A stretch of DNA of 64,000 bases, from positions 1 to 64,000 of the forward strand of contig NZ_JARBTM010000015.1 of the NCBI RefSeq assembly GCF_029240175.1, in the 5' to 3' direction. Made by a program: the position numbers and the translations under genes. Positions 1 to 64,000 of the stretch are shown here, piece by piece (position 1 is the first letter of the stretch; each line of letters opens with the position of its first letter). The notes beneath the pieces were generated by a model that did not search any database, was not told the DNA's origin, and saw nothing but the letters and a program-made list of their open reading frames with translations. The DNA is from Anaerosolibacter sp. (GTDB lineage Bacteria; Bacillota; Clostridia; Peptostreptococcales; Thermotaleaceae).

Positions 1-7999: not shown

Positions 8000-8734
8000 A
8001 TGGAGAATATTTTCAAGATCAATAACTTATCAAAAGCGTTCAAAGGGAAAAAAGTATTGTGTATTGATGAGCTCAATATTCCCCGGGGTTTGATTACGGC
8101 AATCATAGGGCCTAGTGGTGCAGGGAAGAGTACCTTATTATCTATACTGAATGGACTTGTACCTCCCGATGAGGGAAAGATCTTTTTTGAGGATCAGAAT
8201 ATTATAGGTTCTATGAGACATGGGGATCATAATCGAAGATCTATGGCCATGGTATTTCAACATGCAGTCATGTTTCATGGAACTGTTTTCGATAACATTG
8301 CCTATGGACTTAAGATTCGTAAGACACCTGAGGATCAGATCAAGAAACGTGTAGATGAAATTTTAGCGTTGATTGGTTTAAATGAAATTGCCCTCCAAAG
8401 GGCAGAGACCATTTCTGGTGGAGAAGCCCAAAGAATTGCTTTAGCTAGAGCCATGGTGTTTCAACCAAAGGTGCTACTTTTAGATGAACCCACAGCCAAT
8501 CTAGATCCAGCGAATGTGAGCCAAATCGAAAAACTGATTGTACACGCAAAGAGAGAATATGGAACCACCGTTGTTCTTGTAACCCATAATATGTTTCAGG
8601 CCAAAAGGTTGGCAGATTATACAGTATTTATGATGAATGGCAGCATCATAGAGTGCGGAAACCATGAAAGGATTTTTGAGAATCCAAACGATACGAAGAC
8701 CCGATTATTCATTTCAGGAGAAATGATTTATTAA
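8000..8734 (+). CDS. tupC: Tungstate ABC transporter ATPase (TupC)
   Basis: The 244-residue ABC ATPase has all motifs: Walker A GPSGAGKST (about residues 37-45), Q-loop MVFQHAVMF, signature ISGGEAQRIALARA, Walker B VLLLDEPTANLD and H-loop VTHNM. It begins one base after the tupB stop, with its ribosome binding site inside tupB, so the two are translationally coupled. Together with TupB it powers tungstate import. The specificity call rests on the partner and the Moco riboswitch. No terminator was recognised after it in the 225-base gap to rex. Confidence 0.88.
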   Translation: MENIFKINNLSKAFKGKKVLCIDELNIPRGLITAIIGPSGAGKSTLLSILNGLVPPDEGKIFFEDQNIIGSMRHGDHNRRSMAMVFQHAVMFHGTVFDNIAYGLKIRKTPEDQIKKRVDEILALIGLNEIALQRAETISGGEAQRIALARAMVFQPKVLLLDEPTANLDPANVSQIEKLIVHAKREYGTTVVLVTHNMFQAKRLADYTVFMMNGSIIECGNHERIFENPNDTKTRLFISGEMIY

Positions 8735-8958
8735 TAAAAAGAATATGTGAAATTGAATCCATCAGTCATAAAAATTTAGTATAAATATTTGCTGTATAGA
8801 CCATGAAGGATCAAAGATATGATTGATAAAGGAAAAATTTGACTGGGGCCTTTTTAATGAAATATAATAATAAACAAAGGGCGAAAGAATAAACTGCCTA
8901 TATGGGCTGTATACGGCTAGAAGGCAAACGTTAAAATACAACTGAGGGAGTGATATAG

Positions 8959-9594
8959 GTGTTAAAACCCAGTAGTGGAATTTCTATGGCGCTAATCAGG
9001 AGACTACCCAAATATCATAGGTATTTGGCGGAGTTCTTAGCTGAAGGTGTTACCATTATATCTTCAAAAGAACTAAGTAAAGTCATGGGCTTTACGGCTT
9101 CTCAGATCAGGCAGGATTTTAACACCTTTGGAGAGTTTGGACAGCAGGGATATGGATATAATGTGGAAGTGCTCTATCATGAAATCAGCAAAATTATTGG
9201 ATTGGATAAGACATATAGTACAGTGATTATTGGTGCAGGGAATTTAGGACAAGCGATTGCGAACTATACAAGTTTGAAGGAGTCGAGATTTATTCCCAAA
9301 GGGATGTTTGATATAAACCCAAAGATGATTGGTTTGAAAATTGGAGACATTGAAATAAAAGATATGGATGATTTGGAGTGTTTTGTTGAAAATAATCAAA
9401 TTGATATTGGCATCATATGTACGCCGGGATCAAGTGCCCAAGATGTAGCGGATAGACTTGTAAGAGCCGGTATTAAAGGCATTTGGAATTTTGCGCCAGT
9501 GGACTTAAAAATACCAAATCATGTGGTGGTAGAAAATGTCCATGTCAGTGAAAGTTTATTTGCATTATCCTTCTTAATGAAGAGCAATAAGTAG
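8959..9594 (+). CDS. rex: Redox-sensing transcriptional repressor Rex
   Basis: The 211-residue protein has an N-terminal winged helix (residues about 5-75, with RRLPKYHRYLAEF and SKELSKVMGFTASQIRQDF) followed by a Rossmann domain with GAGNLGQAI. It matches Rex across its normal length. Rex binds NADH/NAD+ and represses fermentation and NADH-recycling genes when NADH is low. The GTG at 8959 is preceded by GAGGGAG. It is monocistronic here, between tupC and amtB, and I did not find a Rex operator next to a gene in this window with confidence. Confidence 0.93.
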   Translation: MLKPSSGISMALIRRLPKYHRYLAEFLAEGVTIISSKELSKVMGFTASQIRQDFNTFGEFGQQGYGYNVEVLYHEISKIIGLDKTYSTVIIGAGNLGQAIANYTSLKESRFIPKGMFDINPKMIGLKIGDIEIKDMDDLECFVENNQIDIGIICTPGSSAQDVADRLVRAGIKGIWNFAPVDLKIPNHVVVENVHVSESLFALSFLMKSNK

Positions 9595-9680
9595 TCAGGC
9601 TTAGCGGTTTTGAATAAGAAAATAGAAAAAAATAAAAATTCAAAAAACATGTTGCAAAAATATAAAAAATATATTATGAT

Positions 9681-9772
9681 TATTCCTATATTAAAAAATG
9701 CATAGTAATACGTAGGCAACGACGTCTACAATCAAGGGATATAGAATTCCTTGTTTGTTGACGTCTTTTTTC
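9681..9772 (+). promoter_or_regulatory. Candidate ANTAR-type antiterminator and terminator in amtB leader
   Basis: The stem GTAGGC/GTCTAC (9712-9717, 9724-9729) presents the hexaloop AACGAC, which has A at loop position 1 and G at position 4, the hallmark of ANTAR targets. Its 3' side overlaps the 5' arm of a strong terminator (9721-9772: GACGTC.ACAA.CAAGG stem, then a T-run), so the two are exclusive. A weaker upstream hairpin (9681-9710, arms TATTCCTAT/ATAGTAATA) could be the first helix but its loop is larger than six. An ANTAR response regulator is encoded at 17923-18492. Confidence 0.65.
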
Positions 9773-9841
9773 TTTTTTGATGTACAGCTGGCATCATGAT
9801 GAAAAAAGGTAAAAGGAAAAATAGAGAAGGAGGAGTTATTC

Positions 9842-11098
9842 ATGGATTATGGGATGGCAATTGACACAATGTGGGTATTGGTAGCAACAGCGTTGGTATT
9901 TTTTATGCAAGCAGGCTTTGCAATGGTAGAAACTGGGTTTACAAGGGCAAAAAATGCAGGGAATATCATCATGAAGAATATGATGGATTTTGCAGTGGGA
10001 TCAGTCGTCTTCTGGGTGTTTGGATTTGGTATTATGTTTGGAACCGATATAGGCGGCTATATTGGGAAAGTGGATCTTTTTTCCTTGAGTTCCTTTGAAC
10101 ATTTGGGATTAGGTATACCCAAAGAAGCATTTTTAATTTTTCAAACGGTATTCTGTGCCACGGCAGCAACGATTGTGTCCGGTGCCATGGCAGAAAGAAC
10201 AAAGTTTAGCTCTTATCTCATTTATAGTTTGGTCATTAGTGCAGTGATTTATCCCATCGTCGGCCATTGGATATGGGGAGGTGGTTGGTTGGCACAGCTT
10301 GGGTTCCATGATTTTGCTGGTTCTACCGTGGTTCACTCCCTGGGGGGCTGGGCAGCCCTCATGGGTGCGTGGATTATTGGACCACGTTTGGGCAAGTTTA
10401 CAAGTGATGGAAAACCTAAAGTAATCAAGGGGCACAGTCTCACCCTAGGCGCTCTCGGTGTATTTATACTATGGTTTGGATGGTTTGGTTTTAATCCTGG
10501 GTCAACGTTGGCTGGAACAAGTACAGAGGCTGTTTCTCATATATTTGTGACCACAAACCTGGCAGCAGCAGCAGGGGCTATTGCATCTATGATTCTCTCT
10601 TGGGTTCGTTACAATAAGCCCGATGTGAGTATGACATTAAACGGCGCACTAGGCGGCCTGGTAGGAATCACTGCCGGTACAGATATTGTGAGTCCAAGCG
10701 GTGCTGCTGTCATAGGTATCATCTCTGGTATCGTCGTTGTATTGGCTATAGAGTTTATTGAGAATGTAATGAAAATTGATGATCCAGTAGGTGCCATAAG
10801 CGTCCATGGTGTCTGTGGTGCTTTAGGTACCCTGTTGGTTGGTATCTTTGCCACCGATGGAGGGTTGTTCTATGGGGGTGGAACAAAACTACTGTTTGTT
10901 CAGCTGCTTGGGGTAGGTGCCGTGGCGCTCTGGACCAATGTTACCGCATATTATCTATTCAAGGCCATAGATAAAACGGTGGGTTTACGTGTAAGCAGTG
11001 AAGAGGAAGAGGAAGGACTGGATAAGAAAGAGCATGGGACAGAAAGCTACGCTGACTTCCAACCAAGGGTTATTTACTTAAATAGCGATCAAATTTAA
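9842..11098 (+). CDS. amtB: Ammonium transporter Amt
   Basis: This 418-residue channel protein has eleven predicted membrane helices and the Amt hallmarks: FFMQAGFAMVETGFTRAKNAGN at the N terminus (the core of which is FAMVETGF), DFAGSTVVHSLGG, GWFGFNPGS and the late HGVCGALGTL. It conducts ammonium across the membrane. AGAAGGAGG precedes the ATG. It is followed after 53 bases by a PII gene, the standard amtB-glnK pair in which PII plugs the channel when nitrogen is plentiful. Expression is probably set by the attenuator just upstream. Confidence 0.93.
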   Translation: MDYGMAIDTMWVLVATALVFFMQAGFAMVETGFTRAKNAGNIIMKNMMDFAVGSVVFWVFGFGIMFGTDIGGYIGKVDLFSLSSFEHLGLGIPKEAFLIFQTVFCATAATIVSGAMAERTKFSSYLIYSLVISAVIYPIVGHWIWGGGWLAQLGFHDFAGSTVVHSLGGWAALMGAWIIGPRLGKFTSDGKPKVIKGHSLTLGALGVFILWFGWFGFNPGSTLAGTSTEAVSHIFVTTNLAAAAGAIASMILSWVRYNKPDVSMTLNGALGGLVGITAGTDIVSPSGAAVIGIISGIVVVLAIEFIENVMKIDDPVGAISVHGVCGALGTLLVGIFATDGGLFYGGGTKLLFVQLLGVGAVALWTNVTAYYLFKAIDKTVGLRVSSEEEEEGLDKKEHGTESYADFQPRVIYLNSDQI

Positions 11099-11151
11099 AG
11101 ATCCAGCTAACCATAAAAGTTTATAAATATCCATTGATAAGGAGGATGAGT

Positions 11152-11511
11152 ATGGATAAAATTACCAAGGTGGATATTATCACCAGACCGAACAAGTTCG
11201 AGGAATTGAAGGATGCCCTCAATAAAATTGGCGTCATGGGGATGACTGTCAGTAATGTGATGGGATGTGGTGTTCAAAAAGGCCAGACTGGAAATTACCG
11301 AGGCGTTACCTATACACCAGAATTGCTGCCCAAGATTAAGGTAGAAACAGTAATCTGTGAAGTACCCGTAGCATTGGTGGTAGAAACAGCAAAAAAAGTG
11401 TTGTATACAGGCAAAATTGGTGATGGAAAAATATTCATTTATGAGATTGCCAATGTGGTACGAATTCGAAATGGAGATGAAGGAAAAGTTGCTTTAAACA
11501 ATCAACCTTAG
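11152..11511 (+). CDS. glnK: PII nitrogen regulatory protein (GlnK/GlnB)
   Basis: The 119-residue protein has the PII fold. Features are the N-terminal strand KITKVDIITRPNKFEEL, the T-loop with QKGQTGNYRGVTYTPE, in which a tyrosine occupies the usual modification position, and the B-loop GKIGDGKIFIYEI for ATP and 2-oxoglutarate binding. ATG 11152 has AAGGAGG just upstream; an earlier TTG does not. Pairing with amtB indicates control of ammonium uptake and probably of GlnA. No GlnD gene is visible in the window, so whether the tyrosine is modified cannot be said. Confidence 0.92.
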   Translation: MDKITKVDIITRPNKFEELKDALNKIGVMGMTVSNVMGCGVQKGQTGNYRGVTYTPELLPKIKVETVICEVPVALVVETAKKVLYTGKIGDGKIFIYEIANVVRIRNGDEGKVALNNQP

Positions 11512-11605
11512 GATAGAACAAGAGGTATAAAAAGAAGGAAGAATGGAAATAGTAACATAAATAAAAAATGATGTGTATAAAAATTAATTTTTTTCATAGA
11601 AAGTA

Positions 11606-11634
11606 TTGACAAAAAAAGAGAATAGGCGTAAAAT
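11606..11634 (+). promoter_or_regulatory. Strong promoter of the T-box operon
   Basis: Consensus TTGACA (11606-11611), 17-base spacer, TAAAAT (11629-11634). Predicted start about 11641, immediately before stem I of the T-box leader. Confidence 0.8.
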
Positions 11635-11640
11635 TCATAA

Positions 11641-11887
11641 AAAAGAGAAAATAAAGACGATGATGAGAAGAGTAAACCTAGGAAGTAGTTTCAGCGAGTT
11701 GGTGATAGTGAGAGACCAATACGATACCTATGTCGAAGAACAGCTCGGAGTTGCTAACCGAAATTCATTGGGAAAGTAGGCTTAGACGGAGCCAAACCGT
11801 TATAGATTGGACAGTATCGATTTATAGATAATATTTCCGTACTGATAAAGTGAGCCGTATAGCTAATTTGGGTGGTACCGCGGAAGC
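11641..11887 (+). promoter_or_regulatory. T-box riboswitch, probably tRNA-Asn responsive
   Basis: The leader ends with the T-box sequence GGGTGGTACCGCGG (11870-11883), the part that pairs with the uncharged tRNA acceptor end. Upstream lies the stem I region. A candidate specifier AAC (Asn) is at 11756-11758, on the 3' side after the apical region; the choice is by eye and is not certain. Downstream genes make Asn-tRNA(Asn) by the two-step route, which fits an asparagine sensor. Uncharged tRNA should favour read-through. Confidence 0.88.
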
Positions 11888-11932
11888 AAGCCTTTCGTCC
11901 CTGTTTTACAGGGATGATGGGCTTTTATTTAT
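11888..11932 (+). terminator. T-box regulated terminator
   Basis: AAGCC..TCGTCCCTG paired with CAGGGATGATGGGCTT followed by TTTA/T-rich sequence. The 5' arm is shared with the antiterminator helix formed by the T-box. Confidence 0.85.
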
Positions 11933-11970
11933 TTTTTTGGAAAATAACAATGAGAAAGGAGAACGAAAAT

Positions 11971-13263
11971 ATGCAAAGAGTATGGATTCGGGAATTGGCA
12001 GAGATGAAAACGCAAGAGGTATTGTTAAAGGGTTGGATATACAAAATGAAAAGCTTTGGAAAATTTGCTTTTGTTTTTTTAAGAGACAAAACGGGGATTG
12101 TCCAGTTGGTCGTAGAAGATGAGGAACTGCTGAAGGCGTTAAAACTGGAAATGTCTGTAACAGTGGAAGGTACTGTGTTTAAGAATGATAGGGCGCCAGA
12201 AGGGGTTGAGGTTCGGGTAAAAACCCTGGAGATTTTAGGAAAAACCTATTATGAACTTTTGCCATTCAGTATCAATCAAAGGGATATCAGTGCATCCCTA
12301 GAAACACAATTAGATCATCGAACCATAGGGCTGCGTAGGCCAGACCGAAGGGCTGTATTTAAAATTCAGGGGGAGATTGTAGAAGCATTTCGTACGTACC
12401 TGAGAGGCTATGGATTCTCGGAAATCCATACACCGAAGATTGTGGCTTCAGGAACTGAAGGGGGGTCAGAACTGTTCACTGTAAACTATTTCGAAACCAG
12501 AGCTTTCCTGGCCCAGAGTCCTCAATTTTATAAGCAGATGATGGTTGGGGCAGGTTTTGAGTCAGTTTTCGAAGTAGGGCATGCCTACAGGGCGGAGCTT
12601 CATAATACGTGGAGACATCTAAACGAGTATGTGAGCTTAGATATAGAGATGGGATTTATACAAGATGAACATGACTTGATGGATTTAGAAGAAGGTTTCA
12701 TGAGATTCTTGTTTCAGCATTTAAATATGACATGTGGAAAGGAACTGGAGATGTTTGGGATTGTATTATCTGAAATTCCTGAAATACCTAGGATTCCATT
12801 GGGAGAGGTACAAAGAATATTATTAGAGGACTATGACAAAAAGTCACCTGTGGGGAACATTGATGCAGAAGGGGAGATATTGTTTTCAAAATATGTAAAG
12901 GAAAATTATCAAAGTGATTTTGTTTTTATTACGAAATACCCTGCTGCCAAGAGACCAATGTATGCTATGCCTGATGATCAAATGGAGGGTATGACCAAGA
13001 GCTTTGACCTGATCTATAAGGGATTGGAAATCACCACAGGTGGCCAGAGAATTCATGATTATGAGATGCTAAAACAAAATATTATCAAATTCGGTGCAAA
13101 CCCAGATGATTTTGATTTTTATCTAGATAGCTTCAAATATGGCATGCCACCCCATGGAGGATTTGCCATCGGATTAGAAAGAATCACCATGAAGATTTTA
13201 GACTTAGAGAACATTCGAGAGTCCACACTATTCCCAAGAGATTTAAACAGAATTGTACCCTAG
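11971..13263 (+). CDS. aspS2: Aspartate-tRNA(Asp/Asn) ligase, archaeal-type (non-discriminating AspRS2)
   Basis: The 430-residue class II synthetase has an N-terminal anticodon-binding OB domain (residues about 10-105) and a catalytic core with motif 2 FEVGHAYRAE and motif 3 GFAIGLERI. Its length, without the bacterial GAD insertion, fits the archaeal/eukaryotic AspRS type. Linkage to gatCAB indicates a non-discriminating enzyme that charges tRNA(Asn) with Asp for amidation. The ATG at 11971 has AAAGGAG upstream; an earlier in-frame ATG lies inside the T-box and is rejected. It is first in the operon, 11 bases before gatC. Confidence 0.88.
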   Translation: MQRVWIRELAEMKTQEVLLKGWIYKMKSFGKFAFVFLRDKTGIVQLVVEDEELLKALKLEMSVTVEGTVFKNDRAPEGVEVRVKTLEILGKTYYELLPFSINQRDISASLETQLDHRTIGLRRPDRRAVFKIQGEIVEAFRTYLRGYGFSEIHTPKIVASGTEGGSELFTVNYFETRAFLAQSPQFYKQMMVGAGFESVFEVGHAYRAELHNTWRHLNEYVSLDIEMGFIQDEHDLMDLEEGFMRFLFQHLNMTCGKELEMFGIVLSEIPEIPRIPLGEVQRILLEDYDKKSPVGNIDAEGEILFSKYVKENYQSDFVFITKYPAAKRPMYAMPDDQMEGMTKSFDLIYKGLEITTGGQRIHDYEMLKQNIIKFGANPDDFDFYLDSFKYGMPPHGGFAIGLERITMKILDLENIRESTLFPRDLNRIVP

Positions 13264-13274
13264 GAGGATTAAAA

Positions 13275-13559
13275 ATGAAGATAACCACAGAAACCATTAA
13301 CTACATCGCCAAGCTGGCAAAGTTGAGATTTAATGAGGATGAGGCAGAAACTTTTGCCAAGGAATTTGAGGGGATTCTAGATCATTTTCAAAATCTAGAC
13401 AAGGAAGATCTAAGTATGGAAGGGTTAGCCGCAGCAAAAGAAGGGAAGTCCATTCTAAGAAAAGATGAGATAAAACCCTTTGAGAATAAGGAAGAATTGT
13501 TTCAAAATGCAAAAGGGATGAGAGAAAGTTATCTGTCCATTCCAAAGGTTATAGAATAG
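13275..13559 (+). CDS. gatC: Asp-tRNA(Asn)/Glu-tRNA(Gln) amidotransferase subunit C
   Basis: The 94-residue subunit has the GatC pattern (ETINYIAKLAKLRF, EFEGILDHFQNLDKED, LRKDEI). It stabilises GatA and wraps the GatA-GatB interface. AGGAGG precedes the ATG; gatA starts 10 bases after its stop. Confidence 0.93.
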   Translation: MKITTETINYIAKLAKLRFNEDEAETFAKEFEGILDHFQNLDKEDLSMEGLAAAKEGKSILRKDEIKPFENKEELFQNAKGMRESYLSIPKVIE

Positions 13560-13569
13560 GGGTGACACC

Positions 13570-15045
13570 ATGAAAATAGAAGAGCTAACCATCGAGGAGA
13601 TTCAAAAAGCTTATCAAGAAAAGCGATTTACTGTGACGGAGATCGTTCAAGGTTATTTGGATCGTATCAACAAATTAGATCCTCAAATTGGGGCATTTAT
13701 CACGCTATGTAAAGAATCGGCATTGAAGGAAGCTGAAGCTATAGACAAAAAACTAGCGAATGGGGAAGACATCGGCATGCTGGGGGGAATTCCAGTAGCT
13801 ATAAAGGATAACATCTGTACCCGAGGGATTAAGACTACCTGTGCATCAAAAATCTTAGAAGATTTTATTCCTCCTTACGATGCCACAGTGGTGCAAAGAC
13901 TAAAGGATGCTGGCGCAATTATCATAGGAAAAACCAATATGGATGAATTTGCCATGGGATCTTCTACGGAGAACTCAGCATTCCAAAAAACGAAGAACCC
14001 TTGGCATCTAGATAAAGTTCCAGGTGGTTCGTCGGGGGGCTCCGCAGCGGCAGTGGCAGCAGGTTTTGCCCCACTAACCATCGGATCAGATACCGGTGGC
14101 TCCATCAGACAGCCCGCTGCGTTTTGTGGTGCAGTTGGATTAAAGCCTACCTATGGATTGGTTTCAAGATATGGGTTGGTTGCCTTTGCATCCTCCTTGG
14201 ATCAAGTTGGTCCTTTTACACGAACAGTAAAGGATTGTGCCATAAGCCTTCAAACAATCCAAGGTCATGACCCTCTGGATACCACCAGTATTCAAAGGGA
14301 GCCGGAAAAGGATTATATTTCAGATCTGCATAAGGGTGTGAAAGGTCTGCGTATAGGTATTCCGAAGGAGTGTTTTAAGGAAGGTCTGGACCCAGAGATT
14401 CGCTCTGCTATTGAAAAAGCAGTGAGGCAATTAGAAGAAGATGGTGCTGTTGTGGAGGAATTTTCTTTGCCCATTATGGATTCAGGGCTTTCTGCTTACT
14501 ATATCATATCTTCTGCAGAAGCCAGTGCCAACCTTGCCAGATACGATGGTGTACGATATGGTTATCGGGCAGAAAACTTTACTGGCATTGAAGAATTAAT
14601 GGAAAATACGAGAACTGAAGGTTTTGGCAAAGAGGTAAAGAGAAGGATCATGCTGGGAACCTACGTACTCTCCTCCGGCTATTATGATGCTTACTATAAA
14701 AAAGCCATGATGCTTCGTCAAAAGATACAAAAAGTAATGAAACAGGCATTTGAGGCTTATGATATTATTTTAACGCCCACATCGCCAGTATTGCCGTTTT
14801 CCATAGGAGAAAAGACTGCTGATCCCATGGAGATGTATTTAGCAGATATTTATACGGTGAACATCAACATTGCAGGGGTACCGGCTATATCCATTCCATG
14901 CGGCTTCAGTAAAGAAAAGCTACCCATTGGATTACAGTTGATCGGTGATCATTATACAGAAAAGAAGCTGCTGCAAGCGGCTTACAGCTTAGAACAAGGG
15001 CTAGGGGTTTATCATGAAACAGCATTCTTAAAGGAGGCAGAATAG
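13570..15045 (+). CDS. gatA: Asp-tRNA(Asn)/Glu-tRNA(Gln) amidotransferase subunit A
   Basis: This 491-residue amidase-signature enzyme releases ammonia from glutamine or asparagine for transfer to the misacylated tRNA. The catalytic Lys lies in PVAIKDNIC (about residue 80). The Ser-cisSer-Lys triad region is GGSSGGSAAAVAAG, followed by GSDTGGSIRQPAAFCG. Length and motifs are complete. The start has GGGGTGA upstream and the gene is separated from gatB by two bases, consistent with coupled translation. It supplies nitrogen from glutamine, which the glnA gene later in the same operon makes. Confidence 0.95.
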   Translation: MKIEELTIEEIQKAYQEKRFTVTEIVQGYLDRINKLDPQIGAFITLCKESALKEAEAIDKKLANGEDIGMLGGIPVAIKDNICTRGIKTTCASKILEDFIPPYDATVVQRLKDAGAIIIGKTNMDEFAMGSSTENSAFQKTKNPWHLDKVPGGSSGGSAAAVAAGFAPLTIGSDTGGSIRQPAAFCGAVGLKPTYGLVSRYGLVAFASSLDQVGPFTRTVKDCAISLQTIQGHDPLDTTSIQREPEKDYISDLHKGVKGLRIGIPKECFKEGLDPEIRSAIEKAVRQLEEDGAVVEEFSLPIMDSGLSAYYIISSAEASANLARYDGVRYGYRAENFTGIEELMENTRTEGFGKEVKRRIMLGTYVLSSGYYDAYYKKAMMLRQKIQKVMKQAFEAYDIILTPTSPVLPFSIGEKTADPMEMYLADIYTVNINIAGVPAISIPCGFSKEKLPIGLQLIGDHYTEKKLLQAAYSLEQGLGVYHETAFLKEAE

Positions 15046-15047
15046 AC

Positions 15048-16496
15048 ATGTTTGAAACGATTATAGGACTAGAAATCCATGTGGAATTAAAAACAAAATC
15101 AAAAATATTCTGCGGATGCTCCACGGGATTTGGTGCTCCACCCAATGAAAATACATGTCCCATCTGTACAGGATTGCCTGGCACACTGCCTGTGCTAAAT
15201 GAAGAAGTTGTAAATCTTGCTATGCGTGCAGGCAGTGCTTTAAATTGCCAAATCAATCATGTAAACAAGTTCGACCGAAAGAATTATTTCTACCCGGATT
15301 TGCCCAAGGCATATCAGATTTCTCAATTTGATTTGCCCATCTGCGAAAAAGGATTTGTAGATATCAAATTGGATGACAGGGAAAAACGGGTGGGGATTAC
15401 AAGAATTCATCTAGAAGAAGATGCGGGGAAGCTGATACATTTAGAAGATGCCCCTGTTACACTCATCGATTATAATCGAACCGGCATACCCTTGATAGAG
15501 ATTGTTACGGAGCCAGATATGCGGTCTGCTGAAGAGGCCGTTACCTTTCTAAAAGAATTGAGAGCCATGTTGGAGTATGTTGAAGTTTCAGACTGCAAGA
15601 TGGAACAAGGCTCTATGAGATGTGATGCCAATATTTCCATCCGGCCATTAGGACAGCAGGCGTTGAATACAAAGGTGGAGATCAAGAACATGAACTCCTT
15701 TAAGGAGATACTAAAGGCTATTCAGAAAGAAGAGAAACGTCAAAGAGAACTATATACCTTTGGAGAGGCCTACAAGATTAAGCAGGAAACAAGAAAGTGG
15801 GACAGTGCCAAGGGCAAGACAGTACCTATGCGGTCAAAAGAAGATGCCCATGACTATCGTTATTTTCCAGAACCCGACCTGCTGCCGGTATTCATCCAGG
15901 AAGAGGATATCGTGAAGGTAAAAGAAAGCCTTCCAGAACTTCCAACTCAAAAAAAGACCAGATTTGCAGAAACCTACGGATTGAGTGAAAAAGAAATTGA
16001 TATCCTTACAGGTAGAAAGATGTTGGCAGACTACTTTGAAGCGGTAATAGCTGAAGGGGTTCCGCCAAAAGAAGCATCAAATTGGATTCTTGTTGAAATC
16101 CTAAGACTACTGAAAGATGAAGAAGGGGATGAGATTCCTATAAAGGCAGTACATCTGGGAGATTTGATTAAAATGATCGAAGCGGGTAAGATCAGCCGTA
16201 CTGCAGGTAAGGAAGTATTCGAGGCGTTAGCCATCACCCATAAAAGTCCTACAGAAATTGTGGAGGAAAAGGGATTAGCCCAGATTAGCGGAACAGATGA
16301 ATTAGAATCAGCAGTTAAAGAGATACTTGATTATAATCAGCAGGCCATCGATGACTTTAAAAATGGAAAATCTCAGGCAGTAGGATTTCTCATGGGGCAG
16401 ATCATGAAAGCTACAAAGGGAAAAGCGAATCCAAAGACAGCAAAAGAGATTCTAGAAAAGATGTTGGTGAATCTATATGTAAAGTCGAATATGTAA
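15048..16496 (+). CDS. gatB: Asp-tRNA(Asn)/Glu-tRNA(Gln) amidotransferase subunit B
   Basis: The 482-residue protein phosphorylates the Asp or Glu on the misacylated tRNA and transfers ammonia to it. It opens with the GatB signature IGLEIHVEL, followed by the zinc cysteines FCGCS and CPICTGLPG. It ends with the helical YqeY-like tail (GQIMKATKGKANP) that recognises the tRNA. Its ribosome binding site AAAGGAGG lies in the gatA end. glnA follows 18 bases after the stop with no terminator. Confidence 0.95.
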   Translation: MFETIIGLEIHVELKTKSKIFCGCSTGFGAPPNENTCPICTGLPGTLPVLNEEVVNLAMRAGSALNCQINHVNKFDRKNYFYPDLPKAYQISQFDLPICEKGFVDIKLDDREKRVGITRIHLEEDAGKLIHLEDAPVTLIDYNRTGIPLIEIVTEPDMRSAEEAVTFLKELRAMLEYVEVSDCKMEQGSMRCDANISIRPLGQQALNTKVEIKNMNSFKEILKAIQKEEKRQRELYTFGEAYKIKQETRKWDSAKGKTVPMRSKEDAHDYRYFPEPDLLPVFIQEEDIVKVKESLPELPTQKKTRFAETYGLSEKEIDILTGRKMLADYFEAVIAEGVPPKEASNWILVEILRLLKDEEGDEIPIKAVHLGDLIKMIEAGKISRTAGKEVFEALAITHKSPTEIVEEKGLAQISGTDELESAVKEILDYNQQAIDDFKNGKSQAVGFLMGQIMKATKGKANPKTAKEILEKMLVNLYVKSNM

Positions 16497-16514
16497 AGCG
16501 GGGAGGTTTATTGT

Positions 16515-17840
16515 ATGGACCCAAAAATTGCCCTCATGGAAAGGGCGAAAGAAATGGAAGTAGAATTCATTCATCTACAGTTCACAGATATTCTAGGCGT
16601 TATGAAAAATGTAGCCATTACCATTGAACAATTAGAAAAAGCATTAAACAATGAGATTATGTTTGATGGTTCATCCATAGATGGATTTGTTAGAATCGAA
16701 GAATCTGACATGTATTTACGGCCGGATTTATCCACTTTTGTCGTTCTCCCTTGGACCAACTATCCAAGGGAAGCAAGATTGATCTGTGACATATACAAAG
16801 CAGATGAGACACCTTTTGAAGGATGCCCAAGAAATACCTTGAAGAAAGTACTGAAAGAGGCTGCGGATATGGGATACATCATGAATGTGGGACCTGAATG
16901 CGAGTTTTTCTTGTTCCATACCGATGAAAAGGGGCAGCCTTCTTTGGAAACCCATGACAACGCTGGTTATTTTGATTTGGCACCCATTGACTTAGGCGGG
17001 AATGCCCGCAAGGATATGACCATGACCTTAAAGGAGATGGGATTTGAAATCGAAGCATCCCATCACGAGGTGGCACCAGGTCAACATGAAATTGATTTCA
17101 AGTATGCCGATGCATTGACTACTGCTGATAATATTATGACCTTTAAGATGGTAGTAAGGCTCATTGCCCAGAGACATGGCCTTCATGCCACCTTTATGCC
17201 GAAGCCAAAGTTTGGTGTCAGCGGATCAGGTATGCATATCAATATGTCCTTAGAAACCTTGGATGGTAAGAATGCTTTCTATGATGAAGGGGATGAGATG
17301 AAGCTGTCCCAGGTGGCCTATCATTTTCTTGGAGGGGTCATGGAACATGCCAAAGGGTTTACAGCCATCACCAATCCTACGGTGAATTCTTATAAGCGAT
17401 TGGTACCAGGCTATGAAGCCCCTATATTGATTGCTTGGTCTGCCAGCAATCGAAGTCCGCTGATTAGGATACCTGCAAAGAAGGAAAATTCTACGCGAAT
17501 TGAACTCAGGAGTCCAGATCCATCTGCCAATCCTTACTTGGCCCTGGCTGCTATTTTAAAGGCAGGTCTTGATGGGATTAAAAACAAAATTGATCCCCCA
17601 ACACCTGTTACAAGTAATGTTTATCACATGGAAGAGCAGGAGATGAAGGAAAAAGGTATTGAATATCTACCTGGAAATATTTATGAGGCGGTACAATTTC
17701 TTTCCCAAGATGAGGTCATCAAAGAAGCCCTTGGAGAGCATACTTATGAGAAATTTGTAGATGCCGTCCTATACGAATGGACAGAATACTCCCGGTATGT
17801 TTCTCAATGGGAATTGGATCGATACCTGAGAAAGTTTTAG
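16515..17840 (+). CDS. glnA: Glutamine synthetase type I
   Basis: This 441-residue enzyme makes glutamine from glutamate, ammonia and ATP. It has the GSI landmarks [10 protein letters not shown], the GxGMHxN-type [12 protein letters not shown], the ATP-binding [17 protein letters not shown] and the glutamate-binding [11 protein letters not shown]. The length fits the GSI-alpha group of Firmicutes, which is feedback-regulated rather than adenylylated. It starts 18 bases after gatB with a GGGGAGG ribosome binding site, so it is probably part of the T-box operon. Having GlnA here ties the amide donor supply to Asn-tRNA formation. Confidence 0.94.
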
Positions 17841-17922
17841 ATGATTGCTGTAGGGAACAGGCATGTCTGTTCTGCATAGAGATAGAGAAAATTGCCATAG
17901 CTTGCTGTTTGGGGTGGGTGAG

Positions 17923-18492
17923 ATGAATAGTTATAGTATATTGGTTGCGGATAGCAGCGAGACATCAAGGAAAAAACTATGTGAGCTGTTAACGATAAAG
18001 GGATATAAACTGTTTCAAGCAACAGATGGAGCGGGGGCTATAAGGATTTCCAGGAGCATTTTTCCAGATCTAGTGATTATGGATGTGAACCTTTGGGGAA
18101 TTCAGGCCTATGAGGCAGGGCGGGTCATAGAAGAGGATCGGCTTTCTACAGTACTATTTATCACGAATCATGCCAGTAAGGGATTTTATGAAAAGCTGCA
18201 AGTGATGAACGTTTATGCCTACATTATGAAGCCCATTCAACAGGAACAGCTGCATCAAACCGTAGAATTTACCATTCGAAATGCGAGAAAAATTCGCTCT
18301 TTAGAGAAAAAAGTAGCCATATTAGAACATAGCCTGGAAAGTAGAAAAAAGATAGACCGGGCGAAGGGCATTTTGATGGAAAAGTTTAAAATTCCAGAGG
18401 ATGAAGCTTATAATATATTGAGAAAGCAGAGCATGGACCATTGTATCTCCATGGATAAGATGGCAGAAAAAATTATTACCATCAATAAATAA
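17923..18492 (+). CDS. ANTAR-domain response regulator (RNA-binding antiterminator)
   Basis: The 189-residue protein has a receiver domain with the phospho-acceptor Asp in VIMDVNL and the conserved Lys in IMKPI. A coiled linker follows (IRSLEKKVAILEHSLESRKK), then a C-terminal ANTAR domain (DRAKGILMEKFKIPEDEAY). The acidic pocket is reduced to one Asp (VADSS). ANTAR proteins bind paired hairpins with A1/G4 hexaloops and prevent termination. The start at 17923 has GGGGTGGGTGAG ahead of it. Position after glnA and the candidate target before amtB point to nitrogen control. Confidence 0.88.
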   Translation: MNSYSILVADSSETSRKKLCELLTIKGYKLFQATDGAGAIRISRSIFPDLVIMDVNLWGIQAYEAGRVIEEDRLSTVLFITNHASKGFYEKLQVMNVYAYIMKPIQQEQLHQTVEFTIRNARKIRSLEKKVAILEHSLESRKKIDRAKGILMEKFKIPEDEAYNILRKQSMDHCISMDKMAEKIITINK

Positions 18493-18658
18493 ACATATTT
18501 TTACAAAAGTAAACTATACAGCACAAAGAAAAGAGGAATAAGGTAAAAAACGTCGAAAATAAAAGAAAATAAAAAATAATTTTTAAAGATTCTGACTAAT
18601 CGATGGTGTCCATAGGAGTCCATGCTGATTGGTTTGACCTGGGGGGAATAACATCATT
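18493..18658 (+). other. Leader region before the PAS histidine kinase
   Basis: This 166-base AT-rich gap has an imperfect hairpin (ATGG..CC/GG..CCAT near 18603-18623) but no T-run. A GGGGGG ribosome binding site lies at 18641-18646. No clear terminator after the ANTAR gene was found, so read-through into the kinase gene is possible. Confidence 0.4.
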
Positions 18659-20275
18659 ATGGATCAGGAGCGAATAGGGGATGTTCAGGAACAGTACAGG
18701 TATATATTTAATAATATCACGGATGGGTTTTGGGAATGGGATATCGCATCAAATAAAACGTATCACTCATTGCCTTGGCGGAGAAGAATAGGCTTCGATG
18801 ACATGGACTATACCTTTGAGGATTGGACATCTTTACTACATCCTGATGATAGGGATCGTGTTCTAAACTTCCTACAATCTTATCTAATAAAGGAGATACC
18901 AAAATATGAAATTGAATTTCGGGTTAAAATAAAAGGCGATCAATATATATGGATACAGAGCAGGGGCCAAGCCACCTGGGATCAAAACGGAGTACCTTTG
19001 TCCATGGTAGGGGTACATACCATCATTGAAGAGTATAAGTGCCTTGAAAGTGATTTAAGAGAAAGCCAGGAGTATTATGTCAGTATGTTCGAAAATAATT
19101 TAGCGGTCATGCTTTTGGTTGATCCAGCGACTGGAGAGATTGTGGATGCCAACGAATCCGCTTGCAAATATTATGGCTACAATAAAGATACATTAACGAA
19201 TATCAGAATTTACCATCTTAATACGGCATGTCAGGATTACATTGATGAAGCGATGGAAAAAGTGATATCAAATAGAAATGAGTTCTTCCAATTTGAGCAT
19301 ATATTAGCCAATGGAGAGAGAAGACATGTGGAAGTCTACAGCAGTCCGATCAAAGTTAAGGAGAGATTGCTTATATTTTCTATCGTCCATGATGTCACTG
19401 AAAGAAAAATGATAGAATTTCAGTTAAATAACACCCTAAAAGAAAATCAAGAACTATTGGTCAAGGTACTAGAATATGACCGGCTGAAAACAGAGTTTTT
19501 TTCAAATATTTCCCATGAATTAAAGACACCATTAAACATCATTCTGAGTGCCACCCAGTTAATAAATACTCAATTTTGCCAGCATAAGTACTGTGTACAT
19601 AGAGAAAAACTGCATAAGTATGTAAATATGTCTAGACAAAATAGCTATCGGTTATTAAGACTGATCAACAACTTGATTGATATTACGAAACTTGATACTG
19701 GATTCATGAAAATGAACCTCAGGAACCATAATATTGTGGGAATTGTTGAAGATATTGTGCTATCGGTGGCAAGCTACATTGAAAGCAAGGGGATAGAGCT
19801 AATATTTGACACTGATATTGAAGAAAAGATAATGGCTTGTGATGCAGAGAAAATAGAGAGGGTCATTTTAAACATACTCTCCAATGCCATCAAATTTACC
19901 GGATCAGATGGAAACATATTTGTAGACGTATATGATCAAGGAGAAATAATTCTCATATCTGTAAAAGATACGGGTATAGGTATCCCTGAAGATAAAAAGG
20001 ATGTTATATTTGATCGGTTTAGACAAGTGGACGCAACCTTGACTAGAAAAAGAGAAGGCAGTGGGATAGGATTGTCTCTAGTAAAATCAATCGTTGAATT
20101 ACACGAAGGGACAATTACAGTGGAAAGTATACTTGGTGAAGGGAGTCAATTTTTAATTAAATTGCCAGTAAAGACCATAGAAAATGAAGAAGATTTTTCC
20201 AATAGCGAAGCAGCTGCCGCGAGGGAAACAAATATTGAGACCATCCATTTAGAGTTTTCAGATATTTATCTATAA
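18659..20275 (+). CDS. Soluble PAS-PAS sensor histidine kinase
   Basis: The 538-residue kinase has two PAS domains (about residues 8-120 and 135-255) and a HisKA domain with phospho-acceptor FSNISHELKTPLN. Its HATPase has an N-box NILSNAIKF, G1 DTGIGIP and G2 GSGIGLSL. No membrane helix is seen, so it senses a cytoplasmic signal. A short Cys-His-rich insertion (FCQHKYCVHREK) sits between the H-box and the second HisKA helix. The GGGGGG ribosome binding site is about 12 bases upstream, which is long. It is adjacent to the ANTAR regulator and a likely partner, as in EutW-EutV type pairs; this is inference. Confidence 0.85.
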   Translation: MDQERIGDVQEQYRYIFNNITDGFWEWDIASNKTYHSLPWRRRIGFDDMDYTFEDWTSLLHPDDRDRVLNFLQSYLIKEIPKYEIEFRVKIKGDQYIWIQSRGQATWDQNGVPLSMVGVHTIIEEYKCLESDLRESQEYYVSMFENNLAVMLLVDPATGEIVDANESACKYYGYNKDTLTNIRIYHLNTACQDYIDEAMEKVISNRNEFFQFEHILANGERRHVEVYSSPIKVKERLLIFSIVHDVTERKMIEFQLNNTLKENQELLVKVLEYDRLKTEFFSNISHELKTPLNIILSATQLINTQFCQHKYCVHREKLHKYVNMSRQNSYRLLRLINNLIDITKLDTGFMKMNLRNHNIVGIVEDIVLSVASYIESKGIELIFDTDIEEKIMACDAEKIERVILNILSNAIKFTGSDGNIFVDVYDQGEIILISVKDTGIGIPEDKKDVIFDRFRQVDATLTRKREGSGIGLSLVKSIVELHEGTITVESILGEGSQFLIKLPVKTIENEEDFSNSEAAAARETNIETIHLEFSDIYL

Positions 20276-20421
20276 AGAATTGAGATAATTTGTGATTTTC
20301 TTATATTTATTATTGAAAAGATAATTGAAGAAATCCTAAAACACGAAATAGATTTTGATATGAAACCGTAGTCTAAGTATACATTGGTTGTATAATCACA
20401 TACTAATGGTGAGGTGATTAT

Positions 20422-20568
20422 ATGAAGGTTAGTAAAAAAAGTCCTAGAAATGCTAGTAGAGCAGAATTTAGCAAAGAGTTTTTATCTGAATTTGGACTCG
20501 TTCCCAATAAGCATGAGATGATGGTGGATAGACGTAAAGAAGACAATATGGAAAATGAAAAGCAATAA
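20422..20568 (+). CDS. Small hypothetical protein (48 residues)
   Basis: A short reading frame with GAGGTGAT seven bases before the ATG and a terminator right after the stop encodes a charged protein starting MKVSKKSPRNASRAEF. It has no hydrophobic segment. Spore formers have several small basic proteins of this size, but I do not recognise this one as an SASP. The spacing of ribosome binding site, frame and terminator makes it a believable gene. Confidence 0.6.
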   Translation: MKVSKKSPRNASRAEFSKEFLSEFGLVPNKHEMMVDRRKEDNMENEKQ

Positions 20569-20579
20569 CATCAATAATT

Positions 20580-20608
20580 AAGGAGAATCTAATCTGGATT
20601 CTCCTTTT
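20580..20608 (+). terminator. Terminator after small gene
   Basis: AAGGAGAATC paired with GATTCTCCTT, followed by TTTT. Confidence 0.85.
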
Positions 20609-20873
20609 CCATGCTGAATTTGAAGATTTATTGAATAAGGAAAAATGAGGAATTTGTAGAAATTTGACAAAATATCTGTCTAATGACTTGTGTTGTAGAT
20701 TACTTTATTGATATAATGTATCCGATAGTATTTACTACGAAATAGGAAAATATTTTATTTAATGCAGTTTGATAATTAACAATCAATATTGATGTTTGTC
20801 AGACTGGAAAGAAGATATTTATATTTCGTGGAAATGCAAAAACAGAGCATATACATATAAGGAGGGTATTTAT

Positions 20874-22718
20874 TTGAAAAGAAGCCTAAAACCAGTAACA
20901 TGTGCATTAGTAGCGGCATTATCATTGTCAGTGGTACCAGGTGTAAAGTTAGGTCCTCTAGGTGTTGACGTTGTTTCAGCGGCTACAGGAGCAGCTACAC
21001 CAGCGGCACCAGCACCTAAGGCACCAGCAGCGCCGAAAGTAACAGCACCGAAAGTAACAGCGCCGAAAGCAACAGCACCTAAGACTACTGCGGCACCAAA
21101 AGCAGCAGTTACTACAGTGGCAACAGCAGTAGCTCGTTTACTTGCGGTAGGATCCAATGGTAGCGATGTTGCACTACTTCAAACGAAGCTTAACGAGAAC
21201 GGATTTAAGCTTAGCGTTGATGGAGTATTTGGAGAGCGTACATTAGAAGCGGTAAAGAGCTATCAAGGTAAAAACGGCTTAAAGGCTGATGGTATTGTTG
21301 GTCCTAAGACTTTAGCAAAATTAAATCCAGCAGCACCAGTTGTAACTCCTGAGCCTACACCAGTAGATGTTGTAACAACAGCTTCTTTAGTAAACAATAT
21401 TGAAGCTTTCGAAAAGGGAATCAGCGAAGAAGGTAAGTGGATTATTTCAACCCTTAATGATTTAACTAGTGATAAGACACTTGTTTTAGAAGGTGAATTC
21501 AAAAACGGTAAGAAGAACGCTGATGGAACAGATGCTATTCAACGTAAAATAGCACTTTATACACAAGATAAAGATAAAAATGTAACAGCTAGATTTACGC
21601 TTACAGCACCAAAATTAGTAATCAAGAGCCCAAATGCTAGAATCCAGAGTGGAACTTTCAAGGGTGACCTTTATGTGAGAGTACCAAACTTCCAGTTAGT
21701 AGATGCTACTGTTGATGGTAATGTATACTTCACAACACAAGAAGCGCAAGATACATTCAAAATGGATGCTAAAAGCTCTGTAACAGGAAAGCAGTTATTA
21801 ACTGCAATCGATACAACAACATCAGCTTCTTTGGTAGACAATGTAGAAGCCTTTGAAAAGGGTATCAGCAAAGATGGCAAGTGGATTATTTCTGTACTTA
21901 ATGATTTAACGACAAATAAGACACTTGTTTTAGATGGCGAGTTCAAGAATGGTAAGAAAGATGCTGCTGGTAATGAACTTATTCAGCGTAAAATCTCTCT
22001 TTACAACCAGATTACATTAGATGGCAAGAAAGTATCAGTAGAGAGCTATACTTTAACTGCACCTAAATTGGTAATCAAGAGCCCAGAAGCTAGAATTCAA
22101 GGCGGAACTTTCAAGGGTGACGTTTATGTGAGAGTACCTAACTTCCAATTAGTAAACGCTAAGGTGGATGGTAATGTATACTTCACAACAAAAGAAGCTC
22201 AAGATACATTCAAAGTTGATGCTGGAAGTTCTGTAACAGGAAAGCAACTATTAACAGAAATCGATACGACAACATCTGCTTCTTTAGTAGACAATGTAGA
22301 AGCTTTTGAAAAGGGCATCAGCAAAGATGGTAAGTGGATCATTTCTGTGCTTAATGATTTAGCAACTGATAAAGATCTTGTTCTAGATGGCGAGTTCAAA
22401 AATGGTAAGAAAGATGCTGCTGGTAATGAACTTATTCAGCGTAAAATCTCTCTTTACAACCAAATTTCTTTAGAAGGTAAGAAGGTTTCAGTAGAGAGCT
22501 ATACGTTGACAGCACCTACTTTAACAATTAACAGTCCTGAAGCTAGAATTCAAGGCGGAACTTTCAAGGGTGATGTGTATGTAACAGTACCAAACTTCCA
22601 ATTAGTAAACGCTAAGGTGGATGGTAATGTATACTTCACAACAAAAGAAGCCCAAGAGACGTTCAAAGTTGATGCCAACAGTTCTGTAACTGGAAAGCAA
22701 GAATTAAAGATAAACTAA
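20874..22718 (+). CDS. Secreted peptidoglycan-binding protein with three large tandem repeats
   Basis: Translation starts at a TTG preceded by AAGGAGGG, giving 614 residues. Order of parts: a signal peptide (KRSLKPVTCALVAALSLS, cleavage near VVSAA); an Ala/Pro/Lys/Thr spacer with repeated PKVTA/PKATA units (about residues 45-80); one peptidoglycan-binding domain (VGSNGSDVALLQTKL to GIVGPKTLAKL, about 95-150); and three repeats of about 150 residues beginning near residues 170, 318 and 469. Each repeat has SLVxNxEAFEKGIS, GKWIIS, VLxGEFKNGKK, SP.ARIQ.GTFKGD, FQLV.A.VDGNVYFTT and SSVTGKQ, suggesting a beta-rich, possibly solenoid fold. It is probably a wall-anchored surface or matrix protein. 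Enzymatic residues are not evident. Confidence 0.82.
   Translation: MKRSLKPVTCALVAALSLSVVPGVKLGPLGVDVVSAATGAATPAAPAPKAPAAPKVTAPKVTAPKATAPKTTAAPKAAVTTVATAVARLLAVGSNGSDVALLQTKLNENGFKLSVDGVFGERTLEAVKSYQGKNGLKADGIVGPKTLAKLNPAAPVVTPEPTPVDVVTTASLVNNIEAFEKGISEEGKWIISTLNDLTSDKTLVLEGEFKNGKKNADGTDAIQRKIALYTQDKDKNVTARFTLTAPKLVIKSPNARIQSGTFKGDLYVRVPNFQLVDATVDGNVYFTTQEAQDTFKMDAKSSVTGKQLLTAIDTTTSASLVDNVEAFEKGISKDGKWIISVLNDLTTNKTLVLDGEFKNGKKDAAGNELIQRKISLYNQITLDGKKVSVESYTLTAPKLVIKSPEARIQGGTFKGDVYVRVPNFQLVNAKVDGNVYFTTKEAQDTFKVDAGSSVTGKQLLTEIDTTTSASLVDNVEAFEKGISKDGKWIISVLNDLATDKDLVLDGEFKNGKKDAAGNELIQRKISLYNQISLEGKKVSVESYTLTAPTLTINSPEARIQGGTFKGDVYVTVPNFQLVNAKVDGNVYFTTKEAQETFKVDANSSVTGKQELKIN
21381..22718 (+). 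repeat. Three tandem coding repeats of about 445-453 bp
   Basis: Units begin at GCTTCTTT near 21381, 21825 and 22278. Units two and three are clearly closer to each other than to unit one, which suggests a recent duplication. Confidence 0.85.
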
Positions 22719-22719
22719 T

Positions 22720-22762
22720 AATACAAAGAAAAAACCAGGAATCCTGGTTTTTTCTTTGTATT
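22720..22762. terminator. Bidirectional terminator between repeat protein and ric
   Basis: AATACAAAGAAAAAACCAGG pairs with CCTGGTTTTTTCTTTGTATT around a short loop; T-runs on both strands serve both convergent genes. Confidence 0.92.
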
Positions 22763-23468
22763 AAGCTTTTATTTTAGGGAAAAGAATATTGTTTTCCAAG
22801 TGGATATGCTGGAATAAGTCTGACTCAAACTCTTCAAGTCTTTTGTATGTTAAGACAAAACTGGCACAGCTGTTGCCTGGAGCATTGAAGTCGTTGGTAA
22901 CTGTTCTTAGGGATTTAATCAAATCACCAGCACCATCATGTTCATTTTCAGTTTCCTCCATAACGGAGATTATTTCAGCAAGTAATTGATCACTAGGATT
23001 TTGCTCATATTCTTTTATTTTAGGAAATAGTATTTCTTCTTCCTTAATTAAGTGCTGCTCCATTTCCATTCGAAGGCTGCCAAACAGCTTGTGAACTTGA
23101 CTCAGGGTCTGACCATGCTCTACACTATGAACCCGTAGAATTTTGGTGATTAAATCACTTATTCTAGGTAGTTCGGTTTTGACAAAGACGTGATGGGTAT
23201 TCAAGATATGATCAATAAGCTCAGTCATAGATCGTTTTCTGAAGTCTACATCTTCAAGCTCCATGGACCTCAGTGTTTCATACTGTTCTTCTAAACGCTC
23301 TAAAATTTCTTTTTGATTCAGCTTTTGCTCTACTATAGCCTGAGACAATGGTCGATCCCCACCACAGCAAAAGTCAATATTATATATCTTAAATACCTCG
23401 GCAGCTTTCGGAAATCTTGCTACGATATCACCGATTTTTTCACTTGCTTTAAAGTTTTTTATCATCAT
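22761..23468 (-). CDS. ric: Iron-sulfur cluster repair di-iron protein (RIC/ScdA/YtfE family)
   Basis: The 235-residue protein has the N-terminal ScdA_N motif (FKIYNIDFCCGGDRPL) and a hemerythrin-like four-helix domain. Its iron ligands are spread over HILNTHH, VHSVEHGQ, MEQHLIKEEEILFP, ENEHDGAG and FQHIHLENNILFP. RIC proteins repair Fe-S clusters damaged by nitric oxide or oxidants. GGAGGGTTT precedes the ATG. A CRP/FNR-type site centred at -41.5 from the predicted start of transcription suggests activation under nitrosative or redox stress. Confidence 0.92.
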   Translation of the reverse strand: MMIKNFKASEKIGDIVARFPKAAEVFKIYNIDFCCGGDRPLSQAIVEQKLNQKEILERLEEQYETLRSMELEDVDFRKRSMTELIDHILNTHHVFVKTELPRISDLITKILRVHSVEHGQTLSQVHKLFGSLRMEMEQHLIKEEEILFPKIKEYEQNPSDQLLAEIISVMEETENEHDGAGDLIKSLRTVTNDFNAPGNSCASFVLTYKRLEEFESDLFQHIHLENNILFPKIKA

Positions 23469-23499
23469 AAACCCTCCAATTCATTTATTATTTAATTTA

Positions 23500-23541
23500 A
23501 TTGTATATGGAATAGAGATTTTCGTCTTTGATTAGAATCAC
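23500..23541 (-). promoter_or_regulatory. ric promoter with CRP/FNR-family site at -41.5
   Basis: On the minus strand the -10 TACAAT maps to 23500-23505. TTGAT-TAGA-ATCAC (23528-23541, + strand) is a near-consensus FNR-type half-site pair. With the first -10 base taken as -12, the site centre falls at -41.5, the class II activator position. Confidence 0.6.
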
Positions 23542-23671
23542 ATTCCGATAGTTTTCGTAAAATAAAAAATGGTTAGATTACAATAAAATGAATATATAAT
23601 GAACAAATAATTAAATTCCACCTGCAAATACTATTTTAGGGCAGTAAAATAAGTTTATAGGAGGAAATAGC

Positions 23672-23875
23672 ATGCCTACTGGAAGTAAATTAGAAAAAGC
23701 CTTAGCAAGTGCAAAAAGCTTAGCAGCGGATTTGCAGACATTTTCCCTTGATACAGATGACCAACAGGCGAGCCAAATGTTTAAACATCTTTCTACAACC
23801 ATGGATAGTGTAACCCAGACAATTCAAAGCAGACTTGATTTTGTAAAAAGTGAAGAACCTCAATATAATCAATAA
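23672..23875 (+). CDS. DUF1657 small protein (spore-associated family)
   Basis: This 67-residue helical protein matches DUF1657 (LEKALASAKSLAADLQTFSLDTDD, conserved core TFSLDTDD). The family is found in spore-forming Firmicutes, often near spoVA-type genes. AGGAGG precedes the ATG and a terminator follows. Its function is unknown. Confidence 0.82.
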   Translation: MPTGSKLEKALASAKSLAADLQTFSLDTDDQQASQMFKHLSTTMDSVTQTIQSRLDFVKSEEPQYNQ

Positions 23876-23928
23876 TTGAGATACTTTGTCAAGCTATTTA
23901 TTAAATAAGATACACTATTTGGAACTTC

Positions 23929-23975
23929 AAATAAGCTAAAGGCTGTATGATTATCATACGGCCTTTGGCTTATTT
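23929..23975. terminator. Terminator after DUF1657 gene
   Basis: AAATAAGC.AAAGGC.GTATGAT paired with ATCATAC.GCCTTT.GCTTATTT. It also ends the convergent methyltransferase gene. Confidence 0.85.
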
Positions 23976-23996
23976 GATTGATGCACTATGGCTAGA

Positions 23997-24590
23997 TCAT
24001 TGATGCTGTGATGCTACGAAGAAGATTTCATTATAGACAAAGTTTTTACAGAATATATTCACGTTATCAATATGATAATTGTTTCGAGAGAATAATTCCA
24101 TGTACTCCTCTTGATTCCGTATATAATTACCTTTATCGAAGGTTTTCATGTACCAGTTTCTATACTTGGAGTCCTTTAAGAAGCAAGGCTCTATCACGAT
24201 AATCTTACCATTTGTTCTTAATACTCTGTGAAATTCATGAAAATATTTATGTAATTGAGATGATGGGATATGATGAAGCACAGCCATAATAAGAATGTAA
24301 TCTAAGCTTTGAGTTTCTAAGTCTATGGTGGAACCATTGAAATTTAGAAACTGATAATTCCTATTCATACATCGAGCATATCGTATTCTTCGGTAATCAT
24401 AATCGACACCAACATAATGCTTTGGATCAAACTTAAAACAAATAGATCCAACCCCACATCCAAAATCTAAGATATCTTTATTTCTAAAATCTATATCCTG
24501 AAGCAGTGTGTCAAAAGTTTTATTAACAAATGGCCTAGTAGCCCAATTAGGCCTTACGAGCCAATGATATAGTCGTGGTGATAGTTCCAT
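23997..24590 (-). CDS. Class I SAM-dependent methyltransferase
   Basis: The 197-residue protein has methyltransferase motif I ILDFGCGVGS (about residue 40), motif II VGVDYDYRR, and the post-motif YILIMAVLHHIP typical of methyltransferase domain 11/25. The C-terminal part is basic and aromatic. The substrate is not evident. There is no operon partner. The ribosome binding site is weak. Confidence 0.82.
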   Translation of the reverse strand: MELSPRLYHWLVRPNWATRPFVNKTFDTLLQDIDFRNKDILDFGCGVGSICFKFDPKHYVGVDYDYRRIRYARCMNRNYQFLNFNGSTIDLETQSLDYILIMAVLHHIPSSQLHKYFHEFHRVLRTNGKIIVIEPCFLKDSKYRNWYMKTFDKGNYIRNQEEYMELFSRNNYHIDNVNIFCKNFVYNEIFFVASQHQ

Positions 24591-24754
24591 AGAACACAGC
24601 CTTTCAGAAAAATGTTTACAGAGAAGCTAAATGTAAAATTAAAGAGTAGCACATATTTAATTATTTGTCTTAGTACAGTGAAATATTTTATTTAATTTTT
24701 GGAATATAATGTAATACATCCAATGCTTTTCAAATAAGTCTAGATAGTAATGAT

Positions 24755-24799
24755 TTGACAAAAAAGAGAATATATATAATAATACTTGTATAGACAAGT
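24755..24799 (+). promoter_or_regulatory. Promoter and GntR/HutC-type operator before the regulator gene
   Basis: TTGACA (24755-24760) precedes an AT-rich -10 region (TATAAT at 24775 with 14 bases, or AATAAT at 24778 with 17). Directly at the predicted start lies ACTTGT-ATAG-ACAAGT (24784-24799), 6-bp arms resembling HutC-subfamily operators. Autoregulation by the adjacent GntR protein is likely. Confidence 0.6.
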
Positions 24800-24887
24800 G
24801 AACAAGGTAAATAACTTAATAGGATGTAAAACTCATTAGACACAAAAACTATACGTAATTATATACATGTTAGAAGGAGAGATTACG

Positions 24888-25616
24888 ATGGATAGCTTGA
24901 ATAAAAGCAGTTATCTTCCATACTATCTACAAATTAAGGATATTTTAAAAGAAAGAATTATGAACAAAATATATTTGCCGAATATGCTAATTCCGTCTGA
25001 AAATGAGCTTTGTGATGAATTTGGTGTTACGCGGGCTACCATTCGCAATGCATTGAACGAACTGAAAAAGGAAGGTTTGATTTATACGGCAAAAGGGAAG
25101 GGATCTATCGTAAGTCAGCCTAAGATCGAGCAAAGCTTGCTTAAGTTTTACAGCTTTGGACGGGAATTTACGGAACATCATGAGAAAACATCATCAATCA
25201 TCTTAAGCAAAGAATTGATACAGGTTTTACCCAGTATTGCAAGAAAGCTAAATATTGAAACCAATGCTATGATCTATGAGATTGTAAGGATTAGAATATT
25301 TGATAGAATGCCGCTAATATTAGAAACCTCGTACATTCCAGAGGAAGTTGCACCAGGTTTTTTAGAGAATAATTTAGAGGAAAATTCTATATATGATCTT
25401 TTAGAGGGAAAATATGGCCGAAAGATTGTAAAGGCAAAAGAGTATATTGAACCCCAGGTATCTAATGATTATGAATCGAAGTATCTAGACATCGTGTATC
25501 ATTCACCTGTTTTTTATACGGAGAGAATTACTTTGACCCATGGAGAGAGACCCATAGAGCTTAGAAAAAGCATCCTTCGGGGAGATAAGTTTAAGTTTTA
25601 TACAGAATTGTATTAA
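24888..25616 (+). CDS. GntR-family (HutC/UTRA) transcriptional regulator
   Basis: The 242-residue protein has a winged-helix GntR domain (YYLQIKDILKERI to GLIYTAKGKGSIV) and a C-terminal UTRA ligand domain (RIFDRMPLILETSYIPEE, AGFLENNL-like region). ATG 24888 has AGAAGGAGA upstream; the earlier ATG at 24867 lacks one. It sits 100 bases before kamA and probably controls it in response to an amino-acid-like ligand, which is inference from position. Confidence 0.86.
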   Translation: MDSLNKSSYLPYYLQIKDILKERIMNKIYLPNMLIPSENELCDEFGVTRATIRNALNELKKEGLIYTAKGKGSIVSQPKIEQSLLKFYSFGREFTEHHEKTSSIILSKELIQVLPSIARKLNIETNAMIYEIVRIRIFDRMPLILETSYIPEEVAPGFLENNLEENSIYDLLEGKYGRKIVKAKEYIEPQVSNDYESKYLDIVYHSPVFYTERITLTHGERPIELRKSILRGDKFKFYTELY

Positions 25617-25716
25617 GAAGATTTCCAGCCTTCTATGCCAATGAAGTAATGTTGGAGTACTTCTATGGGGCACAGAGCGCTTGAAATATATACAACGTTG
25701 AAAAGGGGGAATACCG

Positions 25717-26970
25717 GTGAGACACTATAACGAAGTAGAGCTTTGGAAAGACATCACCGATGAGCAATGGAATGACTGGCATTGGCAGGTACAAAACAGA
25801 ATCGACAAAGTAGAGGATCTTAAGAAGGTAGTAAACCTTACAAAGGAAGAAGAAGAGGGAATTACAAAGTCATTGGAAATCTTAAGAATGGGAATCACCC
25901 CATACTATGCATTGCTCATGGATAAAGATGATCCAAACTGTCCAGTGAGAAAGCAGGCAATACCTACTATATACGAAACCTGCAAAAGTGATGCTGATAT
26001 GGAAGATCCACTCCATGAGGATGAAGACTCTCCTGTACCTGGATTAACCCATAGGTATCCAGATAGGGTACTGCTGCTCATTACGGATATGTGTTCCATG
26101 TACTGTCGGCACTGTACAAGAAGGAGGTTCGCAGGACAGAAGGATGATCTGATGCCAATGGATCGTATTGACATGGCCATCGAGTATATCCGAAATACAC
26201 CAGTAATACGAGATGTATTGTTATCTGGGGGAGATTGTTTGTTGGTAAATGATGACCGTCTTGAGTACATCATCAGCAAACTCAGAGAAATTCCCCATGT
26301 GGAAGTGGTAAGACTGGGTTCTAGGACGCCAGTGGTTCTGCCCCAGAGAATCACGCTAGAACTGGTAAGCATGATGAAAAAATATCATCCAATCTGGTTA
26401 AACACACACTTTAACCATTCCAAGGAAATGACACTAGAAGCAAAGAAGGCTTTAACACTGTTGGCAGATGCAGGAATTCCACTAGGAAACCAAACCGTAC
26501 TGTTAAGGGGTGTAAACGATTGTGTCCATATCATGAGGGACTTGGTACACAATCTAGTGAAAATGAGGGTAAGACCATATTATATTTATCAGTGTGACCT
26601 ATCTGTAGGTATCGAACACTTTAGAACACCAGTTTCCAAAGGAATTGAAATTATCGAAGGCTTAAGAGGACATACTTCAGGTTATGCAGTGCCTACTTTT
26701 ACAGTGGATGCACCTGGTGGCGGCGGAAAGATTCCAGTAATGCCGCAGTACATGATTTCCCAATCACCAGACAAGGTGATCCTGAGAAACTTTGAAGGTG
26801 TAATTACAACCTACACACAGCCACAACCCTATAAAGATGAATGCCAATGTCCAGTATGCAAAGGTGAGAGGGAATATAAGATGACAGGAGTAGCTGGATT
26901 GTTACAAGGTATCCAAACTGCATTGGAACCAACAGATTTAGAACGACATAAAAGGAAAGTAATTAAATAG
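25717..26970 (+). CDS. kamA: Lysine 2,3-aminomutase (radical SAM, PLP)
   Basis: This 417-residue enzyme converts L-lysine to L-beta-lysine. The radical-SAM cysteines are C126, C130 and C133 in CSMYCRHC. The PLP lysine is about K338 in PGGGGKIP, matching the C. subterminale numbering closely. A C-terminal Cys pair (CQCPVCKG) is also conserved. The start is a GTG with AAAGGGGG upstream. Other lysine-fermentation genes (kamDE, kdd, kce) are absent, while an acetyltransferase follows, so the product more likely feeds the osmolyte N-acetyl-beta-lysine (ablA role). Confidence 0.93.
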   Translation: MRHYNEVELWKDITDEQWNDWHWQVQNRIDKVEDLKKVVNLTKEEEEGITKSLEILRMGITPYYALLMDKDDPNCPVRKQAIPTIYETCKSDADMEDPLHEDEDSPVPGLTHRYPDRVLLLITDMCSMYCRHCTRRRFAGQKDDLMPMDRIDMAIEYIRNTPVIRDVLLSGGDCLLVNDDRLEYIISKLREIPHVEVVRLGSRTPVVLPQRITLELVSMMKKYHPIWLNTHFNHSKEMTLEAKKALTLLADAGIPLGNQTVLLRGVNDCVHIMRDLVHNLVKMRVRPYYIYQCDLSVGIEHFRTPVSKGIEIIEGLRGHTSGYAVPTFTVDAPGGGGKIPVMPQYMISQSPDKVILRNFEGVITTYTQPQPYKDECQCPVCKGEREYKMTGVAGLLQGIQTALEPTDLERHKRKVIK

Positions 26971-26981
26971 AATAGAAAGTA

Positions 26982-27096
26982 TCGCGCTGAATTCCTAAAA
27001 CTTGGAAACGGGGGAACCATTTGTGGGGTGAATCTCATTCATGAGTAGGGTTAGTCTTCTTTCGACCCGAATCCGTCAGCTAACTTCGTAAGCGTA
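26982..27096 (+). promoter_or_regulatory. c-di-AMP riboswitch (ydaO-yuaA class)
   Basis: The conserved ydaO blocks occur in order: CGCTGAAT, GGAAACGGGGGAACC, GGGGTGAATC, GAGTAGGGT, CCGAATCCGTCAGCTAAC and TTCGTAAGCGT. It lies between kamA and the acetyltransferase gene rather than at the head of the cluster. In this class c-di-AMP usually turns expression off. A following hairpin (about 27101-27140, AGGA..GACAT/ATGTC..TCCT) lacks a T-run, so the mode of control is unclear. Confidence 0.88.
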
Positions 27097-27171
27097 GAAA
27101 GAGGAGAATGTGATGACATGATCCATATGTCCATTTTCCTAAACAATGATGTATAAAGGAGATGAATAGTT

Positions 27172-27804
27172 ATGGATGTTATTGATAATAGTCAGATCGA
27201 CTATGTGGCATCGAATAAAATCGTTACACTTAATGCAATGAAGGTGAGACCTGCAACGGAGAAGGACCTAAATTCGATTTATGAGGTCGCCTGCTCTGTG
27301 GGGTATGAAGAAAAAGACGCCAATCAAGGGTTTCTCATGGATAACTATACGGAGAAACCCAAATATTATCGAAATTTCTTTAAAAAACAGATAACAAGCC
27401 TAGAACATTTTTATGTAGCAGAAGATGAAGGTGAAATCGTGGGATTTACCATGGCGTATACAAAGAAGGACTGGCTTAGGGAAAATCCAAACTGGATATG
27501 TGATATTTCATGGAACCCTGAGTTTGATATAGATCGAATTGATGATTTTATTTTGGTTGACAAAATTGCTGTCATGGCTGAAAATACAAGTCAAGGAATA
27601 GGAAGCATCATGCATAATCATATGCTTGAATGCCTGAAAAACAAAGGGATTAGGCATATCTTTCAAGAGGTGATCGTTAGCCCTACACCAAATTTTGCTT
27701 CCCTTGCTTTTAAACATAAACAAGATTTCACTTTAGCTGGTGTGCGATATGAGGAATATAATAAAGAAGTATATACAGACTTGATCTACTATAAATCTAT
27801 ATAA
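27172..27804 (+). CDS. GNAT acetyltransferase, probable beta-lysine N-acetyltransferase role (AblB-like)
   Basis: The 210-residue protein has a GNAT fold (MKVRPATEKDLNSIYEVA at residue 23, LVDKIAVMAENTSQGIGSIMHNHM with the acetyl-CoA loop). It is shorter than typical AblB and not a clear match by eye. Location directly after lysine 2,3-aminomutase, behind a c-di-AMP riboswitch, suggests it acetylates beta-lysine to the compatible solute N-epsilon-acetyl-beta-lysine. AAAGGAGATG precedes the ATG. The GNAT call is firm, the substrate inferred. Confidence 0.75.
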   Translation: MDVIDNSQIDYVASNKIVTLNAMKVRPATEKDLNSIYEVACSVGYEEKDANQGFLMDNYTEKPKYYRNFFKKQITSLEHFYVAEDEGEIVGFTMAYTKKDWLRENPNWICDISWNPEFDIDRIDDFILVDKIAVMAENTSQGIGSIMHNHMLECLKNKGIRHIFQEVIVSPTPNFASLAFKHKQDFTLAGVRYEEYNKEVYTDLIYYKSI

Positions 27805-27810
27805 AGTTAT

Positions 27811-27854
27811 AAATAAACATAGGCGGCTTTGTAAAGGCCGCCTATGTTTATTTA
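27811..27854. terminator. Terminator after the acetyltransferase gene
   Basis: A 17-bp perfect stem (AAATAAACATAGGCGGC with its complement) ends in a T-rich tail. Confidence 0.92.
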
Positions 27855-28000
27855 TACTGTCAAGATTTGACCTAAGGATAAGATGTAGTTATAATTTAAA
27901 TATAATTAATCCTTTCGAAAGAAAGTGAGTAATTATTAGCGTGTATTTTTAATATCACGCTATAATATTTTGGAAAGCAAGTATATGTAGGGGGCAAAAT

Positions 28001-28654
28001 ATGAAACAATATGCAGTCATTGGATGTGGCAGATTCGGTGCCAGTGTGGCTAGGACACTTTATGGAACGGGTCACGACGTGTTAGCCATAGATCAGGATG
28101 AGGATGTGATACAAGATTTAGCAGACTCTGTTACCCATGCAGTACAAATGGATGCCACTGATGAATCTTCATTAAGATCTCTTGGGGTAAGAAATTTTGA
28201 TGTGGCAGTCATCGCCATAGGGTCAGATATACAATCCTCCATTTTGATTACGTTATTGGCAAAAGAATTAGGTGTTAAGTATGTAGTGGCAAAAGCTCAG
28301 AATGAGCTTCATGCCAAGATTCTCTATAAAACTGGTGCGGATCGAGTCGTACTGCCTGAAAGAGAAATGGGTGTGAGAGTGGCACATAATCTGGTTTCCT
28401 CAAATATTTTAGATTATATTGAGTTGGCACCAGATTATAGTATTGCTGAAATAACACCTTTAAAGGAATGGATTGGAAAGAATTTAAAAGATATAGATAT
28501 AAGAGTAAAATATGGTGTAACGATCATGGCAATAAAACGAAAGGCTGAGATCAATATCTCCCCAAGCGCACAAGATGTTATATGTCATGAGGATGTCATC
28601 GTCGTTGTAGGCCACAACAATGATATACAAAAAATAGAGAGAAAAAGCCAATAG
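28001..28654 (+). CDS. ktrA: KtrA-type K+ channel regulatory subunit (RCK), copy 1
   Basis: The 217-residue protein has an RCK_N Rossmann domain (GCGRFGASVA, nucleotide-binding Asp in AIDQDED) and an RCK_C domain (about residues 135-215) of the kind that can bind c-di-AMP. It gates a KtrB-type K+ uptake pore. No ktrB gene is next to it. It is about nine-tenths identical to the product at 37057-37707. A GGGGGC ribosome binding site precedes the ATG and terminators follow, so it is transcribed alone. Confidence 0.9.
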   Translation: MKQYAVIGCGRFGASVARTLYGTGHDVLAIDQDEDVIQDLADSVTHAVQMDATDESSLRSLGVRNFDVAVIAIGSDIQSSILITLLAKELGVKYVVAKAQNELHAKILYKTGADRVVLPEREMGVRVAHNLVSSNILDYIELAPDYSIAEITPLKEWIGKNLKDIDIRVKYGVTIMAIKRKAEINISPSAQDVICHEDVIVVVGHNNDIQKIERKSQ

Positions 28655-28674
28655 TTTAATAGGATGTGGGTAGC

Positions 28675-28756
28675 TAAAAACCTAGAGTTTATGATAAACT
28701 CCAGGTTTTTAATATGAACTGGAAAAAGTTTGTGGGTAAAGCCGCAAACTTTTTTT
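28675..28756 (+). terminator. Two consecutive terminator hairpins after ktrA copy 1
   Basis: First hairpin 28675-28711 (AAAAACCTAGAGTTTA with its complement, one mismatch). Second 28723-28756 (AAAAAGTTTGTGG/CCGCAAACTTTTT with a T-run). Confidence 0.85.
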
Positions 28757-28774
28757 GTGTATCTTTTTAGTCAT

Positions 28775-28816
28775 TTGATTTTAATCACATATTTTACCTT
28801 TTTCATAGACTATAAT
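28775..28816 (+). promoter_or_regulatory. Promoter with CRP/FNR-family site at -41.5 before the soluble chemoreceptor
   Basis: TTGAT-TTTA-ATCAC (28775-28788) and the -10 TATAAT (28811-28816). The site centre is exactly -41.5 from the start inferred from the -10, the same geometry as at ric. Confidence 0.6.
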
Positions 28817-28893
28817 GAATCTAAAGAAACATCAAGGAGCGGTGTAAAAATCAACAAAAGACGCAAATCTCTGGTGAGAAAGGCAGGCATACG

Positions 28894-29859
28894 ATGTTAA
28901 GTTTATTCAAAAAGAATACTTCGAATACTGTAGAACAGGCATTAAAGGTTAAAGATAATTTACAAGATAAATCAAGGCAAGAAGAGTATGTTAGCTTTTT
29001 AAGAAATGTGCATATGCAGATAGAAACTGTCATTCATCAACATCATCTTGTAAATGACGAACATGGTGTTTTGGCGAATTTAGCGCAGCAAGTAGAGGAT
29101 GAAATCACAAGAGTATCAGATTTGAGCAATAAAACAAATAAGTCAATGGATGAATTGAGTTTAAAAAGTAAAGAATTATTAAGAACCACAGAGGATACAA
29201 TCCATAAATCTTCAGATGGAAAAGAATCAATAGAAAATATCTCTAATATCATTCTATCGTTAGAAGCAGAGACCCAGGAAACCTATGAAAGCATCGAAGG
29301 TTTGAGTACAGAAATAGCTGAGATCGGGGAAATTGTTGGGGTCATAGCTGGTATAGCCAAGCAAACAAATCTTTTGGCTTTAAATGCAGCGATTGAATCT
29401 GCCCGTGCAGGAGAACAAGGTAAAGGGTTTGCCGTAGTGGCAGAAGAGGTTAGAAAATTAGCAGAAATAACTGCTGCAAGCACAAAGAATATCAGTGGTT
29501 TGATTACGAATATTCAAACGGAGACACAGAATGTTTTGAAAAAGGCCGAGCAAAGCACAAAATCCATTATGGAAGGAAGACTCATTTCAAAAAAGGCTAT
29601 GGAAAGAATTGATCAGGCCCTAGGTGCTATTGAATATATAGGAACGGAAGTGACGGATGTAATTGATATAATCCTTAAGCAGAAGATATATGTTCAAGAT
29701 GTGCTAAATAATATCAATAGTATAGAAAAATTATTACAAAAAACAAATACCCAGCTCATACATCATGTTGAAGAGGCAAGCATTGTAGATCAGAAGCTAG
29801 AGGATAGTATAAAAAGCATTGATACATTTGTAAATACCGATCCAAACCAAATCATGTAA
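28894..29859 (+). CDS. Soluble methyl-accepting chemotaxis-type signalling protein
   Basis: The 321-residue protein lacks membrane helices. Its C-terminal part is an MCP signalling domain with the CheA/CheW-contact tip [20 protein letters not shown] and EVRKLAE. The short N-terminal region (about residues 25-65) is rich in histidines ([19 protein letters not shown]), which may bind metal or heme. GAGAAAGG lies upstream of the ATG. The FNR-type promoter suggests that it is made under anaerobic or nitrosative conditions and may sense a redox signal. The ligand is unproven. Confidence 0.85.
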
Positions 29860-30063
29860 AGAAGCTATTTCAAGTTTATATGATGAGAAAAGCAAAGACG
29901 TGTATACTACAAAGGGAATACCTGACAGTGAATTGGGTAAAAATTATAGGTAGGTTGAAGTGAAAAACAGCTTATAGGGATCTAACACAGCAGTAAACAA
30001 TAAAAATGAATAAGTTTGTATAGGCTATTGTTAATATATAAAAAATATTTGAGGAGGATTATT

Positions 30064-30402
30064 ATGGAACAGATGATCAAAAACATTGAATTTTCAAAAG
30101 CAATGGAAATGGAAACGCTAGTAAATTATCAGGAAGGACAGGTGATTAGTAGAACCTTAGCGCAAGGAAAGAACCTAAGTATGACCCTATTTGCTTTCGA
30201 TAAGGGGGAAGAAATCAGTTCGCACTCTTCAAGTGGGGATGCTTTAGTACACATACTTGATGGTGAGGCACAAATTACAATTGGGGAGGAAGTATCCCAT
30301 GTGAAGAAGGGTGATGTCATTGTCATGCCGGCGGGAATCCCCCATGCGCTCCTTGCAAAAGAGCAATTTAAAATGTTTTTAGTCGTTGTTTTTAAGCCAT
30401 AA
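30064..30402 (+). CDS. Small cupin-domain protein
   Basis: This 112-residue single-domain cupin has motif 1 EISSHSSSGDALVHILDGEAQ and motif 2 KKGDVIVMPAGIPHALLA (key residues H, H and the PAGIPH stretch). Metal-binding His residues are present in both. Small cupins of this type occur widely in anaerobes beside hemerythrin/DUF438 genes, as here, but their role is unclear. ATG 30064 has GAGGAGG upstream. A terminator follows. Confidence 0.85.
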   Translation: MEQMIKNIEFSKAMEMETLVNYQEGQVISRTLAQGKNLSMTLFAFDKGEEISSHSSSGDALVHILDGEAQITIGEEVSHVKKGDVIVMPAGIPHALLAKEQFKMFLVVVFKP

Positions 30403-30420
30403 AATATAATCGCAAAAATA

Positions 30421-30459
30421 CAAAAAACAACCAGGAATCTTGATTTCGGGTTGTTTTTT
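30421..30459 (+). terminator. Terminator after cupin gene
   Basis: AAAAAACAACC paired with GGGTTGTTTTTT, T-run at the end. Confidence 0.85.
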
Positions 30460-30578
30460 GAAATAAAGATAGGTATAGATTGAAAGTCGTAAAGAAGCCA
30501 CCCTGTAAAGGTATTGACTATATGAAAGGTCGACTCAAACACTCGATTGATAAATGAACAAGAAAGGATGAAAGGGAG

Positions 30579-32123
30579 ATGAAAAAGGAATTAGAAAAAA
30601 TTCAAATGGGAGAGTATCTAGATTTTGACGAGAAGAAGATTGAAAAGATTATGACCATAAAGCTAAATTATTTGAATGGTGAGATTTCCCTTGAAGAAGC
30701 AAAAAGAGAGATGAAGGAATCCTTTAACCAAGTTACGGCCCAAGAGTTTGCCATATGCGAACAATACCTTCAAAAGTATGGAATTTCTGATGATGTGCTG
30801 GCAGAGAGAATGGATGAGATATTGGAAATATTCGAAGGACTTCTTGTATCCAATAAATTAATTCTGGCATTGGGACATCCTATCAGAACCTACCTGGATG
30901 AAGTAGATGCCCTCCGAAAAGTCCTAAATCAAATGAGGGAGATGCTCAAGAAAAATTTTATCAAGAATCAATGGGCAGAGGCTTATGATCGACTGACGGA
31001 GATTGATATCCATTTTGCTAGAAAACAAAATCAACTGTACCCAGCGTTAGAAAGTAAAGGCTTCGATAAGCCCTCAAAAGTAATGTGGACTTTGGAGAAT
31101 AATATAAAAGATATGATCAAGAAAGCTAAGAAGTATTTGGAGAGTGATCAGGATGAGGAATTCCTGAAGCTTCAAGATGAAGTGATAGAAATGGTAGAGG
31201 ATATGATGGTTAAGGAAGAGGAGATTCTTTATCCCACTTCAATGGATCTGCTTTCTGATGAGGATTTTGTCAAAATGCGAAAAGGAGACGACGAAATTGG
31301 CTATTGCCTCATTGAATCTCCACCGCCATATGGACGAGAAGCTGAGAAAGATGTGGGTGCCCATTCGAATAATGAATTACTAAAGGATTTGGCTGATGTA
31401 TTCAGGAAACATGGCATGCTCAACATGACATCCAATCGTGAGGTACTTGATGTCAGTCAAGGAAAATTGAGCCTTGAACAAATCAATCTCATCTTCAAGC
31501 ATCTCCAGGTGGATTTATCTTATGTAGATGAGAATGATATCGTGAAATTTTATAGTGACACCAAGCATAGAGTATTTCCACGAAGTCCAGGCGTTATAGG
31601 AAGAGAGGTTCAAAACTGTCATCCAAGAGAGAGCGTAGGTACCGTTGAAGAGATTATAAGAGCTTTCAGAGCAGGAGAGCATGATGAAGCGGAGTTTTGG
31701 CTTGAGATAGGTGGAAAATTTATCTATATCATTTACAATGCAGTTCGAGATGAAAAAGGGAATTTCAGAGGTGTATTGGAAATGATGCAGGATGTTACAC
31801 GTATTAGAAGTCTAACTGGGAATCAGAGACTCTTGTCTTGGAATGACAAAAAAGAAAACATAAAAGACATAGAAGAACATCCTGGTCAAGAAAATAGATA
31901 TGGTATTACAAAACAGACGGTCATAGGCGATGTAATAAAAGAATATCCCTTCGTAAAAGAGTTTTTGTTTCAAATATCACCCAAATTCAGCAAGTTGAAC
32001 AATCCTATAGTATTCAAAACCATGGCATCTATAGCGACCATGGAAATGATCAGCGAAAGAGGTGGATTTGAAGTTCAAGACCTAATCGATAAAATTGTAG
32101 TAGAGATTGATAAGAGGAAGTAA
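30579..32123 (+). CDS. DUF438-hemerythrin-PAS-DUF1858 sensor protein
   Basis: The 514-residue protein starts with a DUF438 helical region (about residues 10-90). A hemerythrin-like domain follows (H-ligands in ALGHPIRTYLDEV, EIDIHFARKQNQLYP, MMVKEEEILYP, about 90-220), then a PAS domain (about 300-405, with FPRSPGVIGREVQNCHP). A DUF1858 domain closes the protein (TVIGDVIKEYPFVKEF). Such proteins are thought to sense O2 or NO in anaerobes, and some are linked to Ric-type repair. The start has AGAAAGGATGAAAGGGAG upstream. There is no output domain, so signalling is probably by protein contact. Confidence 0.87.
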   Translation: MKKELEKIQMGEYLDFDEKKIEKIMTIKLNYLNGEISLEEAKREMKESFNQVTAQEFAICEQYLQKYGISDDVLAERMDEILEIFEGLLVSNKLILALGHPIRTYLDEVDALRKVLNQMREMLKKNFIKNQWAEAYDRLTEIDIHFARKQNQLYPALESKGFDKPSKVMWTLENNIKDMIKKAKKYLESDQDEEFLKLQDEVIEMVEDMMVKEEEILYPTSMDLLSDEDFVKMRKGDDEIGYCLIESPPPYGREAEKDVGAHSNNELLKDLADVFRKHGMLNMTSNREVLDVSQGKLSLEQINLIFKHLQVDLSYVDENDIVKFYSDTKHRVFPRSPGVIGREVQNCHPRESVGTVEEIIRAFRAGEHDEAEFWLEIGGKFIYIIYNAVRDEKGNFRGVLEMMQDVTRIRSLTGNQRLLSWNDKKENIKDIEEHPGQENRYGITKQTVIGDVIKEYPFVKEFLFQISPKFSKLNNPIVFKTMASIATMEMISERGGFEVQDLIDKIVVEIDKRK

Positions 32124-32163
32124 GTTGGCTTCATAGGGTGTCAAATATTTTTTGAATGATGGA

Positions 32164-32210
32164 AGCTCCAATGAATCTGTATGACCTATATAGATTTATT
32201 GGAGCGTTTT
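32164..32210 (+). terminator. Terminator after DUF438 gene
   Basis: GCTCCAATGAATCT pairs with AGATTTATTGGAGC, followed by GTTTT. Confidence 0.75.
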
Positions 32211-32507
32211 CAATGTCAAATATTTATAACAATCCATACTTAAGAGACTATACTTGCTTTAGTAGGAGTTTTTATTAGATTGAGGAGAAGAATGAATATT
32301 ACTTAATTAAAATATATACCAGCTCTTTATGAAAAGTTTTGGAAGGATGTTTTTAGGAAATGTCGAATAAGTATTTATAAATTTGTAGAAAAATGAAAAA
32401 ACAGGGGAAGAAAGATATGAACAAAATATTTTAAATGGATTTACGATTCACTTTGCAGAAGTTTTAGCAATTGATTATTGAAAGTATCCAAACAAGGGGG
32501 AGAAGGT
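32211..32507 (+). other. Intergenic region before chemoreceptor gene
   Basis: About 300 AT-rich bases. No riboswitch motif, strong palindrome or reading frame with a ribosome binding site was recognised apart from the GGGGGAGAAGG just before the next gene. Confidence 0.4.
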
Positions 32508-34127
32508 ATGCTGTCAAAATTATTTTCTATGTTGATGAAATATTCAATTTATTGGGTGCCCGTGATTTTGATTCCAATTATTGATGGTTTGAAAGTGATG
32601 AATGTGAACCTTGGTTATTCTGCTTTTCTCGTATACATACTTTTACTGTTTGCATTTGATCTATATAAGCGTTCAAGAAGCCATAAGAAAACGGAGGATA
32701 TCATAAACGCAATAGAAGAAATGGCAAAAGGAAATTTATGTATAGATATACCTATGGGTGCCAACACCAAAAAAAATCTAGATAGAATAGAAGATCTATT
32801 GATTCAACTAACAAAAATCTATTACCAAAGCAATTACAATATTGATACAATTCATGAAAAACAGAAACAGATGTTTGCTAAATATAAGGAAATAGCTGTA
32901 TTTTTCATTACCGATGCATCAGGACAACAAATATATAACTCCTTAGGCACAAAGCTGGTGTATAATGGGGATCGAGAATATTTTAAGAATGCCAAAAAGA
33001 CAGGTAAGCCTCAAACTTCTGACATCGTGATTTCAAAAACAACGGATAAATTGGCCATTGTTTTAGCGGTGCCCTATTATAAGCAAGAAGAATTTATGGG
33101 TGTCTTTACAACTACCATCGATATGCAAGCTGTCAGCACTGATGAAGAAAAGCTAGGAAATGCTTTGTTGGGTACAGTCGGGAGTCTAAAGGAGTTAATT
33201 CGTTCCTCACAATACTTGGCAGAGCAAGTGGCTAAGTCTGCAGTCATGTTAACAACAATTTCGCAGCAATCAGCTGATGCTTCGGAAAGCGTTGCTATTT
33301 CATCTGCAGAAGTGGCAAAGACCGCTGATGACCAGTTATCTGAGATTGTGAGTATCACAGAAGAAATACAATTAGTGTCAGCTATGATACAAGGTGTTTT
33401 ATCAAACACAGAAACCATAAATCATTCAAGCCAACAAGCCAATAAAAGTGCGTTGGTTGGTGAAGAAAAAGTAAAGGATGCCATGGAAAGTATGGCTGAT
33501 CTAGAAAAAAGCAGTGAAAAAATGAACATAGCATTAGGCGAAATCAATAAGAGCTCTGCAAAAATGGATGAAATTCTTAAAACAATACAATCGATTGCAG
33601 AACAAACCAATCTATTGGCACTAAATGCATCCATAGAGGCAGCCAGAGCAGGTGAAGCGGGAAAAGGCTTTGCAGTTGTAGCTGATGAAATCAGAAAGCT
33701 TGCCGAAAACTCCAAAGAATCCACGATGCAGATTAAGGATTTAATTCAAGAAATTCAATATAAACTTGCAGAGACAAATCGTGTAGTAAATGAGGATAAT
33801 GTGATTGTGCAAGCGGGTACAGAAACGGTAAAGGATACAGGCAAGGCTTTAAATGAGATCATAAATTTTGTAAATACGATGAATAACCAGATAGCCTTTA
33901 TAACAGTATCTATTAATGAGGTGGCAGAAGTTAGCAATAATATTGATTTGTCTACAAATGTTATCCAGAAAAAGAGTAAAGATGTATCAGAAGAGATTCA
34001 GCTTGTATCGGCAGCAACGGAAGAACAGACTGCTGCAATGCAGGAAATATCTGCTTCATGCCAAGAATTAGAAGGATTAGCCAAGGACTTACAAGCAATG
34101 TCAAATCGATTCAAAGTAAAAGCATAA
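32508..34127 (+). CDS. Membrane chemoreceptor (MCP) with a predicted cytoplasmic Cache-like domain
   Basis: This 539-residue protein begins with two membrane helices joined by a short loop ([14 protein letters not shown] and [16 protein letters not shown]). A HAMP-like helix region ([13 protein letters not shown]) comes next, then a single Cache-like sensor ([14 protein letters not shown] to IVLAVPYYK, about residues 130-205). The MCP signalling domain carries [20 protein letters not shown]. Because no third membrane helix follows the Cache-like part, that sensor is predicted to face the cytoplasm, which is unusual. The start at 32508 has AAGGGGGAGAAGG upstream. Confidence 0.85.
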
Positions 34128-34194
34128 AGACAGGTTAGCGCATCATTCATTAGAAAAAACAGAGAAAGCTATATCATTGGATGGATTTTATAAA

Positions 34195-34253
34195 TTCTCT
34201 ATAATATCACAAAGACAATCCTTTCTGGATTGTCTTTGTGATATTATAGAGAA
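34195..34253 (+). terminator. Very long perfect hairpin in the leader of tupA copy 1
   Basis: A 27-bp perfect stem closes on a 5-base loop. Its inner core AATCCTTTCTGGATT is the same as in the terminators before tupA copy 2 and, nearly, tupB. No Moco aptamer is present upstream and no T-run follows, so it may be a degenerate or re-purposed expression platform. Confidence 0.6.
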
Positions 34254-34290
34254 AACAAAGAGAACATGTTCAAAGCAAAGGAGGGAGAAA

Positions 34291-35205
34291 ATGTTTTATG
34301 TAAAAGGGGGAAGGTTTAAAACGATCTTAACTGTTTTATTTGTAGTCGCAATGATATTTGGTTGTCTAGGTGTTGCCTATGGACGATACTTAGCGAAAGT
34401 GGAAGGGCCAGCACCTGTTCAAGCAAGCACGCCAGTGAAAAAACAAGAACTACCAAAAGTTGAATCTTCAATGGTACTTGCTACAACAACAAGTACCCAG
34501 GATACAGGACTGTTAGACGTGTTGATCCCTGCTTTTGATAAAAAATATGATGTGAAGACAAAGGTTGTTGCTGTTGGAACAGGGGAAGCCATTGAGATGG
34601 GAAAACAAGGGAATGCTGATGTAATCCTTGTACACGCTAGAAAATCTGAAGATGAATTTGTTGCCAGTGGTTACGGTGTAAATAGAAAAGATGTTATGTA
34701 TAACTATTTCTTCTTGGTAGGACCCCAAAATGACCCTGCGATGGTTGAGGACACGAAAGATGCAGAATCAGCAATGAAGAAGATAGCGTATGCAAAGACT
34801 AAGTTTGTATCACGAGGGGATCAATCCGGAACCCACAAAAAGGAACTTGCCATTTGGGATAAGTATAACCTAAAGCCTCAAGGAAACAAATGGTATATAG
34901 AATCAGGGCAAGGTATGGGCGCAACATTGACCATGGCCAGCGAGATGGGTGCATACACATTGGTTGATAGCGGTACTTGGTATAAGTTTGTTGATAAAGT
35001 AGACTTAAAGGTTGTATTACAGGGTGAACCAGTTCTCTTTAATCCATATGGTATTATTGCTGTAAATCCAGAAAAATATTCAAACCTAAGCAAGAACGCT
35101 GCAGCTGCATTCATAGATTTTATCACTTCAGACGAAGGTCAGAAAATCATTGGAGATTACAAGGCAAATGGAAAGCAGCTGTTTATTCCAGATGCAAAGA
35201 AATAG
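34291..35205 (+). CDS. tupA: Tungstate-binding protein TupA, copy 1 (no SH3 domain)
   Basis: The 304-residue extracellular binding protein has a signal peptide (TILTVLFVVAMIFGCLGVAYG). The tungstate-binding core starts with ATTTSTQDTGLL, followed by AVGTGEAIEMGKQGNADVIL. The Cys in the signal region (FGCLG) could be a lipobox. It is highly similar to copy 2 (61829-62950), but the roughly 75-residue SH3b module is missing; the signal peptide joins straight to RYLAKVEG, the sequence that follows SH3b in copy 2. AAGGAGGGAG precedes the ATG. It works with TupBC encoded at 7-9 kb. Confidence 0.9.
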   Translation: MFYVKGGRFKTILTVLFVVAMIFGCLGVAYGRYLAKVEGPAPVQASTPVKKQELPKVESSMVLATTTSTQDTGLLDVLIPAFDKKYDVKTKVVAVGTGEAIEMGKQGNADVILVHARKSEDEFVASGYGVNRKDVMYNYFFLVGPQNDPAMVEDTKDAESAMKKIAYAKTKFVSRGDQSGTHKKELAIWDKYNLKPQGNKWYIESGQGMGATLTMASEMGAYTLVDSGTWYKFVDKVDLKVVLQGEPVLFNPYGIIAVNPEKYSNLSKNAAAAFIDFITSDEGQKIIGDYKANGKQLFIPDAKK

Positions 35206-35267
35206 TGGTATATGTGTTACCCATTAAGCTAGAGAGATGAAGAAGTGGTCTAAAAAATGCACGCCCT

Positions 35268-35302
35268 TGAAAGCCAGTTCCCCGAACTTTGGCGTTTTTT
35301 TC
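35268..35302 (+). terminator. Terminator after tupA copy 1
   Basis: GAAAGCCAGTTC-CCC-GAACTTTGGCG stem with a T-run. The sequence closely matches the terminator at 63766-63807. Confidence 0.8.
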
Positions 35303-35441
35303 TTTTGAAGAAACGTACAAGGATCTACCTAATGAATATATAGATTGATTTATGGAACAATAGAATATATAATTAAACTTGAGTAAAATGATGTGAATAA
35401 TAAGGATAGTTTAATAAACAATTAAGAGAGGGCGATGATTG

Positions 35442-36377
35442 GTGAAGAAAATATATATTATTCATGAAAACAATGAATGGACAGCACCATTACTCAAGGG
35501 GCTAGATGAACTTGGACTTCCTTATGAGGATTGGTTTTTGGACAAGGGAGTTCTAGACTTATCAGTTGAGCCACCTGAAGGTGTATTTTACAATCGAATG
35601 AGTGCTTCTTCCCATACCCGAAATCATCGCTATGCACCAGAATATACGGGAGCTGTGATAGCATGGTTGGAGAGACATGGAAGGAAGGTAATCAATTCGG
35701 GTCGTGCATTGCAATTAGAAATCAGCAAGATTGCTCAGTATACGTCACTTAATGCCCATGGAATCCGCACGCCGAAAACCATTGCTGCTGTTGGAAAAGA
35801 ACAAATTATTGAAGCAGCAAAGAAATTTAGCGGACCATTCATTACAAAACATAACAGAGCAGGAAAAGGCCTTGGTGTACAATTGTTTCAAAATATTGAT
35901 GCCTTAAAAAAATATGTCGAAGGGTCTAGCTTTGATGAGCCAATCGATGGTATCACATTGATACAGGAATATATTCAGTCGGATGAACCATTCATTACAC
36001 GGTGTGAGTTTATTGGCAGAAAGTTCTTATATGCTGTTAGAGTAGACACTAGTCAGGGATTTCAACTATGCCCGGCAGATGCGTGTCAAATTGGTGATGC
36101 TTTCTGTCCAGTAGGAGAAATTGAGAAACCAAAGTTTGAAATTATCCAAGGATTCATGAATCCTATTCTTGAAAAATACGAAAAGTTTCTTGAAGCCAAT
36201 GGCATCCATATATCAGGTATTGAGTTTATTATGGATAAGAATGGTGAGATTTTTACTTATGATGTAAATACAAATACGAATTATAACCCTGATGCAGAAC
36301 TGAAAGCAGAAGTTTTCGGGATGAAGGAAATCGCTAGGTATCTGGGAGATGAACTGGAAAAGATAGATATGGCATAA
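35442..36377 (+). CDS. ATP-grasp (RimK-like) ligase of unknown substrate
   Basis: The 311-residue protein has an ATP-grasp fold: an N-terminal Rossmann-like part (IYIIHENNEWTAPLL), a Lys-containing nucleotide-binding strand (FITKHNRAGKGLGVQLF) and late metal-binding residues (IEFIMDKNGEIFTYDVNTNTNYNP). RimK-like ligases join a carboxylate to an amine. There is no peptide or cofactor biosynthesis neighbour, so the substrate is open. GTG 35442 is preferred over TTG 35439, since GAGAGGG is then better spaced. A terminator follows. Confidence 0.8.
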   Translation: MKKIYIIHENNEWTAPLLKGLDELGLPYEDWFLDKGVLDLSVEPPEGVFYNRMSASSHTRNHRYAPEYTGAVIAWLERHGRKVINSGRALQLEISKIAQYTSLNAHGIRTPKTIAAVGKEQIIEAAKKFSGPFITKHNRAGKGLGVQLFQNIDALKKYVEGSSFDEPIDGITLIQEYIQSDEPFITRCEFIGRKFLYAVRVDTSQGFQLCPADACQIGDAFCPVGEIEKPKFEIIQGFMNPILEKYEKFLEANGIHISGIEFIMDKNGEIFTYDVNTNTNYNPDAELKAEVFGMKEIARYLGDELEKIDMA

Positions 36378-36417
36378 GTTATATATCGAGAAATGATCAT
36401 AACAAAATGAATTTATG

Positions 36418-36454
36418 AAAGAGCCGTCGGGAACCGTCCTGAGGGCTCTTTTTT
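36418..36454 (+). terminator. Terminator after ATP-grasp gene
   Basis: AAGAGCCGTC..GGCTCTT hairpin with a six-T tail. Confidence 0.85.
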
Positions 36455-36628
36455 AGTCTTTTCACAAAGCATAAACTGCTTTTATATATCATATCAGTGA
36501 GGGAACTATCAGATTGAATACCTATAGAATAAGGGCGATTTAAAGAATATTATGAAGGAATACTTATATAATCTGCTCAAATCAAGGTTGGTAGATTGGA
36601 TGATTTGCCATAGGATAAGAGGCTGAAT

Positions 36629-36730
36629 TTGACCATAATCTGCGGTGGGGCTATAATTTAAAGATAATGCGCTTAGTTCCATTTGGAAGCGGGGGATCCA
36701 AATTTAATAGGTATTCCATATATGAGATGT
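36629..36730 (+). promoter_or_regulatory. Strong promoter and short leader resembling the 5' part of a c-di-AMP riboswitch
   Basis: TTGACC (36629-36634), 17 bases, TATAAT (36652-36657). The transcript would begin with a segment carrying GCGCTTAGTTCC and GGAAGCGGGGGATCC, which resembles the first helix of ydaO RNAs. The conserved 3' half (GGTGAATC, CCGAATCCGTC) is absent. It may be a relic or chance similarity. Confidence 0.5.
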
Positions 36731-36746
36731 AAAAGGAGCAGATAAT

Positions 36747-36929
36747 ATGGAAAGTAAAGAAGAAGTGTTGGTTTCTATCGAAAATAAGACGGAAATTTTA
36801 GATGAATTGATAGATGTGTATGTTAATCTGTCTCCATTCGAAGTTGAAAGCCTATCGTATTATGGACATAGAATAAGACTTATAAGAAAAGAACTAGAGT
36901 TTTTGGAAAGAATTCTAGGGTCATATTAA
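36747..36929 (+). CDS. Small hypothetical helical protein (60 residues)
   Basis: An acidic, Leu-rich protein with AAAAGGAGC upstream of its ATG and its own strong promoter. The pattern ILDELIDVYVNLSPFEVESLS recalls Spo0E-like phosphatases, but the SQELD signature is missing, so I do not assign it. It lies 127 bases before ktrA copy 2. Confidence 0.65.
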   Translation: MESKEEVLVSIENKTEILDELIDVYVNLSPFEVESLSYYGHRIRLIRKELEFLERILGSY

Positions 36930-37056
36930 AAATAGATAACGTGTATACAAAATATTAGGTGAAAGCAAGGGCTGTTTCTAGCTAATCAGTAACTTATAAA
37001 TAAAGAGTACTATAAATATCAAGAATAATAAGTAATTGTAGAGCAGGGGGGAAAAT

Positions 37057-37707
37057 ATGAAACAATTTGCTGTAATTGGATGTGGCAGGTTTGGTTCAAG
37101 TGTAGCACGTACACTTTACGGGGTAGGACATGATGTGTTAGCCATAGATCAGGATGAAGATGTTATAAAAGAGTTGGCAGATGCGGTTACCCATGCTGTT
37201 CAAATGGATGCTATAGATGAAAGTTCATTAAAATCTCTTGGCATAAGAAACTATGATGTTGCAGTCATTGCAATAGGGTCAGATATACAATCCTCTATTT
37301 TGATTACCCTATTAGCAAAAGAACTAGGGGTTAAATATGTTGTTGCTAAAGCGCAGAATGAGCTTCATGCTAAGATTCTCTATAAAACTGGTGCAGATCG
37401 GGTTGTGCTGCCTGAAAGGGAGATGGGCGTAAGGGTGGCACATAATCTAGTTTCTTCAAATATTATTGACTATATTGAGCTTGCACCTGATTATAGTATC
37501 GTTGAAATAACGCCGTTAAAGGAATGGGTGGGAAAAAGTTTGAAAGATATTAACATAAGGGTAAAATATGGAGTGAATATTATGGCAATCAAACAAAAGT
37601 CAGAGATTAATATCTCGCCAAGCGCCCAAGATGTTATATATCAAGAGGATGTTATAGTGGTTGTAGGCCACAACAATGATATACAGAAAATTGAAAAGAA
37701 GAGTTAA
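37057..37707 (+). CDS. ktrA: KtrA-type K+ channel regulatory subunit (RCK), copy 2
   Basis: The 216-residue protein has the same RCK_N/RCK_C layout as copy 1 (GCGRFGSSVA, AIDQDEDV). By eye, about 21 substitutions separate the two, mostly conservative. Silent DNA differences are more numerous, so this is not a very recent duplication. A run of seven G precedes the ATG at short spacing. Again no ktrB is adjacent; trkA-trkH lies 3 kb downstream. The two copies may tune one pore to different signals. Confidence 0.9.
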   Translation: MKQFAVIGCGRFGSSVARTLYGVGHDVLAIDQDEDVIKELADAVTHAVQMDAIDESSLKSLGIRNYDVAVIAIGSDIQSSILITLLAKELGVKYVVAKAQNELHAKILYKTGADRVVLPEREMGVRVAHNLVSSNIIDYIELAPDYSIVEITPLKEWVGKSLKDINIRVKYGVNIMAIKQKSEINISPSAQDVIYQEDVIVVVGHNNDIQKIEKKS

Positions 37708-37716
37708 TACTATAAT

Positions 37717-37750
37717 AAAAACACCTGATGCAAAGACATCAGGTGTTTTT
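37717..37750. terminator. Bidirectional terminator
   Basis: AAAAACACCTGATG and its complement CATCAGGTGTTTTT around a short loop. It ends ktrA copy 2 and overlaps the end of the convergent regulator gene. Confidence 0.92.
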
Positions 37751-38323
37751 ATGCATCAATACGCTACAGATTGCAGTAAACTTCGCAGCATCTTCAGTAT
37801 TTCCTAATAGACCATATACTTTAGCCAAACGTGCATATATCAGAGAATTTGTAGGTGCTATAGACAGGGCTTTTTTTAGTAGCATGAGAGCGCTCTCTAG
37901 ATTTCCATGGGTGATTTTCTCATTACTCAATCGTAGTAAATCTTCAACTGTAGCCTGATGATTACGCTCTGCCATTATTTCAAATAAAACTTGTTTTATA
38001 CGATTGGTTGTAAATGGTTTTTGTAAATAGGCAACAGCGCCTAACTGTGTACATTCAACAGCATTTTTAATTGTTGCAAAGGCGGTTATGATGATAACGG
38101 GTGTTTGGATGCTGAGCTCCCTAATGCGGCGAAGTACCTCAGTACCACTGATCCTAGGCATTTTAATATCTAAGAAGGCAAGATCAAATACATCATTATG
38201 GAAAGCTTCTAAAGCTTCCTCACCGTTTTCTACATTGGTGACTACAAAGCCCTCATGCTCAAGACATGTAGCGAGCAAGCTTCGAATGTTCTTAGTGTCA
38301 TCTGCTATAAGCACTTTTTTCAT
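37739..38323 (-). CDS. Response regulator with receiver domain and TPR-like tail
   Basis: The 194-residue protein has a full receiver domain: acidic pair in IADDTK, phospho-acceptor FLDIKMP, Thr in ITAFAT and Lys in LQKPF. Instead of a DNA-binding domain it carries a short TPR-like helical tail (EKITHGNLESALMLLKKALS). The ATG at 38323 has AGAGGTGATT upstream; longer in-frame options do not. The kinase gene lies 42 bases upstream on the same strand, so the two form one operon. Output is probably through protein contact. Confidence 0.87.
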   Translation of the reverse strand: MKKVLIADDTKNIRSLLATCLEHEGFVVTNVENGEEALEAFHNDVFDLAFLDIKMPRISGTEVLRRIRELSIQTPVIIITAFATIKNAVECTQLGAVAYLQKPFTTNRIKQVLFEIMAERNHQATVEDLLRLSNEKITHGNLESALMLLKKALSIAPTNSLIYARLAKVYGLLGNTEDAAKFTAICSVLMHKNT

Positions 38324-38364
38324 GACTAAATCACCTCTTTGAGTAATTGTTCTTAATGATTGGG

Positions 38365-40218
38365 CTAGAACTTTGTTGGAGGTATAGGCAGTGTAAAGGT
38401 AAAACAACTACCTTTATTAGGGGTGCTTTCACACCATATGCTTCCATCATGGGCATGTACAATTTCTTTTGCGATGGATAGACCAAGACCAGTTCCTCTA
38501 ACTTCTAAGTCAGAGTTTTCTACTTGGACAAATTGTTCAAATATCTTATCTATATACTCTTCGGGAATACCGATGCCAGTATCTGCTATAGAAACATAAA
38601 CCTGGTCATCACGCAGATAAGACGTTATGGAGATATTATCACCTGATTTTGTATATTTTAGGGCATTGCCTATTAGATTGTTGAGAACCCAAGTGATTCT
38701 TTCTTGGTCTACATTTACTTTAGGCAGATCATTCTCAATGCAATAATAAAGGTCCACCTCTTTGCTCTTTGTTTGATGGTAAAATGGCTTTATAGCACTT
38801 TCAATAATCCTATCAATTTCAGTTAGCTCCATAACGTACACATATTTTGTAGATTGTAATTTCGCTAAGTGTAGCAAATCATCCACTAAATTCGCTAGTT
38901 TTTGGCAATCTTCTTCTATAGTGGATAGGACATCCTTTTGCGTAGGATTAAGATCACCGATATTGTATTCTGCTAACAAGCTTGCGCCCATCATAATGGA
39001 TGTAAGCGGTGTTTTAAATTCATGGGAAATGGTGGATATAAAATTGGTTTTCATTCTTTCAAGTTTTTTCAGTTCCGTAACATTTTGAAAGAGAACCACT
39101 ACACCGTTCATCTTCGATTCAATATCTTCAACTTGAGTAAGTGTTACATTAAAATAATAATGTGCATTGTTTGATTCATGGTAGAAGGTACTTTCCTTAA
39201 ATTGTATATCTTGACCAGAAACGATAGATGAAATATAGTCGTATAATTCGCTCATCCTAACAATTTCAAGGAAGTGCTTTCTATATGCTTGTGATTCTTG
39301 TGTCTGAAAAATATCTTCAAAAGCTTTGTTTACGAGTAGTATTTTATAATCATTATCTAAAACCATCAACGGGTCTGCTATACTTCTGACGATCGCTAAG
39401 GACCTGCTTTTCTCCATTAAAACCTTTCCTAAGGTACTATGTTCAAATGACATAAGCCTTTCTGTCATTTTATTAAACTCCTGTGAAAACTGACCGATCT
39501 CATCATCGGATGTTATATCAATCCGCGTATCTAGATTTCCAGCTTGAACTTGTTTCATAGATTCTGTCAGCTGTTCGACAGGTCTGGTAAATTTGTTGGC
39601 AAAAAATTTGGAAATCAGAAAACCCCCAATGGCTGCAATTAAGGAAACCATTAGGACCAAATAAGTGGAAGTTTCTGCATTTTGAGCTGTCCGTTCTTTG
39701 TTGCGAAACATGGCTGACTCGTTTATATCCCATAATGCTTGCAAATCCTCTTTAAGTAATAGAAAAGTAGGATTAATTGTATTTGTGTAGTATTCCATCA
39801 TTTGTTCTTGATCTACCTCATTGGACATGTTCTTTAGTTCATCAAAGGAATTAATATAAATCATATAATGTTCTTTAATTTGTGTCACTAAATCCCTTTC
39901 GCCCACTTCAGTAATGTTATTTTCTGCTCTATAGTACCACATTAAGAATTTATCAATACTTGAATTGAAAGTTTTTAAGCCTAGTTCTCGGTTGCCGCTG
40001 GTGTAGGTTAATATGGCACTATCTTGTCTTTCTAAGGATTCTATCATATTATTTATGATCTTTAAGCTTGTATAGTTATCGGTCATTAGTCCATCGATAG
40101 TCATGGTAAGACCATAAAAATTAAATACAGAAATCATACCCACAAGGGCAATGATGATTACAAGACAAAGATAGACTATAGAGAATTTTTGTCTTAAACT
40201 TCTCACATTTTCACCCAC
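38365..40218 (-). CDS. Membrane sensor histidine kinase (4HB sensor-HAMP-PAS-HisKA-HATPase)
   Basis: The 617-residue kinase has two membrane helices (about residues 13-35 and 190-212) flanking a helical periplasmic-type sensor. HAMP follows (NKFTRPVEQLTESMK), then PAS (about 270-370), HisKA (FISTISHEFKTPLTS) and HATPase (NNLIGNALKYT, DTGIGIP, GTGLGLS). The architecture resembles KinB-type kinases. The start is a GTG at 40218; a second GTG four codons later is possible. It is transcribed away from trkA-trkH, so control of K+ uptake is plausible, as with KdpD, but is inference. Confidence 0.87.
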   Translation of the reverse strand: MGENVRSLRQKFSIVYLCLVIIIALVGMISVFNFYGLTMTIDGLMTDNYTSLKIINNMIESLERQDSAILTYTSGNRELGLKTFNSSIDKFLMWYYRAENNITEVGERDLVTQIKEHYMIYINSFDELKNMSNEVDQEQMMEYYTNTINPTFLLLKEDLQALWDINESAMFRNKERTAQNAETSTYLVLMVSLIAAIGGFLISKFFANKFTRPVEQLTESMKQVQAGNLDTRIDITSDDEIGQFSQEFNKMTERLMSFEHSTLGKVLMEKSRSLAIVRSIADPLMVLDNDYKILLVNKAFEDIFQTQESQAYRKHFLEIVRMSELYDYISSIVSGQDIQFKESTFYHESNNAHYYFNVTLTQVEDIESKMNGVVVLFQNVTELKKLERMKTNFISTISHEFKTPLTSIMMGASLLAEYNIGDLNPTQKDVLSTIEEDCQKLANLVDDLLHLAKLQSTKYVYVMELTEIDRIIESAIKPFYHQTKSKEVDLYYCIENDLPKVNVDQERITWVLNNLIGNALKYTKSGDNISITSYLRDDQVYVSIADTGIGIPEEYIDKIFEQFVQVENSDLEVRGTGLGLSIAKEIVHAHDGSIWCESTPNKGSCFTFTLPIPPTKF

Positions 40219-40425
40219 TCTTTAAAAAGAATTTACTAGCTTAAGTATATATCAATTGTGTTATTGCTTCAAATATATAACTGTGACCGATATATTTTGT
40301 ATTAATTATGCAAAATTGATGAAAGCATTTAGAAATCATGGTATATTTGTAATAGCATAGTTAATCGGAGAAGTCTATAAAATAAGTAGATACAAAAAAT
40401 AAAAATTCTGATAAAATAGTACGAG

Positions 40426-40505
40426 GACATCAGATGTCTGATGTCGAAAGAAGGGGGACCTATATGAGGTGGATAATCAGTGTAAATGCTAGTTCGTTTT
40501 GTTAG
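40426..40505 (+). promoter_or_regulatory. Palindrome and possible 13-residue leader peptide upstream of trkA
   Basis: GACATCAGA-TG-TCTGATGTC (40426-40445) is a perfect 9-bp-armed palindrome just after a TAAAAT -10-like sequence, so it could be an operator. It is followed by AGAAGGGGG and an ATG at 40464 opening a frame of 13 codons ending at 40505. Whether the peptide is made is unknown. Confidence 0.4.
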
Positions 40506-40568
40506 ATAAACATATAATGTTTTTATCAGAGCATAGAATTATAACAGTGTATTGAAAGGAAGAAGATC

Positions 40569-41975
40569 ATGAGAGCAATTATTGTAGGTGCTGGTAAATT
40601 AGGATACAAGCTTGCTGAAGCACTACTTATAGGTGATACCCATGTCACGATGGTTGATATTGATGCAAAGGTACTAGAGCGGATTAATGATCATCTAGAT
40701 GTGTTGACAGTGAAAGCAAATGGTGTGCAACTAGAAGCATTAAAAGAACTGAATATCCATACGTGTGATTTGATTATTGCAGTGACGAGTAGTGATGAGA
40801 CCAATATGATTATCTGCTCCATTGCAAAAAAGCTAGGATGTAAATGTACAGTTGCGAGAATAAGAAATCCTGAATATGCCCAGCAGTTAGAGTTTTTTAA
40901 ATCAGAAATGAAAATAGATTATGTTGTAAATCCTGAGCTTGCCACTGCGAATGAAATAATGCGCTGCTTGCTTAAGCGGTATGCGTTGTACACCGATGAG
41001 TTTGCTAAAGGTAAGGTCTCGATGTTTGATTTTAACGTTAATAATCTTCCTGATTATATAGGAAAAAAGGTAGCAGACCTAGGGCATATGGAAGATTTAT
41101 TGATTGTTGCCATATCCCGACAAGGTGATATCATCATTCCTTATGGGGGTACGATTCTTGAAGAGAGTGATATAATCTATGTTGTAGGTAAGAAAGATAG
41201 CATTAATCAGCTGGCTACCATGTGCAAAGGCAATATTGAGAGAAAGTATGTCAAAAGAGTAATGATCCTTGGTGGCGGAAAAATAGGATATTACTTGACG
41301 AAAAAATTATCTCAGCTAGGGTTATATGTGAAAATTATTGAACGAGATAAAGAAAGGTGTAAATATCTGTCTGAAAGTTTGGATAATGCTTTGGTAATTC
41401 ATGGAGATGGAGCAGATATAAATCTCCTTGAAGAAGAAGATATGTCCTCCATGGACGCATTTATTGGTGTAACTGGCTATGATGAGGAGAATTTGCTTAT
41501 GTCCTTAATGGCAAAACAGTCAGGTGTAGAAAAAGTAATAGCCAAGGTTAGCAGGTCGAATTATGTTCATATCATAGAGAAATTAGGGATTGATGTAGCA
41601 CTAAACCCTATTAATATCACTGCCGGCGAAATTATGAAGTTCATCCGTGGTGGCAGGGTTGTTTCTGTTTCTTTGCTTTTAGAAGGGCAGGCTGAAGTTA
41701 CGGAAATCATTGCGAAAGAGAACATGAGGATTACCGGTACACCTATAGTTGAACTGGGATTACCTAAAGGGGTTATTATAGGTGCAGTTGTTCGTCAGGG
41801 AAGAGTTATAATTCCCAGAGGAAATACAGTGATTCAGCCAAATGACAGAATTGTTATCTTCTGTTTGTTATCAGAAATACCAGCCTTGGAGTCATTCTTT
41901 AACCCTGAAAGAGGAGGAGCATTTAGTGAATTATGGAGTCGTAATAAAGGTATTAGGAAATCTACTAGCCGTTGA
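40569..41975 (+). CDS. trkA: Trk K+ uptake regulatory subunit TrkA (two RCK modules)
   Basis: The 468-residue protein carries two consecutive RCK_N-RCK_C units, with nucleotide-binding loops GAGKLGYKLAE (residue about 6) and GGGKIGYYLTKKL (about 235). It regulates the TrkH pore and binds NAD(H)/ATP. GAAAGGAAGAAG precedes the ATG. Its last 50 bases overlap the beginning of trkH, whose ribosome binding site GAGGAGG lies inside trkA, so the two are coupled. Confidence 0.93.
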   Translation: MRAIIVGAGKLGYKLAEALLIGDTHVTMVDIDAKVLERINDHLDVLTVKANGVQLEALKELNIHTCDLIIAVTSSDETNMIICSIAKKLGCKCTVARIRNPEYAQQLEFFKSEMKIDYVVNPELATANEIMRCLLKRYALYTDEFAKGKVSMFDFNVNNLPDYIGKKVADLGHMEDLLIVAISRQGDIIIPYGGTILEESDIIYVVGKKDSINQLATMCKGNIERKYVKRVMILGGGKIGYYLTKKLSQLGLYVKIIERDKERCKYLSESLDNALVIHGDGADINLLEEEDMSSMDAFIGVTGYDEENLLMSLMAKQSGVEKVIAKVSRSNYVHIIEKLGIDVALNPINITAGEIMKFIRGGRVVSVSLLLEGQAEVTEIIAKENMRITGTPIVELGLPKGVIIGAVVRQGRVIIPRGNTVIQPNDRIVIFCLLSEIPALESFFNPERGGAFSELWSRNKGIRKSTSR

Positions 41976-43374
41976 GGCAGTTAGTATGATCCCGGCATTG
42001 GCCTTGGCTATATATTTCGATGAAGGGGACAAGGTTGCATTTGCCAGATGTATTGTGATGATGCTAATGCTTGGCTATATCGCATCTCAGGCTCCCCAAG
42101 GCAAGAAAAAAATTAAGGCAAAGGAAGGCTTAACCATTGTTACTTTGGGGTGGGTGGTTGTTTCCTTTTTTGGATCATTACCCTTTGTTTTTTCTGGAAG
42201 CATACCATCTTTGATTGATGCTTTTTTCGAAACGGTATCTGGATTTACCACAACAGGTGCCACAATTATCAATGACATAGAGGTGCTGCCGAGAGGAATT
42301 TTATTCTGGAGATCATTTACCCATTGGATTGGCGGGATGGGTATCCTTGTTTTTACAGTTGCAATTTTGCCAGCAATGGGTGTAGGCAGTTTTCAGCTTT
42401 TCAAGGCGGAAAGCCCTGGACCCGTAGCCGATAAGATTGTACCAAGAATAAAGGATACTGCTAAGTTATTGTACAAGACGTACGTCATTATTACAGTGGC
42501 CGAGATAATACTGTTAATGTTAGGTGGAATGAACCTATACGAGGCAGCCCTTCATACCTTTGGAACGGTGGGCACGGGAGGGTTTTCAACGAGAAATGCC
42601 AGTATAGGTGCATTCAGCAGTCCATATATTCAAGTCGTGATTGCGGTATTTATGATTATGTCAGGTGTAAACTTTTCCCTGTATTATGAGCTGTATAAAG
42701 GAAAATGGAAAGATGTATTTAAAAATGAAGAACTTAGGCTATATTTATCAATTATAGGAATAAGTGTAATACTAATTGCGATAAATATTAACACACAAGT
42801 ATATCAGAATATAGGTGTATCCTTTCGGCATGCACTATTTCAAGTGAGTTCAATTATTACTACCACTGGATATGCTACAGTTAATTTCGACGAATGGTCC
42901 ACGTTTAGCAAAGGTATTTTATTTATGCTTATGTTTGTAGGCGGTTGTGCAGGTTCAACAGGGGGCGGGATGAAGAATATAAGAATCTTGGTTCTGTTAA
43001 AACTAATCAAACGGGAAGTCTCAAAAATACTACACCCAAGGGCTGTTATATCCGTTAAGGTTGCGGATAGAGCGGTACCACCGGATACTTTAGCTGGGAT
43101 TGCAAGCTTTTTCGTACTTTATATGGCTATATTTGCCCTAGGGACTATCGTTATTTCTCTGGAGGGAATAAGTCTCATCAGTGCATCAAGTGCTGTAGCT
43201 GCCACTTTAGGTAACATAGGTCCAGGTTTTGAATTTGTAGGACCCGCTACAACTTACAGCAAGTTCAGTAATCCAAGTAAGCTATTGTTATCTTTTTTTA
43301 TGCTTTTGGGTCGATTGGAGTTATTTACAGTGGCCATACTTCTGACACCGAGATTCTGGAGAGAAGAAATATAA
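41926..43374 (+). CDS. trkH: Trk K+ uptake pore subunit TrkH
   Basis: The 482-residue membrane protein has the four-fold M1-P-M2 arrangement. Selectivity-loop glycines lie in FTTTGATI, FGTVGTGGFSTR, SSIITTTGYAT and GNIGPGF. It imports K+. The GTG at 41926, with AGAGGAGGAG eight bases ahead, gives the standard N terminus (NYGVVIKVLGNLL); the earlier in-frame ATG lies far inside trkA. It ends before a strong bidirectional terminator. Confidence 0.93.
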   Translation: MNYGVVIKVLGNLLAVEAVSMIPALALAIYFDEGDKVAFARCIVMMLMLGYIASQAPQGKKKIKAKEGLTIVTLGWVVVSFFGSLPFVFSGSIPSLIDAFFETVSGFTTTGATIINDIEVLPRGILFWRSFTHWIGGMGILVFTVAILPAMGVGSFQLFKAESPGPVADKIVPRIKDTAKLLYKTYVIITVAEIILLMLGGMNLYEAALHTFGTVGTGGFSTRNASIGAFSSPYIQVVIAVFMIMSGVNFSLYYELYKGKWKDVFKNEELRLYLSIIGISVILIAININTQVYQNIGVSFRHALFQVSSIITTTGYATVNFDEWSTFSKGILFMLMFVGGCAGSTGGGMKNIRILVLLKLIKREVSKILHPRAVISVKVADRAVPPDTLAGIASFFVLYMAIFALGTIVISLEGISLISASSAVAATLGNIGPGFEFVGPATTYSKFSNPSKLLLSFFMLLGRLELFTVAILLTPRFWREEI

Positions 43375-43420
43375 TCTGTTACCTTTGGTAAAGATTGAAA
43401 GATAGAGATCCAGCAATAAA

Positions 43421-43461
43421 CAATAAAAGAAACTGCACAATTTGTGCAGTTTCTTTTATTG
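43421..43461. terminator. Bidirectional terminator after trkH
   Basis: CAATAAAAGAAACTGCACAA and its complement form a 19-20 bp stem, with T-runs on both strands. Confidence 0.92.
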
Positions 43462-43483
43462 AGATAGAGGTAATTTTTATTTT

Positions 43484-44527
43484 CTACAAAATACGTACTT
43501 TTGCTAATATTTTATAGGCTACCATTAGTGCGATTAAAAAGATCATTCCTAAGAAACCGTATGCTTTTAATCCAATAAAAATTGCAGCCAGGATCATAAC
43601 TGGATGAATATCAAGGCTCGTTGATACCAGTTTCGGCTCAATAATCTGCCTTGCCAATGTAACAACTATATAAAGTATGATGAGTCCTACAGCAACAAGT
43701 GTATTTCCTAAATAAAGGTTATATAAGGCAAGGGGTATATAAACCACAATAGTTCCTACAATAGGAAGTATATCAAAAGCGGCTGATAAGATACTGAGTA
43801 TTAAGGCATAATCTATTCCTAAGATGGAGAATCCAATAAATGTTTCAAGAAATGTAAGAAATACCACAATAGCATATGCTTTAAAATAACCTGCGATCAT
43901 TACGCTGCCTTCTTTAAGAATGCTGTGCATCTGTTCCTTGCCTTTAAAGGAAAAAATCGAATAAAATTTTTCAACGATGTTAGGCATATCCTTTGAAAAG
44001 AAATAGGTTGCAAGAAACGTAATGAAGGCAATCATAAGAGCTATAGGCAGTCCAACGACAAAGGAGATGATGGCATTTAGGATACTGACAGTTATATCTA
44101 GGGTTCCAGACAGCATGGATGTAAGCTGAGGATAAGCTCTTTCTGCTAAGGCGGGGTCTAACTGACCAAAGAAGCGGCTAAGCTCGTTCAGATAGAGATC
44201 CACATAGCCCCGTATTTTTTCTAATTCAGGTACCTTTGTAAGTAGGAGTCTTGCTTCATTTGTAATCTTATACAAAACTGCAGATACTAGAATTCCAAGC
44301 AAGGAAAATACAAAAATTGTAGATAAAATTGCAGAGAGGGCGTTTGAAACTTTTAATTTTTTTTGTAAAAAGTTACTCAAAGGCTTTGTCCATAGGGCAA
44401 TGATGAATGCCAAAACGAATGGCAGGGTATAAGACAGGGTAGAGAAAAAAACCACAAATATCAACGTGAATACAATTACAAAGATTGTCGCTTTCTTTAA
44501 CTTATCAATAAACAATGGATCTAACAT
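43484..44527 (-). CDS. AI-2E family membrane protein (YtvI-like)
   Basis: The 347-residue protein has about eight membrane helices and a central soluble helical segment (about 105-150). Family marks are PFVLAFIIALWTKPL near the start, SAAFDILPIVGTIVVYIP, and EPKLVSTSLDIHPV near the end. Members include YtvI, a sporulation integral membrane protein, and YdiK/TqsA transporters. A spore-related role is possible given other spore genes nearby; the substrate is unknown. AAAGGAG precedes the start. Confidence 0.85.
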   Translation of the reverse strand: MLDPLFIDKLKKATIFVIVFTLIFVVFFSTLSYTLPFVLAFIIALWTKPLSNFLQKKLKVSNALSAILSTIFVFSLLGILVSAVLYKITNEARLLLTKVPELEKIRGYVDLYLNELSRFFGQLDPALAERAYPQLTSMLSGTLDITVSILNAIISFVVGLPIALMIAFITFLATYFFSKDMPNIVEKFYSIFSFKGKEQMHSILKEGSVMIAGYFKAYAIVVFLTFLETFIGFSILGIDYALILSILSAAFDILPIVGTIVVYIPLALYNLYLGNTLVAVGLIILYIVVTLARQIIEPKLVSTSLDIHPVMILAAIFIGLKAYGFLGMIFLIALMVAYKILAKVRIL

Positions 44528-44949
44528 AGTAGGCTCCTTTCAACAAAATAAGATTTCAAAATACATGAGGCACGCGGCTATCCTTCCGAGTGAAATAACC
44601 TCTCAAAAGGTTTATGCATGAATGCTGTACTTGAAAATTATTATACTATTAGTAATAGATAATTGCCATGTATTTCTATTTCCATAGCAAGAACTGGTTG
44701 TTAATATATATTTATTTGCAAAAAACCGTAACACATGGTATAATAAGAAGTTGAATTGTTAGTTGGATTCATAAAATCAATGAATGTACAGTCAAATTAT
44801 TTTTTTATATAATCTTATCGTTAGTTTCAAAATTACTATGAAGATGCTTTTCATTTTATTTCTAGCGTATATAGGAATGTTGATGCCGTCCTTAATACAT
44901 ATTAGAGATTCTCAAAATATCCAGTGATGAAAGTAAATTTATTCTATTC
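44528..44949. other. Long AT-rich intergenic region
   Basis: About 420 bases between the divergent YtvI-like and DUF5698 genes. Several poly-T/A tracts, but no gene, terminator or riboswitch that I can recognise before the promoter at 44950. Confidence 0.4.
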
Positions 44950-44977
44950 TTGAATTTTCAATACGAATGATTAAAAT
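44950..44977 (+). promoter_or_regulatory. Promoter for the structured DUF5698 leader
   Basis: TTGAAT (44950-44955), 16 bases, TAAAAT (44972-44977); start predicted near 44984. Confidence 0.55.
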
Positions 44978-44996
44978 GAATAATTGCATTGTTAAT

Positions 44997-45064
44997 CCTC
45001 ATCAGCTTTGTACAGAATGATTGCTGTTATACCCTAGCAGCATGAGGAAGTCCTATATTCTGTA
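44997..45064 (+). promoter_or_regulatory. Candidate riboswitch-like pseudoknot upstream of a DUF5698 gene
   Basis: CCTCAT (44997-45002) pairs with ATGAGG (45042-45047), and TACAGAAT (45011-45018) pairs with ATTCTGTA (45057-45064). The two helices interleave as an H-type pseudoknot, with a small GCTG/CAGC hairpin inside. A terminator lies 48 bases downstream and the gene another 80 bases on. Promoter, compact fold, terminator and gene form a typical transcription-attenuation leader. I do not recognise the class. Confidence 0.55.
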
Positions 45065-45111
45065 TAATGATCTGAAGTTTAATGATGTAGTTTTGAAAGT
45101 ACTCATTATTT

Positions 45112-45139
45112 GCTAACATACTGACATGTTAGCTTTTTT
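45112..45139 (+). terminator. Leader terminator upstream of DUF5698 gene
   Basis: GCTAACAT-ACTGAC-ATGTTAGC followed by six T, 80 bases before the start codon, so it would stop transcription before the gene. Confidence 0.85.
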
Positions 45140-45219
45140 GTTATAGGAAGAAAGCAATATATTAATAAGCGTAGGCGAGTATATTCGATGAAAATTAGAA
45201 ATTTAAAGGAGGTGTCTTA

Positions 45220-45759
45220 ATGACACAACATATTATATTAACACTGATCGGCTTGTTCTTAGTAACAGCCCTTACGAATATTTTGGCAACACTAAAGAGC
45301 ATCTTGATGGCAAAGAAAATTATGAATCCAGTATATTTCTTGGTGTTTGCAGATGCTATGATTTTTGCAACGGTTGTAGGAAAGGTGACTAGTTCAGAAG
45401 GTTTTCACTTTGCTGTTGCATATGCACTGGGAAAAACGCTTGGGGTTTTTGTAGGGAGTAAAATTGAGGAACGACTTGCCCTGGGTATTTTAGAAGTAGA
45501 TGTATTTTTGAATAATAAAAGCAAGATGATCGAAATAGCAGAAAAACTCAGAGAAGAAGGCTATACTGTTAATAACTTTTTAGCACGAGGAAATCATGGC
45601 AATAGAAGATATAAAGTAGAGGTTGTTATAAGGAGAAAAGAATTCAAAGTGCTTGAAAATATTATGGATGAATGCGGCATAACAGATCCGACCCTAAAGA
45701 TTAAAAATCTGAATAAAGTAGAAGGAAAAATTTCTATATCAAGGGTTAAGGCCGTTTAA
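45220..45759 (+). CDS. DUF5698/DUF2179 (UPF0316) membrane protein
   Basis: The 179-residue protein has three N-terminal membrane helices (about residues 5-90, with NILATLKSILMAKK and FVGSKIEERLALG-like text). A cytoplasmic DUF2179-type regulatory domain follows (VEVVIRRKEFKVLENIM). Several relatives with this C-terminal fold are thought to bind nucleotides. AAAGGAGGTG precedes the ATG. Function unknown; control by the structured leader suggests that it responds to a specific small molecule. Confidence 0.83.
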   Translation: MTQHIILTLIGLFLVTALTNILATLKSILMAKKIMNPVYFLVFADAMIFATVVGKVTSSEGFHFAVAYALGKTLGVFVGSKIEERLALGILEVDVFLNNKSKMIEIAEKLREEGYTVNNFLARGNHGNRRYKVEVVIRRKEFKVLENIMDECGITDPTLKIKNLNKVEGKISISRVKAV

Positions 45760-45815
45760 AAATAATAATATCAAAAGGTATAGGGGTCTATAAATGGGTA
45801 ACACATATACGTCCT

Positions 45816-45844
45816 AAAACATACCTTATAGCGGTATGTTTTTA
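45816..45844 (+). terminator. Terminator after DUF5698 gene
   Basis: AAAACATACC paired with GGTATGTTTT, T-run. Confidence 0.85.
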
Positions 45845-45990
45845 TCATGGTTTATTGATTTGAAAAACTATGGTAATATAATGTTATATTGGAATAAAAT
45901 TGAAGAGTAAAGAGTTGGTGATATTTACGGTCTTACACCATTATACTTTCAGAACATATGGGTTAAACAGAAATGTAAGGGGGAGAGGCT

Positions 45991-46446
45991 ATGTACGAAA
46001 AAGTATTAATAGTTTGTGCTTCAGTACATCATAACAATACGCTTAATGTTGCTAAGGTTATGGGGGAAGAATTGAATGCTGAAATTATCAAACCGAGTGA
46101 GTTTAAGAGTGAAATGATTTCTGATTATGATTTGATTGGTTTTGGATCAGGAATATACAATGGCAAAAACCATCAAAGTATATTCAATCTTATTGATGGG
46201 TTGAAAGTTCAAAATCATAAGCATGCTTTCATTTTTTCAACTTCGACAATCCCGGTTAAGGTAATGCATAAAAGCCTAAAGGAAAGTTTAATAGCAAAAG
46301 AATTTCACATAGTGGGAGAGTTTTATTGTAAAGGTTTTATGAACTATAGCTTTACAAAGTTTTTAGGGGGGCTAAATAAGGGTAGACCAAACGATAGAGA
46401 TCTGGAAAAAGCTCGGAACTTTGCAAGGGATCTCGTTAAGATTTGA
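45991..46446 (+). CDS. Flavodoxin-like protein
   Basis: This 151-residue protein has the flavodoxin fold with the FMN phosphate-binding area at ICASVHHNNTLNVAK and the FGSGIYNGKNHQS loop. It belongs to the short flavodoxin/protoporphyrinogen-oxidase-like group rather than classical Fld, since the first loop is not T/S-x-T-G-x-T. AAGGGGGAGAGG lies ahead of the start. It probably carries electrons or acts as an FMN-dependent reductase; the partner is unknown. Confidence 0.82.
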   Translation: MYEKVLIVCASVHHNNTLNVAKVMGEELNAEIIKPSEFKSEMISDYDLIGFGSGIYNGKNHQSIFNLIDGLKVQNHKHAFIFSTSTIPVKVMHKSLKESLIAKEFHIVGEFYCKGFMNYSFTKFLGGLNKGRPNDRDLEKARNFARDLVKI

Positions 46447-46492
46447 AATACAATGAATAAAGTAGGTTTGCAAAAGTGAGAGGGGTTAGCGT

Positions 46493-47041
46493 ATGTTAGA
46501 GGGAAAGAAGATAAATCTTAGGTTGATTGAAGATAACGATATTCCAACAATGCTTGCTTTGATGAATAACTTGAATCAAAGAGGAGAATATTTGGGAATT
46601 GATTTGTACCATGAAACGAAAATCCAAAAACATTATGCAGATGCAGGATTCTGGGAAAATGATTTTGGTCGTATGTTGATAACCGATAAGAATGACTGCA
46701 TCTTGGGTGCGATCACATTCTTCAAGGGAGTAGGAGACAGTGAAGGGTATGAGGTCGGATGCCAGATATACACCAAGGAAGACCGTGGAAAAGGTTATAG
46801 CACTGAGGCAATTAAAATTTTTTGTGCATATATTTTTTCCCTTAAACCTATTCAACGACTTCAGGTTTGTACTGCAAGTGAAAATATTGCAGCTAGAAAA
46901 GTTGCAGAGAAATGTGGTTTTGTTTACGAAGGGACCATGAGAAAAGCATTCTTTGCAAGAGGAAAATACCATGATTTAGATTTCCTTTCGATGCTTAGAG
47001 ACGAATGTCCTTTGCTTTCAGAAGTATTAGAAAGCAAATAG
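46493..47041 (+). CDS. GNAT acetyltransferase (RimJ/RimL-like)
   Basis: The 182-residue protein begins with the RimJ/L pattern (LEGKKINLRLIEDNDIP) and has the acetyl-CoA loop DRGKGYSTEAIKIF plus SENIAARKVAEKCGF. These enzymes acetylate protein N termini, small amines or antibiotics. It lies 46 bases after the flavodoxin gene with no terminator, so they may be cotranscribed. The substrate is not evident. Confidence 0.85.
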   Translation: MLEGKKINLRLIEDNDIPTMLALMNNLNQRGEYLGIDLYHETKIQKHYADAGFWENDFGRMLITDKNDCILGAITFFKGVGDSEGYEVGCQIYTKEDRGKGYSTEAIKIFCAYIFSLKPIQRLQVCTASENIAARKVAEKCGFVYEGTMRKAFFARGKYHDLDFLSMLRDECPLLSEVLESK

Positions 47042-47134
47042 CAGATAGAATCTTCGCCTATTAAGAAGATTCATATGAATGTAGTGCATTTTTAACGTGG
47101 TAAATAATTAGAAACATTATATTAGGTAGATTGT

Positions 47135-47180
47135 AAAGCAGTTTGTGGATCAAATATTTAGTGAGCCCACAAGCTGCTTT
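47135..47180 (+). terminator. Terminator after acetyltransferase gene
   Basis: AAAGCAG.TTGTGG pairs with CCACAA.CTGCTTT across a 20-base loop; moderately T-rich tail. Confidence 0.65.
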
Positions 47181-47214
47181 GTGTATTCTAAATAAAAAGC
47201 ATTTATGTTAGATA

Positions 47215-47261
47215 TTGCATTATATGGGGTATATAAGATATAATTATATCGATATACGATA
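47215..47261 (+). promoter_or_regulatory. Promoter and palindromic operator candidate upstream of chrA
   Basis: TTGCAT (47215-47220), 18 bases, TATAAT (47239-47244). The inverted repeat TATCG-ATATA-CGATA (47247-47261) sits on the predicted start site, a good place for repression by the PadR-type regulator encoded after chrA. A related CGATATC occurs just ahead of padR. Confidence 0.5.
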
Positions 47262-47451
47262 ACGTAAATCGATAGCAAGAAATAATATTCCTCAGACAGC
47301 TTCGTGTTAGACTTAGTGTAATGAATTGAGCATAGTTCAATAACTTGAACGTTCTCAAGTGCAACTAATAGGGAGTTTGTATGAGCATGAACTGGATTTG
47401 GAATAATTAGTATAAATGGAAGTAGGAAGTTCTAAATTAAAGGAGGAAACT

Positions 47452-48642
47452 ATGAATCGTAATAATGATAAATCTAAAAATACATTACTAGAAATATTAA
47501 AAGCATCAACCAAACTAGGAATTTCTTCTTTCGGTGGTCCTATTGCACACCTTGCATACTTCAAAAGCGAATATGTTGATAAAAGAAAGTGGTTAGATGA
47601 GAAATTCTATGCAGATATCATTGCCTTATGCCAGTTCTTACCTGGACCAGCCAGTTCACAGGTAGGAATATCCATAGGAATGTTAAGGGGAGGGCTGCTA
47701 GGTGGAGTGATATCATGGGCGGGATTTACGCTTCCTTCCGTAATAGTATTATCTATCTTTGCATTTATGTATCAAAGCTTTAACCTTGAAAGCGCTGGTT
47801 GGATACAAGGGCTAAAAATTATAGCAGTTGCTGTCGTTGCCCAAGCAATACTAGGAATGGGAAAGAAACTAACACCTGACAGACAAAGAATTACGATTGC
47901 GATTATTGCAGCAGCATTGACCCTTGCAAAACCTTCAGCTTTAACTCAAATTCTAATTATTATTATAGCTGGTGTGGCTGGGCTTATGATGTATCATGAT
48001 GCCCATGCGCCAGATGTACAGCATATGAACATATCCATTAGTAAGAGAGCGGGAATTATTTCTTTTGTACTGTTTTTTGGTCTACTGCTGATACTCCCGG
48101 TATTGAGGCAACTTACAGATCACAGGCTTATGAGTATATTTGATACATTCTATAGGGTAGGGTCATTGGTATTTGGTGGAGGGCATGTGGTGTTACCATT
48201 AATCGAAAGGGAATTGGTTCCTTTCTTTATAAGTGCGGAAGAATTTCTTGCTGGGTATGGTGCTGCTCAAGCAGTTCCAGGCCCGCTGTTTACTTTCGCA
48301 GGTTATCTAGGTGCCATGATCAATGGTATAAGCGGTATATTTGTTGGTACTATTGCGATATTTCTGCCATCTTTTCTTCTCATTGCAGGTGCATTGCCTT
48401 TCTTAGACGAATTTAGAAAGCATCCAAGTTTTCAAGCAGCTCTGACTGGTATTAATGCAGCCGTTGTAGGGATCTTGCTTGCTGCCCTCTACAATCCAGT
48501 TTGGACAAATGCCATAAAAACAAGCTATGATTTCATCATAGCCATTATCCTCTTTGGATTATTGGAGTTTTGGAAGGTTGCCCCTTGGAAAGTTGTAATA
48601 ATTGGAGCTGTCTTAGGCTTTATGCTCAATTATGTCAGCTGA
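47452..48642 (+). CDS. chrA: Chromate transporter family protein (ChrA)
   Basis: The 396-residue protein is a two-domain (long-chain) CHR-superfamily carrier. Both halves carry the family motif: FGGPIAHLAYFK with QFLPGPASSQVGISIG, and FGGGHVVLPLIE with QAVPGPLFTFAGYLG. Known members export chromate; many environmental ones have unknown substrates. ATG 47452 has AAAGGAGG upstream. The next gene is a PadR-family regulator, a common pairing. Confidence 0.9.
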   Translation: MNRNNDKSKNTLLEILKASTKLGISSFGGPIAHLAYFKSEYVDKRKWLDEKFYADIIALCQFLPGPASSQVGISIGMLRGGLLGGVISWAGFTLPSVIVLSIFAFMYQSFNLESAGWIQGLKIIAVAVVAQAILGMGKKLTPDRQRITIAIIAAALTLAKPSALTQILIIIIAGVAGLMMYHDAHAPDVQHMNISISKRAGIISFVLFFGLLLILPVLRQLTDHRLMSIFDTFYRVGSLVFGGGHVVLPLIERELVPFFISAEEFLAGYGAAQAVPGPLFTFAGYLGAMINGISGIFVGTIAIFLPSFLLIAGALPFLDEFRKHPSFQAALTGINAAVVGILLAALYNPVWTNAIKTSYDFIIAIILFGLLEFWKVAPWKVVIIGAVLGFMLNYVS

Positions 48643-48743
48643 CGAAGAAAAGTGTAAGGTAGCTAACTGTAAATTTCGTAAGTATTTATAATAGTCTACC
48701 GAGTCACTCGATATCTATAGTGGATAAAGAAAGGGTGAGTTTT

Positions 48744-49049
48744 ATGAAAAATAAGATTTTACGAAAGCTTTTTTTAGGATTTATTCAAATTCATATACTT
48801 CATCATGCAGCTAAAGAACCTGTATTTGGTCTATGGATGATCGAAGAACTACAGGAGCATGGTTATGAAATAAGCGCAGGAACCCTATATCCAATTCTGC
48901 ATAGTCTCGAAGAGAGTGGATTGCTAACGGCTAGTGAAAAGGTAATCGAGGGAAAGGTAAGAAAGTATTACGAAATCACAGAAGAAGGTAAAGAAGTACT
49001 GAAGCTGGCGAAGGAAAAGGCGATGGAACTAATCGATGAATTGGAGTAA
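48744..49049 (+). CDS. PadR-family transcriptional regulator
   Basis: The 101-residue winged-helix protein has the PadR pattern (ILHHAAKEPVFGLWMIEEL, SAGTLYPILHSLEESGLL, YYEITEEGKEVL). It belongs to the short PadR group found beside chrA genes and presumably represses it. ATG 48744 has AAAGGGTGAG upstream; a GTG at 48720 does not. A long bidirectional terminator follows. Confidence 0.88.
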   Translation: MKNKILRKLFLGFIQIHILHHAAKEPVFGLWMIEELQEHGYEISAGTLYPILHSLEESGLLTASEKVIEGKVRKYYEITEEGKEVLKLAKEKAMELIDELE

Positions 49050-49114
49050 CAGTATGAAGCATACTAATAGAATAGCCTGTGACATGAGGGATGGAAATTT
49101 ATCAATGAAATAGG

Positions 49115-49165
49115 AAAATTGACCCAATAGGATACTGGCTAAAGCATCCTATTGGGTCAATTTTA
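49115..49165. terminator. Bidirectional terminator between padR and sleL-like genes
   Basis: AAAATTGACCCAATAGGAT and its complement form a 19-bp stem around a short loop, with T-runs on both strands. Confidence 0.92.
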
Positions 49166-49197
49166 GCATTAAGATATCCTAGAAAGATGTATAGGGT

Positions 49198-50484
49198 TCA
49201 TCGTTTCATAACGTCAAAATTGTCTTCTATCAGCAGCCAGTTTTGTGGGAATGGAAGTCCTAATTTCCAATAACTAACCCCTCGTAATCCCAATTCCTTT
49301 ACAAGATTAAATTTTGCTTGAATTGAACGTGCATCTTCAAACCATACCCTATGGTTTTTCCCTTCACTATCCACATAATCAAAATAGGGGGCTTGTGCTG
49401 TATAATCATACCTAATAGGGACGTTGTTTTCTGCGGCAATTTGAATAGCTCGTTGGGGACTTACTGCTCTAGCATATTGCCCGCCTGGTACATAGGGTAA
49501 TGTCCAATCATACCCATACAAGTTTTGTCCCATCATGATTTTTGAGGCAGGCATTTCTGTTAAGGCATATTGAATAACATTTCGTACTGGACCGATTGGT
49601 GACACAGGCATTGGAGGTCCGCCACTATATCCCCACTCATATGTCATCAAGACAACAAAATCAGCTATTTCTCCGTGGGCTTTGTAGTCGTGGGCTTCAT
49701 ACCAGGCACCTTCTTGTGTAGCACTGGTTTTTGGTGCTAAAGCTGTTGACATCAATAAGCCTTCACTGGATAGTCTTGCTTTGGCTTTCCTCAAAAACGC
49801 ATTATAATTTTCTCTTAATTCAGGTGGTAGAAACTCCATATCAAAATGTATATCTTTAAAATTATATTGTTTTGCTGTTGCAATAATATTATCAAGCAGA
49901 CGGTTTTGTACATCTGCATTTGTTAAGATGATCCTTCCCAATTCAGCACTGAATTGTCCTTCCTCAAGATTGGTAACTACCATCATTAAAGTTGCATTGT
50001 TTGTTCGGGCAATGGCTGGAAAATTATTTAATGGGGGCTCTTTTAATGTGCCATCTCTTTGAATTTGATAGCTAAATGGTGCTAGATATGTGAGAAATGG
50101 TGCTGCCTTCCGAGCTGATTCCTCTAATGCTGTGCTAACTGTTCCTCCTATAGGTTCCACATAGGCGTTAATCTCAGATCTTCTTTTGGGGCGTGGAGGA
50201 ATATATAAACGCAGTCCAACCCTAAGGGGTTGAGTGACTGGTATTTGATTTATTCGTGCCAGTTCTTGATAGCTTATTCCAAATTTCTGCCCGATACTAT
50301 ATAGACTATCCCCCGGTTGAACCCAATAATAGCTTCCCACGATGGGAATGACCATTGTCTGCCCGACCACTAATTGATTAGGATTTGGAATTTCATTGGC
50401 GCCTACAATGGCGGATACTGTAGAATTATATATCTGAGCAATCTCGAATATGGATTGCCCTGGTTGAACAACATGAATCTGCAT
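49198..50484 (-). CDS. LysM-GH18 spore cortex-lytic glycosidase (SleL/YaaH-like)
   Basis: The 428-residue protein has two N-terminal LysM domains (VVQPGQSIFEIAQIYN and VQPGDSLYSIGQKFG) for peptidoglycan binding, and a GH18 domain with the catalytic strand FKDIHFDMEFLP. This layout is that of SleL/YaaH, N-acetylglucosaminidases that degrade spore cortex fragments in germination. No signal peptide is present, as is usual for coat-deposited SleL. GGAAGGGG precedes the start. Confidence 0.9.
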   Translation of the reverse strand: MQIHVVQPGQSIFEIAQIYNSTVSAIVGANEIPNPNQLVVGQTMVIPIVGSYYWVQPGDSLYSIGQKFGISYQELARINQIPVTQPLRVGLRLYIPPRPKRRSEINAYVEPIGGTVSTALEESARKAAPFLTYLAPFSYQIQRDGTLKEPPLNNFPAIARTNNATLMMVVTNLEEGQFSAELGRIILTNADVQNRLLDNIIATAKQYNFKDIHFDMEFLPPELRENYNAFLRKAKARLSSEGLLMSTALAPKTSATQEGAWYEAHDYKAHGEIADFVVLMTYEWGYSGGPPMPVSPIGPVRNVIQYALTEMPASKIMMGQNLYGYDWTLPYVPGGQYARAVSPQRAIQIAAENNVPIRYDYTAQAPYFDYVDSEGKNHRVWFEDARSIQAKFNLVKELGLRGVSYWKLGLPFPQNWLLIEDNFDVMKR

Positions 50485-50554
50485 ATTATCCCCTTCCTTA
50501 CATAAAATTTACCCCATGTCAGATAGCATTTGGGGAAAGTAAAGCTTTACTCTG

Positions 50555-51052
50555 TCATACTTTGGGACACAAAACAATAATTTTGTATGGAGTAGTTTGA
50601 GCTGGAATGCTCCTTGTAGTTGGACCATATACAACGATCAGATTACGGTTTGCAAGGTTTGCAGTAAAGGCTTGGTTATTTTCCAGTATTATCTGAGTAA
50701 CCGGAGCAATGTTTAATTTCAAAGTGCCATCACTACTCACCAACTGTTCATTAAAATAGTCTACTTTCACATTTTGACCTAGCACGAGTTTAGACATAAC
50801 AATTGCTCGATATTGTGGGGGATAAATCAAAGGAACTGGGGCATTTGCATCATAAAATCCAACTACCATATCTCCTACTGCCACCATTGTATGGTCTACA
50901 AAGTAAGTATTGGGTGTTATTACAAAGTTTACAATACTCCCCTCTCTGTTTTGTACAGTCATTAATTTATAACATCCTGTTGCTTCTCCAGTTCCTGTTC
51001 TAAAATCATCAATCCTGGTAATGATTCCGTAGAAAAGTCCAAAAGTTGTCAT
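50555..51052 (-). CDS. Conserved hypothetical protein (Clostridia, surface- or spore-associated?)
   Basis: The 165-residue protein is rich in beta-branched residues, with no signal peptide or membrane helix. Striking patterns are FYGIITRIDDF, GYDANAPVPLIYPP-like (FYDANAPVPLIYPPQY) and ILENNQAFTANLANR. ATG 51052 has GGAGGAAG upstream; a longer frame to 51151 lacks one. Position next to the SleL-like gene suggests a spore or wall role, but I do not recognise a family with a function. Confidence 0.7.
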   Translation of the reverse strand: MTTFGLFYGIITRIDDFRTGTGEATGCYKLMTVQNREGSIVNFVITPNTYFVDHTMVAVGDMVVGFYDANAPVPLIYPPQYRAIVMSKLVLGQNVKVDYFNEQLVSSDGTLKLNIAPVTQIILENNQAFTANLANRNLIVVYGPTTRSIPAQTTPYKIIVLCPKV

Positions 51053-51199
51053 TTTTCTTCCTCCATATTCCCTTAAACTTCTTTTCCATATAGCATATGC
51101 ATTCTTTAGGATATATGTTATTGTGTATGTTGTCTTGTAATCCATTATCATTCATCTTCTTTATCCATCAATTCCATGGCTTGTCTTTTGCCTACTTTA

Positions 51200-51250
51200 A
51201 GATATGCAATTATTACATGTATTACCAATACATGTAGTAATTGCATATCT
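51200..51250. repeat. 24-bp inverted repeat in a divergent intergenic region
   Basis: AGATATGCAATTA.TACATG.. arms of 24 bp with a single T/C difference close on the loop ACC. It lies between divergently transcribed genes, with no T-run. It could be an operator for a dimeric regulator or a mobile-element remnant. Confidence 0.6.
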
Positions 51251-51317
51251 GTAACATCATGAAAGGGTGGACATATTATACTAGTGCAAAAGTGGATGTG
51301 AAAGGAGGTGAGGGGTA

Positions 51318-51686
51318 ATGAGAAAAGCAAGTGGTGATACACTTGAAATGCTAATATTTCCTGCTGAACAAATGGAAAAATATAATGAGTTTAAACAACA
51401 ATATGGAAATTTGTCTGAAAGACAAATATATAGAGAAATAGCAAGATTAAAAAACGAAGTATCTCAAGAGGTATTAGATAAACACATTAAGAACTTAGAT
51501 GCCATATCAAACATGGAAGGCTTTATTACAGAAGATCAAAAAGGGAAAATAGAGCAGGTCAAATCATTCATAGGTTATCAGAATACTTCAAGGACTAAAG
51601 GTTCACAAAATTCCAGGGTTGAAACTGAGTTTGTATCTGGTACCAGTTTATTATTATGGTTCCTGATCCTGGTTGCTATATGGTAA
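51318..51686 (+). CDS. Hypothetical protein with C-terminal membrane anchor
   Basis: The 122-residue protein is mainly charged helix (about residues 10-80, with NEFKQQYGNLSERQIYREIARLK core SERQIYREI). It ends in a single hydrophobic segment (SLLLWFLILVAIW), so it is probably tail-anchored to the cytoplasmic face. AAAGGAGGTGAGG precedes the ATG. No family recognised. It may belong to sporulation, as its neighbours do. Confidence 0.65.
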   Translation: MRKASGDTLEMLIFPAEQMEKYNEFKQQYGNLSERQIYREIARLKNEVSQEVLDKHIKNLDAISNMEGFITEDQKGKIEQVKSFIGYQNTSRTKGSQNSRVETEFVSGTSLLLWFLILVAIW

Positions 51687-51689
51687 ATC

Positions 51690-51740
51690 TTTAAAATATA
51701 AAAAAGTTTGTGGTATCCACAAACTTTTTTATATTTTAAA
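51690..51740. terminator. Bidirectional terminator
   Basis: A perfect 24-bp stem (TTTAAAATATAAAAAAGTTT and on) around the loop TAT, with poly-A/T on both sides, separates the hypothetical gene from the convergent small gene. Confidence 0.92.
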
Positions 51741-51750
51741 GGGTAAGCAT

Positions 51751-51879
51751 TTAACATCTGCCAATGCCACCAAGGTTTGGATAGCAGAATAAGACTACCA
51801 ATAGTAAGAAAAAGAAAAGTAAGCTGCTATCGTTGCATCCAAAAATGCCGCCTACGTTACCACATTGTTTATCAGCCAC
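51751..51879 (-). CDS. YjcZ-like small sporulation membrane protein (42 residues)
   Basis: A GTG start preceded by AAAGGAGGT at eight bases opens a 42-codon frame. The product starts MADKQCGNVGGIFGCND, continues with a hydrophobic stretch (LLFFFLLLVVLFC) and ends GGIGRC. Short proteins with a glycine/cysteine head and one hydrophobic helix are typical of the YjcZ group in spore formers. It is too short for most gene callers. Confidence 0.7.
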   Translation of the reverse strand: MADKQCGNVGGIFGCNDSSLLFFFLLLVVLFCYPNLGGIGRC

Positions 51880-51899
51880 TCATAGCACCTCCTTTATTT

Positions 51900-52423
51900 A
51901 GTATGTAATCTTGACCATCCATGTTCTTCATTCGATGCCTAGTATAGCTTATTCAATAGGGGAGACAAAAGCTCATTTTTTCAGTTTGAGCAACTTAGGG
52001 TTTTGAAAGGAAAAGAGCCCCTTAATATAAGAGGCTCCTGCAAGAGTTTCCTTTACAATAATGGAGGTGTCAGATCATGAGTGAAAGTAAATGCTGTAGC
52101 GGCGGTGACAGATAATGATTATTCTTCTTAATACAATGTATGCATGTAAACAGACAAGAGATACCCTAAAAATTTTATTGAGACATAGTTTTTATTACTA
52201 TTCAACATATGAAACTCATTGGTACATAACGATGGCTAGGGTTGTTAGAATCATTACGCTGGCAGGGAAGACTAGTTTCTGCAGCCTTTGCAAATTTGTG
52301 GCACAAAAGAACTCCAGCATTTTTAATCGATGATATAGATAATATATTTAAAATAGGTTCGGAAATCTATGATGGAATTTATATTCTGTGCCGCTGGTAG
52401 AATAAAAATCGAAAAAACCTTAC
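51900..52423 (+). other. Degenerate region with a 12-codon frame and a possible gene remnant
   Basis: A hairpin (AAAGGAAA..GAGCC/GGCTC..TTTCCTTT, 52006-52055) is followed by TGGAGGTG and an ATG at 52077 that opens only 12 codons (MSESKCCSGGDR, stop at 52113-52115). From about 52220 to 52400 another frame reads coding-like text (VSAAFANLWHKRTPAFLIDD, then IFKIGSEIYDGIYILCRW) without a start. This looks like a decayed gene of unknown identity. Confidence 0.35.
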
Positions 52424-52452
52424 TTGAAGGTTAAGGGATTATCTGCTACAAT
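52424..52452 (+). promoter_or_regulatory. Promoter of the fluoride operon
   Basis: TTGAAG (52424-52429), 17 bases, TACAAT (52447-52452); start near 52459, 40 bases before the fluoride aptamer. Confidence 0.65.
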
Positions 52453-52498
52453 AGGAATATATTTGAAATTACCACATTGAATTAAATGATTAATCAGC

Positions 52499-52558
52499 AA
52501 GGGAGATGAAGCTCTCCTGGGATAGCATCCAAAGCGTCTTTTGACTAATAGCTTCTAC
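52499..52558 (+). promoter_or_regulatory. Fluoride riboswitch 1 (crcB motif)
   Basis: The element opens with GGGAGATGAAGCTCTCC and ends GACTAATAGCTTCTACC. These are the two conserved strands of the crcB motif, which form the F-/Mg2+ pocket and pseudoknot. An extra small helix (TGGGATAGCATCC) lies between. Its 3' strand is the 5' arm of the terminator below, so fluoride binding should permit read-through into crcB. Confidence 0.88.
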
Positions 52559-52598
52559 CAATATGTATACAATTGTGTGCATTTGGTAGGAGCTTTTT
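52550..52598 (+). terminator. Fluoride-riboswitch terminator 1
   Basis: AGCTTCTACCAA pairs with TTGGTAGGAGCT, extended by wobble pairs inside, then TTTTTATTTT. Confidence 0.9.
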
Positions 52599-52637
52599 AT
52601 TTTATGAATTAGAACTGCGTGAAAGGGTGGATGTGTT

Positions 52638-53039
52638 ATGTGGTCAAAAATTTTTGCGTTGGGGTTAGGAGGATTTCTTGGGAGTAACTTGAGATACTGG
52701 ATTTCAAACTGGGTAATGGAACGCCTCGGACCATATTTTCCTTATGGAACATTAGCAGTAAATGGAATAGGGTGCTTTATTTTAGGATTCATCACTGTGT
52801 ACGGAAATGAAACGATTGAAATCACGCCAACTTTTAGGGTTTTCATAGCTCCAGGAATGATCGGTGCATTGACCACATTTTCAACCTTTTCCTTAGAATC
52901 TTTTAACCTTATCAGAGAATCAAACTATACATCAGCAGTGATAAATATAGCATTAAATATTATTATTGGACTATTTGCTGTAGAGTTGGGCTTTCTTGCT
53001 GCAAAAGCGTTTGCTGTTACAGCCAATGAAGTAGCATAG
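52638..53039 (+). CDS. crcB: Fluoride exporter FluC/CrcB
   Basis: The 133-residue, four-helix membrane protein has the Fluc signature GGFLGSNLRYWIS, NGIGCFILGF and GALTTFSTFSLE, whose Phe and Thr side chains line the fluoride path. A single gene here implies a homodimeric dual-topology channel. AAAGGGTGG precedes the start. It is the first gene after the fluoride riboswitch and 10 bases before the next. Confidence 0.95.
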   Translation: MWSKIFALGLGGFLGSNLRYWISNWVMERLGPYFPYGTLAVNGIGCFILGFITVYGNETIEITPTFRVFIAPGMIGALTTFSTFSLESFNLIRESNYTSAVINIALNIIIGLFAVELGFLAAKAFAVTANEVA

Positions 53040-53049
53040 GGGGATGTTT

Positions 53050-53382
53050 ATGAGGGTACAGGGAAAGGGAAAATTAATCAAAATTTATATTTCTGAAAGT
53101 CATAAATATAAAAGTAAGCCTTTGCATCATGTCATAGTAGAAAGAGCAAAAAAAGAAGATATGGCAGGTATAACAGTATACAGAGGCATAGAAGGTTTTG
53201 GAATGGACCATCATATTCACAGTACCCATATATTAACTTTGTCTGATGATCTACCATTGGTTTTGGAAATCGTAGATGCGGCAGAGAAAGTAGATCAGTT
53301 CCTGCGTTGTCTAGACGAACTGATAAAAGAAGGCTTTGTAATGATTGTAGATGATGTGAATATCATCAAGTATCTGAAATAG
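53050..53382 (+). CDS. DUF190 protein (fluoride-locus PII-like)
   Basis: The 110-residue protein matches DUF190 (KLIKIYISESHKYKSKPLHH, HIHSTHILTLSDDLPLVLEIV), a small family with a PII-like ferredoxin fold frequently linked to crcB. The exact role is not known; ligand binding to modulate the exporter is plausible. ATG 53050 is used because the GGGGG ribosome binding site touches the earlier ATG at 53044. Confidence 0.88.
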   Translation: MRVQGKGKLIKIYISESHKYKSKPLHHVIVERAKKEDMAGITVYRGIEGFGMDHHIHSTHILTLSDDLPLVLEIVDAAEKVDQFLRCLDELIKEGFVMIVDDVNIIKYLK

Positions 53383-53446
53383 ATAGAGAATGAATGGTAT
53401 TTAGGCCAGAAAATGAGTCCAGAACTTATTGTCAGGAGTGAGCGGA

Positions 53447-55216
53447 ATGTTAACACAGTTGAATATGCTATTGGATAAATACATCATAGCCATTCAAGCC
53501 TTAAAGGATATAGCAGAGCATATTGAAAACGAAGAACTATTAAGCCTGATAAAACAACAGGCAGAAAAAATAGGAAACACAGAATTCCATATAGTAATCA
53601 TTGGACAGTTTAAGAGGGGAAAATCTACCTTGATCAATTATTTCTTAGGGGATGATATTCTTCCTACTGGTGTAATACCCATTACCTCTATTATCACTCA
53701 TATACGGTATAGTAATAAACCTAGAACAGTTGTAACATTTAAGAACTCTAAAACCTTAGAGGTTAACCTAGGAAAGATAGATCAATATATTTCTGAGCAG
53801 CATAATCCTCAAAATGTGAAACAAGTAGAAAAAATTGATATTTATTATCCGGCAGTAATCTTAAAAAATGGTTTGGTATTAATTGATACTCCAGGTATTG
53901 GATCAATACATAGACATAATACCAAAGAAGCATATAGATATTTACCCCAGGCAGATGCAGCTATATTCCTTATTTCCTCCGATGCACCCATATCAGAATT
54001 AGAGCTTGATTTTTTATCAGAAATAAAGAGGTATTTTCAAAAAGTATTCTTTGTTCAGAATAAAATAGATTACCTTTCTGAAGATGAGAAAAAAGAGAGT
54101 CTGCTTTTTTCTGCGAATGCCATATCCAAACATCTAGGAAAAGAGATAAACATCTATCCTGTATCTGCAAGGTTAGCCCTTGAAGGGAAAAAAGAGAAAA
54201 ATACTACTGCCTTTAAAAACAGCAGTATGGCTTTGTTCGAGGATGTTTTAGAGAAATTTTTACTGAAGGAAAAGGGAGATTATTTACTGAAGAGCTACGA
54301 GGAGAAACTAGATTATATCATTCAAGCCACAAAGGAACAGATTGATTTTCAAATTAGCATATTAAATAGCCCCATAGAAGTTTTAGAGCAGCAACTAGAA
54401 GAATTCAAGAGCAAGGCGGCTGAGGTTGCTAGATTAAAGAAGGAAGCTTTAGTTTTAGTGGAAATGGATTTGAAAGCTGTAATCGACTTGGTTGAGAATG
54501 ATATAGTTGGTTTCCGTACTCGCAATGGAAAGATAGTTAAGGAAGGTCTTACAAACCTCTATTATCAGAATCAAAACATGAAATTTAAGGAATTATCCTC
54601 TTTTTTAAATGCCAAGCTTGAGCTATTTATTGAAGATGCTTACTCTGAATGGGACAGAGAACAGAAAATCAAGCTCAAAGAGGACTATGGGATTATTATT
54701 AAAAACTTTACAAATAGATTGAATGAAGCCATTGATTTCATAAATGGTGTTACCTACGAAGTATTTCGTCTAAAAATTGCTCAACCATTGGATGAAATGG
54801 CTTTTGTGGATAAAGATAGGTTCTTTTTCAAATTTGGAAGCTCAAGTCCAGCATTTCTACTGCCTAAAATTAAGGACTTTCTATTTCTTCTTCCTAAAAA
54901 AATAAGAGATAAGATCATGCTTTCAGATTTAATAGACCGTGTAGATGAGGAACTTGAAAAGAATGGAAACAATCTTAAATGGGACTATAGCTGTAAGCTT
55001 AAGGATAGCAAATTTATCTTTGAAAGGGTCTACCAAGAAAAAGTCGATCAAATTATTGAAAATGTTGAAGAGATTTTGAAGAAAACATTGGAATTGAGAA
55101 ATAAAGAAAGAGCTTCTGTTGAAGCCCGAGTCAGTCTTTTTAAACAGCTGGATTCTAGGCTTCATGAGATTAAAGGAACATGGATTAGACTATATGAGGT
55201 GACAGGAGGTAAATAG
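53447..55216 (+). CDS. Bacterial dynamin-like GTPase in the fluoride operon
   Basis: The 589-residue protein has a dynamin-type GTPase domain: G1 GQFKRGKST (residues 53-61), switch I threonines in ITSIITHIRY, G3 DTPGIGS (147-153) and G4 NKID (205-208). A long helical stalk (about 290-580) follows, with a hydrophobic patch (SSPAFLLPKIKDFLFLLPKK, about 465-485) that could be a membrane paddle. ATG 53447 has CAGGAGTGAG upstream. It follows DUF190 after 65 bases with no terminator, so it is likely fluoride-induced. Bacterial dynamins remodel or protect membranes; a role in fluoride stress would be new. Confidence 0.87.
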   Translation: MLTQLNMLLDKYIIAIQALKDIAEHIENEELLSLIKQQAEKIGNTEFHIVIIGQFKRGKSTLINYFLGDDILPTGVIPITSIITHIRYSNKPRTVVTFKNSKTLEVNLGKIDQYISEQHNPQNVKQVEKIDIYYPAVILKNGLVLIDTPGIGSIHRHNTKEAYRYLPQADAAIFLISSDAPISELELDFLSEIKRYFQKVFFVQNKIDYLSEDEKKESLLFSANAISKHLGKEINIYPVSARLALEGKKEKNTTAFKNSSMALFEDVLEKFLLKEKGDYLLKSYEEKLDYIIQATKEQIDFQISILNSPIEVLEQQLEEFKSKAAEVARLKKEALVLVEMDLKAVIDLVENDIVGFRTRNGKIVKEGLTNLYYQNQNMKFKELSSFLNAKLELFIEDAYSEWDREQKIKLKEDYGIIIKNFTNRLNEAIDFINGVTYEVFRLKIAQPLDEMAFVDKDRFFFKFGSSSPAFLLPKIKDFLFLLPKKIRDKIMLSDLIDRVDEELEKNGNNLKWDYSCKLKDSKFIFERVYQEKVDQIIENVEEILKKTLELRNKERASVEARVSLFKQLDSRLHEIKGTWIRLYEVTGGK

Positions 55217-55218
55217 TA

Positions 55219-55617
55219 ATGGGAGATATTAAAGAACTTCTCGAGTTTGATGGGGAAACACAGAGAGGTTTTGACAAATATATAAAGGACCACGATTTAT
55301 CTGAGGAAAAAGCTATTAGAAATCTTACCATTATAGGCTTAAGCTATTATTATGCAGACAAGCGAATAAAAGAATTAGAAGAGAATGGAGATTTTTCATT
55401 AAAGATATGCAGAGAGCTAATGGTTACAAGTGCAAAGTATGCATCCCTGAAGTTTAACTATTTTGAGATGAAGAAGGATTATGACAGACTTAAGCTCCAG
55501 GTATCAGGCTTGGTCCATGAGAATAAGCAATATCAAGCCAGTTTACAGCATGCAGCCAAAACCCTAAGCGACTATAGCCGAGAGCTAACTGTGTACAAGG
55601 AAAAAGCAAAGTTATAA
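55219..55617 (+). CDS. Small coiled-coil protein, probable partner of the dynamin-like GTPase
   Basis: The 132-residue protein is almost wholly helical, with a central part (YYYADKRIKELEENGDF) and a C-terminal coiled coil (about residues 80-130). It starts 2 bases after the GTPase stop with GGAGGTAAA inside the overlap, so translation is coupled. No family recognised. Strict linkage suggests that the two proteins act together. Confidence 0.75.
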   Translation: MGDIKELLEFDGETQRGFDKYIKDHDLSEEKAIRNLTIIGLSYYYADKRIKELEENGDFSLKICRELMVTSAKYASLKFNYFEMKKDYDRLKLQVSGLVHENKQYQASLQHAAKTLSDYSRELTVYKEKAKL

Positions 55618-55736
55618 TTAATTCGAATTTTCTACCAATCAGAAGTGTTGTCTAATAATGAATATTAAAGGCATCATGTATAAAGTGATCATTAGGGATT
55701 TTAAATAAAACCTATGATAGTTTTAACTATCTGTAA

Positions 55737-57035
<1,299 letters not shown>

Positions 57036-57071
57036 GGAAAAAATAGACCAATCTATATGGACCAGTAATTA

Positions 57072-57102
57072 GAAAGCCACACTTATGCTAGTGTGGCTTT
57101 TG
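57072..57102. terminator. Terminator after eno
   Basis: AAAGCCACACT-TATGCT-AGTGTGGCTTT with a T tail; also ends the convergent gene. Confidence 0.9.
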
Positions 57103-57114
57103 ACATCCCTGTAA

Positions 57115-57975
57115 TTATTTTCGCCGTTGAGCGTTAATATATGAAATTAATTTACTAACATCATCGCCTCGTTTCAATGGGTACAAAAGAATAACTTTTT
57201 GTGATCCATTCAAACGAATACATAGTTGAATAAGATTAGAAGAAGTATCAGGGATGCGCTCTAAATCTCTTATTTGATTTAATGGAATATATGTCCATAC
57301 CCCGCCAAATTTACTGATATCTGCATTTTCATATTCTTCTTTATAGATAATGAATTCTTCATCGGTAAGAATCGCTAATTGATTAGGCATTAGGAGATTT
57401 TTGGTGATAAACCAAGAATTTTCAAAAATGGCTGGCTGAAATACTGCACTAATTACCTTTTGACTAGGCAAAAGGCAATTATCTGTATAGTTTTGGAGTC
57501 TGCAGGTTAGGTCTTCGGTGCTATAGAAGCTGTTACGATTGTCTGATGAGATGGTTTTTATCCTTGTATTTATTATGGAATCACGTATGGTTTTCATGAT
57601 TTCTTTGAAGAAAGATTCCACTACGGTATTATATTCGATTATAGAACTAACAATATTGTTATCAATCACTGATACTATTCTAATCCATGAATATAGAAGT
57701 ATTTTTCCGTGTTCAATACGAATAATGTTTTCAAAAGGATGACAAGCAATCAAAATACTGTTTTCTACACTTTCTAGGCTGTAGACCAGGTTTTTGTATA
57801 TAAACAGCAATTTGTCATTGATGTTTCGTTTTCTCCACATGTCCTGTGGGGCATAGATTATACTAGGCAGTGTATTTGTTTCATCAAGAATTTGAGAAAG
57901 GGATTTCTGAAATATTTGTGGAATATCCTTATGATTATTCAGCAGTCTTGCCCATTTCATGGAAGCTGAAGCCAT
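57115..57975 (-). CDS. Hypothetical protein with PH-like regions
   Basis: The 286-residue protein has no signal or membrane segment. The C-terminal 95 residues (LAILTDEEFIIYKEEYE, VWTYIPLNQIRDLERI, KVILLYPLKRGDDVSKLISYI) have the strand pattern of bacterial PH domains. A similar pattern (IIRIEHGKILLYSWIRIVSV) occurs near residue 90, so two PH-like units are possible. ATG 57975 has AAAGAGGTGAG upstream. It sits between the fluoride operon and the second fluoride riboswitch, on the opposite strand; a link is not shown. Confidence 0.65.
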   Translation of the reverse strand: MASASMKWARLLNNHKDIPQIFQKSLSQILDETNTLPSIIYAPQDMWRKRNINDKLLFIYKNLVYSLESVENSILIACHPFENIIRIEHGKILLYSWIRIVSVIDNNIVSSIIEYNTVVESFFKEIMKTIRDSIINTRIKTISSDNRNSFYSTEDLTCRLQNYTDNCLLPSQKVISAVFQPAIFENSWFITKNLLMPNQLAILTDEEFIIYKEEYENADISKFGGVWTYIPLNQIRDLERIPDTSSNLIQLCIRLNGSQKVILLYPLKRGDDVSKLISYINAQRRK

Positions 57976-58100
57976 AATGCTCACCTCTTTCAAAAGTATC
58001 CGATATAACCATTATATACCATTTGCCCTAATTTGAGGTTGTTATAAAGGGTAAAATTTAGAATATTAAGTATTAATTGAAAATAAGTTTTCTTTAAGTA

Positions 58101-58128
58101 TTGACCAATGTATAACTTGTAGTATAAT
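58101..58128 (+). promoter_or_regulatory. Promoter of the antiporter gene
   Basis: TTGACC (58101-58106), 16 bases, TATAAT (58123-58128); start near 58135, just before the fluoride aptamer. Confidence 0.75.
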
Positions 58129-58157
58129 AGAAATTGTTGTAAAAATTTGCTATAGAA

Positions 58158-58216
58158 TGATAGGTGATGGAGCTCGCCTTTAACCATTGCAGCAAATGCA
58201 ATTAATGGCTCCTACT
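58158..58216 (+). promoter_or_regulatory. Fluoride riboswitch 2
   Basis: ATAGGTGATGGAGCTCGCC, then TTTAACC, a small hairpin ATTGCAGCAAATGCAAT and TAATGGCTCCTAC give a textbook crcB motif. The 3' end overlaps the 5' arm of the terminator. Confidence 0.92.
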
Positions 58217-58247
58217 TAGGCTACACTAGCCTTAGTAGGAGTTTTTT
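58209..58247 (+). terminator. Fluoride-riboswitch terminator 2
   Basis: CTCCTACTTAGGCT pairs with AGCCTTAGTAGGAG, followed by six T. Confidence 0.92.
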
Positions 58248-58311
58248 GTGTTTTTAGGCAACTTTTTCCTTTCATTTAGCACATTTATTCTTTCAGAGGA
58301 GGCGGTAAGGT

Positions 58312-59493
58312 ATGGCACTTAGTCTTAGTGTAATTGTTTTACTAGGATTGTTAGTAAACAAAGTTTTTGACAAGCTGAAACTACCTGGCTTATTAGGCAT
58401 GTTGATTTTGGGTATTGTGATTGGTCCCTACGGATTGAACTTTATTGGGAAGGATATACTTAGTATTTCTTCTGAATTGAGGAAAATAGCACTTATTGTA
58501 ATACTACTTAGGGCGGGTTTAGGTATCAAAAAAGAAACCCTTAATAAAGTTGGAGTGCCTGCAATTAAAATGAGCTGTATCCCTGGATTGTTTGAAGGCT
58601 TCACCATTCTATTTGTTGCCAGTTATCTGCTTGGTGTAACAAAAGTTGAAGCGGGTATGTTAGGATTTATCATTGCAGCCGTATCCCCAGCTGTGGTGGT
58701 ACCATCCATGCTTAGCTTTATTCACAGGAAGATGGGAGAAAAGAAGGGAATTCCAACTTTGATACTGGCGGGAGCCTCCATTGATGATGTTTTTGCAATT
58801 ACCCTTTTCTCAACTTTTCTAGGACTATATGGAGGAAGTAACATCAATGTAACCAGAAAAATTTTAGATATACCAATCTCTATTGTCATAGGGATTTTGC
58901 TAGGAGTTGTCATCGCTGTAGGTATTGTAACCATTTTTCAAAGCTTCCATATTCGAGATACGAAGAAGGCGTTGATTATATTAGGTACTGCTATTGTCCT
59001 CACAAGTCTTGAGGATGCGTTAAAGGATATTGTGCCTGTAGCAAGCCTTTTGGGTGTCATGACCATTGGGTTTATTATCCTGGAGAAACAGCCCAAAGTG
59101 GCAAATCGACTTGCTGTAAAATTTAATAAGATTTGGATATTTGCAGAACTTTTGTTGTTTGTTCTCGTTGGTGCTCAAGTAAATATTTACGTAGCGCTTG
59201 ACTCTGGTTTAATAGGGCTTGTAATCATTGCAATTGGGCTTATAGCTAGAAGTGTTGGTGTGCTATTGTCCGTGGCGGGAACGAATTTGAACTGGAAGGA
59301 AAGGTTTTTCTGTATATTTGCATATATTCCAAAGGCAACAGTTCAAGCAGCCATAGGGGCAGTCCCGTTGGCAGCTGGTGTGCCATCTGGAGACATCATT
59401 CTTGCTATTTCAGTACTATCCATTCTTATTACTGCTCCATTGGGAGCAATAGCGATTAAGGCTTCAGGGGAAAAATGGCTCAGTGTAGATTGA
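58312..59493 (+). CDS. Cation/proton antiporter under fluoride riboswitch control
   Basis: The 393-residue protein has about twelve membrane helices with the CPA-type pattern LLGMLILGIVIGPYGL near the N terminus and the ion-binding Asp pair in GASIDDVFAI. Riboswitch-linked antiporters of this family are known in fluoride regulons and may export F- or correct the proton load of HF entry. GAGGAGGCGG precedes the ATG. The transported ion cannot be told from sequence alone. Confidence 0.88.
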   Translation: MALSLSVIVLLGLLVNKVFDKLKLPGLLGMLILGIVIGPYGLNFIGKDILSISSELRKIALIVILLRAGLGIKKETLNKVGVPAIKMSCIPGLFEGFTILFVASYLLGVTKVEAGMLGFIIAAVSPAVVVPSMLSFIHRKMGEKKGIPTLILAGASIDDVFAITLFSTFLGLYGGSNINVTRKILDIPISIVIGILLGVVIAVGIVTIFQSFHIRDTKKALIILGTAIVLTSLEDALKDIVPVASLLGVMTIGFIILEKQPKVANRLAVKFNKIWIFAELLLFVLVGAQVNIYVALDSGLIGLVIIAIGLIARSVGVLLSVAGTNLNWKERFFCIFAYIPKATVQAAIGAVPLAAGVPSGDIILAISVLSILITAPLGAIAIKASGEKWLSVD

Positions 59494-59539
59494 AATAAGG
59501 AAAATAAAGAATCATAGAAGATCCTATAGGATAAATTTA

Positions 59540-59570
59540 GCCCCTGGCCATTAACGCCAGGGGCTTCAAC
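59540..59570. terminator. Terminator after antiporter gene
   Basis: GCCCCTGGC-CATTAAC-GCCAGGGGC, short T tail; also ends the convergent gene. Confidence 0.85.
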
Positions 59571-59585
59571 TCTATCTCACTTTGT

Positions 59586-60413
59586 CTAAAAAGTACAGTG
59601 AGGTGGTTTTGGAGGAAATGGACTTATTGCGCCAATGGCAACTTGACGTTTCTGAAGCAGCTTTAATGTGAGGAATATTACAGCTTTCTGCTGAATACAT
59701 TTAAATTCTCTTTCTTCAAAAGGTAAAGTAACCCCATGTGGGCGCGTAGGATTTATCGTTTCATCAAATTCTACAATTCTAGCCGAAATCAATTCACAGA
59801 AGGGAAGTTGATTAAAGTATTCCGTACTGATTTGATTAAATTCAGAAAGATCTCCAGATAACAATCTGTCTTTATCCGCAAATCCTGGGCCTGAAATATT
59901 TTGTTGTCTCAAATACTGAAACTCCGTTGAAGTTCTTGGTACTGGAGGCAGTGGTGCAATTCCGTTAAATGTTATTGGGGTTGTACAGCTAAATGGAACA
60001 TCTACGGTACAATGACGAATGTCTCCACATACACCTGTCTTATTTGAGCATTTACGAGTAGCATACTCAATGTTCTTCCTAATAAATCCTTTTACAAAAA
60101 GTACATTGGTATCTTGTAGAAGTAGACATTGAGTTACCTTTACGTGCTTCTTGATTCTTTTTATTTCCAGTGCAGGTTCAGGTAGGTTAATGAGTGAATC
60201 AACATTAATTTGTATCGTTAGTTCAGCGAGGACAACAGGTATATTTGATACAGCACCTGTAGTTAATGGCGATATTGTTGTAGGTGTATTTACGCAGCTT
60301 CCTGTTGTGCCGCCTTGCACATTTACACATTTTGAGGTCACCTTTGGTTGGAATTGTGATCCTACAGCATTATTTTGCAATATGGGTGTCATATTATACG
60401 TTGTATAAGGCAT
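59586..60413 (-). CDS. SPOCS/DUF3794-like spore coat or exosporium protein
   Basis: The 275-residue protein has a low-complexity N terminus rich in Thr/Asn/Gln. A domain follows with PVVLAELTIQINVDSLINLP, ALEIKRIKKHVKVTQCLLL and LFVKGFIRKNIEYATR, a pattern seen in clostridial spore surface proteins with SPOCS-like domains. Cysteines (KCSNKTGVCGDIRHC) suggest cross-linking. It ends Pro-rich. AAAGGAGGTG precedes the ATG. The spore-coat role is inferred from the family resemblance, with moderate certainty. Confidence 0.72.
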   Translation of the reverse strand: MPYTTYNMTPILQNNAVGSQFQPKVTSKCVNVQGGTTGSCVNTPTTISPLTTGAVSNIPVVLAELTIQINVDSLINLPEPALEIKRIKKHVKVTQCLLLQDTNVLFVKGFIRKNIEYATRKCSNKTGVCGDIRHCTVDVPFSCTTPITFNGIAPLPPVPRTSTEFQYLRQQNISGPGFADKDRLLSGDLSEFNQISTEYFNQLPFCELISARIVEFDETINPTRPHGVTLPFEEREFKCIQQKAVIFLTLKLLQKRQVAIGAISPFPPKPPHCTF

Positions 60414-60483
60414 TGTTTTTCACCTCCTTTATAGCTTATACAGGCTATAGCGAGAACCCTTATCTCTCTATTTCCTGATATAA

Positions 60484-60678
60484 AATATTCAGGTTGTCCA
60501 TTTTGGTGATACTTTTAGAATAAATTTCTATGGTGCCAATGGTGCAATTGCCATTGGTGATATAAAGTATTCACCAGCTTTAAAAGCAGCAATAGAGAAG
60601 GAAATTGATCTGACAGGTATCGATTTTAATACGGTATCTTTTAATGAGTTAATTGAAATAATAAAGAAGAGAAAATAA
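60484..60678 (+). pseudogene. C-terminal remnant of an unidentified gene
   Basis: An open stretch without a start reads NIQVVHFGDTFRINFYGANG, then GDIKYSPALKAAIEKEIDL, and ends in EIIKKRK before TAA at 60676-60678. The residue composition is protein-like and the upstream frame is closed at 60481. It looks like the 3' end of a gene whose front is gone. Identity not recognised. It lies just before a DUF1450 gene. Confidence 0.45.
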
Positions 60679-60696
60679 CAAGGGAGTGGATTATAT

Positions 60697-60909
60697 ATGG
60701 CAGAAGTGAAGTTCTGTGAAAACAATTTTGGACATGGAACAGATGTCATCGCAGAAAAATTAACAAACGAAGGAATAAATGTAGAAGTAGAGCCATGCTT
60801 AGGCTATTGTGGAGATTGTGCTGTAGGTCCCTTTGCCTTAGTGGATGATGAATTTATCCAAGCAGATTCATCAGAAGAATTATATGAAAAAATCAAAGAA
60901 CAAATGTAA
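60697..60909 (+). CDS. DUF1450 small cysteine protein (YuzB-like)
   Basis: This 70-residue protein has the DUF1450 pattern FCENNFGHG near the N terminus and CLGYCGDCAVGPFALVD, a Cys arrangement like thioredoxin-fold [2Fe-2S] or thiol proteins. AAGGGAGTG precedes its ATG. Function not known. It is one of the few intact genes in an otherwise fragmentary stretch. Confidence 0.85.
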   Translation: MAEVKFCENNFGHGTDVIAEKLTNEGINVEVEPCLGYCGDCAVGPFALVDDEFIQADSSEELYEKIKEQM

Positions 60910-60994
60910 TTATTATTTATAGTAAAATGAAAAAGCCACTAGTTTATTGGTGGCTTATGCTTTTGATTTATGATTTGGCTCGGTCGTACGGTGA

Positions 60995-61225
60995 GTGTGT
61001 GGCAATGCCTATATAAACAAAATCGTGCTTTCATGGTATGAACAGAAGGCAGTGGCTGATTTATTGGCATTGTTATCCTTGGGTGTAAAAGGAATGTACT
61101 TAGGACCAAGCCTTCCAGCCTTTATATCTCCTAATGTGTTGCAATATTTGGTAGATACCTTTAATATTAAACCAATTAGCACTGCAGATGAAGATTTAAA
61201 AAATTCACTTAAGCAAGCCAACTAA
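60995..61225 (+). pseudogene. hcp: C-terminal fragment of hydroxylamine reductase (hybrid-cluster protein, Hcp)
   Basis: The frame reads [20 protein letters not shown], then [20 protein letters not shown] and [13 protein letters not shown], the last 65 or so residues of Hcp, which is normally about 530-550 residues. The cluster-binding N-terminal part is missing, so it cannot be active. A terminator follows. It is a truncated relic of an NO/hydroxylamine detoxification gene. Confidence 0.82.
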
Positions 61226-61247
61226 GAATGTAAATGTGAAAAATACA

Positions 61248-61281
61248 AGAAGGGCAGGAATCAATCCTGTCCTTCTTTATT
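61248..61281 (+). terminator. Terminator after the hcp relic
   Basis: AGAAGGGCAGGA-TCAA-TCCTGTCCTTCTT with a T-run. Confidence 0.88.
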
Positions 61282-61292
61282 TTTCTATTTTT

Positions 61293-61437
61293 TTATCTCC
61301 GTTTCAACATGCTCTTTTCAAAATATTCAACCCTTTGATACATCACGGTAGCGAGAATTGCTAGGATAATTACACTGCTGATACGGACATTGTCTTTTGT
61401 TTCGATAGCGAAATAAATTGAAAATTTTAAATAGTAT
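61293..61437 (-). pseudogene. Possible C-terminal remnant of an ABC permease
   Basis: On the minus strand an open stretch of about 47 codons without a start ends NVRISSVIILAILATVMYQR, then VEYFEKSMLKRR, stop at 61293-61295. One hydrophobic helix followed by a basic tail is typical of the last helix of SsuC/NitT-type permeases. Too short for certainty. Confidence 0.35.
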
Positions 61438-61542
61438 ATTTACTTATGGATGAATGTATTATATAATTCTAATATGCATGTACCATATTATAGGTGCATG
61501 ACCAGTAATTGTAAGATTATTAAAAACAATTAAATACAAGAA

Positions 61543-61651
61543 TCATTTTCCGAGTTATTTCTTCTAAAGAGAAATCCATGAAGATATAACCGTTGGTTGA
61601 ACCAGAAGGGTTTAGTGAGAAATCCCTAAGCCTCCCGTTAGGAAAGGAAAA
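61543..61651 (+). promoter_or_regulatory. Moco/tungsten-cofactor riboswitch upstream of tupA copy 2
   Basis: ATTTTCCGAGTTAT at the 5' side and GCCTCCCGTTAGGAAAGGAA at the 3' side match the Moco motif and align base for base over much of the length with the element before tupB. A terminator follows at 61690. Confidence 0.87.
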
Positions 61652-61689
61652 TACTTTATTATTGAGCACATATAATTTGTGTTTATTTA

Positions 61690-61718
61690 AAGGCAATCCT
61701 TTCTGGATTGCCTTTTTT
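61690..61718 (+). terminator. Riboswitch expression-platform terminator (tupA copy 2)
   Basis: AAGGCAATCC-TTTCT-GGATTGCCTT with a six-T run, ahead of the tupA start by about 110 bases, so it is premature with respect to the gene. Confidence 0.9.
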
Positions 61719-61828
61719 AATGTTTAGAGTAAGTGTCGAATAAATATGGGGATTCGTAGTGTGTAACAGAAAGGATAAATTTCACTTCTTAAATGAGATG
61801 GGTAATCTAAATAAAAGGGGGATAAAAA

Positions 61829-62950
61829 ATGTATTATGTAAAAGGGAGAGCGTTTAAAACAATTTCAACTGCTTTGCTTGTGGTTGCAATGGTATTTGGC
61901 TGTCTAGGCGTTGCCTATGGGCAAGCGAATGTTAGCCTAAAGGCAGGCGATACGGCAAAAACAACTACAAATCTTAATCTGCGTGCCGGTGCCAGCATGG
62001 AGAGTAAAGTACTGATGGTAGCAGCAAAGGGTACTCAAGTTGTTATTGAAGCAAATTCCAATGACTGGTATAAAGTCAGCCTGGCCAATGGTAAAGCTGG
62101 GTTTATGCATGGGAGGTATTTAGTAAAGGTTGAAGGTGCCCTAGCACCTGTCGCCGAAGTGAAGCAGCCTGTGCCTGCTCAGACAAAACAGCCACTGCCT
62201 AAAGTGGAATCAACGATGGTTCTTGCCACAACTACAAGCACCCAGGATACAGGGCTCTTAGATGTACTGGTGCCTGCCTTCGATAAAAAATATGGTGTTA
62301 CGACAAAGGTTATTGCTGTTGGAACTGGAGAAGCTATTGAAATGGGTAAACAAGGAAATGCTGATGTAATTCTAGTGCATGCAAGAGCATCTGAAGACCA
62401 GTTTGTTGCCAGCGGTTATGGCATAAACAGAAAAGATGTAATGTATAACTATTTTTTCTTGGTAGGACCGAAGGATGATCCAGCGAAAGTTTCCGATACA
62501 AAAGATGCAGAAACAGCAATGAAGAAGATCGCTGATACAAATTCCAAGTTTGTATCTAGAGGAGACCAATCAGGAACCCACAAGAAGGAACTTACAATTT
62601 GGGATAAATATAAGCTAAAGCCACAGGGCAGCAAATGGTATATGGAATCAGGGCAAGGAATGGGCGCTACATTGACTATGGCAAGTGAAATGGGTGCATA
62701 TACACTGGTTGATAGTGGTACCTGGTATAAATTTGCAGACAAAGTAGAACTAAAGGTTGTATTGCAAGGTGACCCAATCCTCTTTAATCCTTATGGTGTT
62801 ATTGCTGTAAACCCAGAAAAATATTCAAATCTAAGTAAGAACGCAGCAGCAGCTTTTGTAGATTTTATCACTTCTGAAGAAGGACAGAAAATCATTGGAG
62901 ATTTCAAGGCAAATGGGCAGCAGCTGTTTGTTCCAGATGCAAAGAAATAG
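61829..62950 (+). CDS. tupA: Tungstate-binding protein TupA, copy 2, with SH3b domain
   Basis: The 373-residue protein has a signal peptide (ISTALLVVAMVFGCLGVAYG). A bacterial SH3 domain follows (about residues 40-100: TTTNLNLRAGASMESKVL, WYKVSLANGKAGFMHGRYL), then the TupA core with LATTTSTQDTGLLDVL, GTGEAIEMGKQGNADVIL and SRGDQSGTHKKEL. SH3b domains bind cell wall, and their fusion to TupA is unusual. Copy 1 at 34291 lacks this domain. AAAAGGGGGA precedes the ATG. It should deliver tungstate to TupBC. Confidence 0.92.
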   Translation: MYYVKGRAFKTISTALLVVAMVFGCLGVAYGQANVSLKAGDTAKTTTNLNLRAGASMESKVLMVAAKGTQVVIEANSNDWYKVSLANGKAGFMHGRYLVKVEGALAPVAEVKQPVPAQTKQPLPKVESTMVLATTTSTQDTGLLDVLVPAFDKKYGVTTKVIAVGTGEAIEMGKQGNADVILVHARASEDQFVASGYGINRKDVMYNYFFLVGPKDDPAKVSDTKDAETAMKKIADTNSKFVSRGDQSGTHKKELTIWDKYKLKPQGSKWYMESGQGMGATLTMASEMGAYTLVDSGTWYKFADKVELKVVLQGDPILFNPYGVIAVNPEKYSNLSKNAAAAFVDFITSEEGQKIIGDFKANGQQLFVPDAKK

Positions 62951-63005
62951 GAGTACATTCTTCAAGGATTGAGATAGAAATAATATATAAAGATATACAA
63001 TTACA

Positions 63006-63113
63006 TATCACTCCGAGTGTGTAGTGCCTGTAGTCTATAGACCATGGTTTGCATACCGATAGGGTATTATTGGAAATGATAATGCCTCCCGCGTGGAAAG
63101 GAGAATTGGATAA
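63006..63113 (+). promoter_or_regulatory. Third Moco-type riboswitch, orphan
   Basis: CACTCCGAGTGTG and GCCTCCCGCGTGGAAAGGAG are the paired conserved strands of the Moco motif, with a weaker P1 than the other two copies. The only downstream frame is a truncated P5C dehydrogenase. The original gene has probably been lost. Confidence 0.7.
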
Positions 63114-63137
63114 GCATAGATATGTTCTGATGCTGTT

Positions 63138-63168
63138 GGCTTCTTTTCCTTGGAAAAGAAGTCTTTAT
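63138..63168 (+). terminator. Terminator after the orphan riboswitch
   Basis: GGCTTCTTTTCC-TT-GGAAAAGAAGTC stem followed by TTTATATTTT. Confidence 0.75.
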
Positions 63169-63259
63169 ATTTTATTTTGTATTAGAAAGCACCAGAAATT
63201 TACTTAAAATATTGAATAAAGATCCTAAAAGATACCACTCCGAGGCCTTGCACCTGTGA

Positions 63260-63712
63260 ATGGCAGATTTATGGTGTATAGACCGATTAGGCTACTTTAT
63301 TGAGCCTACAGTAATTATCACATCAAACCCTCGATTCAAAACCATGGATGAAGAGATATTTGGACCTGTATTAACAATATATATCTATGATGATAATGCT
63401 TCTGATGAAACGCTAGAACTATGTGCTATAACGTCACCCTACGGGTTGACGGGAGCTATTTTTGCTTCCGTCAGACAGACAATTATAAAAATGGAGCAGA
63501 GATTATCCTATGCAGCAGGTAATTTTTATATTAATGATAAGCCAACGGGTGCAGTGGTTGGTCAACAGCCTTTCGGTGGTTCGCGAAGCTCAGGAACAAA
63601 TGATAAGGCTGGAAGTAAGACTAACTTATTAAGGTGGGTCACTCCGAGGACGATTAAAGAGACATTCGATTCTTCTAGAAACTACGGATACCCTTATATG
63701 CTTGGAAAATAA
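63260..63712 (+). pseudogene. C-terminal fragment of 1-pyrroline-5-carboxylate dehydrogenase
   Basis: From GYFIEPTVIITSNPRF through EEIFGPVLTIYIYDD, AAGNFYINDKPTGAVVG and QQPFGGSRSSGTNDKAGSK to the end, this is the last quarter (about 140 of some 540 residues) of RocA/PruA-type P5C dehydrogenase. The NAD-binding part and the catalytic Cys and Glu are missing, so no activity is expected. The 10 residues before GYFIEPT do not belong to the family, marking the junction. Confidence 0.85.
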
Positions 63713-63765
63713 GGTTTGTGCATTTATATAGAAAGATAAAGAAATGCACTAAATAAATATGCACT

Positions 63766-63807
63766 CCCTTGAAAGCCAGTTCCCCCGAACTCTGGCTTTC
63801 TTTTTTT
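63766..63807 (+). terminator. Terminator resembling that of tupA copy 1
   Basis: GAAAGCCAG-TTCCCCCGAACT-CTGGCTTTC with a seven-T run. The sequence from GCAC to GAAC differs by only about two bases from 35259-35286. Confidence 0.88.
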
Positions 63808-63962
63808 ATTGAATAGGAAAGTTCTACTTTCCTATTCAATAAAAAATTAGGGGTGCAGGGGAAGTATTCCCATGCTGTAGTCAGAGGGGTGCTCAGGCTG
63901 CCTAGCAGCCGTCGAAGGGGAACTAGGTTCCCCTAGCGAAGGCATCGTTAGATGCATTTTTT
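63808..63962 (+). repeat. Cluster of four hairpins at the window end
   Basis: Hairpins: ATTGAATAGGAAAGT with its complement (63808-63840); GGCTG/CAGCC (63896-63910); GGGGAAC/GTTCCCC (63917-63933); and GCATC/GATGC with TTTTTT (63942-63962). The string of GC-rich stem-loops ending in a T-run looks like a structured RNA end or a genome-repeated palindromic element. The rest to 64000 has no visible gene. Confidence 0.5.
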
Positions 63963-64000
63963 AGAGGTAATTAAAGAGATCATTCCTATAATACAAACAA

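What the first reader, a model, noticed from the sequence alone, without database searches (positions are those of the whole stretch)
52424..59493. Two-riboswitch fluoride-response island
Two fluoride riboswitches 5.7 kb apart control crcB-DUF190-GTPase-coiled-coil-eno and a cation/proton antiporter. Seen directly: both crcB motifs, their terminators, and no terminator visible from crcB to eno. Known: crcB exports F-, riboswitch-linked antiporters occur, enolase is inhibited by F-. Inference: one stress module combines export, target supply and membrane maintenance.
Basis: partly seen in the sequence, partly recalled or inferred. Interest (0 to 1): 0.75.

Follow-up and report, generated by a model that had tools for sequence, protein, structure and literature searches.

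The report
Fluoride-switched operon with dynamin-like GTPase
Two fluoride-sensing RNA switches precede a fluoride exporter operon and an antiporter in this bacterium, and the operon includes a membrane-type (dynamin-like) GTPase whose relatives in other bacteria and an archaeon are often also found behind fluoride switches, pointing to an overlooked part of the fluoride defence.

Summary
Both fluoride riboswitches are real (RF01734, 38.4 and 45.8 bits, the only two found in the genome), each with an overlapping terminator; crcB-DUF190-GTPase-coiled-coil-eno runs without a visible internal terminator to a strong one after eno. A same-genus genome carries riboswitch-crcB-DUF190-eno with only GTPase and coiled-coil missing, which supports eno as an operon member. 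crcB, extra enolase and riboswitched antiporter are known kinds of fluoride gene. The closeness of the two riboswitches is not conserved: a regulon, not an island. The new part is the GTPase, a bacterial dynamin-like protein. Its family lies co-directionally behind a fluoride riboswitch in 22 of 24 informative genomes of a 299-genome survey (two riboswitches sub-threshold), against 0 of 19 distant dynamins (only 6 of these in riboswitch-bearing genomes), and in 14 of 18 named loci, an archaeon included. From the riboswitch side it follows 16 of 80 high-scoring fluoride riboswitches (15 of 70 genomes; antiporters 17, a lower bound). Six aimed paper searches found no report; the key 2012 gene list could not be read. 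Induction is untested, and the GTPase's membrane role is inferred from its fold.

The parts
52424..52452 (+). promoter-like site (TTGAAG, 17, TACAAT with TG extension) before the first riboswitch
   Evidence: consensus match only, 9 of 12; the same hexamers are seen at this place in G534
52493..52564 (+). fluoride riboswitch aptamer 1
   Evidence: RF01734 38.4 bits, E 4.4e-7
52550..52594 (+). intrinsic terminator overlapping the 3' end of aptamer 1, followed by a U run; fluoride-ON logic inferred
   Evidence: -26.6 kcal/mol, z -7.2
52638..53039 (+). crcB, Fluc-type fluoride exporter, 133 aa
   Evidence: TIGR00494 107 bits, cut-off 80.45; PF02537 99 bits, cut-off 32.9
53044..53382 (+). DUF190 (COG1993) protein, 112 aa, PII-like
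   Evidence: PF02641 116.8 bits, cut-off 23.4; P-II 24.1 bits, just below its cut-off of 25; related to TM0021, 1o51, E 3.8e-24
53447..55216 (+). dynamin-like GTPase, 589 aa, fluoride-riboswitch-linked family
   Evidence: PF00350 110.1 bits, cut-off 27; fold matches IniA/BDLP/mitofusin; linkage surveys
55219..55617 (+). small coiled-coil-like protein, 132 aa
   Evidence: no family above cut-off; same place after the GTPase in two Geosporobacter loci, 49-51% identity
55755..57035 (+). second enolase, 426 aa
   Evidence: TIGR01060 689 bits, cut-off 300; 67% identical to the other copy; catalytic residues conserved
57072..57101 (+). terminator-like hairpin closing the operon
   Evidence: -18.1 kcal/mol, z -5.7
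58101..58128 (+). promoter-like site (TTGACC, 16, TATAAT) before the second riboswitch
   Evidence: 11 of 12 consensus match
58154..58221 (+). fluoride riboswitch aptamer 2
   Evidence: RF01734 45.8 bits, E 1.7e-9
58207..58243 (+). intrinsic terminator overlapping the 3' end of aptamer 2
   Evidence: -23.1 kcal/mol, z -5.4
58312..59493 (+). cation/proton antiporter, 393 aa
   Evidence: PF00999 154.2 bits, cut-off 26.2

Best explanation
When fluoride rises in the cell, the two aptamers bind it with Mg2+ and prevent their overlapping terminators, so transcription runs into (1) crcB-DUF190-GTPase-coiled-coil-eno and (2) the antiporter. CrcB lets fluoride out, DUF190 (PII-like) probably tunes CrcB, the second enolase makes up for activity that fluoride inhibits, and the antiporter restores cytoplasmic pH after HF entry. 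The GTPase belongs to a widespread dynamin-like family that is repeatedly placed behind fluoride riboswitches; it most likely remodels, tethers or patches the cytoplasmic membrane (IniA/BDLP manner) under fluoride stress, perhaps with small partner proteins. Shown by sequence: riboswitches, terminators, gene identities, operon order in relatives, GTPase-riboswitch linkage, dynamin-type sequence and modelled fold. Inferred: induction by fluoride, co-transcription across the 137-nt gap before eno, DUF190's role, and the membrane role of the GTPase.
For: Riboswitches and terminators. Operon: G534 has riboswitch-crcB (90%)-DUF190 (95%)-eno (92%) with the GTPase and coiled-coil genes missing and the GTPase's ribosome-binding stretch still present; GTPase directly followed by eno in L068 and L099, with a riboswitch between in L062, and with one gene between in the archaeal L021. 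crcB-DUF190-GTPase order in L100, and in L012, L014, L015 with an extra riboswitch before the GTPase. Linkage of GTPase and riboswitch: 14 of 18 named loci at gathering score; 22 of 24 informative genomes against 0 of 19 distant dynamins, Fisher p 2.6e-10; 16 of 80 riboswitches from the riboswitch side. Dynamin type: BDLP 1.5e-48 by profile; IniA Foldseek 3e-22, VIA Z 25.9 over 514 residues. Enolase and antiporters as known fluoride genes: passages of PMC11139923 and PMC5533749.
Against: No expression data. The GTPase is patchy (27 of 299 genomes in the phylum; 9 of 245 in the class at E 1e-60; absent from the same-genus G534) and in several genomes broken, truncated or a remnant (G115, G179, G186, G285, G550, G250), so it is not essential to the response. 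Exceptions: L103 (G587, 637 bits, intact) has no fluoride riboswitch near; G550 (broken) none; L008 has a Mg2+ M-box instead; G171's riboswitches are about 7 kb upstream; G264 has none near; L019 none; the more distant relatives G387, G521, G585, G598, G431 and G313 have none in their genomes. The distant-dynamin control is imperfect: only 6 of its 19 loci lie in genomes with any listed riboswitch. The modelled tip is low-confidence and only moderately hydrophobic; Foldseek TM-scores are low, 0.37 for IniA.
Confidence: 0.72

Rival explanations
1. The GTPase serves Mg2+ or general cation homeostasis rather than membrane shape: fluoride sequesters Mg2+, and the GTPase supports transporters or Mg2+-starved envelope functions.
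For: In L008 the GTPase sits behind a Mg2+ M-box riboswitch (149.9 bits), next to a gene that has its own M-box and whose product I recognise as MgtE-like from its sequence.
Against: One case only: no M-box was near the GTPase in any of the 26 genomes searched for it; the dynamin-type fold points to membranes.
Confidence: 0.2
2. The GTPase is itself switched by fluoride: F- with Mg2+ and bound GDP forms a transition-state mimic that locks it in an assembled state, so that it acts as a fluoride-triggered effector.
For: Fluoride-riboswitch linkage across phyla; GTPase motifs invariant in the 38 aligned sequences. Metal fluorides can trap dynamin-type GTPases, for example the PDB entry of Vps1 with GDP.AlF4- (listed).
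Against: No sequence feature was found that separates it from other dynamins in this respect; trapping usually needs millimolar fluoride (recalled).
Confidence: 0.1
3. Only crcB and DUF190 answer to the riboswitch; GTPase and eno are transcribed mainly from their own promoters.
For: Gaps of 64 and 137 nt; weak promoters cannot be excluded.
Against: In G534 eno follows DUF190 at about the same distance, and window 55618-55733 has no blastn match there, apart from a short AT-rich inverted repeat seen by eye in both; in relatives the GTPase is often the first gene after a riboswitch (11 of 80).
Confidence: 0.12
4. The GTPase is a passenger that travels with fluoride genes without a fluoride function.
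For: Patchy distribution and frequent decay.
Against: Direct placement behind a riboswitch in distant lineages with different neighbours; in three Actinomycetota loci the GTPase has a riboswitch separate from that of crcB; one plasmid record in 72,556 with a relative at E 1e-30.
Confidence: 0.05

Closest known systems
Fluoride-riboswitch operon of Enterobacter cloacae FRM (ppaC-uspA-eno-gpmA-crcB-orf5249, PMC5533749, passages read)
   Same: fluoride riboswitch; crcB plus an extra enolase in one operon; export plus target supply
   Different: the six genes named include no dynamin-like GTPase; the word GTPase does not occur in its main text
Riboswitch-linked Na+/H+ antiporters (review PMC11139923, passages read)
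   Same: antiporter directly behind its own fluoride riboswitch
   Different: nothing notable; an ordinary member
IniA / BDLP / Cj0411-Cj0412 bacterial dynamin-like proteins
   Same: profile match and fold over most of the length, GTPase motifs
   Different: about 14-21% identity in the structural alignments; a link to fluoride riboswitches was found in no paper by the searches
DynA of Bacillus (NF052648)
   Same: dynamin GTPase domain
   Different: 110.7 bits against a cut-off of 1600; the long (over 1100 aa) dynamins in the survey are not near listed fluoride riboswitches

Membership tests
Fluoride riboswitch RF01734 | covariance-model score above gathering threshold | tested here: met
   38.4 and 45.8 bits, threshold 34
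Fluoride riboswitch RF01734 | fluoride-dependent gene control | not testable with these tools
   overlapping terminators only
CrcB/Fluc exporter | curated equivalog score | tested here: met
   TIGR00494 107 bits, cut-off 80.45
Enolase | curated equivalog score and catalytic residues | tested here: met
   689 bits, cut-off 300; S41, H154, E163, E204, D241, E284, D311, K336, H364, R365, S366, K387 invariant in the 9 aligned enolases; their catalytic roles are recalled
Dynamin superfamily | Dynamin_N domain above cut-off, GTPase motifs | tested here: met
   PF00350 110.1 bits, cut-off 27; GxxxxGK[ST], DTPG and NKxD kept in the 38 aligned sequences
Dynamin superfamily | helical trunk with membrane-binding tip | tested here: inconclusive
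   helical trunk modelled, residues about 430-480 of low confidence; tip moderately hydrophobic
DynA equivalog NF052648 | curated score | tested here: not met
   110.7 bits, cut-off 1600
Cation/proton antiporter PF00999 | curated score | tested here: met
   154.2 bits, cut-off 26.2
Potassium/proton antiporter equivalog NF003716 | curated score | tested here: not met
   71.7 bits, cut-off 355; the ion is therefore left open
DUF190 | curated score | tested here: met
   116.8 bits, cut-off 23.4

The most novel reading that the evidence does not exclude
A dynamin-like GTPase family, present in several bacterial phyla and at least one archaeon, is a dedicated fluoride-defence protein, and fluoride acts on it twice: through the riboswitch that makes it and through GDP-metal-fluoride that locks it on the membrane.
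Probability: 0.1. Interest if true: 0.85.

Novelty: new variant of a known kind. Interest (0 to 1): 0.58.

Why it matters
Fluoride resistance is described mainly as export, pH repair and target replacement. A dynamin-like GTPase that follows fluoride riboswitches nearly as often as the antiporters do in this phylum sample would add a membrane-acting component, and would give bacterial dynamins, whose physiological triggers are mostly unclear (recalled), a defined inducer to test.

Tried and rejected
An island of two riboswitches: rejected, because the spacing is not conserved in the same genus or family. Plasmid spread: one distant match in 72,556 plasmid records at E 1e-30. Fluoride-insensitive enolase: no change at catalytic positions, so simple target supply is preferred; second-shell effects untested. 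M-box control as a family trait: only L008. Composition of the GTPase gene: GC 0.33 and GC3 0.31, near crcB and eno, no sign of recent foreign origin. Quick tree of 60 rows: riboswitch-linked rows are spread over the family rather than one clade (14 changes for RS against a shuffled mean of 17.5; 16 of 500 shuffles as low); two proteins stand in it twice under different labels, and four end branches are long.

Literature: ten searches, of which six aimed at the GTPase. Searches found no paper. The papers were judged from the listing only, as were those but one, PMC10119275, whose passages concern other things. The words GTPase and dynamin do not occur in the main text of the review PMC11139923, nor GTPase in PMC7266159, PMC2864571 or PMC5533749. 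Baker et al. 2012 (PMC4140402), which lists fluoride-riboswitch genes (recalled), is not held, so earlier mention there cannot be excluded.

Caveats of the counts. One search used stricter filters and did not list its weakest matches. Of 27 genomes with the family (26 at 329 bits or more, plus the two-piece G186; some copies are broken or partial), three (G001, G168, G243) were dropped because the contig ends 776 nt or less upstream. The window's own genome is one of the 24. Two of the 22 riboswitches are below the gathering score: G100 at 30.7 bits and G043 at 31.8, the latter found only by a more permissive scan that was not run on the control loci; without it the count is 21. Only 6 of the 19 control loci lie in genomes with any listed riboswitch, so part of the contrast is presence of riboswitches at all. 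Ten dynamin loci of 135 to 220 bits were left out of both sides: three have a listed riboswitch near (second copy of G100; G162, a fragment at a contig end; G035, 30.5 bits), two a weak one (G147, 29.7 and 24.6 bits), five none. The 80 riboswitches are the top of the list apart from the window's, not a random draw; 9 of the 70 genomes give more than one. Among the 16 with the GTPase, 9 carry a long uninterrupted match of 599 bits or more (one cut by the end of the stretch), L120 and L134 show the same broken gene of G186, L139 is a 73-aa remnant, and L184 ends with its contig. The profiles of the other families were built from GTPase neighbourhoods, so their counts, antiporters included, are lower bounds; 14 of 80 first genes were unassigned and 4 riboswitches had no gene run behind them.
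Full report
What is there. Two fluoride riboswitches lie at 52493-52564 and 58154-58221 (RF01734, 38.4 and 45.8 bits); they are the only two listed for the genome. Each overlaps, at the conserved 3' end of the aptamer, a strong hairpin followed by U residues (z -7.2 and -5.4). This is the usual arrangement in which ligand binding should prevent the terminator and raise expression (passage of Weinberg et al. 2010, PMC2864571). Downstream of the first come crcB, DUF190, a dynamin-like GTPase, a 132-aa coiled-coil-like protein and enolase, then a terminator-like hairpin (z -5.7). The two larger gaps show no structure beyond shuffles (z 0.02 and -0.06). The second riboswitch precedes a cation/proton antiporter.

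Is eno really in the operon? The best evidence is comparative. A genome of the same genus (G534) has the same riboswitch, crcB (90% identical), DUF190 (95%) and eno (92%), while window positions between about 53440 and 55733, the GTPase and coiled-coil genes, have no counterpart there. About 55 nt separate the two matching blocks, and the window's stretch around the GTPase's ribosome-binding site is still recognisable. I read this as loss of the two genes in G534, because Geosporobacter has riboswitch-GTPase-coiled-coil as well; gain in the window's lineage is not excluded. Most of the sequence upstream of eno, where a private promoter would sit, has no blastn match in G534, apart from the ribosome-binding region; a short AT-rich inverted repeat is seen in both. 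GTPase next to eno recurs in L068 and L099, in L062 with a riboswitch between them, and in the archaeal L021 with one gene between. The eno here is a second copy: the genome has another behind a gene that I recognise as triosephosphate isomerase. G534, G120 and G237 also have two enolases; in G375, 93% complete, only the copy next to the GTPase was found.

The GTPase. Relatives were sought without regard to riboswitches. Eighteen named loci came back, among them Bacillota, Actinomycetota, Thermodesulfobacteriota, Armatimonadota, a Parcubacteria-group genome, a cyanobacterium and a Methanolinea archaeon. Fourteen have a fluoride riboswitch at gathering score within 400 nt upstream of the GTPase on the same strand. 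Of the other four, one has a Mg2+ M-box (L008), one a sub-threshold fluoride match of 25.7 bits (L020), and two none (L019, the cyanobacterium; L022, where the gene is cut by the contig end). In 299 genomes of the window's phylum, the profile separates the family (26 genomes at 329 bits or more, plus a copy in two pieces in G186) from distant dynamins. Of 24 with enough upstream sequence, 22 have a same-strand fluoride riboswitch within 2.5 kb: 21, and G043 at 31.8 bits; that of G100 is also sub-threshold (30.7 bits). The two without are G171, whose riboswitches are about 7 kb upstream, and G264. Five of five class-level members above 400 bits, the window's own included, are also linked, G319 only by a 26.8-bit match and G381 with a stop inside the gene; the four weaker class-level matches are not. 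Of four closer relatives, G540 and G544 are linked, G587 is not, and G550 is broken and not linked.

From the riboswitch side, 80 high-scoring fluoride riboswitches of 70 genomes were read for the co-directional genes behind them, up to 4 kb: crcB in 33 genomes, antiporters in 17, the dynamin-like GTPase in 15 (16 riboswitches; it is the first gene in 11), DUF190 in 11. The counts of the other families are lower bounds. Fourteen first genes were unassigned; of the five of these that were looked up, three were CLC-type channels. The GTPase is therefore nearly as common here as the antiporters, which a review names as the next most common class after exporters (PMC11139923, passages).

What the GTPase does. 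Its closest solved relatives by profile are BDLP (1.5e-48) and IniA (9.4e-34). The AlphaFold2 model (mean pLDDT 84, pTM 0.61) matches IniA over 514 residues (Z 25.9, rmsd 9.8) and, over 315-341 residues, mitofusin-1 and Fzo1 with the highest Z. TM-scores to whole chains are low (0.37 for IniA), which I put down to different domain angles. GTPase motifs are kept in the 38 aligned sequences. The tip region has a short hydrophobic stretch followed by basic residues in the window's protein and close relatives, as expected of a membrane-touching tip but not proof. Membrane remodelling or protection under fluoride stress is thus the most likely role, by inference. Its neighbours differ between lineages (coiled-coil protein, DUF6062, zinc-ribbon HEAT protein, MoxR-type genes, MFS transporter), which suggests different partners around one core.

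Regulon, not island. In G534 the antiporter riboswitch is about 31 kb from the crcB one; in G544 it is about 3.3 Mb from the GTPase one along the record. The 5.7 kb spacing in the window is incidental.

Known and new. Enolase, antiporter and crcB under fluoride riboswitches are known (PMC11139923 and PMC5533749, passages read). A dynamin-like GTPase in this role was not found by the searches listed under Tried and rejected. The 2012 gene list could not be read, so I claim novelty only with that limit.

Noticed in passing
L008 6670-6841 and 7001-8761: A close relative of the GTPase sits directly behind a Mg2+ M-box riboswitch instead of a fluoride one, next to a gene with its own M-box whose product looks MgtE-like (recalled).
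   Followed up: partly
L072, L074, L077, L078, L104, L139: Genes of this GTPase family are in several genomes broken, split, truncated or reduced to a remnant.
   Followed up: no
L064, L065, L066, L074, L082, L083: DUF6062 genes lie between a fluoride riboswitch (weak ones in L082 and L083) and the GTPase; DUF6062 is the first gene behind 5 of 80 fluoride riboswitches.
   Followed up: no
L056, L057, L059, L063, L072: The GTPase is followed by MoxR-like and DUF58-like genes (names recalled) and a third gene that in L072 matches DUF4129; the same three clusters recur in all five loci.
   Followed up: no
window 57115-57993, minus strand: ORF of 292 aa without a family; a 37% identical homologue lies right after the GTPase and coiled-coil genes in Geosporobacter L007.
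   Followed up: no
L005 9209-9965: The eno after the GTPase lacks its middle (residues 45-220) in Geosporobacter subterraneus; group II intron sequences follow.
   Followed up: no
window 7087-7217, 61536-61665, 62999-63119: Three Moco/tungsten riboswitches in one 64-kb window, plus a T-box at 11651-11905, a c-di-AMP riboswitch at 26975-27108 and a Clostridiales-2 RNA at 63841-63922.
   Followed up: no
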